In this document: positions 1-41,019 of the stretch, one piece after another
Layout of the letters: each line of letters starts with the position of its first letter
How positions within the stretch are numbered: the first letter of the stretch is position 1
Source: Candidatus Polarisedimenticolaceae bacterium
GTDB lineage: Bacteria > Acidobacteriota > Polarisedimenticolia > Polarisedimenticolales > DASRJG01
Direction of reading: 5' to 3'
Assembly (NCBI GenBank): GCA_036376135.1
Contig: DASVAW010000170.1
Location: forward strand, 1-41,019
DNA length: 41,019 nt
Made by a program: the position numbers and the translations under genes
Notes under the pieces: model-generated
Told to the model about the DNA's origin: nothing
Seen by the model: the letters and a program-made list of their open reading frames with translations, nothing else
Databases searched by the model: none

Positions 1-348
1 TTCGACGAGCTGATGCGCTCGTCGACGCGGATGTACGCGAGCCCGCGCGCGCTCGACGTCCCCGTCAAGCGCGAGGCCCTCGAGCGGCTCGTCCTCCTCG
101 TGCGCGGCGTGATCGACGCACGGGGGCGCGTGCTCGTCGAAGCGAACGTCCCCGCCGACCGACTCGAGGCGGTGATCGAGGCGCTCCCGTGCATGCGCGA
201 GCCGACGGTCGCCCCGCTGCACGGCGGCGCGGGATACGCCGTGAAGGCGGCGGTGCCGCGTGCCGACCTCGCGCGGGTCATTCCGGAGATCAAGGCGCGC
301 GGGGCGACGGACATCCTCGTGACCGCGCCGTCGCAGATCGTGGCGTAG
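1..348 (+). CDS. hisG: ATP phosphoribosyltransferase, C-terminal part (HisG, long form)
   Basis: This is the 3' end of hisG; the gene begins before the window and reads in frame from base 1. HisG joins ATP and PRPP to give phosphoribosyl-ATP, the first step of histidine synthesis. The visible 115 residues are the ACT-like C-terminal domain found only in the long form, with EANVPADRLEAVIEALP, a central PTVAPLHGG and the end ATDILVTAPSQIV. In this family that domain binds histidine for feedback inhibition, so a separate HisZ subunit should not be needed. The stop lies 9 bases before the GTG of hisC, which suggests one transcript. The catalytic domains are not visible, so only the family and the long-form class are supported. 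Confidence 0.9.
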   Translation, partial: FDELMRSSTRMYASPRALDVPVKREALERLVLLVRGVIDARGRVLVEANVPADRLEAVIEALPCMREPTVAPLHGGAGYAVKAAVPRADLARVIPEIKARGATDILVTAPSQIVA

Positions 349-357
349 GAGGCCGTC

Positions 358-1350
358 GTGATCCGAGTGACCCCCTACTCCGTCCCCGAGCCTCCCTTCC
401 CGACCGACCTCAAGCTCGACGGCACCGGGGGCTCGCCGATCGCGCAGCGGCTGACGGAGGATGCCGCGGCGCTCTCCCGTTACCCCGACGCACGCCCTCT
501 CGAGGCGGCGATCGCCGCGCGCCACGGCGTCGACCCCGCGCGGGTGATCGTCACCGCGGGGGCCGACGAGGCGCTCGACCGCGCCTGCCGGACCTTCCTG
601 GCGCCGGGGCGCTCGATCGTCCTTCCCTCCCCCACCTTCGAGATGATCGCGCGCTACGCGGCGCTCGCCGGAGGCGGCGTCGTGAGCCCTCCGTGGCGCG
701 GCCCCTGGCCCCTCGACGCGGTGCTCGGGGCGATCGACGCGACGACCGCGCTCGTCGCGATCGTGAGCCCCAACAATCCGACCGGAGCGGTGGTCGGTCG
801 CGAGGCGCTGGCGCGCGTCGCCGAGAGCGCCCCCGCGCTCCTCGTCGACCTCGCCTACGTCGACTTCGCCGACGACGACCCGACCTCCTTCGCCCTGACC
901 CTCCCGAACGCGATCGTCTTCCGCACCTTCTCGAAGGCGTGGGGGCTCCCGGCGCTCCGGGTCGGCTACGCGATCGGCCCCGAGCCCTGGATCGGCTGGA
1001 TGCGCGCGGCCGGTGGGCCGTACCCGGTCTCCGGGTTGTCGCTGGCCCTGGTGCAGCGCTGGCTCGAGATCGGCGCGGAGGCCACCGCCGCCTTCGTCGC
1101 GCGAGTGCGCGAGGAGCGGCGCGAGCTCGAGGCGCTGCTCGGCGCGCGGGCGGAGCCGTCGCAGGCGAACTTCGTCTTCGCCCGCTTCGACGACGCGGAA
1201 CGGGTGAGAACCGAGCTCGCCCGGCGCGGGATCGCGGTCCGCATCTTCCCGAACGATCCCGCCCTCGCGGGGGCCCTTCGGCTCACGCTTCCCGGCGAGC
1301 CTGCCGCCTTCGCCCGGTTGAGGACCGCGTTCAAGGAGATCCTCCCATGA
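358..1350 (+). CDS. hisC: Histidinol-phosphate aminotransferase (HisC)
   Basis: PLP-dependent class I/II aminotransferase of 330 residues that transfers an amino group from glutamate to imidazole-acetol phosphate. The fold-type I signature is complete: SPNNPTG around residues 137-143 (Asn140), a Asp164-Leu-Ala-Tyr167 segment, the PLP lysine at about 193 in TFSKAWGLPALRVGY, and the arginine of that motif. Its length is slightly short for HisC (usually 340-370). The GTG start at 358 follows hisG by 9 bases. The stop overlaps the ATG of hisB (ATGA). Position inside the his operon makes HisC far more likely than another aminotransferase of the same fold, such as CobD. Confidence 0.93.
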   Translation: MIRVTPYSVPEPPFPTDLKLDGTGGSPIAQRLTEDAAALSRYPDARPLEAAIAARHGVDPARVIVTAGADEALDRACRTFLAPGRSIVLPSPTFEMIARYAALAGGGVVSPPWRGPWPLDAVLGAIDATTALVAIVSPNNPTGAVVGREALARVAESAPALLVDLAYVDFADDDPTSFALTLPNAIVFRTFSKAWGLPALRVGYAIGPEPWIGWMRAAGGPYPVSGLSLALVQRWLEIGAEATAAFVARVREERRELEALLGARAEPSQANFVFARFDDAERVRTELARRGIAVRIFPNDPALAGALRLTLPGEPAAFARLRTAFKEILP

Positions 1351-1934
1351 GCCGCACCGCCACGATCGCGAGGAAGACCCGCGAGACCGACCTCCGCCTG
1401 ACCCTGGATCTCGACGGCTCGGGCGCGACGGAGATCGCGACCGGGATCGGCTTCCTCGACCACCTGCTCGTCTCGCTCGCGAAACACGCCCGTTTCGACC
1501 TGGCGCTGACCTGCAAGGGGGACCTCGAGGTCGACGACCATCACACCGCGGAGGATTGCGCGCTCGCGCTCGGGCAGGCGCTCTCCGAGGCGCTCGGCGA
1601 ACGGCGCGGGATCGCGCGTTTCGGATCGGCGTACGCGCCGCTGGACGAGGCGCTGGCCCGCGCGGTCGTCGACCTCTCGGGGCGCCCCGCCCCCGTGATC
1701 GACCTCGGCCTGACCCGCTGGGCGATCGGGGCCCTCGCGACGGAGAACGTGACCCACGTGCTCGCCTCCCTCGCGAACGCGGCGAGGATGGCGCTGCACG
1801 TCGACGTCCTGCGCGGGTCGAACGACCACCACCGCGCCGAGGCGGCGTTCAAGGCGACGGCGCTGGCCCTGCGCGCCGCCGTCGCGCGCGACGGCTCGTC
1901 GGAGATCCCGAGCACGAAGGGGACCCTGGCGTGA
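1347..1934 (+). CDS. hisB: Imidazoleglycerol-phosphate dehydratase (HisB)
   Basis: Dehydrates imidazole-glycerol phosphate to imidazole-acetol phosphate. The 195-residue protein is the monofunctional dehydratase, without the histidinol phosphatase domain found in enterobacteria. It shows the two duplicated metal-binding halves: GFLDHLL then DDHHTAEDCALALG near residues 55-75, and GSNDHHRAEAAFKA near residues 155-170; these histidines bind two manganese ions in the family. ATG 1347 overlaps the hisC stop by four bases and agrees with the usual N-terminus (R-x-T-x-E-T-D). The stop overlaps the GTG of hisH. No histidinol-phosphate phosphatase is seen in the window, so that step must be encoded elsewhere. 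Confidence 0.95.
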   Translation: MSRTATIARKTRETDLRLTLDLDGSGATEIATGIGFLDHLLVSLAKHARFDLALTCKGDLEVDDHHTAEDCALALGQALSEALGERRGIARFGSAYAPLDEALARAVVDLSGRPAPVIDLGLTRWAIGALATENVTHVLASLANAARMALHVDVLRGSNDHHRAEAAFKATALALRAAVARDGSSEIPSTKGTLA

Positions 1935-2542
1935 GCGGCGTCGTCCACGTCGTGAGGACCGGCACCGCGAACCTGGCGTCGGTGCTCGCGGCCCTCGAAC
2001 GCGCGGGGGCGCGACCGCGCGTGACCGCCGACCCCGCCGAGGTCGCGTCGGCGCCGATCGTGGTCCTTCCCGGCGTCGGCGCCTTCGGAGCGGCGATGGA
2101 AAACCTCAGCGAGCTCGCCCCCGTCCTCGCCGATCGCGTGCGCGCGGGGCGACCGACCCTCGGGATCTGCCTGGGCCTGCAGCTCCTCGGCGAAGGGAGC
2201 GACGAGACCCCCGGCGTCGTCGGGCTCGGCGTCGTGCCCAGGCGCGCCGAGCGCCTGCGCGGCGAGGTCCGCGTCCCGCAGCTGGGCTGGAACCGCGTGA
2301 CCGCGCAGCCGGGGTGCGCCCTCCTCGAGGACGGGTACGCGTACTACGCCAACTCGTACGCCTGGTCCGCCCCCGCCCCGGAAGGGTGGGCGGCCGCCGT
2401 GACCGAACACGGCGTGTCCTTCCTCGCCGCCGTCGAGCGCGGGGCGGTGCTCGCCTGCCAGTTCCACCCGGAGCTGTCGGGGGCCTGGGGGGCGGCGCTC
2501 CTGTCGCGCTGGCTCGCGCGGGCGAAGGAGGCGGCGTGCTGA
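1931..2542 (+). CDS. hisH: Imidazole glycerol phosphate synthase, glutaminase subunit (HisH)
   Basis: Class I glutamine amidotransferase of 203 residues that hydrolyses glutamine and feeds ammonia to HisF. The triad is visible: nucleophile Cys80 in LGICLGLQLL, and His179 and Glu181 in CQFHPELSG. PGVGAFG near residues 47-53 is the oxyanion-strand region. The GTG start at 1931 overlaps the hisB stop (GTGA), and the gene's own end overlaps the start of hisF by seven bases. Adjacent hisH-hisF genes with such an overlap support tight co-production of the two subunits. Confidence 0.95.
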   Translation: MSGVVHVVRTGTANLASVLAALERAGARPRVTADPAEVASAPIVVLPGVGAFGAAMENLSELAPVLADRVRAGRPTLGICLGLQLLGEGSDETPGVVGLGVVPRRAERLRGEVRVPQLGWNRVTAQPGCALLEDGYAYYANSYAWSAPAPEGWAAAVTEHGVSFLAAVERGAVLACQFHPELSGAWGAALLSRWLARAKEAAC

Positions 2543-3294
2543 CCGTGCGCGTGATCCCGTGTCTGGACACCCGCAACGGGCGCGTCGTGAAGGGGGTGCG
2601 TTTCCAGTACCTCCGCGACGCCGGCGATCCCGAGGAGCAGGCCGCGATCTACGAGGCGGGCGGGGCCGACGAGCTCGTGCTCCTCGACGTCTCCGCCACC
2701 CCCGAGGGGCGCGGGCACGCGGTCGAGACGGTCCGCCGCGTGCGCCGTCGGCTTTCGATCCCCCTCACCGTCGGAGGAGGCGTCCGCGCCGCCGACGACG
2801 CCTTGCGCCTCCTCGACGCCGGCGCGGACAAGGTCGGGGTCAACACCGCGGCGGTCGAGCGTCCGGAGCTCCTGCGGGAGATCCGCGACACCTACGGCGC
2901 GCAGTGCACCGTGCTCGCGCTCGACGCCGCGCGCCGCGCCGAAGGCGGAGGCTGGGAGGTCGTGATCCGCTCAGGGCGGGAGCGCACCGGCCGCGACGCG
3001 ATCGCCTGGGCGCGCGAGGCCGTCGAGGCGGGGGCCGGGGAGATCCTCCTGACGAGCTGGGACCAGGACGGCACGCAGTCGGGGTACGACCTCGACCTCA
3101 TCGCCGCCGTCGCGCGCGCGGTTCCCGTTCCCGTTGTCGCCTCCGGCGGCGCCGCGAATCCGGGGCACCTCGTCGAGGCGGCGCGCGCGGGGGCGGACGC
3201 GGTCCTCGCCGCGTCGATCTTCCACGACGGCCTGTTCACCGTCGCCGACGTCAAGCGCGCCCTCGCGGGCGCCGGCCTGGAGGTGCGCCCGTGA
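2536..3294 (+). CDS. hisF: Imidazole glycerol phosphate synthase, cyclase subunit (HisF)
   Basis: TIM-barrel cyclase that makes imidazole-glycerol phosphate and AICAR from PRFAR and ammonia. With the GTG start at 2536 the two catalytic aspartates fall at residues 11 (VIPCLD) and 130 (VLALDA), the same numbers as in the well-studied Thermotoga enzyme, which supports this start. Other family marks are the first phosphate-binding loop LTVGGGVR, then KVGVNTAA, and the second phosphate site VASGGA. The 252 residues are normal length. It overlaps hisH upstream by seven bases and shares GTGA with the hisA fusion gene downstream. Confidence 0.96.
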   Translation: MLTVRVIPCLDTRNGRVVKGVRFQYLRDAGDPEEQAAIYEAGGADELVLLDVSATPEGRGHAVETVRRVRRRLSIPLTVGGGVRAADDALRLLDAGADKVGVNTAAVERPELLREIRDTYGAQCTVLALDAARRAEGGGWEVVIRSGRERTGRDAIAWAREAVEAGAGEILLTSWDQDGTQSGYDLDLIAAVARAVPVPVVASGGAANPGHLVEAARAGADAVLAASIFHDGLFTVADVKRALAGAGLEVRP

Positions 3295-4559
3295 TCGTCC
3301 CGTCGATCGATCTCCGCAACGGGAACGCCGTGCAGCTGCGCGGCGGGAAGGAGCTCGTCCTCGACGCCGGCGACCCGCGCCCGATCGCCGAGCGCTTCGC
3401 GCTCGCGGGAGAGATCGCCGTCGTCGACCTCGACGCCGCCCTCGGCACCGGTTCGAACGAACGCGCGATCCTCGACCTGCTCCACATCGCCCGCTGCCGC
3501 GTCGGCGGCGGGATCCGAAGCGTCGACGCGGCGCTGCGGTGGCTCGATGCCGGGGCGACGAAGGTCGTGCTCGGCACGGCGGCGCGCCCCGAGGTGCTCG
3601 CGCGGCTCCCCCGCGAACGCGTCGTCGCCGCGCTCGACACCGTGCACGACGAGGTCGTCGACCACGGCTGGACGCGCCGCACGGGCGCGACGGTTCTCGA
3701 CCGGATCCGCGAGCTTCGGCCGTTCGTCGGAGGATTTCTCGTCACCTTCGTCGAGCGCGAGGGACGGCTCGGGGGTACCTCCCTCGATCGGGCGGCGGCG
3801 ATCGTCGCGGCCGCGGAGGGGTGCCGGGTCACGATCGCGGGGGGCGTCACGACCCCCGACGAGATCGCGGCCCTCGACCGCCTCGGCGCCGACGCGCAGG
3901 TCGGGATGGCGATCTACACGGGAGCCATGGACCTGGCCGACGCGATCGCCGCGCCGCTCACCTCCGACCGCCCCGACGGGTTGTGGCCGACGGTGATCTG
4001 CGATCCCCACGGAGCCGCCCTCGGCCTCGCGTATTCGGACGTCGAGAGCCTGCGCGAGGCCGTGCGCTCGCGTCGCGGGGTCTACCACTCGCGCAGGCGC
4101 GGCCCGTGGGTCAAGGGAGCGACGTCGGGGGCGACGCAGGAGCTGCTCCGCGTCGACCTCGACTGCGATCGGGACGCGCTGCGCTTCACGGTCCGCCAGC
4201 ACGGCTCCGGGAACTGCCACACGGGCGCCTGGAGCTGCTTCGGGGACGCGCGGGGGCTCGCGGCCCTCGAGCGGACCCTCGCCGGCCGGACGGTCGAAGC
4301 GCCTCCCGGCTCGTACACGCGCCGCCTGTTCGACGATCCCGCGCTGCTCGCCTCGAAGCTCGAGGAGGAGGCCCGTGAGCTCTCGACGGAGCTCTCCTCC
4401 GGTCGCGTCGCCGAGGAGGCGGCGGACCTTCTCTACTTCGCCATGGTGAAGCTGTCCGCCTCGGGCGTGAGGCTCGAGGACGTCGCCCACGTGCTCGACG
4501 CGCGGGCCCTTCGCGTCGCGCGGCGCCCCGGTGACGCCAAGAAGGAGGCCCCCGAATGA
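3291..4559 (+). CDS. HisA-HisI-HisE trifunctional fusion protein
   Basis: One 422-residue frame carries three histidine enzymes. Residues 1-225 are HisA (ProFAR isomerase): TIM barrel with Asp7 (PSIDL) and Asp116 (AALD) as the expected acid/base pair, VGGGIRS, and TIAGGVTTPDE. Residues 229-320 are HisI (PR-AMP cyclohydrolase): HSRRRGPWVKGATSG, metal site DCDRD at 291-295, and CHTGAWSCF at 309-317. Residues 341-420 are HisE (PR-ATP pyrophosphatase): SYTRRLFDDPALLASKLEEEA and EEAADLLYF. Linkers are short and no stop or frameshift separates the parts. HisI-HisE fusion is common; HisA in front is much less usual to my knowledge. The HisA part is divergent: the usual Gln before VGGG is Arg, and TD in the TDI loop is TF. 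GTG 3291 overlaps the hisF stop and the gene's end overlaps hisD. Confidence 0.92.
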   Translation: MIVPSIDLRNGNAVQLRGGKELVLDAGDPRPIAERFALAGEIAVVDLDAALGTGSNERAILDLLHIARCRVGGGIRSVDAALRWLDAGATKVVLGTAARPEVLARLPRERVVAALDTVHDEVVDHGWTRRTGATVLDRIRELRPFVGGFLVTFVEREGRLGGTSLDRAAAIVAAAEGCRVTIAGGVTTPDEIAALDRLGADAQVGMAIYTGAMDLADAIAAPLTSDRPDGLWPTVICDPHGAALGLAYSDVESLREAVRSRRGVYHSRRRGPWVKGATSGATQELLRVDLDCDRDALRFTVRQHGSGNCHTGAWSCFGDARGLAALERTLAGRTVEAPPGSYTRRLFDDPALLASKLEEEARELSTELSSGRVAEEAADLLYFAMVKLSASGVRLEDVAHVLDARALRVARRPGDAKKEAPE

Positions 4560-5818
4560 CCGCCCCCCTTCGCGTGATCGGCCCCGACGAGGTCCACGCG
4601 AGCCGTCGCGACCCTGTCGACGCGGCGACGCTCGCGGAGGCCGCGTCGATCGTCGACGACGTCCGCCGGCGCGGCGAGTCGGCGCTGCGCGAGCACGCGG
4701 AGCGCCTGGGCGATCTCCGGCCCGGCGAGCCGCTGGTGATCGAGAGGCCGGCGCTCCGTCGCGCCCTGGAGTCGATCCCGACGGCCGACCGCGCCCTCCT
4801 CGAGCGCACCGCCGACCGCATCCGCCGCTTCGCCGAAGCGCAGCGCGCGAGCCTGGGAGACCTGACCCTGCCGATCCCGGGAGGCGAAGCGGGGCATACG
4901 GTGAGCCCCGTCGAGCGTGCCGGATGTTACGCCCCCGGCGGACGTTTCCCGCTCCCCTCCTCGGTCCTCATGACCGCGGTCACCGCGCGGGCCGCAGGGG
5001 CGCCGGTGGTCTGGGTCGCCTCGCCGAAGCCGGTGCCGATCACCCTCGCCGCCGCAGCGGTCGCCGGCGCCGACGCGCTCCTTTCGGCCGGAGGTGCCCA
5101 GGCGATCGCCGCCCTCGCGTACGGCGCGGGGGAAGTCCCCGCTTGCGACGCGGTCGTCGGCCCCGGCAACCGATGGGTCACGGCGGCCAAGCAGCTCGTC
5201 GCGGGACGCGTCGCGATCGACATGCTGGCGGGACCGTCGGAGCTCGTCGTCTTCGCGGACGACTCCGCCGATCCGTCGGTCGTCGCCGCCGATCTCCTCG
5301 CCCAGGCCGAACACGACCCCGACGCCCTGCCGGTGCTCGTCTCCCTCGACCGCGGGCTGGCCGACGCGGTGAACGCCGAGGTCGCGCGCCAGCTCGCGGT
5401 CCTTCCGACCCGCGCGACGGCCGAAGCCGCGTTGAAGAACGGCTTCCTCGTCGTCGTCCCCGACCTCGAGACCGGGATCCGCGTCTGCGATCTCCTGGCG
5501 CCGGAGCATCTCGAGCTCGACCTGCGCGACGCGGCCTCGGTCGCCCCGCGGGTGAAGCACTACGGCGGCCTCTTCGTCGGATCCCACGCGGCGGAGGTCC
5601 TCGGCGACTACGGCGCGGGGCCGAACCACACGCTGCCCACGGGGGGAACGGCGCGTTCCTCGGGCGGTTTGTCGGTCCTCACGTTCCTTCGCGTGCGGAC
5701 GTGGCTGCGGATCGACGATCCCGCGGCGTCGCAGGAGCTCGTGAAGGACGCCGTCGCGCTCGGACGGCACGAGGGGCTCGAGGGGCACGCCAGGAGCGCG
5801 GAGCGGAGGGTGAGGTAG
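4556..5818 (+). CDS. hisD: Histidinol dehydrogenase (HisD)
   Basis: NAD-dependent zinc enzyme that carries out the last two oxidations, histidinol to histidine. The 420-residue protein has ERAGCYAPGGRFPLPSSVLM near residues 120-139, GGAQAIAALAYG, the nucleotide-binding VVGPGNRWVTAAK, AIDMLAGPSE, the zinc-ligand stretch AQAEHDPDA, LAPEHLEL, and GDYGAGPNHTLPTGG with its Asp and His. Its ATG overlaps the stop of the HisA-I-E gene (ATGA). It is the last gene of the his run; its TAG stop lies inside a -10-like box for the next small gene. Confidence 0.96.
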   Translation: MTAPLRVIGPDEVHASRRDPVDAATLAEAASIVDDVRRRGESALREHAERLGDLRPGEPLVIERPALRRALESIPTADRALLERTADRIRRFAEAQRASLGDLTLPIPGGEAGHTVSPVERAGCYAPGGRFPLPSSVLMTAVTARAAGAPVVWVASPKPVPITLAAAAVAGADALLSAGGAQAIAALAYGAGEVPACDAVVGPGNRWVTAAKQLVAGRVAIDMLAGPSELVVFADDSADPSVVAADLLAQAEHDPDALPVLVSLDRGLADAVNAEVARQLAVLPTRATAEAALKNGFLVVVPDLETGIRVCDLLAPEHLELDLRDAASVAPRVKHYGGLFVGSHAAEVLGDYGAGPNHTLPTGGTARSSGGLSVLTFLRVRTWLRIDDPAASQELVKDAVALGRHEGLEGHARSAERRVR

Positions 5819-5821
5819 AGT
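5816..5821 (+). promoter_or_regulatory. -10-like box TAGAGT built on the hisD stop codon
   Basis: TAGAGT begins with the TAG stop of hisD and lies six bases before an ATG at 5828. A start site 6-8 bases downstream would give a leaderless message. There is no clear -35 hexamer 16-18 bases upstream, so this rests on the hexamer and its repeat at other genes in the window (29138, 11939, 14832). Confidence 0.35.
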
Positions 5822-5827
5822 CCGGCC

Positions 5828-5884
5828 ATGTCCGCCCGAAGGATCGGGACCGGATCCACCCTGGAAACCGAGGGCCGGCTGTGA
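5828..5884 (+). other. 18-codon mini-ORF coupled to the next gene
   Basis: ATG 5828 opens an 18-residue frame (MSARRIGTGSTLETEGRL) whose TGA at 5882-5884 overlaps the GTG start at 5881, a GTGA overlap like those in the his operon. It could be a leader peptide that couples translation to the downstream frame, or debris of a larger gene. No homology can be claimed for so short a frame. Confidence 0.25.
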
Positions 5885-6066
5885 AGATCCGCCGTGTGAC
5901 GATCCACCGTCGAAGGAAGGCGTTCGAGGTGGGGACCTCGCCGGCCCAGCTCTACCGGCTCCTCGACACGACGAACCAGAGCAAGTCCGTCGATCCGATG
6001 CTCCGCCTGCTTCAGGCGCTGGACTGCGAGGTCGAGCTCGTCGTGCGGGCGCGGCGGGCTTCGTAG
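5881..6066 (+). CDS. Short HTH-like protein, probably an internally deleted relic
   Basis: The 61-residue frame starts at GTG 5881. Its first part, KIRRVTIHRRRKAFEV, and its last part, GTSPAQLYRLLDTTNQSKSVDPMLRLLQALDCEVELVVR, resemble the two ends of a family of roughly 150-residue proteins as I remember it, in which a beta-rich middle separates them and the end is an XRE-like helix-turn-helix. Here they are joined directly after residue 17, so most of the middle seems lost in an in-frame deletion. The join leaves a plausible DNA-binding tail. The gene lies between hisD and rpiB, whose ATG follows its stop by three bases. It may still be made, but regulatory function is uncertain. Confidence 0.5.
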   Translation: MKIRRVTIHRRRKAFEVGTSPAQLYRLLDTTNQSKSVDPMLRLLQALDCEVELVVRARRAS

Positions 6067-6069
6067 CCG

Positions 6070-6498
6070 ATGCGGATCGCGATCGCCTCCGACCACGCCG
6101 GATTCCGCTACAAGGAAGCGATCCGGCACGCGCTCGCTCTCGAGGGGCACGACGTCGTGGATTTCGGAACGAGCTCGAGCGATCCGGTCGACTACCCCGG
6201 GTACATCCGGGCGGCCGCGGAATCGGTCGCGTCGGGGGATTGCGAGCGAGGGATCGTCCTCGGCGGATCGGGGAACGGCGAGGCGATCGTCGCCAACAAG
6301 GTCCGCAGGATCCGATGCGCCCTCTGCTGGAGCGTCGAGACGGCCCGGCTCGCACGGGCCCACAACGACGCCAACGTGATCTCGATCGGCGAGCGCACCG
6401 TCGATCTCGCGACCGCCCTCGCGATCGTGGGGACGTGGCTCACGACCCCGTTCGAAGGGGGCCGCCACGCGCGCAGGATCCGGCAGATCGAAGGGTGA
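6070..6498 (+). CDS. rpiB: Ribose-5-phosphate isomerase B (RpiB/LacAB family)
   Basis: Cytoplasmic sugar-phosphate isomerase of 142 residues that interconverts ribose 5-phosphate and ribulose 5-phosphate. The N-terminal IAIASDHAGFRYKE and the loop GIVLGGSGNGEAIVANKV are diagnostic. The catalytic cysteine of the E. coli-type enzyme is replaced by Gly/Ser, and Glu71 in GSGNGE takes the place used by the actinobacterial (Mycobacterium) type. ARAHNDANVISIGERT follows. It sits three bases after the small HTH-like gene. The ribose 5-phosphate it makes feeds PRPP, a substrate of HisG, so its place next to the his operon is sensible, though a co-transcript is only inferred. Confidence 0.93.
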   Translation: MRIAIASDHAGFRYKEAIRHALALEGHDVVDFGTSSSDPVDYPGYIRAAAESVASGDCERGIVLGGSGNGEAIVANKVRRIRCALCWSVETARLARAHNDANVISIGERTVDLATALAIVGTWLTTPFEGGRHARRIRQIEG

Positions 6499-6513
6499 CG
6501 GCCGGGCTCCCGA

Positions 6514-7269
6514 TCACTTCCGCTTCGGCGCCTGCGGCTTCGGCGTCGCCGGCTTCACGGTCGGCTTCGGGAGCGGCTTCATGCCCTTCAGCGCCGAGTC
6601 CAGCGTCGGCAGCGGCGGCGGAGGCGGCGGCGAGAACCGCGGCGGCGCGACGTACCCCGGCGGCGGCGCCATGCACACGCCGGTGCGGTTGGGCTGCGAG
6701 ACGCATTTCGTCCCGGCGCCGCACGGCATCGGTCCGTCGCCGCAGATGTAGACCCCTTCCCCGTCGCAGACCATCGCCCCGCGGTTGAGGGCCTCGTCGG
6801 TATCGCTGCAGTCGATCCCGCAATAGGCCTCGCCGCGGGCGTCCCGGTTGCAGCAGCGCGCGTCGACCTCGCCGTCCCGATCCTGGTCGAGCGATCCGTA
6901 CGTCTCGGGGTTGCAGTCCTCGTCGTGCCCCTCGAGATCGCAGACCTCGACGTTTCCGGGGTAACGTCGCGGGTCGGTGTCGTCGCAGTCGTCGCCGCCG
7001 CAGGCGACGTCGCGCCTTCCGTCCCGATCGCGGTCCGCGCAGGGGTTGAAGCAGCGGTTCTCCTCCTCGCTGCACGTCTCGTCGCGGTCGCAGGGGTTGA
7101 AGCCGCGCACGCACCCGCGCGCATCGGCGCCGCGGGTTCCGGGCGCGCAGCCCTCCGCCCCGTTGCAGTAGAGCCCGTCGTCGCAATCGCGATCGGTGGT
7201 GCAGACGGCGGACGCCGCGGGGAGCGCGTGCGCGAAAAGGGCGGCGGCGAGAAGAACGCGGACGATCAT
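6514..7269 (-). CDS. Secreted MopE-like Asp/Cys-rich putative metal-binding protein
   Basis: 251 residues starting at ATG 7269, six bases after a strong GAGGAGG ribosome site; further upstream in-frame starts have no such site. A signal peptide (MIVRVLLAAALFAHALPAASA) leads to a region crowded with cysteines and acidic residues: repeated DxDxDG and CDDTDPRRYPGNVEVCDLEGHDEDC units match the putative metal-binding motif of MopE-like proteins seen in myxobacteria and other deep lineages. The last 50 residues are Pro/Lys-rich (PPPPPPLPTL, ending PKPQAPKRK), like a flexible or wall-contacting tail. Likely exported and calcium-stabilised with disulfides. True function is unknown. It converges on rpiB with a 15-base gap. 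Confidence 0.75.
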   Translation of the reverse strand: MIVRVLLAAALFAHALPAASAVCTTDRDCDDGLYCNGAEGCAPGTRGADARGCVRGFNPCDRDETCSEEENRCFNPCADRDRDGRRDVACGGDDCDDTDPRRYPGNVEVCDLEGHDEDCNPETYGSLDQDRDGEVDARCCNRDARGEAYCGIDCSDTDEALNRGAMVCDGEGVYICGDGPMPCGAGTKCVSQPNRTGVCMAPPPGYVAPPRFSPPPPPPLPTLDSALKGMKPLPKPTVKPATPKPQAPKRK

Positions 7270-7362
7270 GGGGGCCTCCTCTTGCCCCGCAATCTGGGGC
7301 TGGAGGTGGCCCGACGCAACCCGTGGCGGCTGCGATCTCGCCCCTCCCCCCACCTTCCGGCA

Positions 7363-7368
7363 TACAAT
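7363..7368 (+). promoter_or_regulatory. -10-like TACAAT before the ORF6N gene
   Basis: TACAAT lies 35 bases before the ATG of the ORF6N-domain gene, inside the 134-base divergent gap shared with the MopE-like gene. No good -35 box is visible. Nothing else in that gap is recognisable. Confidence 0.3.
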
Positions 7369-7403
7369 CCTTCGATCCCGACGCCTCCTCGATCGGGGCC
7401 ACC

Positions 7404-7919
7404 ATGTCGAAGTCCCTGGACCGTCCTCCCGCCGCGCTGGGGAGACGCATCATCCTGCTGCGGGGCGCGCGGGTTATCCTCGACGTAGACCTCGCCGCGG
7501 TCTACGGCGTGGAGACCCGAGCGCTCAATCAGGCGATTCGACGAAACGGCGCCCGGTTTCCCCACGACTTCGCCTTTCCGCTGACCGTGGATGAGCTCGG
7601 GATCTTGAAATCACAATTCGTGATCTCAAGTGCAGAGCATGGCGGCCGCCGGTCCATCCCGTGGGCGTTCACCGAGCACGGCGCCATCATGGCGGCTATG
7701 GTGCTTCGCAGCGACCGGGCCATCGCCATGAGTGTCTTCGTCGTGCGGGCGTTTGCGCGTCTCCGAAGCGGCGCACGAGCGACGGCGCGACTCCGGGTGG
7801 AGCTGGCACAGCTCGAACGCCGGGTCACCGGTCACGACGAGCAGCTGCGGCGCGTGCTCGCCGCGATCCGGGCCCTCCTTCCGCCGCCCCAGCTATCGAG
7901 GCGGCGGATCGGGTTCTAG
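7404..7919 (+). CDS. ORF6N-domain protein
   Basis: 171-residue protein with an ORF6N domain across residues 12-115: IILLRGARVILDVDLAAVYGVETRALNQAIRRN, RFPHDFAFPLT, LKSQFVISS, GGRRSIPWAFTEHGAIMAAMVLRSDRAI. ORF6N domains are best known from phage antirepressor-like and DNA-binding proteins, but lone chromosomal copies are common and mostly unstudied. A helical tail with LRVELAQLERRVTGHDEQLRRVLAAI (residues 133-157) probably forms a coiled coil. Base composition in the middle is clearly lower in GC than the neighbours, and no phage gene is adjacent, so lateral acquisition is likely. ATG 7404 is chosen because the domain starts shortly after it. Its stop is one base from the stop of the convergent cytochrome gene. 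Confidence 0.82.
   Translation: MSKSLDRPPAALGRRIILLRGARVILDVDLAAVYGVETRALNQAIRRNGARFPHDFAFPLTVDELGILKSQFVISSAEHGGRRSIPWAFTEHGAIMAAMVLRSDRAIAMSVFVVRAFARLRSGARATARLRVELAQLERRVTGHDEQLRRVLAAIRALLPPPQLSRRRIGF
7604..7630. repeat. Imperfect palindrome inside the ORF6N gene
   Basis: Two 11-base arms, CTTGAAATCAC and GTGATCTCAAG, with one mismatch, flank AATTC. They lie in the codons for the conserved LKSQFVISS stretch. The symmetry could be an operator or recombination target, or a by-product of the protein motif. Confidence 0.5.
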
Positions 7920-7920
7920 C

Positions 7921-10272
7921 TCAGTCGCAGCGGTTCCCCAGGTTCTGCGGCAGAGGGCAGGCTCCGAGCAGTCCCGCCTCGGGACGCTCGGCGCCGGTCG
8001 AGTCCGTCCCGAACGAGCCCTCGACCGCGCCGTCCTGCGCGACGATCAGGAAGAAGGAGCTCCCCGCGCCCGGGTCGAACGACGCGTTCCCCGAGTTGCC
8101 GAGAGCACACGTCGCGTTCAGGTAACCGTAACTCGCGACCGACGCGAGCGGGCCGAAGTAGATCGTGTGATTCGCGGCCGCACACGCCGGCGTGTAGGTG
8201 ACGTCGATCGCCCCCGTCGTCCTGTTCAGGGAGGCGAGCATCGGGGTGGCCTCGCCCGGCGTCACGACCGGCGCGGTCACGTTCGCGCTCGCGAGAGCGA
8301 TCTGCACCGGCGCCGCCTGGCCCGTGTTCAGCCACGCGTCGAGGAGGTTCACACCCTCGTTCCCGAGGAACGTGTTGAGCCGGTCGTTCGCCTTCCAGAG
8401 GAACTGCACGTATTCCCAGCTCGTCTGCTGGTAGAACAGGCGCACCTCGACGCGCGCGGCGCCCTGCGGGATCGGGAACGACCGCTCGTCCCAGTAGTTG
8501 TAGGTGCCGCCGGGGCCGGGATTCCCGAACTGCGTCGCCGGGACCGGGAGCGCGTTGCGCGTGCGCCCCTCGTCGTACTTGAAGCCGTACGGCGGGATGC
8601 GGTTGTCCTCGGTCATCACGTTGTTGAGGACGAAGTGGAACGTGTGGTGCTGCGTCCCCGCGGGCGAGGCGCCGAGCTGCCCGAGCGTCATCCCCGGGGA
8701 GTCGGTCATCCGGTCGTATTCGAGCGGGAGGCTCGCCGGATACCCGAGCGAGAGCAGCTGGCTCGCCCACGCCTGGTCGAGCCCGGGCTTCGCCTCGTAG
8801 ACGACGCCGTCGTGCAGGTCGAGCAGCGACTGGACCTGGTGGGAGACCCCCGCGTTGTCCTGAACCGTCCGCCCGATGTTCCCGTAGCCGCCGACCTCGG
8901 CGATCAGGGAGTTCGAGGCGTTGTACCACTTGAGGTTGAGCCACATGCGGCGCCCCTCCGGGTAGCCGCTGATCAGCTTGTGCGCGCTGAGGTTGGTGAC
9001 GCGAACCTCCAGCGCGTTGCCGTCCTGGCTCGCGGAGAGGGACCCGGCACTCTGGATCATCTCGATCGAGCGGGCCTTTCCGGCGTCGAGGGCGTCCCGC
9101 TGAAGCTGCGTGAGTCCGGCGCCCAGGCGCAGCGTCCCCTTCGTGTCCATGTACTTGACCGCGTCCGGCACCCAGTGCGAGGCACCCGTCTGGTCGTGCC
9201 TCGGCAGGTCCGCGCGCGTCGGAACCCCGTTCTTGTTGCATCCCTTTCCGGTCGAGGCCGCCATGTGGCACGTCTGGCAGGTGTAGTAACGAACCGTGCC
9301 GTCCTGGTAGTTCGGGCGAGCGGCGTTTCCGGTCTGGTCCATCGCGCGCTGGTACGCGCGCTGGATCGAGCCGCCGGCCGTCCGCAGGTCGGAGGGCAGG
9401 GTCGCGAAGTCGGAGACCCGCATCGTGTCGAAGGCGCTGGCGACGTGCTCGCTCGACGTGCGCTCGACGATCCCGTACCGGTGCGGGGCGTTGTTGAAGG
9501 CCGCCTTGCCGTCGACCGGCGAGCCGGGCACGCCGCTGAACCGCCCCGCCGCGAGCGGGAGGTCCTGGGTGCCGTTGTTGTGGGCGAGGTCGCCGACCGC
9601 CGCGTTGCTGACGTCGTGGCAGGTCGCGCACATCTCGGACTGCCGGTGGAACGGGGATCCGACGAACGCGTGGTTCGCCGCCGCGTCCGCATAGGGGCCG
9701 AGCCGGGTGCCGTTGCCGTTGATCACGTATTGCCCGCTGCCGCGGTAGGTCTCGTTCGGCGCGGCGCCGTCGAAGGGCTGGAACGGAGCCTGGTAGGCCT
9801 CCGTCGTCCCCGCGAGGCTCAGCGGCGGATCCGGGTTGACGAGCAGATGGCAGAACTCGCACTCGACGCCTTCCTTGTCGGTCGTGGCCGCGAGGCCGCT
9901 GCCGTCCGTCGGAGTCGAGCGCCCGGCGATCCACCCGCCCACGCTGTGGCACCGGATGCAGAGATCCCCGGCCCCGCCTCGGAGATTCGGGTCGGCGTTC
10001 GGAAGGAAATCCTGCTCGGCGATCGCGACCGTTCCCCAGAAGAGCGGATCGCGACCGGCGTTCCCCATCATGCCGCCACGCCACCCGAACGCCGGCTCGC
10101 GCTCCTTCTCGAGCGTCGGATTCGTCGGCTGGGTGATGTTGCCGTGGCAGTTGTCGCAGGTGTCGGGGCTCGCGAAGGCGGCGACCTCGCCGGGCTGGGT
10201 CCCGGGCTGCTGGATCTCGGTCGGCACCGTCGGGGCCGCCAGCACGAACGCGAAGGCGAGCATCGGGACCAC
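7921..10272 (-). CDS. Exported multihaem (five CxxCH) cytochrome-like protein
   Basis: 783 residues with a short signal peptide at the N-terminus (GTG 10272, after a GGGGGG tract; ATG 10263 is an alternative). Five haem c motifs are visible: CDNCH (39-43), CIRCH (105-109), CEFCH (138-142), CATCH (215-219) and CQTCH (332-336). Extra histidines (for example PFHRQSEMC and ASHW) could be distal ligands. Residues 350-650 are Trp/Tyr-rich and beta-like without haem motifs. The C-terminal 110 residues contain VTYTPACAAANHTIYFGPL and a GTDSTGAERP-type end seen on exported proteins of deep-branching bacteria. A role in periplasmic or extracellular electron transfer, or redox catalysis, is inferred; no partner oxidoreductase gene is adjacent and haem maturation genes are not in the window. 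Confidence 0.8.
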   Translation of the reverse strand: MVPMLAFAFVLAAPTVPTEIQQPGTQPGEVAAFASPDTCDNCHGNITQPTNPTLEKEREPAFGWRGGMMGNAGRDPLFWGTVAIAEQDFLPNADPNLRGGAGDLCIRCHSVGGWIAGRSTPTDGSGLAATTDKEGVECEFCHLLVNPDPPLSLAGTTEAYQAPFQPFDGAAPNETYRGSGQYVINGNGTRLGPYADAAANHAFVGSPFHRQSEMCATCHDVSNAAVGDLAHNNGTQDLPLAAGRFSGVPGSPVDGKAAFNNAPHRYGIVERTSSEHVASAFDTMRVSDFATLPSDLRTAGGSIQRAYQRAMDQTGNAARPNYQDGTVRYYTCQTCHMAASTGKGCNKNGVPTRADLPRHDQTGASHWVPDAVKYMDTKGTLRLGAGLTQLQRDALDAGKARSIEMIQSAGSLSASQDGNALEVRVTNLSAHKLISGYPEGRRMWLNLKWYNASNSLIAEVGGYGNIGRTVQDNAGVSHQVQSLLDLHDGVVYEAKPGLDQAWASQLLSLGYPASLPLEYDRMTDSPGMTLGQLGASPAGTQHHTFHFVLNNVMTEDNRIPPYGFKYDEGRTRNALPVPATQFGNPGPGGTYNYWDERSFPIPQGAARVEVRLFYQQTSWEYVQFLWKANDRLNTFLGNEGVNLLDAWLNTGQAAPVQIALASANVTAPVVTPGEATPMLASLNRTTGAIDVTYTPACAAANHTIYFGPLASVASYGYLNATCALGNSGNASFDPGAGSSFFLIVAQDGAVEGSFGTDSTGAERPEAGLLGACPLPQNLGNRCD

Positions 10273-10398
10273 GGTTCACCCCCCGGGGAAAGTCTCCGGC
10301 GGCGGTCGAGCGTCCGTTTCGACCGCCGCCGTCGAGCCACATGCTGCGTGCCGGCATCCGCGCGGGGTGGGGCACCGAACCGATGCGGCACGCTTCGG

Positions 10399-10418
10399 TT
10401 GAAACGTTTGTTTTGCAA
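10399..10418. promoter_or_regulatory. AT-rich imperfect inverted repeat upstream of the cytochrome gene
   Basis: TTGAAAC and TTTTGCAA arms with one extra base face each other around an AAACGTTT core, in the only AT-rich patch of the 256-base gap between the Nudix-MBL stop and the cytochrome start. It could be an operator or part of the promoter for the minus-strand cytochrome gene. I see nothing else in the gap. Confidence 0.25.
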
Positions 10419-10528
10419 TGTCGATGCCCGGTCTTGAAATCGGACGCTCGGCGGATCGCGAATCCTCGCGGTGCGGCGTGGGGGATCCGACCCGTTTTCC
10501 GGAAATGCGGTGGGGGATCTCGCGCAGG

Positions 10529-11926
10529 TCAGCGCACGGCGGACCAGCCCGACATCCCGCGCGTCACGCGTCCCTCGCGCTCGAGCTTCTCGAGGTGCGC
10601 GCGGGTCTGCGACTCCCGGAGCGGCACCGGCGCCGCCGGTGTGTCCGCGTACGCCTCGGCGGCGATCCCGGCAAGCTCGTGCGACCCGTCCGCAGCGAGC
10701 GCCGCCATGACCCGCAGCTCGCGCGCCTCGCGATGGATCAACGCCGCGGCGAGCGCCTTCCCGGGAAGCGGGGCGCCGTGTGACGGGAGGACCGAGCGCA
10801 CGCCGAGGGAGGCGACCCGGCGGAGCGAATCCATGAACAGCCCCATGTCTCCGTCGACGAGCCCGACGAGGATCGTCGACAACCCGCTGACGAGATCCCC
10901 CGCGATCATCCACCGCCGCGCCGGCTCGTGGAAGGCCAGATGGCCCGGGGCGTGCCCGGGAGTGTGCAATGCCGTCCAGGTCTGGCCTCCGAGATCGAGC
11001 CGCTCGCCGTCGGCGATCGCCCGGGTTTCGACGCCGTGCAGCTTTCCCGCGACACGGTCGAGGGTCGCGGCGTGCGCGGCGACGGGCAGGTCGAGCGCGC
11101 GGGCGAGGGCGGCGGCCCCGTCCACGTGGTCCCGGTGGTGGTGCGTGAGCACGATCTCCGTCGCCCGCGACCCGGCCGCCTCGCGGCGCCTCACGACGCG
11201 CACGATCCGCTCGATCTCCTCGGGATCGCCGCACCCCGGGTCGATCACGACGAAGCGCGCGCCGCCCGGCATCCAGACGTTCGTGTGCGTCGCCGGGGGA
11301 AGCGTCGCCGTCGGCGTCGGCCACACCCAGACGTCGGGGACGAACTCGATCCGCGGGAGCGCCTGCTCGCTCGCGTTGAGCGCGCCGACCCGCGTCGCGA
11401 ACTCCTCGGCGGATGCCGGCGGGCGCAGGGCCGCCTCGCGGAGGATCGGCAGGACCGGCGGGGGGACGAGGACCTCGCCGCGGGCCCAGGCCTCGAGCAT
11501 CTCGGGAGCGTTCCGGAACTCGAGGGTGGCGATCTCCTCGGGCTGCGGCGGCGTTTCCGGAAGGGTCGCGGAAGGGGGGAGCTCCGCGACGAAGAAGGCG
11601 GTGCGGAACCGCACCGGGAAGAACGGCGGGGTCGTGCGCTCCCCGGCGGGACGCCACGACGCGACGGGGATGTCGAGGCCGCTTTCCTCCCGCATCTCCC
11701 GCGCCACGCATCGCACCCAGGCGAGCGGGTCGGCCTCGGAGCCGTCCCCGCGCTCGAAACGCCCCCCCGGGAACGCCAGGTAGCCGGGCATGAAGCGCGA
11801 GGTCGCGGCGCGACGGCCGAACAGGAGCTCCCATCCGCCGGCGGAGCGGCGGATCACGATCCCCAGGGCGCTGGGCCGGGCTTCGGGAACGCGGGCGGGG
11901 GGGACGTGGTCGGGAAGCTCGCTCAT
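10529..11926 (-). CDS. Nudix hydrolase - metallo-beta-lactamase - winged-helix fusion protein
   Basis: 465 residues with three parts. Residues 15-190 are Nudix: AFPGGRFERGDG, then a stretched Nudix box ending REMREESGLDI (77-87), with the longer spacing seen in NUDT19/RXL8-like enzymes. Residues 195-400 are a metallo-beta-lactamase fold: THHHRDHVDG with the metal-binding His/Asp at 262-267, HTPGHAPGHLAF, AGDLVSG, and LPSHGAPLP. The last 70 residues resemble the winged helix of LACTB2-like hydrolases. Nudix enzymes of this sort often cleave CoA or nucleotide pyrophosphates and LACTB2-like enzymes cleave RNA or thioesters, so the substrate could be an acyl-CoA or a nucleic acid; the sequence does not decide. 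ATG 11926 is 26 bases from the divergent STAS gene. Confidence 0.85.
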   Translation of the reverse strand: MSELPDHVPPARVPEARPSALGIVIRRSAGGWELLFGRRAATSRFMPGYLAFPGGRFERGDGSEADPLAWVRCVAREMREESGLDIPVASWRPAGERTTPPFFPVRFRTAFFVAELPPSATLPETPPQPEEIATLEFRNAPEMLEAWARGEVLVPPPVLPILREAALRPPASAEEFATRVGALNASEQALPRIEFVPDVWVWPTPTATLPPATHTNVWMPGGARFVVIDPGCGDPEEIERIVRVVRRREAAGSRATEIVLTHHHRDHVDGAAALARALDLPVAAHAATLDRVAGKLHGVETRAIADGERLDLGGQTWTALHTPGHAPGHLAFHEPARRWMIAGDLVSGLSTILVGLVDGDMGLFMDSLRRVASLGVRSVLPSHGAPLPGKALAAALIHREARELRVMAALAADGSHELAGIAAEAYADTPAAPVPLRESQTRAHLEKLEREGRVTRGMSGWSAVR

Positions 11927-11936
11927 GGAGCCGTGG

Positions 11937-11944
11937 AGTATAAC
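11937..11944. promoter_or_regulatory. Shared -10 box of a bidirectional promoter
   Basis: The octamer AGTATAAC reads TATAAC on the plus strand (11939-11944), eight bases before the STAS ATG, and TATACT on the minus strand (11942-11937), ten bases before the Nudix-MBL ATG. Neither gene has a ribosome site in the 26-base gap, so both messages would be leaderless or nearly so. No clear -35 is visible on either side. Confidence 0.45.
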
Positions 11945-11952
11945 TTCCGGCC

Positions 11953-12297
11953 ATGGCGATCCTGCGAAGCGAGACCGGCGGCGTCCACGTCCTCTCCTGC
12001 ACGGGGGAGCTCGCCCTCGGCAAGGGGGACGCCGAGCTTCTCGCCGCCCTTCAGGAGTCGCTCGAGGCCGGGGCGCGCCGGATCGTGCTCGATCTCGTCC
12101 GGCTCGCCTGGGTGGACAGCGCCGGCGTGGGAGCCATCGTCGCCTGCTCCAAGCGGGCCGCCGACCGCGCCGCGATCGTGCGCGTCGCCGCGGCCCCCGA
12201 CGGCGCGGTCCGTCGGATCCTCGTCGCCACCCACCTCCACAAGGTGTTCGACATCTTCGACGACGTCGCGTCGGCGCGGAAGGACTTCGGCGCCTGA
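11953..12297 (+). CDS. STAS-domain anti-sigma factor antagonist
   Basis: 114-residue single STAS domain of the SpoIIAA/RsbV class. GELALGKGDAELLAAL is the N-terminal strand-helix pair, and RIVLDLVRLAWVDSAGVGAIV carries the phosphorylatable Ser56 in DSxG. In partner switching the unphosphorylated protein binds an anti-sigma kinase and frees a sigma factor; a PP2C phosphatase resets it. A SpoIIE phosphatase gene lies right beside it, convergent with four bases between stops, so the two probably act on each other. The kinase (RsbW type) and sigma factor are not in the window. Convergent placement means the two are not co-transcribed. Confidence 0.88.
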   Translation: MAILRSETGGVHVLSCTGELALGKGDAELLAALQESLEAGARRIVLDLVRLAWVDSAGVGAIVACSKRAADRAAIVRVAAAPDGAVRRILVATHLHKVFDIFDDVASARKDFGA

Positions 12298-12301
12298 GCG
12301 C

Positions 12302-13780
12302 CTACGCCTCGCGGCGCAACACCATCACGGTCACGTCGTCCGCCAGGATCCCCTGCTGGAAGGACTCGACCTCGCGCGCGACCGCGGCGGCGTCCACGGC
12401 CTCGGCATGCTCGAGGAACGACTTCAGCCGGCCCTCGCCGTAGAACTCCCCGTCGTGCGTGCGCGCCTCCGGAACGCCGTCGCTGAAGATCACGAGCGAC
12501 TCCCCCGGCGCGAGGCTCGCCTCCCGCTCCTCGAAGCGGCGGCGCGGGAACATCCCGATCGGCCCGCCGGAGGTCGTGCCGACCTCGGCGGTCTCCCCCG
12601 CCCCCGTCCGCCACGGCGGCGGGTGCGCGGCGTTCACGTAGCGCAGGCGACCGGTCGCGGCGTCGTACCGCCCGACGAACGCGGTGAGATACATGCTGCC
12701 GATCGCCTCGCGTTCCAGGGCGTCGTTGGTGTCGGCCACGGCGTCGGCGAGCGAGGCGTGGGCGAGGAGCGCCCGGCGGAGCACCGCCTTCGAAACCGCC
12801 ATGTACATCGCCGACGGGAGCCCCTTCCCGGAGACGTCCGCGACGACGAAGACCAGCGCCCCGCGGTCCTCGAAGGCGTCGTAGAAGTCCCCCGCGACGT
12901 GACGCGCGGCGAGGTTGCGCGCGGCGAGCGCGAATCCGTCCCCGGTCGGGAGCGACTTCGGGAGCATCGCCGTCTGGATCGTCCGCCCGGCGCGCAGCTC
13001 CCCCTCGACCTTCTCGCGCGCCTCGACGTGGTGTTTCAGGTCGGCGACCATCCGGTTGAACGCCGCGGCGAGGTCGCCGATCTCGTCCCGCGACGCGATC
13101 CCGGTGACGCGCACGTCGAGGTCGCCGCGCCCGAGCTCGCGTACCGCCAGCGCGAGTCGCGACACCGGCCGCGTGACGTGCGACCCCATGCCCCACACCA
13201 CCGCGAGGATCGCGAGGAGCCCGAGTGCGAGGACGGACAGGCCGAGGCGCATCTGGGAGCGGAGGTCCGCGAGGACCGTCGCCTCGGAGGCTCCCGCGAA
13301 GACCGCGCCGCCCGTCGAGGCGAGCGGGACGTGGACGAGCCAACCCGTGTCGCCGGAGAGGGTCCCCTCGACCCTAGCGATCCCGCTGCGGCCGGCGAGC
13401 GCTTCCCGCACCGCGCCCGAGACCTGGGGACGCCCGGCCGCCTCCGCCGAGACGGCGAGGTCCGCGCCCTCCGCGATCCGTCCGTCGGAGTCGTGCACGA
13501 CCTTTCCGGACGCATCGATCACGACGTAGCGCGCTCCGGCCTCGGCGACGCGGCGATCGAACTCGGCGAAGGACGACGCGAGGGCCTCCGCCCCCTGGAT
13601 CCTCACGCGATCGTCCAGCCGCCCCGCGAAGACGCCGACCCGCTCGATCGCGCCGCGCTCCAGGCGCGCGACCGCGCCGCGCTCGAGGCGCGTCGTGAGG
13701 ATCCAGGCCATCGCCCCGTAGACGACGAGCAGCGGGAGACCGATCGACCACAACAGGCGCGCGCGGAACGACAACGCCAT
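12302..13780 (-). CDS. Membrane sensor with HAMP and SpoIIE/PP2C phosphatase domains
   Basis: 492 residues. A first membrane helix at 10-30, an extracytoplasmic region at 31-175 (coiled N-part, then YVVIDASGKVVHDSDG as in dCache-like sensors), a second helix at 178-198, HAMP at 199-252 (PVSRLALAVRELGRGDLDVRV, DEIGDLAAAFNRM), a linker helix, and a SpoIIE phosphatase domain to the end. Metal-binding acidic sites are visible: GDFYD (Asp298, Asp301), ADVSGKG (Asp315), FSDGVPEA and DDVTVMVL. It should dephosphorylate a STAS antagonist in response to an envelope signal. ATG 13780 shares TGATG with the stop of the HtrA gene upstream, which implies translational coupling. The adjacent STAS protein is the obvious substrate, by inference. 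Confidence 0.9.
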   Translation of the reverse strand: MALSFRARLLWSIGLPLLVVYGAMAWILTTRLERGAVARLERGAIERVGVFAGRLDDRVRIQGAEALASSFAEFDRRVAEAGARYVVIDASGKVVHDSDGRIAEGADLAVSAEAAGRPQVSGAVREALAGRSGIARVEGTLSGDTGWLVHVPLASTGGAVFAGASEATVLADLRSQMRLGLSVLALGLLAILAVVWGMGSHVTRPVSRLALAVRELGRGDLDVRVTGIASRDEIGDLAAAFNRMVADLKHHVEAREKVEGELRAGRTIQTAMLPKSLPTGDGFALAARNLAARHVAGDFYDAFEDRGALVFVVADVSGKGLPSAMYMAVSKAVLRRALLAHASLADAVADTNDALEREAIGSMYLTAFVGRYDAATGRLRYVNAAHPPPWRTGAGETAEVGTTSGGPIGMFPRRRFEEREASLAPGESLVIFSDGVPEARTHDGEFYGEGRLKSFLEHAEAVDAAAVAREVESFQQGILADDVTVMVLRREA

Positions 13781-14793
13781 CAGGGCACCGTGTAGATCAG
13801 CTCGACGCGGCCGCCGCCGCGCAGGACGACGACGGAGATCCGCTCCCCGCGCGTCCTCCCCGAGATGAGGGTGCGGATCTTCGCCCCGGCGCCCGTCTCG
13901 GAGAGCTTGACTCCCGCGACCTCGAGGATGACGTCCCCGCCGAGGAGGATCTTCTCGTCCTCGATCGTCGCCTCGACCGACCCGCCGCGGATCCCCATCG
14001 CCGCAGCGGGGGATCCCGAGGCGACGCGTTGCACCAGCAGGCCGACCGGCTGGGGGAAGTTGAGCAGCGCGGCGAGCTCCCCCGCGACCATGATCCCCTC
14101 GAGGCCGGTCCACGGGGGCCGCTCGGTGAGCAGCCGCCGGGCGGTGTTGGACGAGATCGCGAATCCGATCCCCTCGAAGCCGCCCGAGCGGGAGAGGATC
14201 GAGCTGACGATCCCGACGACCTCCCCCTTCATGTTGAACATCGGCCCCCCGGAGTTTCCGGTGTTGATCGCCGCGTCGGTCTGGATCAGCTCCGCCGACT
14301 CGAACCCGCCGAACAGGGCGTTCGCCTCGCGCTTGCCGCTCACGTGCCCGACGCTCAGGCTCTGCGAGATCCCGAGGGGCGCCCCGACGACGAAGACCTG
14401 CTCGCCGATCTCGACGAGGCTCGAATCGCCGGACTTCGCCGCCACGAGCTTCGCCGGGACGCGCTCGAGCTTGAGGAGCGCGAGATCGACCAGCGGCTCC
14501 GAGGCGACGACGCGCGCCTCGATCTCCTCCCCGCTCGCGAGCTCGACGGCGACGGCCTCGGCGGTCTGCACGACGTGCGCCGCGGTGAGCGCCCAACCCG
14601 ACGCGTCGATGATGACCCCGGAGCCGAGGCCCAGGAACGCCGTGGCCCCCGCGGCGGATTTCGCGGGACCGCGCTCGAGGGTGCGGACGGTGACGACCGA
14701 GTCCCTGACCCGCTTGTAGACCTCCGCGACGGTCTGGGCCCGCGCCGCGGGCGCGAGCAGGAGAAGGCAGAGCAGGACACGGATCGGCCGCAT
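13780..14793 (-). CDS. HtrA/DegP-like periplasmic serine protease with PDZ domain
   Basis: 337 residues with a signal peptide ending ARAQ (residue 20). Trypsin-like domain with His73 (LTAAHVV), Asp103 (LVDLALLKL) and Ser181 (NTGNSGGPMFN). A single PDZ domain covers roughly 235-335 (LLVQRVASGSPAAAMGIRGG, GGDVILEVAGVKL). The insert GGFESAELIQTDAAINTGNSGG is typical of the family. Start ATG 14793 follows GGAGG by four bases. It is the first gene of a two-gene minus-strand unit with the SpoIIE sensor. HtrA proteases cut or bind misfolded envelope proteins, so a link between protein damage and partner switching is inferred. Confidence 0.9.
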   Translation of the reverse strand: MRPIRVLLCLLLLAPAARAQTVAEVYKRVRDSVVTVRTLERGPAKSAAGATAFLGLGSGVIIDASGWALTAAHVVQTAEAVAVELASGEEIEARVVASEPLVDLALLKLERVPAKLVAAKSGDSSLVEIGEQVFVVGAPLGISQSLSVGHVSGKREANALFGGFESAELIQTDAAINTGNSGGPMFNMKGEVVGIVSSILSRSGGFEGIGFAISSNTARRLLTERPPWTGLEGIMVAGELAALLNFPQPVGLLVQRVASGSPAAAMGIRGGSVEATIEDEKILLGGDVILEVAGVKLSETGAGAKIRTLISGRTRGERISVVVLRGGGRVELIYTVP

Positions 14794-14812
14794 GCAACCT
14801 CCACGACGGGCA

Positions 14813-14818
14813 AGGCTA
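14813..14818 (-). promoter_or_regulatory. Extended -10-like TGCTAGCCT for the HtrA gene
   Basis: On the minus strand TGC precedes TAGCCT, an extended -10 shape. A start about seven bases downstream would give a leader of about 12 bases that holds the GGAGG ribosome site. TGCTAGGCT stands in the same place before the alpha/beta hydrolase gene (22026-22031). No -35 is visible. Confidence 0.35.
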
Positions 14819-14831
14819 GCAGAGGTGTCGC

Positions 14832-14837
14832 TACAAT
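14832..14837 (+). promoter_or_regulatory. -10-like TACAAT nine bases before the OMPLA start
   Basis: TACAAT is close to consensus, sits in a 53-base divergent gap, and ends nine bases before ATG 14847. There is no purine-rich ribosome site, so the message would be leaderless or have a leader of one to three bases. No -35 is visible at the usual distance. Confidence 0.45.
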
Positions 14838-14846
14838 CGGCGGCCG

Positions 14847-15809
14847 ATGCACCCGCCCGTGCTGCTGCTGCTGCCCGCGCTCGCCGCCGTCCCCACCGCC
14901 GAGGATCTCGACCGCTGCCGAGCGATCGTCGATCCCGCGGAGCGCGTCGCCTGTTACGACGCCCTCGCCGCGACGCTCGCTCCGGAGGAGACGACGCCGA
15001 CGCTCCTCGAGGAGCGCTGGGAGCTCCTCCCGGAGACGAAACACGGCCTCTTCCAGTTCCGGTTCTACCGTCCGAACTTCCTGCTCCCCGCCGTCGCCTC
15101 GGACGAGGTCAACGAGGTGCCGCAGAGCCCGACCCGCCAGAGCACGGACCCGGTCCCCCTGCCGTGGAAACACCTGGAGGCGAAGTTCCAGCTCAGCTTC
15201 AAGACCAAGGTGTGGGAAACCGTGTTCGGAAGGAGCGCCGATCTCTGGGTCGGGTACTCGCAGCAGAGTTACTGGCAGGTGTACACGGCCGAGGCGTCGC
15301 GCCCGTTCCGCGAGACCAACTACGAGCCGGAGCTCGTGCTCACCCTGCCGACCCGGTATCGGATCGCGGGCCTCGACGGGAGGTTGCTCGCCTTCGGCAT
15401 CGTGCACGAATCGAACGGCCGTGCGGAGCCGCTCTCCCGCAGCTGGAACAGGATCTACGCGCTCGTCGGCCTCGAGCGCGGGAACTTCGTCCTGACCCTC
15501 AAGCCCTGGATCCGGCTCGACGAGGAGTACGAGGACGACGACAACCCGGACATGGCCGGCTACGTCGGATACGGCGAGGTCCTCGCCTTCTGGAGGCTCG
15601 TCGAGGGGCACACGCTGGCGTTGCGGGTCCGGCCGACGTTCTCCTTCTCGAAGAGCTGGGGATCGGCGCAGCTCGACTGGCGCTTCCCCGTCGGCCGGCA
15701 CGTCGGCGGCTACCTCCAGGCGTTCACCGGGCACGGCGAGAGCATGATCGACTACAACTTCCGGAAGACCTCGCTCGGCCTCGGCGTCGTGCTGGGGAAC
15801 TGGTACTGA
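14847..15809 (+). CDS. pldA: Outer membrane phospholipase A (OMPLA/PldA-like)
   Basis: 320 residues with a signal peptide, then a short mature N-terminal region and a 12-strand barrel. The catalytic motif HESNGRAEPLSRSWNRIY holds His187, Ser189 and Asn201, with the same spacing as His142, Ser144 and Asn156 of E. coli OMPLA. GYSQQSYWQVY and FRETNYEPEL are family signatures, and it ends in an aromatic residue (NWY) as barrel proteins do for BAM recognition. OMPLA hydrolyses phospholipids that have reached the outer leaflet, so it helps maintain outer-membrane asymmetry under stress. It is divergent from the HtrA-SpoIIE unit and converges on glgP. Confidence 0.93.
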   Translation: MHPPVLLLLPALAAVPTAEDLDRCRAIVDPAERVACYDALAATLAPEETTPTLLEERWELLPETKHGLFQFRFYRPNFLLPAVASDEVNEVPQSPTRQSTDPVPLPWKHLEAKFQLSFKTKVWETVFGRSADLWVGYSQQSYWQVYTAEASRPFRETNYEPELVLTLPTRYRIAGLDGRLLAFGIVHESNGRAEPLSRSWNRIYALVGLERGNFVLTLKPWIRLDEEYEDDDNPDMAGYVGYGEVLAFWRLVEGHTLALRVRPTFSFSKSWGSAQLDWRFPVGRHVGGYLQAFTGHGESMIDYNFRKTSLGLGVVLGNWY

Positions 15810-15819
15810 TCGAACGCGG

Positions 15820-18225
15820 CTACGGCACCTCCACCGGCATCGGCGACACCTTCCAGATCCGCTCGGCGTAGTCGCGGATCGAGCGATCCGACGAGAACCG
15901 ACCGACGCGGCAGGCGTTGAAGATGGACATGCGCGTCCAGCGCTCGGTGTCGCGCCAGGTCTCGCTCACGCGGTCCTGGCAGGCCGCGTACGCGGCGAAG
16001 TCCGCGAGCACGAAGAACGGATCGTTCGCCACGAGGCCTTCGACGAACGGCCGGAAGCCCAGCGACCCGACCGTCTCGAGCACCCTCGCGAGGAAGGGTT
16101 CCCGCTCGACGACCTCGCGGGGGTGGTACCCGCGCGCGGCCCACGCGGCCACCTCCTCGGCGGTCAGCCCGAACAACGCGAAGTTCTCCTCGCCCACCGC
16201 CTCGCGGATCTCCACGTTCGCGCCGTCGAGGGTGCCGATCGTGATCGCGCCGTTCATGGCGAACTTCATGTTGCCGGTACCCGACGCCTCCTTGCCCGCC
16301 GTCGAGATCTGCTCCGACAGATCGGCCGCGGGGTAGATCTTCTGGCCGTTCGTGACGTTGAAGTCGGGGAAGAACGCGACCTTCAGGCGCCCCCCGACGC
16401 GGGGATCGCCGTTGACGACGGCGCCGACCGCGTGGATCAGGCGGATGATCTCCTTCGCCGCGGCATACCCCGGCGCGGCCTTTCCTCCGAAGATCCAGAC
16501 GCGCGGGACCACGTTCCCGCCTGGGTCGTCGAGCAGCCGGAGGTACGTCGCCACGATGTTGAGGACGTTGAGATGCTGGCGCTTGTACTCGTGGAAACGC
16601 TTCACCTGCACGTCGAACATCGACTCGGGGTCGACCGGAACACCGGCGCGCAGCGCGAGCTCCTCCGCGAGCGTCCGCTTGTTGGCGAGCTTGACCTCGC
16701 GCCACGCGCGGCGGAACGCCGCGTCCGACGCGTACGACTCGATCGCGGGGAGCTCCTCCTCGGGGTGGACGAGCCAGCGGTCCCCGATCCTCCCCGTGAT
16801 CAGCGCCGCCAGGCCGGGGTTGGAGAGCGCCACCCAGCGCCGAGGGGTCACGCCGTTGGTGACGTTGTGGAAGCGCTCGGGCCACATCGCGTGGAAGTCG
16901 GCGAGGGTCTCGCGCTTGAGGAGGTCCGAATGCAGCGCCGCCACGCCGTTCACCGCGTGGGTCCCGACGGTCGCCAGGTGCGCCATGCGGACGCGGCGTC
17001 CCCGGCTCTCCTCGACGATCGACATCCGCGACACGCGCCCCTCGTCGCCGGGGAACCGCGCGCGCACCTCGTCGAGGAACCGGCGGTTGATCTCGTAGAC
17101 GATCTCGAGGTGGCGCGGGAGGAGCGCCCCGAACAGCTCGACCGGCCAGGTCTCCAGGGCCTCCGGGAGGAGCGTGTGGTTCGTGTAGGCGAGGGCGGCG
17201 CGGGTGATCTCCCAGGCGGGGTCCCAGTCGATGCCGTGTTCGTCGACCAGCAGGCGCATCAGCTCGGCGACCGCGACCGACGGATGGGTGTCGTTGAGCT
17301 GCACCGCCCAGGTCTCGTGGAACGCCTCGAGGGGGGCACCGGTGGACCGGTGCATCGTCACCATGTCCTTCAGCGCGCAGCAGGTGAAGAAATACTGCTG
17401 CTCGAGGCGGAGCTGTTTTCCCTGGGCGGGCTCGTCGTTCGGGTAGAGGACCTTGCTGATGTTCTCGGACACGACCTTGTCGTCGACCGCGCCCCAGTAG
17501 TCGCCGGTGTTGAACGCCTGGAAATCGAACGACTCGCACGCCTCGGCCTTCCACAGGCGCAGCAGGTTCGCGTTTCCGACGCGGTAGCCGAGGACCGGCG
17601 TGTCGTGCGCGACGCCGATCACGACGCGCGCCGGGACCCAGCGGACGCGGAACCTCCCGCGCTCGTCGGTCCAGTTCTCCGTGCGCCCGCCGAAGCCCAC
17701 TTCGTGCGCGATCTCGGGGCGGCAGATTTCCCAGGGGTTCCCGTACCGCAGCCACTTGTCGGTCACCTCGACCTGGGCGCCGTCTCGAATCACCTGGTCG
17801 AAGATCCCGAACTCGTAGCGGATCCCGTAGCCGACGGCCGGGATCTGCACGGTCGCCAGCGAATCGAGAAAGCACGCGGCGAGGCGGCCGAGTCCGCCGT
17901 TCCCGAGCCCGGGCTCCTCCTCCTGGGCGAGGATCTCGTCGAAGTCGAGCCCGAGCGAGCTCGCGGCCCGGCGCCCCTCCTCGAGGAGGCCGAGGTTCAG
18001 CAGGTTGTTCCCGAGGTGCGGCCCCATGAGGAACTCGGCCGAGAGATACGCCACCCCGCGGACGTCGCGCCGCTGCAGCGTCTCGAGGGTCGCGATCCAC
18101 CGCTCGAGCATCCGCTCGCGCACCACGTGCGCGAAGGCCATGTACCAGTCGTGTTTCGTCGCGCGCGAGGGGAGCTTCCCGACGCCGTAACGCAGCGCTT
18201 CGACGATCGACTCCGCGAGGTCCAT
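15820..18225 (-). CDS. glgP: Glycogen/maltodextrin phosphorylase (GlgP)
   Basis: 801 residues starting at ATG 18225 after GGGAG; frames extending further upstream are shadow sequence overlapping the patatin gene. Phosphorolyses alpha-1,4-glucans to glucose 1-phosphate with PLP. Family marks run the full length: YLSAEFLMGPHLGNNLLNLG near residue 70, EEEPGLGNGGLGRLAACFLDS, YGIRYEFGIFDQ, NDTHPSVAVAELMRLL, VTNGVTPRRW, KRFHEYKRQHLNVL, and the PLP lysine at about 654 in EASGTGNMKFAMNG. Length and motif set are normal for the family (about 800-830). It follows the patatin gene by 16 bases and may share its transcript, although the functional link is not obvious. Confidence 0.96.
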   Translation of the reverse strand: MDLAESIVEALRYGVGKLPSRATKHDWYMAFAHVVRERMLERWIATLETLQRRDVRGVAYLSAEFLMGPHLGNNLLNLGLLEEGRRAASSLGLDFDEILAQEEEPGLGNGGLGRLAACFLDSLATVQIPAVGYGIRYEFGIFDQVIRDGAQVEVTDKWLRYGNPWEICRPEIAHEVGFGGRTENWTDERGRFRVRWVPARVVIGVAHDTPVLGYRVGNANLLRLWKAEACESFDFQAFNTGDYWGAVDDKVVSENISKVLYPNDEPAQGKQLRLEQQYFFTCCALKDMVTMHRSTGAPLEAFHETWAVQLNDTHPSVAVAELMRLLVDEHGIDWDPAWEITRAALAYTNHTLLPEALETWPVELFGALLPRHLEIVYEINRRFLDEVRARFPGDEGRVSRMSIVEESRGRRVRMAHLATVGTHAVNGVAALHSDLLKRETLADFHAMWPERFHNVTNGVTPRRWVALSNPGLAALITGRIGDRWLVHPEEELPAIESYASDAAFRRAWREVKLANKRTLAEELALRAGVPVDPESMFDVQVKRFHEYKRQHLNVLNIVATYLRLLDDPGGNVVPRVWIFGGKAAPGYAAAKEIIRLIHAVGAVVNGDPRVGGRLKVAFFPDFNVTNGQKIYPAADLSEQISTAGKEASGTGNMKFAMNGAITIGTLDGANVEIREAVGEENFALFGLTAEEVAAWAARGYHPREVVEREPFLARVLETVGSLGFRPFVEGLVANDPFFVLADFAAYAACQDRVSETWRDTERWTRMSIFNACRVGRFSSDRSIRDYAERIWKVSPMPVEVP

Positions 18226-18241
18226 CTCGAGCTCCCTTCGA

Positions 18242-20443
18242 TCAGAACCGCTCCCCGATGACCAGGTACCAGCGGTTCCGGTCCGGCTCGGTCCACCCCC
18301 AGCCGAGGTAAGCGGGGCCCAGCGGCGTCGTCGCTCCCAGGAAGACCGCCCCGCCCGCGCGAAGCGACGGCCACGTGATCGGCTCCCCCTCGAAGTAGGT
18401 GTTGCCCGCCTCGAGCGAGACGCCGACGAAGACACGGTTCTTGAACGAGCCCAGCGGGATCTCGGTGAGGCGCTGGTACCAGGTGAACGCCGCGAACCCG
18501 CCGCGCTCTCCGAACAGCTCGTTGGTCCCGAGCCCCGACAACCTCCCGAGGCCGCCGAGCACCGCCGCCGTGCGCAGGGTCGCGCTCCCGTCCACGACGG
18601 TGGAACCCGCCACCCGGAGGGTGAAGGTGCTCCCTCGGAACTCGAAGGCCTGCTGGAGGTCCGCCTTGAAGATCGTGGAGTCCTCCTCCGCCCCGAAGGC
18701 CGCGAGGTCGCGCTCGGCGGCGACCATCATCGTGGCCCCCTTGCTGGGAAACGCCGCGGCCTCGGCGGTGTCGACGCGGAACCCGGCGCGGAAGCCGCCG
18801 AAGTCCAGGTTGTCCAGCTCGTCGAGGGGGAGCGGGATCCCCACCGTCTGGTCGAAGTCTTCCCGGCCGCGGAACACCCCGACGCGGACTTCCACCTTCT
18901 CCGCGAGGATCCTCCCGAAGTCGACGCCGGCCCACTGGGTGTCGACCTTGAAGTCGCCGATCGCGACCCCGTCCACCCAGAGCTTCTGCGTCTCCCGGGA
19001 GACGTACATCACCGGGGAGAAGAACCACCGCATCCCCCAGTCGAGGGGCTGATAGAACTCCATCGACAGCAGCCGGGTGCTTCCGACCTGCGCGGTGTTC
19101 TTCCACTCGCCCCCACGCGTGTTCACCGCCATCATGCGGTGGCGCGCGATGAGGGTGAAGGTCGCCTCCCCCGCGAGGTCGGTGTCGAGGCTGAGGCCGA
19201 ACTGGAGGCTCCCCCTCGAGTAGGGTTTCCGGGGCGCCGTGAGCTTCAGGGCCGTGCCGCCCTCCACCGGCACGAGCTCGGGCCGGAGGATGCCGAAGTA
19301 GTCGAGCCCCGACAGCAGCACGAGCTGGCGGTCGAGGGCCGCGCGGTCGATCGGCTTTCCGATCGGGAGGTCGAGTCGTTCCAGGACCACGCGATCGTCG
19401 ACCCAGCTCGTGTTCTCGAGGGTGAACTCCCGGAGCGGCTGGGCATGGAGGTCCGCGTGACGGTGGCGCTCGCGGAAAGCGGTCCAGGTCGCGTCGTCCG
19501 CCGAGAAGGCGTCGAGCGCGTTCAGCTTCTCGCGCGCCGCGACCTCGCCGATCCCCACGGCTTCCCTGGCCTTCTCGAACTCGTCGAACTTGATCCCCTC
19601 GAGGTTCGGTCGGATGAGCAGGTCGTCGGGCTTCAGCCGCGTGAGGTCCGCCTCGCGATTGCCGACGGTCAGGAGGGCGGAGAGCTGATCGAGAACCCCC
19701 ATGAACGAGCGCCCCTCGACCTCCGGGTTCAGGGGGCTCGTGATGTCGACGGCGATCAGCCGCTCGGCGCCGAGCGACTGCGCGATCCCGATGGGGAGGT
19801 TCGCCGCGGCACCGCCGTCCACGAGCGTCTTTCCGTCCCGCACCACCGGCGGAAAGGCGCCGGGGACCGACATGCTCGCGCGCATCGCCTCGGCGAGGCT
19901 GCCGTCGCCGATCACCACGGCCTCCCCGTTGCTGAGGTCCATCGCGACCGCCCGGTAGGGAACGGTGAGATCGTCGAAGTCCTGGGCCGCGGTCGCCTTG
20001 TCGACGAGGGCGCGAAGGGTCAGGTCGAGCCGCTGCCCGCCGAGGATTCCCGAGGGCATGTAGACCTTGAGTCCCTTGAACCGCAGCTTCGTGGGCACCA
20101 GGAAGACGTCGTCGTCCTGCTTCCGGCGGAAGGTGCGGTCGCGACGCTCGGGGGCGTCGAAGAAGACCTCGTTCCAGTTGATCCCCGCGAGGATGTCCTC
20201 GATCTCCTGCGGGGAGTAGCCGGCGGCGTAGAGCCCGCCGACGATCGAGCCCATGCTCGTTCCGACGATGAGGTCGGGGACGACGTGTTTCTCCTCGAGG
20301 ACCTTCAGCACGCCGATGTGCGCCGCGCCGCGCGCGCCGCCGCCGCTGAGGACGAGGGCGAGCTTGGGCTTCGCCGGCCCCTCGGCGGCGACGGCACCGC
20401 AGGCGGCGGCGACGAGCAGGGCTCCCCAGAATCGAACGCGCAT
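18242..20443 (-). CDS. Patatin-like phospholipase with C-terminal beta-barrel (type Vd-like)
   Basis: 733 residues, with a signal peptide (1-20) and a patatin domain: GGGARG (34-39), GTSMGS with nucleophile Ser63, and DGG with catalytic Asp209. Residues 350-420 look POTRA-like (LREFTLENTSWVDDRVVLERLDLPIGKPID), followed by a BamA/Omp85-type barrel from about 430 to the final FGE-type aromatic end (LVIGERF). This order matches type Vd autotransporters such as PlpD, in which patatin, POTRA and barrel form one chain. ATG 20443 follows GGAGGAGGGGG. A secreted or surface lipase is inferred. It leads the glgP gene and follows the alpha/beta hydrolase by 89 bases. Confidence 0.9.
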   Translation of the reverse strand: MRVRFWGALLVAAACGAVAAEGPAKPKLALVLSGGGARGAAHIGVLKVLEEKHVVPDLIVGTSMGSIVGGLYAAGYSPQEIEDILAGINWNEVFFDAPERRDRTFRRKQDDDVFLVPTKLRFKGLKVYMPSGILGGQRLDLTLRALVDKATAAQDFDDLTVPYRAVAMDLSNGEAVVIGDGSLAEAMRASMSVPGAFPPVVRDGKTLVDGGAAANLPIGIAQSLGAERLIAVDITSPLNPEVEGRSFMGVLDQLSALLTVGNREADLTRLKPDDLLIRPNLEGIKFDEFEKAREAVGIGEVAAREKLNALDAFSADDATWTAFRERHRHADLHAQPLREFTLENTSWVDDRVVLERLDLPIGKPIDRAALDRQLVLLSGLDYFGILRPELVPVEGGTALKLTAPRKPYSRGSLQFGLSLDTDLAGEATFTLIARHRMMAVNTRGGEWKNTAQVGSTRLLSMEFYQPLDWGMRWFFSPVMYVSRETQKLWVDGVAIGDFKVDTQWAGVDFGRILAEKVEVRVGVFRGREDFDQTVGIPLPLDELDNLDFGGFRAGFRVDTAEAAAFPSKGATMMVAAERDLAAFGAEEDSTIFKADLQQAFEFRGSTFTLRVAGSTVVDGSATLRTAAVLGGLGRLSGLGTNELFGERGGFAAFTWYQRLTEIPLGSFKNRVFVGVSLEAGNTYFEGEPITWPSLRAGGAVFLGATTPLGPAYLGWGWTEPDRNRWYLVIGERF

Positions 20444-20532
20444 GACACCCCCTCCTCCGCGCGCATCTTCGCGCATCGGCCCGGTGCAGGCACGGGTGGA
20501 CGACGCGGACCCGTATTTTTTCGGGGGCCGCC

Positions 20533-22002
20533 TCACGGACGCTCGCCCGACGCGCCGAACCTGCCGACCTCCTCCACGACGACTTGCCAGAACGGGTTGC
20601 TGCGCAGCCGGGTCAGCGCCCCGAGCGGCAGGGTGATCGCCCCTTCCTCCCCGCGCAGCGCCCACGAGCCGAGGGAGGGCACGCCGTTGGCGCCGCTCCC
20701 CGGGAGGAAGCCGTAGACCGGGTCGTCCGGCGGAAACGGGAGGGCGACGTGCCCGAGCGAGACGACCCCCGCGGGCCAGGCGAGGTCGAGCGGCCGGGCC
20801 GAAGGCTCCGCCGAGCCGGGTGTGTACTCGCGGGCCTCGACCTCCGGGCTCTCCGTGGAGCGATTGGCGATCACCGTGAGGGAGTACCCGCGCGGTCCGC
20901 CGGCGGCACGGTCGATCAGGAGCTTCGTCTCGGGGCGCTGCAGCGTTCCCAGGCCGCGGTAGCGATTGACGTCGAAGAGGACGAGCCGGTGCTGCGCGCC
21001 GGAGAGCCGGGCGAAGAGAAGGTCCACGACGGGATCCGTTCCCACCGTCGCGTCGATCGCCGACTGGAAGGCGAGCACGGGGGGCATCGAACCCAGCCGC
21101 CCCGCCTCCTGCGCGTCGGCGAGCGAGGCCTGGAGGCGAAGGGTCGTGCGGCGCACCTGCCGGATCGCGTTCACCGCGAAGGAGTTGAACTTGTAGGGGT
21201 CGAATTCCGGCTTGATCTCCTGCCAATGGGACTTCTGCAGCGGCTCCCACGGCAGGATGGAAGCCAGGTCCATCGCGTTCGACAACGCGGCGAGCGGGCT
21301 CACCGCGATCGCCGGAGAGACGAGCACGACCCCGTCGGGCCGCCGGAGCGAGGCGTCGACCTGGGTATCGAGGGTGTACTGCAGGGTCAGCGCCCCTCCC
21401 GTGGAGAACCCGCCGACCACGAACCGCCCTCCCGGAGGGACCCGCGCCGCAACGTCGCGCGCCGCGATCCGGACCGCCGCCTGCCAGTCCTCGAGGCGCA
21501 TGCGCACCATGCCGGAGGGGAGCGCGCCGTGCCCGGGGAGACGCAGCACCGTCGCCTCGTACCCCGCCTCCGCGAGGACCCGCGCGAGCGCCCCCATCGC
21601 GTAGGGCGAGTCGGTCAGGCCGTGCACCAGCAGCGCGGCGCCGCGCGTCCCGGGCGTTCCGACGCGGAACGTGCGATTCCAGGGGGCGTCCCCCGCGAGC
21701 CGCCGCACCTGCCCGTTCGGGTCCCAGCGCGTCCACGCGGCGCGCGCTCCGAAGTCGGGAATGCCGGCGAACAGCTCCTCCTCGAGCCGCCGGTATCCGT
21801 CGAGGTCGAGTCCCCGATCGCGGTCGGCGTCGAACTCGCGCTCGAGGCGCTCGGTGTGCCACGGCTGAAGGGGGGGCAGGGCCTCCAGCGCGTACAGCAG
21901 GAAGCCGGCGGCGATCGCCGCGACCACGGCCGCGCACGTCGCGAACGCGCGGAGCGACCAGCGGATCGCGGCCGACGCCGCACGACGGAATCGCGGCCTC
22001 AT
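20533..22002 (-). CDS. Membrane-anchored alpha/beta hydrolase
   Basis: 489 residues with an N-terminal membrane helix (about 17-40) and an alpha/beta hydrolase domain. LLVHGLTDSPYAMG gives the oxyanion loop, GGFSTGG (Ser200) the nucleophile, SAIDATVG a likely catalytic Asp, and SLGHVALPF a candidate His. Sequences of this kind are usually called serine aminopeptidase S33 or monoacylglycerol lipase-like, but the N-terminal anchor and long C-terminal part (PDDPVYGFLPGSGANGVPSLGSWALRGEEG) set it apart. ATG 22002 follows GGGGAGG. The neighbouring patatin and OMPLA suggest lipid or acyl-ester hydrolysis, by inference. Confidence 0.8.
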   Translation of the reverse strand: MRPRFRRAASAAIRWSLRAFATCAAVVAAIAAGFLLYALEALPPLQPWHTERLEREFDADRDRGLDLDGYRRLEEELFAGIPDFGARAAWTRWDPNGQVRRLAGDAPWNRTFRVGTPGTRGAALLVHGLTDSPYAMGALARVLAEAGYEATVLRLPGHGALPSGMVRMRLEDWQAAVRIAARDVAARVPPGGRFVVGGFSTGGALTLQYTLDTQVDASLRRPDGVVLVSPAIAVSPLAALSNAMDLASILPWEPLQKSHWQEIKPEFDPYKFNSFAVNAIRQVRRTTLRLQASLADAQEAGRLGSMPPVLAFQSAIDATVGTDPVVDLLFARLSGAQHRLVLFDVNRYRGLGTLQRPETKLLIDRAAGGPRGYSLTVIANRSTESPEVEAREYTPGSAEPSARPLDLAWPAGVVSLGHVALPFPPDDPVYGFLPGSGANGVPSLGSWALRGEEGAITLPLGALTRLRSNPFWQVVVEEVGRFGASGERP

Positions 22003-22025
22003 GGGACACCTCCCCTCGCGCGCCG

Positions 22026-22031
22026 AGCCTA
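22026..22031 (-). promoter_or_regulatory. Extended -10-like TGCTAGGCT for the alpha/beta hydrolase
   Basis: Minus-strand TAGGCT preceded by TGC, 23 bases before ATG 22002 with the GGGGAGG ribosome site between. Same form as at 14813-14818. The plus-strand TATCGT at 22052-22057 may serve the divergent lipoprotein gene. Confidence 0.3.
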
Positions 22032-22083
22032 GCATTCGCGGGGATCTGGGCTATCGTCTCCGCGAACCCCGAGGGAAACGTCC

Positions 22084-22686
22084 ATGAAGCGAATCGCCCT
22101 GCTCTCCATCGCGCTGGCGCTCGCCGCCGGCTGTGCCGCCACCAAGCTCGTCTCCCAGTGGCGCGACCCCGCGACCACCCAGGTGAAGTTCAACAAGGTA
22201 CTCGCCGTGATGATGAGCCCGGAGATGCTCACGCGGCGCTCCGCCGAGGACTCCCTCGTGCGGATCCTCGGCCCGGATCGCACCGTGGCGTCGTACATGG
22301 TCTTCCCGGGAGAAAAGGCCCCCGAGCAGGAGGCCGCGAAGGCGCTTCTGCGCGAGAAGGGCTTCGAGGGCGTCGTCATCCTCCGGCCGGTCGACTCGCG
22401 GACGGAAGTCCAGTACGTGCCCGGCACGGTGTCGTACGCCCCCACCTACGGCTCGTTGTGGGGACCGGGCTACTGGGGTTACGGGTGGGGGTCGGTCTAC
22501 GAGCCGGGTTACGTGACGCAGAACACGATCGTGCGCGTCGAGACGGTCGTCTACGACCTGAAGCAGGACAAGCTCATCTGGGCGTCGCAGACCGACTCGA
22601 CGAACCCGACGGGACTCGAGAAGATGATCGCCGAGATCGCGGAGGCGACCGCGTTCGCGATCAAGAAGCAGGGGCTGATTCCCTAG
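22084..22686 (+). CDS. Lipoprotein of unknown function (DUF4136-like)
   Basis: 200 residues. Signal peptide with lipobox LAAGC (Cys18), so probably a lipoprotein. The rest starts TKLVSQWRDPATTQVKFNKVLAVMMSPE, similar in outline to DUF4136-type lipoproteins that bear an early beta-alpha fold. A Gly/Tyr/Trp-rich insert at residues 120-140 (GSLWGPGYWGYGWGSVYEPGY) is followed by TIVRVETVVYDLKQDKLIWASQTDSTNP and a C-terminal helix. Function unknown; the second half appears to form a strand pair then helix as in other outer-membrane lipoproteins. It is divergent from the hydrolase and converges on the pullulanase gene. Confidence 0.7.
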   Translation: MKRIALLSIALALAAGCAATKLVSQWRDPATTQVKFNKVLAVMMSPEMLTRRSAEDSLVRILGPDRTVASYMVFPGEKAPEQEAAKALLREKGFEGVVILRPVDSRTEVQYVPGTVSYAPTYGSLWGPGYWGYGWGSVYEPGYVTQNTIVRVETVVYDLKQDKLIWASQTDSTNPTGLEKMIAEIAEATAFAIKKQGLIP

Positions 22687-22720
22687 ACGCGCATCCACCT
22701 TCGCCCGCCGCGCGTTCCGC

Positions 22721-22766
22721 GCGGGGCCGGGCGGAAGATGCGGAATCGCATCCGCCCGGCCCCCGC
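22721..22766. terminator. Bidirectional GC-rich hairpin between convergent genes
   Basis: Two GC-rich arms, GCGGGGCCGGGCGG and CCGCCCGGCCCCCGC, separated by a smaller ATGC/GCAT stem, make a long hairpin between the stops of the lipoprotein and the pullulanase. A smaller 7-base stem (CCGCGCG and CGCGCGG) lies just before it at about 22707-22723. There is no T tract, so it would act by structure alone. Confidence 0.5.
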
Positions 22767-22771
22767 GGACG

Positions 22772-26839
<4,068 letters not shown>

Positions 26840-26887
26840 TTGCCACCCCTTGCGTTGTGAGGAACTGCTCGACCCGAACGTCGACGC

Positions 26888-26893
26888 AGTGTA
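26888..26893 (-). promoter_or_regulatory. -10-like TACACT for the pullulanase gene
   Basis: Minus-strand TACACT lies 22 bases after the last of three direct GGACA repeats, which is where an activator covering the -35 region would sit. It would give a leader of about 40 bases before ATG 26839. Confidence 0.35.
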
Positions 26894-26905
26894 GCGCCGG
26901 TGTTC

Positions 26906-27017
26906 GGCCTTCTCCTGTCCAGTTCTTGTCCGAAAATGTCCCAGATTTTTCAGCCGTAGGTTTTCGGATCTCCCCGAATCCGAACAGCAGTCCTGGACGA
27001 ATACTGGACAGAAGGCC
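26906..27017. promoter_or_regulatory. Divergent control region with phased GGACA repeats
   Basis: On the minus strand GGACA occurs at 26941-26937, 26931-26927 and 26920-26916, at steps of 10 and 11 bases. On the plus strand GGACG at 26995-26999 and GGACA at 27006-27010 are 11 bases apart. The two sides form a larger inverted repeat (26906-26931 against 26995-27017, three mismatches and a three-base insert). Between them TTCGGAT and ATCCGAA (26963-26984) form a smaller one. Helical spacing fits a dimeric response regulator-type activator. Confidence 0.5.
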
Positions 27018-27053
27018 TCCTATGGCCGCTTTTTCTTGATTATGGAGATTCTC

Positions 27054-27761
27054 ATGAAGCGAATTTCGACCCTTTCCGCCCTCGCGCTGTCGATCGGCTT
27101 GGTCTCCCCCGTCTTCGCCGGCGGCAGCGACGCCCGGATCCGCGTCGTGCACGCGTCCCCCGACGCCCCCAACGTCGACGTCCTGGTCAACGGCGCCGTC
27201 GCCTTTGCGGACGCGCCGTTCAAGGGCGTGACGGACTACGCGACCCTTCCCGCCGGGGCCTACGACGTGGAGGTCGTCCCCGCGGGGGCGAGCGCCCCGG
27301 TGGTGATCGACCTCACCGGTCCCAACGCCGTGAACCTCTTCTACAACCGCGACTACACCGCCGTCGCCGTGAACTTCCTGGACCGGATCGAGCCGCTGCT
27401 CCTCGAGGACGACAACCGCCCGGTCGGCCTGCCGTTCTCCCGCGTCCGATTCGTGCACGCCTCCCCCGACGCTCCCGCCGTCGACATCAAGGTCGCCGAC
27501 GGTCCGTATCTGTTCCGCAACGTCGCGTTCAAGGGGGTGGGCGACTACGTGACCGTGCCGCGCGGGACCTACGACCTCGAGGTGCGCGCGGCCGGAACGG
27601 AGACCGTGGCGCTGCGCCTTCCGGGCATCGCGCTCGCCGGCGGGACCACGTACACCGTCTTCGCGGTCGGCCTGCTCTCCGGGGCCCCCGCGCTCGACGC
27701 GGTCGTCCGCGTGGATGCCGTCTCGCCCGCCCGCGGGCGGGCGCCGGTCGCCCGCCGCTGA
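27054..27761 (+). CDS. Secreted protein with two DUF4397 domains
   Basis: 235 residues. Signal peptide MKRISTLSALALSIGLVSPVFA, then two tandem DUF4397 domains: DARIRVVHASPDAPNVDVLVNGAVAFADAPFKGVTDY and, after a linker at about 125-145, SRVRFVHASPDAPAVDIKVADGPYLFRNVAFKGVGDY. DUF4397 folds are small beta sandwiches of unknown role in secreted and surface proteins. ATG 27054 follows GGAG by six bases; other start codons at 27036 and 27042 lack a ribosome site. The divergent pullulanase and shared GGACA array suggest joint control, so a role at the cell surface during starch use is a guess only. A strong hairpin follows the gene. Confidence 0.85.
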   Translation: MKRISTLSALALSIGLVSPVFAGGSDARIRVVHASPDAPNVDVLVNGAVAFADAPFKGVTDYATLPAGAYDVEVVPAGASAPVVIDLTGPNAVNLFYNRDYTAVAVNFLDRIEPLLLEDDNRPVGLPFSRVRFVHASPDAPAVDIKVADGPYLFRNVAFKGVGDYVTVPRGTYDLEVRAAGTETVALRLPGIALAGGTTYTVFAVGLLSGAPALDAVVRVDAVSPARGRAPVARR

Positions 27762-27783
27762 AGCGACGCATCCCGAACACGAG

Positions 27784-27816
27784 GGGCCCGGGGAGACCCG
27801 GGCCCTTCGTCGTTTT
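27784..27816 (+). terminator. Rho-independent-type terminator after the DUF4397 gene
   Basis: Perfect 9-base stem GGGCCCGGG / CCCGGGCCC with a GAGA loop, followed by TTCGTCGTTTT. It lies 22 bases after the stop and just before the acyltransferase start. Confidence 0.8.
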
Positions 27817-27831
27817 GTGTACTCTCCCCCC

Positions 27832-29142
27832 GTGGATGTCGCCTACCGCGCGCTGCGGTCGCTCGCCCGGTTCCTGCTCGCGGTCTTCTACCGCCGCGTC
27901 GAGGTGGTCGGACTCGAGCGATTCCCCGCGCAGGGACCGGTGGTGGTCGCCGCCAACCACCCCAACGGGCTCGTCGACCCGATGATCCTGGTCGCCCGGC
28001 TCCCCAGACGGCTCGTCCCGATCGCCAAGGAGCCGCTGTTCCGAAACCCGCTGCTCGCGCCGTTCCTTCGCCTGATGGGCGCGATCCCCGTGCACCGGCG
28101 CCAGGACGAAGGGGCGGATCCTTCGCGCAACCGCGAGATGTTCGCCGCGGCTCTCGAGACCCTGCGCCGGGAACGGGCGATCCTGATCTTCCCCGAGGGG
28201 GTGAGCCAGGACGAACCGCGCCTGGCCCCCCTGAAATCCGGGGCGGCGCGGCTCGCGCTGGGCGCGGTGGAAGCCTCGGGCGGTTCAATCGTCGTGCGGA
28301 TCGTCCCCGTCGGCCTCGTCGCGCACGAGCCGGGGACGTTCCGCGGCGGGTGGGCCCTCGCGGCGATCGGCGATCCGATCGAGGTGGGTGCGCAGCCCGA
28401 GGCGACGGCCAGGGCGCTGACCGATCGCATCGCCTCGGCGATCGAGGAACGGATCGTCGTCGCCGCGGATCGCCACACCGTCGACCTCGCGCAGGTCGCG
28501 GCGAGCGTCGGCCGGCGCCGCCCCGACGCCGCGGACGACGACGCCGCGGCCCGGACCGCCTGGGTCCGGGCGGCGCTCACCACCCTCGACCGGCTCGAGC
28601 GCGAGTTCCCCGAGAAGGCGCGCGAGGTGCGCGAGGACGTCGAGGCCTGGGCGCGGGACCTCGAGCGCCTGGGGCTCGAGGGTGCTTCGCTCCCTCGGAC
28701 CTATCGCGCCGCCGCCGTCGTCCGCTACGCGATCCTCGAAGGGGGCCCGATCCTCCTGGGCGTTCCGCTCGCGCTGCTCGGGATGGCCCTGCACGGCCTG
28801 CCGTGGCTTCTGGTGCGCATCGGCGTGCGGCTCGCGCGACCCGACTCGACCGTCGAAGCGTCGTACAAGCTCGTGGGGGCCCTCGTCGTGTATCCCCCGG
28901 CCTGGCTGCTCGAAGGATGGCTCGCCTGGAGGAGCGGCGGAGGCGGCGCGCTGCTGGCGTTCGCCGTCCTCCTGATCCCCGCGGGGTTCTTCGCGCTCAC
29001 GTGGCGCGAGCGCCTGCTCCGGGTCCGGCGCGACGCGAAGGGATTCTTCACCTTCCTCGTCCGCGGCGACCTGTACGCGCGGCTTCGCGAGCGACGGGAC
29101 GCGCTGCGCGCGCGACTCGAAGCGCTGGGCGGCCGTTTATAG
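27832..29142 (+). CDS. 1-acyl-sn-glycerol-3-phosphate acyltransferase-like protein (PlsC family)
   Basis: 436 residues. A PlsC acyltransferase domain in the first half: AANHPNGLVDPMI (NHxxxxD) near residue 44, a helix AKEPLFRNPLLAPFLRLMGAIPVHR, and IFPEGVSQDEP near residue 123. Two or three membrane helices follow at about 300-320 and 350-390 (ILLGVPLALLGMALHGLPWLL, LLAFAVLLIPAGFFAL). The catalytic His and Asp are present. It resembles membrane acyltransferases that acylate lysophospholipids. GTG 27832 is chosen; it has no ribosome site but sits six bases after TACTCT, in keeping with a leaderless start, and the GTG at 27817 is an alternative. Its TAG stop is inside the -10-like box of the next gene. 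Confidence 0.87.
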   Translation: MDVAYRALRSLARFLLAVFYRRVEVVGLERFPAQGPVVVAANHPNGLVDPMILVARLPRRLVPIAKEPLFRNPLLAPFLRLMGAIPVHRRQDEGADPSRNREMFAAALETLRRERAILIFPEGVSQDEPRLAPLKSGAARLALGAVEASGGSIVVRIVPVGLVAHEPGTFRGGWALAAIGDPIEVGAQPEATARALTDRIASAIEERIVVAADRHTVDLAQVAASVGRRRPDAADDDAAARTAWVRAALTTLDRLEREFPEKAREVREDVEAWARDLERLGLEGASLPRTYRAAAVVRYAILEGGPILLGVPLALLGMALHGLPWLLVRIGVRLARPDSTVEASYKLVGALVVYPPAWLLEGWLAWRSGGGGALLAFAVLLIPAGFFALTWRERLLRVRRDAKGFFTFLVRGDLYARLRERRDALRARLEALGGRL

Positions 29143-29143
29143 T
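29138..29143 (+). promoter_or_regulatory. -10-like TATAGT built on the acyltransferase stop codon
   Basis: TATAGT contains the TAG stop of the acyltransferase gene and ends six bases before GTG 29150. No ribosome site precedes the GTG. The arrangement repeats that at the hisD stop. No -35 is visible. Confidence 0.4.
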
Positions 29144-29149
29144 GGCGCC

Positions 29150-29848
29150 GTGCGCGAGGAGCCGCGGGTCGATCTCTGGCACTTCCGTCTCGACGTTCCC
29201 GGAGAGGAGCTCGAGATGGCGCGCGCGATTCTCTCCGCCGACGAGATCGCCCGATCCTCCCGCTTCGTCCGCCCCCGCGACCGCGACCGTTTCGCCGTAG
29301 CCCGGGGGCGACTGCGGATGGTCCTCGGCGCCGAGCTCGGCGTCCGCGCGGGCTCCGTGGCGTTCCGCTACGGCATGCGCGGGAAACCCGATCTCGCCCC
29401 GCCGCTCGACCGCTCGGGCCTGCGCTTCAGCCTGTCGCACTCCGCGGACCGGGCCCTGGTCGCGACGACCCGGCACCGCGCGATCGGCGCCGACCTCGAG
29501 GCCCTTCGCGACGTGCGTTCCGGGCGGGATCTCGCGAGGCGCATCTTCGCGCCGCAGGAGTTCGAGGTCCTCGACCGGCTCGAGGGGGAGGCGTGGAGGC
29601 GCGCGTTCTTCAGGTGCTGGACCCTCAAGGAGGCCTGGCTGAAGGGGCGCGGCGACGGCCTGACCTTCCCCACGCGGAAGTTCACGGTCGCGATCGGGCC
29701 GGGCGAGCCCGCCCGCCTGCTGCACGTGGAGGGCGAGCCCGACGCCCCCTCGCGCTGGTCGCTGCGCGAGGCGCGCGCGCCGGAGGGATTCCTCGCGGCC
29801 GTCGCGGTCGAAGGCCCGGTGGGACGGCTCGTCGACCGGTCGGGCTAG
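29150..29848 (+). CDS. 4'-phosphopantetheinyl transferase (Sfp-type)
   Basis: 232 residues. Transfers phosphopantetheine from CoA to a serine of a carrier protein. Signatures are GRLRMVLGAELGV, FRYGMRGKPDLAPP, FSLSHSADRALVATTRHRAIGADLEAL with the metal-binding Asp and Glu, RIFAPQEFEVL and WTLKEAWLKGRGDGL. It is of the two-domain Sfp class, not the small AcpS class. Starts at GTG 29150, eight bases after the acyltransferase stop. No polyketide or non-ribosomal peptide synthase is nearby, so the target may be an acyl carrier protein elsewhere. Its stop overlaps the stop of the convergent FAD gene within CTAG. Confidence 0.92.
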   Translation: MREEPRVDLWHFRLDVPGEELEMARAILSADEIARSSRFVRPRDRDRFAVARGRLRMVLGAELGVRAGSVAFRYGMRGKPDLAPPLDRSGLRFSLSHSADRALVATTRHRAIGADLEALRDVRSGRDLARRIFAPQEFEVLDRLEGEAWRRAFFRCWTLKEAWLKGRGDGLTFPTRKFTVAIGPGEPARLLHVEGEPDAPSRWSLREARAPEGFLAAVAVEGPVGRLVDRSG

Positions 29849-31134
29849 ACCGGCACCGCCCACTCCTCCTCGACCGCCGGCTGGATGCCCAGCGGCGCGA
29901 GCACGGACCGGAGGGCGGTTCCCGAGGAAGGCGCGCAGTCCACGATGCGCGCGGCGTTCGCGCGCACCCACGGGTCGGCGCCGGTCGCGACCGCGGGCGC
30001 CCCTTCGAGGCCGAGAAGGCGCTTCCACTCCCTGGTCCGCTGCGCGTCGTAGGTGGCGAGCGCGTCGCCGGCCGCGGGCTCGCGCAACCGTCGCGCGATC
30101 GACCACGCGAGGTCGCGTCCCTCGCGCAGGCCGACGTTCATGCTGTTCATCCCGATCGGAGAGGCGAGGTGCGCCGCATCGCCGACGAGCCACACGTGCC
30201 CCTCGCCGAAGCGGTCCACCAGGCGCCGCTCGAAGCGGATCGCGGCCGACCAGAAGACCTCGGTGACCCGCGGGAGGAACCACGGCGCGCGCTCCGCGAT
30301 GAACGCGCCGAGCTTCTCGGGCTCGATCGCGGGGTACGAGCGGTCGTCGAACCCGACGAGCAGCCGGCTCTTCTTGCGCTCGTCCTCCGCCGCCGCGGGG
30401 TCGGTGATCTCGAACCCCCAGCGGAATCGGCCCTCGCGCATCGACCACAGGACGTTCGATCGCCCCTCCTCGAGCACGATGTGGACCTCGGAGAGCGGCG
30501 ACCCCTCCGCCTGGAACTCGAAGACCGCGAACAGCTGCGAGGGCCCCACCTCGGGGTATCCGATCCCCGTCGCGCGGCGGACCTTCGACCGATGTCCGTC
30601 GGCGCCCACGATGAAACTCGGCTCGACCTCGAACTCCTTCTCGACGACCCACTCCGTCGTGGCCGCCGCATACCCCATCGTCTCCTTGCCGAGCTTGTGC
30701 ACGACCGCGACGACCTTCGTCCCCTCGGGGCGCACGGAGTCGAGCCTGTGGTTCCACTCGACCTTGACCCCGCGCTTCTCGAGCGCCTGCTCGAGCGCCG
30801 CCTCGAGGGCGAACTGCGGGAGCACGAGAAGGAACGGGAACTTGCCGCCGACGTGGGCGAAGTCGAGCCTCCCCTTTTCCCCCTTCGCGTCCCGGAGGAC
30901 CACGGAGCCCATGCGGTGCCCCTGCGCGATCAACGGCTCCGCGAGCCCGTGGGCGTCGAGGAGCTCGAGCGTGCGGGGGTGGAGGCCGAGGGCGTAGCTG
31001 CGGGAGGTCGTCCGCCACTGCTCTTCGAGCACCCGGACCGAGATTCCGCGCCGGGCGAGCTCGAGGGCGCAGAACTGACCCACCGGCCCGGCGCCGGCGA
31101 CGAGCACTTCGCAGGGGGACTTGAACCAGGACAT
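29845..31134 (-). CDS. FAD-dependent monooxygenase (PHBH-fold)
   Basis: 429 residues. Flavin-binding [17 protein letters not shown] near residues 14-30, the arginine motif [12 protein letters not shown] (residues 49-60), [16 protein letters not shown] (DG motif) near 180, and [25 protein letters not shown] (GD motif) near 318. This is the aromatic hydroxylase or epoxidase superfamily (PF01494), with substrates ranging from phenols to polyketides and ubiquinone precursors. A C-terminal thioredoxin-like domain is absent, so it is the short type. ATG 31134 follows GGAGG, and a TAGAGT -10-like box lies upstream. The substrate cannot be read from sequence. Confidence 0.88.
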
Positions 31135-31152
31135 GGGGCACCTCCACGGGAA

Positions 31153-31158
31153 ACTCTA
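31153..31158 (-). promoter_or_regulatory. -10-like TAGAGT for the FAD monooxygenase gene
   Basis: Minus-strand TAGAGT lies 18 bases before ATG 31134 with the GGAGG ribosome site between. The same GAAACTCT sequence occurs again 27 bases upstream (31176-31183), which may be a repeated operator half. Confidence 0.3.
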
Positions 31159-31258
31159 CGCGCCTTCGGCCGGCGAAACTCTTGACCACGGTTCAGCGTC
31201 CAACGGGAGCGGCGCTCGGCCGGGTCGTCCGGCAGAATGCCAGCGAAGCGAGGTCCCC

Positions 31259-31789
31259 GTGCGTCCTACCAGGCCTTTGAGCTTCGGACTGCTGGTGTTG
31301 GCGGCCCTCCTGCCGGCGTGTTCCACCGATCTCGCCGCCCCCGCCCCGGCTCCGACGGCCTCATCTTCCTCCCCCATCCAGGTGAAAATCATGGCCGACA
31401 AGGTCGAGAAGTCCGCGGACGAGTGGCGCAAGGTCCTGACCCCCGAGCAGTTCCACGTCCTGCGCGAGAAGGGAACCGAGCGCGCCTACACGGGAGCGCT
31501 CTGGAACAACCACGACCGGGGGGTGTACCGGTGCGCCGGATGCGGCCAGCCCCTGTTCACCTCCGAGACGAAGTTCGAGTCGGGGACGGGCTGGCCCTCC
31601 TTCTGGGAGCCGGTCGACCCGCAGGTCGTCGGGACCCATCGCGACTTCAGCTGGGGGATGTTCCGGACCGAGGTGCACTGCGCCCGGTGCGGGGGGCATC
31701 TCGGGCACGTCTTCGACGACGGCCCCAAGCCCACCGGCCAGCGCTACTGCATGAACTCGGCGGCCTTGACTTTCGAGAAGTCGGAGTAG
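31259..31789 (+). CDS. msrB: Lipoprotein methionine-R-sulfoxide reductase (MsrB)
   Basis: 176 residues with a lipoprotein signal: [21 protein letters not shown] (lipobox Cys21). The catalytic domain begins around residue 46 with [30 protein letters not shown]. Two zinc CxxC pairs (CAGC, CARC), [23 protein letters not shown] and the catalytic RYCMNS (Cys164) are present. It reduces methionine R-sulfoxide in proteins, here in the envelope. GTG 31259 is supported by GAGGT upstream; ATG starts before it lack a signal peptide context. The electron source is not visible in the window. Confidence 0.9.
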
Positions 31790-31835
31790 GCCGAACGACG
31801 ACCTACGTCACGAGCGCGGGCGGCGTCCGGGGGAC

Positions 31836-31841
31836 TAAGAT
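31836..31841 (+). promoter_or_regulatory. -10-like TAAGAT before pntA
   Basis: TAAGAT lies about 45 bases before the pntA start in the gap after msrB. A leader of about 38 bases carries GGAGGA (31874-31879). No clear -35. Confidence 0.3.
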
Positions 31842-31885
31842 GCGCGGCCTTTTTGGGGCCGGCCGACACCCCCGGAGGACGTATC

Positions 31886-33463
31886 GTGGCGGAGACCGCC
31901 TCCTCGAAGCTGAAGATCGGGATCCCGAGGGAAGTTCATCCGGGCGAGCGCCGCGTGGCCGCGGTGCCCGCGACCGTGACCAGGCTCACGAAGCTCGGCG
32001 CCGAGCTGATCGTGGAGAGCGGCGCGGGTGACGCAGCCAGCTTCTCCGATCAGTCGTACGAGGAAGCCGGGGCGCGGGTCATCGAGGATACCCAGGCCCT
32101 CTGGTCCGAGGCCGATCTCATCCTCAAGGTCCGCGCCCCCGAGCTGAACTCCTCGCTCGAGCGGCACGAGGCGGACCTGCTGCGACCGGGCGGGCGGCTG
32201 ATCTCGTTCCTCTGGCCCGCGCAGAACGCCCCGCTCATCGAGCGCCTGGCCGCACGCAAGGCGACGGTGATGGCGATGGACGCGGTGCCGCGCATCACGC
32301 GCGCGCAGAAGCTCGACGCCCTCTCCGCGATGGCGAACATCGCGGGGTACAAGGCGGTGCTCGAGGGCGCGAACCGTTACGGCCGCCTGCTCGGGGGGCA
32401 GATCACCGCCGCCGGCCGGATCCGCCCGGCGACGGTGCTGATCGTCGGCGCCGGCGTCGCCGGCCTCGCCGCGATCGGTGCCGCCCGCGCCCTCGGCGCG
32501 ATCGTGAAGGCCTTCGACACGCGCGAGGCGGTCCGCGAGCAGATCGAAAGCCTCGGCGGGCAGTTCCTGAAGTTCGAGTTCGACGAGAAGGGCGAGGGCG
32601 AGGGCGGATACGCCAAGCAGATGTCCGACGCCTACCTCGCCGCCGAGCAGGCCTTCCTCGCCAAACACTGCAAGGACGCCGACATCGTCATCACGACCGC
32701 CCTCATCCCGGGGAAACCCGCGCCGCAGCTGATCACCGCGGGCGCCGTCGTCGAGATGCACGCGGGCTCGGTGATCGTGGACCTCGCCGCCGAACAGGGC
32801 GGGAACTGCGCCTTCACCGAACGCGACCAGATCGTGGAGAAATACGGCGTCACGATCGTCGGGCTGACCGACCTGACCAGCCGCATGGCGACCCAGGCGA
32901 GCGAGCTCTACGCGACGAACCTGTACAACCTCCTCGAGGAAATGATCAAGGAAGGCGCGTGGCGCCTCGACCTCGAGGACGAGGTCCAGCGCGGGATGCT
33001 CGTCCTGCACGACGGCAAGCTGATGTGGCCGCCCCCCAGGCCGGAGGTGCGCGCCGCGGCGCCGCAGCCGCCCAAACCCGCCCCCCCCAAACCCTCGGCC
33101 CCCGCGAAGAAGGAGCCCTCGCCGTGGCCCTCGCGGATCGGGATGGCGGGACTCGCGGGACTGCTGGCGCTCATCGGCCTCGAGGCGCCCCCGCAGGTGC
33201 TGCAGCACATGACGGTCTTCCTGCTGGCGGTCGTCGTCGGCTGGCACGTGATCTGGAACGTGACCCCCGCGCTCCACACCCCGCTCATGAGCGTCACGAA
33301 CGCGATCTCGGGGATCATCGTCATCGGCGGGATGCTCCTCGCGGTCGGACCCTCGCTCGGAATCCCGCAGTGGCTCGGCGCGATCGCGGTCCTCGTCGCC
33401 TCGATCAACGTCGCGGGCGGCTTCCTCGTCACCCAGCGCATGCTGAAGATGTTCCGGAAGTAG
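31886..33463 (+). CDS. pntA: NAD(P) transhydrogenase subunit alpha (PntA)
   Basis: 525 residues, an undivided alpha subunit of E. coli type. The NAD-binding domain spans about 1-380: [74 protein letters not shown], and [21 protein letters not shown] Pro/Lys-rich hinge at about 390-420 leads to the membrane part (about 420-525) with several helices ([43 protein letters not shown]). GTG 31886 follows GGAGGA. The protein with PntB couples proton flow to hydride transfer from NADH to NADP. pntB starts ten bases after its stop. Confidence 0.95.
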
Positions 33464-33473
33464 GAGGCGAGCC

Positions 33474-34904
33474 GTGACGACCACCTTCGCCAACGCCACG
33501 TACGTCCTCGCGAGCCTCCTGTTCATCATGAGCCTCAAGGGGCTGAGCCAGCCCGAGAGCGCCCGCCGCGGCAACCTGCTCGGCACGGTCGGGATGTTCC
33601 TCGCCATCCTCGTGACCGGGGCGCTGCTGTTCTCCCCGGGCGCGACGGGCCACGGCCCCGCCGCGCCCTCGACCTACGGCCTGCTCGCCGCGATGATCGG
33701 CGTCGGCTGCGTGATCGGCGCCGTCCTCGCCGCCCGGGTCGCGATGACCCAGATGCCCGAGCTCGTCGCGATGCTGCACAGCTTCGTCGGCATCGCCGCG
33801 GTGCTCGTCGGGATCGCGACGCAGATGGCGGGCTCGCACGGCGACACCGCCGGACTCGCCCACGTCTTCGAGATCTTCATCGGGGTCTTCGTCGGCGCGA
33901 TCACCTTCACCGGCTCGGTCGTCGCCTTCCTGAAGCTGCGCGGCTCGCTCAGCGGCAAGCCCCTGCTCCTCCCCGCGCGTCACTTCCTGAACCTCGCGCT
34001 CGTGACCGGGTGCGTCGTCGCCTCGGTCGTCGGCATTCCCGCCGAGCCCGCGACCGCGCTGAACATGCTCCTGGTGGTGACGGTGCTCTCCTGCATCCTG
34101 GGCATCCACCTCGTCGCGGCGATCGGCGGCGGGGACATGCCCGTCGTCGTCTCGATGCTCAACAGCTACTCGGGATGGGCCGCGGCCGCCGCGGGGTTCA
34201 TGCTCTCGAACGACCTGCTCATCGTGACCGGCGCCCTCGTCGGCGCGTCCGGCGCGATCCTGAGCTACATCATGTGCGAGGCGATGAACCGCTCCATCTG
34301 GAACGTCATCTTCGGTGGCTTCGGGACCGAAGGCGGGAAGCCCGCGGTCGCGGCGGCCGGGACCGGCGGTCCCGTCCGCGAGACGAACGTCGGCGAGGTC
34401 GGAGGCCTCCTCACCGGCGCGAAGAAGGTCATCTTCGTCCCCGGCTACGGCATGGCGGTCGCCCAGGCCCAGCACGTGGTGAAGGAGATCACCGAGCAGC
34501 TCGGCAAGAAGGGGGTCGAGGTCCGCTACGCGATCCACCCCGTCGCCGGGCGCCTTCCGGGGCACATGAACGTCCTGCTCGCCGAGGCGGGAGTCTCCTA
34601 CGAGATCGTCAAGGAGATGGACGAGATCAACGAGGACTTCCCCAAGACCGACGTGGCGGTGATCATCGGCGCCAACGACATCGTCAACCCCTCCGCCCTC
34701 GACGACCCGGGAAGCCCGATCTACGGGATGCCCGTCCTCGAGGTCTGGAAGGCCGGCAAGGTCGTCATGCTCAAGCGCTCGATGAACGCCGGGTACGCCG
34801 GCGTGGACAACCCCCTCTGCTACCGCGAGAACACGCTGATGCTCTTCGGCGACGCGAAGCAGAGCGTGTCGAAGCTGCTGGCGTCGGTGCAGGCGGAGGG
34901 GTGA
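33474..34904 (+). CDS. pntB: NAD(P) transhydrogenase subunit beta (PntB)
   Basis: 476 residues. About nine membrane helices in the first 270 residues ([51 protein letters not shown] and others) and a cytoplasmic NADP-binding domain with [23 protein letters not shown] near 316-336, [39 protein letters not shown] and [17 protein letters not shown]. The signature set is complete. GTG 33474 follows pntA closely. The NADPH made could supply biosynthesis. Its stop shares GTGA with the next gene, so all three genes are probably one transcript. Confidence 0.96.
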
Positions 34905-35698
34905 GCGGCAGGCCGGGGCCCGAGGCGGTCGCGGAGGTAAGGCGCCGGCTCGAGGCGATCGAGCGCGAGGAGGGAGTCGTGGTCCTCCTCGCCGTGGAGT
35001 CGGGAAGTCGCGCCTGGGGATTCGCCTCGGACGACAGCGACTACGACACCCGGTTTCTCTACGTCCGCCCTCCCGACTGGTACCTCACCGTCGACCTCGA
35101 GCGTCGTCGGGACGTTCTCGAGCGCCCGATCGTCGACGACTACGACGTCAACGGATGGGACCTGCGCAAGGCGTTGCGCCTCTTCCGCAAGTCGAACCCG
35201 CCGCTTCTCGAGTGGCTCCAGTGCCCGATCGTGTACGCGGAGCGTTTCTCCGTCGCGCAACGCCTGCGCGCGATGATCCCCACGCACTTCGACCCGCGCG
35301 CCGGGTTCCACCATTACCTCCACATGGCGCGCGGGAACTTCCGCGAGTACCTGCGAGGGGACGAGGTCTGGCGCAAGAAGTACTTCTACGTGCTCCGACC
35401 GCTGCTCGCGATCCGGTGGATCGAGGCGGGCTCGGGGGCGCCCCCCATCGAATTCGAGCGCCTGGTCGACGCAACCGTCGAGGACCCGGCGCTCCGCCGT
35501 GCGATCGACGCGCTGATCGCGGAGAAGCGCGCGGGCGCAGAGCTCGCGCGCGCGCCGCGCGTCGAGGCCATCAGCGCGTTCGTCGAGGCGGAGCTCGGGC
35601 GGCACGAGGCCACCGAGGCACCGAGACCGGAGGTGGCGCCTCCGATCGAGGAGCTGAACGTTCTCTTCCGCGAGACTCTTCGAGAGGTTTGGGGCTGA
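34901..35698 (+). CDS. Predicted nucleotidyltransferase (RlaP/YcgL-like, PF10127)
   Basis: 265 residues with [28 protein letters not shown] near residues 37-64, the polymerase-beta-type nucleotidyltransferase core (GS motif then SDxD), and the family extension with [51 protein letters not shown]. The family (PF10127, RNA-repair-linked polymerase beta superfamily) has an unknown substrate. GTG 34901 overlaps the pntB stop (GTGA), so translational coupling is likely although the biochemical link to transhydrogenase is obscure. Its C-terminal helix [16 protein letters not shown] is well kept. Confidence 0.83.
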
Positions 35699-35708
35699 CT
35701 CTTCCCGA

Positions 35709-35730
35709 GAGGTTGCATCCATGCAACCTC
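35709..35730. promoter_or_regulatory. Perfect 10-base palindrome before the toxin-antitoxin genes
   Basis: GAGGTTGCAT and ATGCAACCTC face each other across CC, ten bases after the nucleotidyltransferase stop and 70 before the antitoxin start. Toxin-antitoxin operons often have such an antitoxin-bound operator, so this is the first guess; a weak terminator is the alternative since a T tract is missing. A smaller CCGGTC/GACCGG repeat lies at 35781-35797. Confidence 0.45.
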
Positions 35731-35800
35731 GTTCGGTCGATGCTCCCTTGCAGGTCGATCACCGTCGCCGTACGCTCCCTCCGGTCCCGGAGACCGGTTC

Positions 35801-35983
35801 ATGCGACGAGACGGCCGCCATACTTCCCCTCCAGCGACAGCGAAGCCGGATTCGGCTCGCCCGAGTCGCGAGGTATTGGACATGCTGCAACGGGCTCGAG
35901 CCGAGTCCGAAGGCAAGCGGACGTACTCGCTCGATGAGGTCTTCGACGTCACCAACCGCCTCCTCAGGCGGAAAGGTGCTTGA
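35801..35983 (+). CDS. Probable antitoxin of a ParE-type toxin-antitoxin pair
   Basis: 60 residues from ATG 35801; a shorter form from ATG 35882 would have 33. The core EVLDMLQRARAESEGKRTYSLDEVFDVTNRLLRRK is like small antitoxins that pair with ParE/RelE toxins. The first 25 residues (RHTSPPATAKPDSARPS) are disordered-looking. The stop overlaps the TTG of the toxin gene (TTGA), a hallmark of such pairs. Lower GC and different codon use than the neighbours indicate acquired DNA. Family naming beyond 'antitoxin' is not certain. Confidence 0.65.
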   Translation: MRRDGRHTSPPATAKPDSARPSREVLDMLQRARAESEGKRTYSLDEVFDVTNRLLRRKGA

Positions 35984-36267
35984 AGGTTCGATTCACCGGA
36001 ATCGCCCTATCCCAGTTCGTACAGATTCTCGAGTTCATAGCCCAGGACGATCCACTCGCGGCACGCCGGTTCGAACGTCGTGCCCGGACGCGACTGCGGC
36101 GACTCGAGCGGTTCCCTTCATCCGGGAGAAGGATCCCAGAGTCCCCCGAATCGTCGACGCGAGAGATCTTGGTCGGAGAGTACCGCTTCTTTTACGAGGT
36201 TGGGACGAGTACCGTACGGATCGTAGCCGTCTGGCACGGCGCGCGACGCGTTCGAGGTCCGTCATGA
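35980..36267 (+). CDS. ParE/RelE-superfamily toxin
   Basis: 95 residues from a TTG start overlapping the antitoxin stop. ParE-like outline: LKVRFTGIALSQFVQILEFIAQDDPLAARRFERRARTRLRRLERFPSSGRRIPE, then EILVGEYRFFYEVGTSTVRIVAVWHGAR. The REILV-x-Y-RxxY core and hydrophobic VRIVAVWHGARR end are typical. ParE members poison gyrase, RelE members cut mRNA; which applies cannot be told. Its stop overlaps the ATG of the GNAT gene (ATGA), so the toxin and acetyltransferase are translationally coupled. Confidence 0.85.
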   Translation: MKVRFTGIALSQFVQILEFIAQDDPLAARRFERRARTRLRRLERFPSSGRRIPESPESSTREILVGEYRFFYEVGTSTVRIVAVWHGARRVRGPS

Positions 36268-36791
36268 ACCCGATCCTCGAAACACCCAGACTCGGTCTCC
36301 GAGAACTCGAACCTGCCGACCTCGACTTCGTCGCCCGGATGATGGGCGACGCCGAGGTCATGCGGCACTACCCGAAGGTGCTCGACCGCGACGAGTCCAG
36401 GAATTGGCTCGACCGGCAGCTCGCGCGGTACGCCGACGACGGCCACGGACTCTGGCTCGTCGAGCTTCGCGACACCGGCGAGCCGGTCGGCCAGGTCGGG
36501 CTGATTCGACAGACCGTCGAAGGTGTCTCCGAACGCGAGATCGGCTGGTTGCTCCACCGTCCGTTCTGGGGACACGGTTACGCGACCGAAGCGGCGTCCG
36601 CGGTGCGGGACCACGCGTTCACGACGTGGGAGCTCCCGTACGTCGTCTCGTTGATCCGCCCGGTCAACGTCCCGTCTCAGGCGGTCGCGCGGCGGATCGG
36701 GATGGCGCCGACGCGGCAGGTGGAGTTCCACGGGTTCGAGCACGTGGTGTGGAGGGTGGAGCGGACGTCGGCGATGCCCTCTTTGCGCTGA
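36264..36791 (+). CDS. GNAT N-acetyltransferase (RimJ/RimL-type)
   Basis: 175 residues of the RimJ/RimL branch: LETPRLGLRELEPADLDFVARMMGDAEVMRHYP, WLVELRDTGEPVGQVGLIRQ, EIGWLLHRPFWGHGYATEAASAVRDHAF (the acetyl-CoA-binding motif with GxGxATEA) and VVSLIRPVNVPSQAVARRIGM. These enzymes acetylate N-termini or small molecules with acetyl-CoA; the substrate is unknown. ATG 36264 overlaps the toxin stop by four bases. Its GC is higher than that of the TA pair, closer to the chromosome. Confidence 0.87.
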   Translation: MNPILETPRLGLRELEPADLDFVARMMGDAEVMRHYPKVLDRDESRNWLDRQLARYADDGHGLWLVELRDTGEPVGQVGLIRQTVEGVSEREIGWLLHRPFWGHGYATEAASAVRDHAFTTWELPYVVSLIRPVNVPSQAVARRIGMAPTRQVEFHGFEHVVWRVERTSAMPSLR

Positions 36792-36840
36792 CCGCCCTCG
36801 CGCCCCATGTTCCCTCCGTCCTTTCCGGAGGGTCCCCATC

Positions 36841-37953
36841 ATGCGTTACGGAATCGTGATCGCGCTCGGGCTGGCGACGCTCCCCGCGCTCGCGGACGAG
36901 AAGGTCGAAGTCGTTCGCCGCGCCGAGCAGCCGCTTGCCGCGAAGGGGACGGTCCGCGTCGAGAACCTGCTCGGATCGATCGAGATCCGCGGCGGCGGCA
37001 CGGCCGGCAAGGCCTCCGTCGAGGCGCGCGTCGTTGCCGAAGGGGAGACGTACGAAGCGGCCAAGGCCATCGCCGACGCGGTCGAGATGAAGGTCGTCAC
37101 CGAGTCCGGCGTCGTCGTCGTGCGGCCCGTGCTCCCGGTCGACCGCTACCCCGCCCTCAGGATGCCGCGCGCCGATGCGGAGGGGCAATACGCGAAGTGG
37201 ATCGCCCCGCTCCTCAAGCGCGACAAGGTCGCCTACCCGTGGGACGGGCGGACCGTGAGCCTCGGGAACCAGCGCGACGCGACGCCGCTCGCCGTCCACG
37301 TGGTCGTCACCGTCCCGCACGAATCGAAGGTCGACGCCAAGCAGATCGTCGGCCCCGTGAGCGTGAACCACGCGCGCGGCAACTTCGTCACCGAAAGCGT
37401 GGACGGCGGGATCACGATCGAGCAGGTCTACGGCGCGCTCGCGGCGCGCACGAGCGCCTCGCCGATCGAGGTCCGCACCTTCAAGGGCGCCACGCTCTCG
37501 ATCGAGACCCTCTCCGGACCGATCGAGCTCATCGACGTCCGCGCGGCGGACGCCTCGGTCCGCACGACGAGCGGCAAGGTCTCCGCCGACCGTGTCGAGG
37601 GGCTCGCCTGGAAGGTGGAGGCCAAGCTCGGCGACGTGCGTTTCGAGCACACCGAGGCGGTATCGCTCGAGGTCGCCACGACCGAAGGGGGGATCGACGT
37701 CACCTCCGGGCTCACCGGCACGAAGAACGCCGTCCTGAGGTCCGAGACCGCCGACATCGCCCTGCGCGTCGGGCCGGGGTCGCACTTCGACGCCGAGCTG
37801 CACAGCGGTTCGGGGGATTTCGCGGTGAAGGGGCTCGAGCTGAAGGAGATCGCCCGCGAGCCCAACGTGATGCGGTACCGGCAGGGAAGCGGCGGCGCGA
37901 AGCTGGTCCTCTCGACCGGCGACGGCACGGCGCTGCTCGCCCGGTCGAAGTAG
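36841..37953 (+). CDS. Exported beta-helix-like protein (DUF4097-like)
   Basis: 370 residues with a signal peptide (MRYGIVIALGLATLPALA). The rest is beta-rich, with short repeated strands such as GTVRVENLLGSIEIRGGG, SVDGGITIEQVYGALAARTSASPIEV, SGPIELIDVRAADASVRTTSGKVSADRVEG, TTEGGIDVTS and SGSGDFAVKG. This is the pattern of DUF4097 'putative adhesin' proteins. Residues 80-165 are an insert (VDRYPALRMPRADAEGQYAKWIAPLLKRDKVAYPWDG). A surface or periplasmic place is likely; adhesion is only the family label. It converges on a TPR lipoprotein. Confidence 0.75.
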   Translation: MRYGIVIALGLATLPALADEKVEVVRRAEQPLAAKGTVRVENLLGSIEIRGGGTAGKASVEARVVAEGETYEAAKAIADAVEMKVVTESGVVVVRPVLPVDRYPALRMPRADAEGQYAKWIAPLLKRDKVAYPWDGRTVSLGNQRDATPLAVHVVVTVPHESKVDAKQIVGPVSVNHARGNFVTESVDGGITIEQVYGALAARTSASPIEVRTFKGATLSIETLSGPIELIDVRAADASVRTTSGKVSADRVEGLAWKVEAKLGDVRFEHTEAVSLEVATTEGGIDVTSGLTGTKNAVLRSETADIALRVGPGSHFDAELHSGSGDFAVKGLELKEIAREPNVMRYRQGSGGAKLVLSTGDGTALLARSK

Positions 37954-37965
37954 CGAGAACGCGAA

Positions 37966-38006
37966 CGGCGGCCGCGCGGGACACACCCGGATCCGCGCGA
38001 CCGCCG
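37966..38006. terminator. GC-rich hairpin between convergent genes
   Basis: CGGCGGCCGCGCGG and CCGCGCGACCGCCG form a 14-base stem with one mismatch and a 13-base loop, between the stops of the DUF4097-like gene and the TPR lipoprotein. No T tract; bidirectional. Confidence 0.5.
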
Positions 38007-38023
38007 CCGCGAGCGAGGCCGAC

Positions 38024-38932
38024 CTACTTGACGTCGGTCCCCGAAGCGATCACGACCCGCTCCACCACCGGCTCGAGGCGCGTCACGCTCGCCCGGGCCT
38101 TCCCGTCCGGATCCCCCGCCTCGACGGCGGCGCGGTACTCCGCGAGCGCCTCACCCAGCCGCGACGTCCGCTCGTAGGCGACGCCGAGGTTGTTGCGGAC
38201 GTACGCGACCGACGGGAGCTGCTCTCTCGCCTTCTCGAGCGGCGCCACGGATTCCCCCGGGCGCCCGGACTGCAGCAGCATCCAGCCGTAGGTGTTCGCG
38301 ACCTGGCCGTCCGAAGGCGCGAGCTCGTGCGCGGCGCGCAGCGACTCGATCCCCTCGTCGTGTTTCCCGAGCGCGAACAGCGCGCGTCCCTTCTGATGGA
38401 GCGCCGGAACGAAGCCGGTTTCGATCGCGAGGGCGGATTCCGCCGCCTCGAGCGCATCCGCGTGCCTGCCGAGGTCCATGCGCACGCGGGCGAGGTTCAC
38501 ATGGGTCTTCACGCGGGTCGCGTCGAGGCCGACGCTCGTCGCGAGCGCGCCCTCGGCGCCCTCGAGGTCCCCCGACTTCCAGCGTGCGAGACCGAGGAGA
38601 TAGTGCGCGTAGGGGTCCTGGCCGCGGCCGAGCGACGCGACCGACAACCGTTCGGCCGCCTCGGCGTAGTCCTTCGCCTCGAAGAGGGCGACGCCCTCGC
38701 GCCACGCCGACTTCATCTCGGCCTCGGTCGGCACGGGGTTCGACGCTTCGGCAACCGCGGTCGTCTCGGTGCTCGGCGTCGCGGGGGAAAGCGGCCCGTC
38801 GCTCAGCAGCGAGGCGGGCGGGGTGGAGGTGCGGGCGGTCTCGACGGGCTGCGAGGAATTGCAGCCTGCGAGGACGAGGGCGGCGGCGATCGCGCCGCCG
38901 CCGAGAACGTTGCGGGCGATCCGGCGGTTCAT
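38024..38932 (-). CDS. TPR-repeat lipoprotein
   Basis: 302 residues. Signal peptide with lipobox LVLAGC (Cys23). After a Ser/Thr/Pro-rich linker to about residue 68, at least five tetratricopeptide repeats follow: AWREGVALFEAKDYAEAAERLS, AHYLLGLARWKSGDLEGAEGAL, THVNLARVRMDLGRHADALEAAE, ALHQKGRALFALGKHDEGIESL, VANTYGWMLLQSGRPGESVAPL, and VRNNLGVAYERTSRLGEALAEY. TPRs form a protein-binding superhelix, so it may hold or count envelope partners, as PilF/PilW-type lipoproteins do. ATG 38932 follows GGAG by six bases, but that GGAG is part of a long hairpin. Partner unknown. Confidence 0.85.
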   Translation of the reverse strand: MNRRIARNVLGGGAIAAALVLAGCNSSQPVETARTSTPPASLLSDGPLSPATPSTETTAVAEASNPVPTEAEMKSAWREGVALFEAKDYAEAAERLSVASLGRGQDPYAHYLLGLARWKSGDLEGAEGALATSVGLDATRVKTHVNLARVRMDLGRHADALEAAESALAIETGFVPALHQKGRALFALGKHDEGIESLRAAHELAPSDGQVANTYGWMLLQSGRPGESVAPLEKAREQLPSVAYVRNNLGVAYERTSRLGEALAEYRAAVEAGDPDGKARASVTRLEPVVERVVIASGTDVK

Positions 38933-38938
38933 GGCGGG

Positions 38939-38993
38939 CTCCGTTCGGCCGGGCCGCGCTCCCCACCATGGGTTGCGGCCGGCTCGAACGGAG
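38939..38993 (-). promoter_or_regulatory. Long hairpin that encloses the TPR lipoprotein ribosome site
   Basis: The two arms CTCCGTTCG / CGAACGGAG plus an inner GCCGG and CCGC stem pair almost throughout (about 18 base pairs with two bulges) around a 17-base loop. On the minus strand the GGAG of the downstream arm is the ribosome site, six bases before ATG 38932. The structure could shut translation, or end upstream transcription. Confidence 0.5.
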
Positions 38994-39107
38994 GACATGG
39001 CGAGGGGCGTGCCACGGCTGCACCGTCGAATTGCCGAGGGATTTCGAGCCAACGCGTGGGAGGACGTGGGAGTCGGGAGACGTCGTGTGGGCCGCGGGAC
39101 ACGCCGG

Positions 39108-39539
39108 CTACGGCGCCAGGTCCTTCGTGAACCTCCGCGAGGTGTGCCGGTAGCCGATCGACGCGTAGAAGGCGTGGGCGTCGTGGCGGTGCTCCGCGGA
39201 CGCGACGAGGATCCGCGCGCAACCGCAGTCGCGCGCCCACCGCTCGGCCGCCTCGACGAGGAGCTTCCCGGCTCCGACTCTCCGATGGCTCGAGCCGACG
39301 ACGAGGGCGGTGATCTGCGCGACCCGCCCGGGTTGATGCAGCAGCGCCGTGAGCTCCGCGACGACCTCGACTCCGGCCAGAGCGTCCTCGACCTCGGCGA
39401 CGAAGACGGCGATCCCCGCGACGCCGAGCAGTTTCCCGAGCCGCTCCCTCGCCTCCTCCGTCGAGCACGGGTACCCGAGCTCGCCCAGGAGCGGCGCGAT
39501 CGCCTCCGCGTCGTCGAGGGCGGCGGGGCGGATCCTCAC
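39108..39539 (-). CDS. GNAT N-acetyltransferase
   Basis: 143 residues from GTG 39539. VRIRPAALDDAEAIAPLLGELGYPCSTEEARERLG, then AELTALLHQPGRVAQITALVVGSSHRRVGAGKLLVEAAERWARDCGCARILVASAEHRHDAHAFYASIGYRHTS is a classic GNAT core with the R/Q-xx-G-x-G/A acetyl-CoA loop (HRRVGAG). Substrate unknown. Its start shares GTGA with the stop of the SRPBCC gene, so it is the last gene of a four-gene minus-strand operon. Confidence 0.87.
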   Translation of the reverse strand: MRIRPAALDDAEAIAPLLGELGYPCSTEEARERLGKLLGVAGIAVFVAEVEDALAGVEVVAELTALLHQPGRVAQITALVVGSSHRRVGAGKLLVEAAERWARDCGCARILVASAEHRHDAHAFYASIGYRHTSRRFTKDLAP

Positions 39540-40048
39540 GCGAACAGCTCCGACTGGGATCGCGCGCGGCCTCGACCCACGATCCGGCGCAACGCGCGCA
39601 CGCGAACGCTCCAGGGGTGCCGCTCCGGCGCGAGGCGGAGCGATCGCTGCGCAACCGCCAGGCTGTCCTCGATCAGCGCGTCGTGCAGGGGGCGGTAGAA
39701 GATCGGCCACGTCACCGTCGCGAGGCCGCGGGTCTCCATCTCGAGGACGTGCGCGAGAACCACCGCCCCCTCGACCGCCTCCCATTCGTAGCGATGGGTC
39801 CCGTGGAACCCCCGCGGCGCGTCGAACCGGAATCGAACGCAGACGCCGGGAAGGTACTCGACGACGGTGTACCGGATCGGGCCGTGGCCGCCGACCGCCC
39901 CGACGCCGAGCGGCCGATCGAACCGCATCGACGGCCAGGCCTTGCGAGGCCAAAGGCGATCGTCGGACGACGCGAGGGAGTCGATCAACTCTCCGACGGC
40001 GTCCGGCGTTGCCGCGAGGCGCCGTTCGTGGACGTTGAGGACCTTCAT
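39536..40048 (-). CDS. SRPBCC-superfamily protein
   Basis: 170 residues. MKVLNVHERRLAATPDAVGELIDSLASSDDRLWPRKAWPSMRFDRPL starts a START/SRPBCC-type sheet, with the late helix around WPIFYRPLHDALIEDSLAVAQRSL. The family holds hydrophobic ligands in a pocket; polyketide cyclases, lipid carriers and Bet v1-like proteins belong to it. No specific residue tells the ligand. ATG 40048 overlaps the arylamine N-acetyltransferase stop (ATGA), and its own stop overlaps the GNAT start, so all three are translationally linked. Confidence 0.75.
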   Translation of the reverse strand: MKVLNVHERRLAATPDAVGELIDSLASSDDRLWPRKAWPSMRFDRPLGVGAVGGHGPIRYTVVEYLPGVCVRFRFDAPRGFHGTHRYEWEAVEGAVVLAHVLEMETRGLATVTWPIFYRPLHDALIEDSLAVAQRSLRLAPERHPWSVRVRALRRIVGRGRARSQSELFA

Positions 40049-40800
40049 CGATCCCTCGAGATTCCGAACCGCGTGCGCAGCAACGCGTCGTATTCCCGCT
40101 CATCCGCCAAAACCCGCTCCCGCCGCACTCCCTTCTCGGTCTCGATGAGCTTCATCCCGCTCAGCGTGATCCGCCCCGACGGGGTCGCGAGGGAGCAGAC
40201 GCGGTTCTGCGTGAAGTGCGAGTCGGGGGAAGTCTGGTGGTACCGGCACATCGGCTCGTACTCCGCGAGGTCGTGCGCCTCGAGGCCGAAGCGGTACTGA
40301 GGCGCCCACACGTCCCCCTCGCCCCGCCGGGACAACACGCGCCGGTCCCCGACGGCGTCGATCCGGAACGCGTCGGCCCCCTGAACCTGCTCCCCGACGG
40401 CGTCGAGGCGCAGCGGCTGCCGGAACGAATCCCCGAACCCGACGTCCACGAGCCACGGCCCCGCGAGCGCGACCCGCAGCGCCATGTGGTCGAACGGCGG
40501 GCCGTACCCTCCGTCGCGCGTCGCGACCTCGGCGGCGAGGAGGTCGACGTCGAATCCGAGCTCGCGCAGCAGCTCGGCGAAGAGGCCGTTGAGCTCGTAG
40601 CAGAACCCGCCGCGCCGCCGCACGACGATCTTGTCGAACAGCGCCTCCTCGTCGAGGACGATCGGCTCCCCCCAGTGGATGCTCAGGTTCTCGAAGGGGA
40701 CCGAGAGCAGGTGCGCGACGTGGAGATGGAGCAGGGACGCCGCGTCGCTCCCGACGGGGCGGCGGATGCCGATGCGGTCGAGGTAGGCGGCGACGTTCAC
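40045..40800 (-). CDS. nat: Arylamine N-acetyltransferase (NAT)
   Basis: 251 residues. The Cys-His-Asp triad is visible: Cys67 in RRRGGFCYELNG, His105 in FDHMAL, and Asp119 in LVDVGFGD. HLLSVPFENLSIHWGE and CYELNGLFAELLRELGF are family marks. NATs acetylate arylamines and hydrazines from acetyl-CoA; relatives cyclise polyketide chains (RifF), so a biosynthetic role is possible. GTG 40800 follows GGGGAGG by seven bases. It lies 27 bases after the SGNH hydrolase stop and overlaps the SRPBCC gene. Confidence 0.92.
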   Translation of the reverse strand: MNVAAYLDRIGIRRPVGSDAASLLHLHVAHLLSVPFENLSIHWGEPIVLDEEALFDKIVVRRRGGFCYELNGLFAELLRELGFDVDLLAAEVATRDGGYGPPFDHMALRVALAGPWLVDVGFGDSFRQPLRLDAVGEQVQGADAFRIDAVGDRRVLSRRGEGDVWAPQYRFGLEAHDLAEYEPMCRYHQTSPDSHFTQNRVCSLATPSGRITLSGMKLIETEKGVRRERVLADEREYDALLRTRFGISRDR

Positions 40801-40827
40801 GGACGAGCCTCCCCGGGGGGCGCGCGC

Positions 40828-41019
40828 TCAACGCTCTGCAGCACGCTCGACGGCGATCATCTTAGCGGCGCGGGCCCCCCAGTCCGCGTAGATCCCCGGT
40901 CCGGGGTGGAAACCGTCCGTCGCCATGTGCTCGACGGCGAGCAGGGGCGTCAGCTCGAGGTAGCGCGCGTCGGGCTCCAGGCGCAGCTCCCGCTCGAGGG
41001 ACGCGCTCCAGGATCTCGC
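40828..41019 (-). CDS. SGNH/GDSL hydrolase, C-terminal part
   Basis: The last 63 residues of a gene that runs off the right end of the window. LELTPLLAVEHMATDGFHPGPGIYADWGARAAKMIAVE carries the DxxH block of SGNH hydrolases (Asp35 and His38 of the visible part, in DGFHP), which with the missing GDS serine would form the catalytic triad. The family splits esters of lipids, sugars or small molecules. It is the upstream gene of the run to the NAT gene. The active-site serine and oxyanion residues lie outside the window, so the class is supported only by this block. Confidence 0.75.
   Translation of the reverse strand, partial: ARSWSASLERELRLEPDARYLELTPLLAVEHMATDGFHPGPGIYADWGARAAKMIAVERAAER

Follow-up and report, generated by a model that had tools for sequence, protein, structure and literature searches.

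A membrane-bound Cache-HAMP-SpoIIE phosphatase with a shortened sensor beside HtrA and STAS genes in a Polarisedimenticolaceae genome: a probable local grouping of common components

Genes encoding a STAS-domain protein, a membrane-bound SpoIIE-type phosphatase and an HtrA-type protease adjoin each other in the 41,019-nucleotide stretch of Candidatus Polarisedimenticolaceae DNA that was analysed here as a whole (the window), and results of our analysis indicate that, rather than a new stress switch, they probably represent common components that happen to be grouped locally. The explanation which we favour, and which we consider likely though by no means settled, is that the phosphatase is an RsbU-like sensor enzyme in a partner-switching network with dispersed genes, HtrA being co-expressed in one lineage. 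The one point of interest is the shortened sensor of the phosphatase; the protein families are otherwise ordinary. The genes and their overlap are as follows:

11953..12297, plus strand: STAS-domain protein, RsbV/SpoIIAA-like, 114 aa (PF01740, 1.7e-10), with Ser56 in DSAGVG (codon 12118-12120)
12302..13780, minus strand: membrane-bound Cache-HAMP-SpoIIE (PP2C) phosphatase, 492 aa (PF07228, 1.8e-45; HAMP PF00672, 2.6e-15)
13780..14793, minus strand: HtrA-type serine protease, 337 aa (PF13365, 6.5e-31), with an N-terminal hydrophobic signal-like stretch, the triad H73, D103 and S181, and a weak PDZ match
13778..13782, minus strand: TGATG, the overlap between the stop codon of HtrA and the start codon of SpoIIE, read from the sequence

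Open reading frames, Pfam domains and catalytic residues confirm the preliminary description of this locus in placing the three genes side by side, and the TGATG overlap of the HtrA and SpoIIE genes is found where it had been reported. Absent from that description was the orientation of the STAS gene, which is encoded on the other strand and points towards the SpoIIE gene, with 4 bp between their stop codons, and therefore lies outside the HtrA-SpoIIE message. A divergent Nudix/metallo-beta-lactamase gene is located 26 bp from the start of the STAS gene, and a phospholipase A1 gene (14847-15809, plus strand; PF02253, 7e-94) is divergent from HtrA. In a chance model of random gene order, with an assumed 4000 genes including 8 STAS, 13 SpoIIE and 6 trypsin-type genes, a SpoIIE gene touched a STAS gene in 5.0% of 200,000 shuffles and a trypsin-type gene in 3.8%; contact with one gene of each kind arose in 0.0075%, in a test that is post hoc, as the triple was picked because it had already been noticed.

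The preliminary description took the three genes for one module and proposed their co-occurrence in other genomes as a check. In the relatives examined, none closer than the same family, the genes are unlinked, which counts against the module on that description's own terms. The class sample comprised 41 genomes, one of which (G001) belongs to the same family as the window and is already distant (51% for HtrA and 59% for the Nudix/lactamase protein). In the available flanks, profile searches revealed neither SpoIIE nor STAS genes around the HtrA homologues of 15 relatives, and neither HtrA nor STAS genes at 13 SpoIIE loci, one of which (L043) contains an RsbW-type gene. As no STAS gene was found near the four closest orthologues of the phosphatase, a STAS protein as its substrate is without synteny support in the immediate clade. 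A scan of named genomes with an alignment of orthologues, where a single-protein query had matched nothing, gave at least 423 confirmed stretches, and the best 80 of these were searched (78 of them new, L097 and L104 being identical to L033 and L034). Within their flanks of up to 10 kb, often shorter, none of these best 80 loci contains HtrA, 30 contain a STAS gene and 28 an RsbW-type gene, and in 19 of the 80 the STAS gene lies at most 3 kb from the SpoIIE domain. Two further loci (L210 and L211) have no HtrA or STAS gene in their flanks.

At the thresholds used, HtrA and the phosphatase also each occur without the other. The genome with the nearest relative of the phosphatase (G024) has no HtrA match at 1e-40, and the same-family genome encodes HtrA without a match to such a phosphatase at 1e-40. 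Three genomes (G012, G017 and G020) have both genes on different contigs, with no partner match on the side of the overlap, where the contig extends about 0.3 kb upstream of the phosphatase gene in the case of G017. These comparisons cover, for HtrA, the best matches of 15 of the 21 matching relatives, taken with wide flanks (the set excludes the other six relatives and the second, weaker matches that four genomes have), and, for the phosphatase, full loci of 13 of the 17 matching relatives, the other four being represented by tblastn in 1.5 kb flanks; the flanks often end at contig ends (e.g., L075, L086, L088, and L033). The HtrA profile recovers two of the five other Trypsin_2 matches of the window's own genome (C126 and C146) and misses those on C158 and C119 and a partial, below-cut-off match on C5, so remote trypsin-type genes could escape the linkage test. 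Similarly, with at most 10, at most 38 or, across the phylum, at most 3 candidates scored per genome, a weaker-ranked phosphatase orthologue could be missed.

We also considered whether the STAS gene is tied to the divergent Nudix/lactamase gene and rejected this, as the loci of 19 relatives, with flanks reaching at most 1.5 kb, contain no STAS gene; in the same-family genome a different gene occupies the position of the STAS gene. In another genome (G005; L206, 5821-9896), roughly 1 kb separates the Nudix/lactamase orthologue from a different SpoIIE gene, which is 32% identical over 228 residues and has a start that looks FHA-like by eye; this SpoIIE gene is probably unrelated and placed there by chance.

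The trypsin-like domain of the window HtrA has an intact His-Asp-Ser triad, as have proteases of the DegS/DegP type, with which it also shares the signal-like N-terminus. It differs from them in scoring below the curated cut-offs of both the Do family (TIGR02037, 213.4 vs. 416.2 bits) and the NCBIfam DegS model (120.3 vs. 422.95 bits), and its PDZ match remains under the Pfam cut-off (PF13180, 24.4 bits vs. 27). Matches to this protein at E up to 1e-40 are present in 22 of 60 genomes, the window's own included. In 4 of the 15 HtrA loci of relatives, all of family f8, a patatin gene is found near HtrA (adjoining it in L077, L078, and L082, and one called gene away in L079), and Omp85 was found in L077, the one of the four put to Pfam; in the window, a patatin gene is located 3.4 kb from HtrA, at 18242-20443. 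We did not build on patatin as a conserved HtrA neighbour, since the genome has several matching places and the gene order differs. Two HtrA homologues (L087 9623-10618 of G027 and L089 2233-3225 of G031) have, in a local alignment, Q in the column of the catalytic histidine and, in that of the serine, A and L, respectively, and are possibly inactive proteases.

Candidates for the components that the favoured explanation requires are present in the window's genome, an assembly of 179 contigs that is 97.6% complete. Profile searches returned 13 SpoIIE matches, eight STAS matches, one of them below the cut-off, and 28 matches to HATPase_c_2, five of which stand far above the rest and represent strong RsbW-type candidates. 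No RsbW-type kinase was found within the window, so there is no linked set of phosphatase, STAS protein and kinase; RsbW-type genes are, as the preliminary description had supposed, located elsewhere, on contigs C153, C164, C167, C54, and C110. One contig (C167) contains SpoIIE, RsbW-type and STAS genes in a single cluster, and two others (C153 and C54) have one STAS-RsbW pair each. The best own-genome paralogue of the window STAS protein is the one of C153 (36% identity); there, the kinase and the STAS protein match the RsbW/SpoIIAB and antagonist models, respectively, the latter alone above the cut-off. A gene judged by eye to be mutS adjoins the STAS-RsbW pair of C153 (L045 9832-10642) and also such a pair in the same-family genome (L208 7307-8091), and the pair on C54 (L046 8758-10054) adjoins a 142 aa protein that by eye resembles an ECF sigma factor. 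The window STAS protein itself is a stand-alone domain (PF01740, 41 bits vs. a cut-off of 22.6) with a phosphorylatable serine: Ser56, singled out in the preliminary description, is indeed present and aligns with the DSAG serine of TM1442. Its score for the NCBIfam anti-sigma antagonist model TIGR00377 is under the cut-off (43.1 vs. 53.45 bits).

By its domain, the phosphatase is assigned to the SpoIIE/RsbU-type PP2C enzymes (PF07228, 155.7 bits vs. a cut-off of 25, with the metal-binding aspartates in place). Hydropathy alone indicates two hydrophobic stretches, at about 9-27 and 179-200, which bracket an extracytoplasmic region. The catalytic SDG is at 433, and another SDG occurs at 98. The parts of the protein and the two sites at which it differs in length from its orthologues are the following:

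12311..12865, minus strand: SpoIIE/PP2C catalytic domain (PF07228), in which D298, D315, D434, D481, and D482 are unchanged in four orthologues
13034..13183, minus strand: HAMP domain, residues 200-249 (PF00672, 2.6e-15)
13286..13531, minus strand: predicted single PAS-like Cache lobe, residues 84-165 (model mean pLDDT 82.7; WalK/TlpB-like fold)
13528..13529, minus strand: point after residue 84 at which the alignment gives four orthologues 109-126 extra residues
13021..13022, minus strand: point after residue 253, in the linker between HAMP and phosphatase domains, at which the alignment gives 4 of 4 orthologues seven extra residues

The closest relatives of this phosphatase within the class are that of G024 (51%) and those of G012, G017, and G020 (41-43%); phylum-wide, 9 of 396 genomes, the window's own included, matched it at E up to 1e-45, with three candidates scored per genome. 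In a tree of 66 phosphatase domains, the window and G024 proteins are sisters (100/99 support) in a 32-row clade (97/95) that includes none of the 10 own-genome paralogues in the tree, several of which are long-branched, with a warning of the program about false joins among them; L097, L104, L136-L174, and weak own-genome hits on C63 and C55 were omitted. The G024 genome has two SpoIIE genes tail to tail (L031 8173-9963 and 9968-11236), one of HAMP type and one of GAF type, and the latter groups with a paralogue of the window's genome (L094) with 100/100 support. The phosphatase of L102, a record titled as a Klebsiella pneumoniae MAG, clusters with those of environmental Gammaproteobacteria, and the record is perhaps mislabelled.

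While the window phosphatase is 492 residues long, its four orthologues in the alignment comprise 621 (with an uncertain start), 636, 641, and 641 residues, and the difference is found mainly at two sites: the orthologues have 109, 125, 126, and 126 additional residues within the periplasmic region, and the linker of each is longer by exactly seven. As judged from the alignment, the segment missing after residue 84 can be read as the membrane-distal Cache lobe. Three of the four orthologues have a Pfam match to dCache, each time under the cut-off. A first PDC domain scores above its cut-off in G012 and in L099, a gammaproteobacterial relative, the families matched in the sensors of relatives being PF22673 and PF02743; at E 0.1 Pfam matches nothing in the window sensor, nor does it find a match in that of G024. 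The whole-protein model of the phosphatase is weak (mean pLDDT 67.6). The model of the sensor, built with 17 relatives whose rows were trimmed to the membrane-proximal part, reaches the mean pLDDT given above and comprises long helices, one PAS-like lobe and the second transmembrane helix, in this order. Its top fold match is the extracellular domain of WalK (4ywz; Foldseek E 2.9e-4, Z 14.3, 135 residues, 3.2 A, 11% identity), with TlpB (3ub7, Z 13.8) tied and many Cache domains close behind; rows within 1 Z count as tied in this search, and a common fold does not show a common function. According to the model, then, the sensor is a single Cache domain that is missing the membrane-distal lobe. 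Comparison with the four relatives suggests a loss in the window protein rather than a gain in the others, and one heptad fewer in the linker would keep the register. Coiled-coil linkers have been described as relaying signals from HAMP and other domains to phosphatase dimers of this kind (PMC12143880).

Phosphatases of known partner-switching systems (RsbU, RsbP, and SpoIIE) have in common with the window protein the PP2C domain with metal-binding aspartates after a linker, and a genome that also encodes STAS proteins and RsbW-type kinases. The window differs from them by the membrane-bound Cache-HAMP input, by the unlinked kinase and by a STAS substrate that is putative here. SiaA of Pseudomonas aeruginosa also combines HAMP with a PP2C phosphatase, and its model (NF038263) is the best, albeit weak, NCBIfam match of the window phosphatase (52.9 bits vs. 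a cut-off of 700), with 658 positions vs. 492 aa. WalK, which shares the fold of the modelled sensor, is itself a histidine kinase. We found no paper pairing SpoIIE with HtrA or DegP in the open-access literature, which is not proof of absence, and none there joining SpoIIE, Acidobacteria, STAS, and HAMP.

In the favoured explanation, whose steps beyond the gene structure we infer from the families, a periplasmic cue would act on the single Cache domain, and the change would reach the PP2C domain via the second transmembrane helix, HAMP and the short coiled-coil linker. Once active, the phosphatase would dephosphorylate the serine of a STAS antagonist, either the convergent STAS protein or the kinase-paired one of C153, or both, and the unphosphorylated antagonist would capture an RsbW-type kinase encoded elsewhere, freeing the target of this kinase. 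HtrA would be a secreted quality-control protease on the same message as the phosphatase in this lineage, the link between them being co-expression, which is probable. The frequencies of STAS and RsbW-type genes among the best 80 of 423 loci, together with the absence of HtrA from them, count for this explanation, as do the domains and catalytic residues, the 15 HtrA loci lacking SpoIIE and STAS genes in their available flanks, the single Cache fold of the modelled sensor, and the 13 SpoIIE, eight STAS and five strong RsbW-type matches of the genome; the lack of a kinase in the window and of STAS genes near the four closest orthologues, the score of the STAS protein under the TIGR00377 cut-off and the rarity of the triple count against it. 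The idea that a periplasmic signal controls the phosphatase, put forward in the preliminary description, is retained as far as the sensor is concerned, as this faces the periplasm with a single Cache domain; the part played in it by HtrA is not, as that link consists of a stop/start overlap in one genome.

The preliminary description had gone further, to an envelope-stress switch in which HtrA, or the damaged protein that it sees, would govern phosphatase activity towards the adjacent STAS protein. The overlap makes a functional tie or direct control of the phosphatase by HtrA possible, and protease and phosphatase both look active from their residues; moreover, the STAS gene is 4 bp away, random gene order rarely produces the triple, and the solved structure nearest to the sensor fold is that of a sensor kinase, with chemoreceptors tied. 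However, the sensor fold is that of Cache, a domain that mostly binds small molecules, and not of PDZ, and this switch is highly unlikely in view of the 15 HtrA, the 13 SpoIIE and the best 80 of 423 wider loci without linkage, and of the separate occurrence of the two genes at the thresholds used. The sensor may instead have been re-wired: with its distal Cache lobe and the linker heptad lost, the phosphatase would be constitutive or driven by a protein partner, and HtrA would be merely co-expressed. The shortening at both sites relative to all four orthologues points in this direction, as do the first-PDC or dCache matches in three of them and in one gammaproteobacterial relative as opposed to none for the window sensor. 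TlpB and CitA have one Cache each. The Cache sensors of both are among the structural matches listed with bound ligands, the remaining lobe of the window protein is predicted to fold confidently, and the derived state of the short form is drawn from four relatives; we regard such re-wiring as unlikely.

The substrate of the phosphatase could also be other than a STAS antagonist. In P. aeruginosa, according to PMC7647112, whether SiaC is phosphorylated at T68 is governed by SiaA as phosphatase and SiaB as kinase, and the fold of SiaC is likened there to that of anti-sigma antagonists; the substrate of a phosphatase built along these lines may thus be other than a classical RsbV protein. The weak SiaA match and the lack of STAS genes near the four closest orthologues agree with such a substrate, but STAS proteins are plentiful in the genome, and no SiaC match was obtained in the 41 class genomes, in a search whose control was also silent and which does not establish absence. 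We consider this reading very doubtful. More improbable still is a combination in which the phosphatase, having lost the distal lobe and the heptad, came under the co-translated HtrA, so that envelope proteolysis would replace a ligand in setting the STAS switch.

If the three genes were a module, they would represent a protease-coupled serine phosphatase switch, and the linkage evidence is against this. The significance of the locus lies in the phosphatase itself: a dCache-HAMP phosphatase apparently cut to a single Cache domain, with a linker shorter by a whole heptad, would be a natural test case for the shortening of sensors that still signal.
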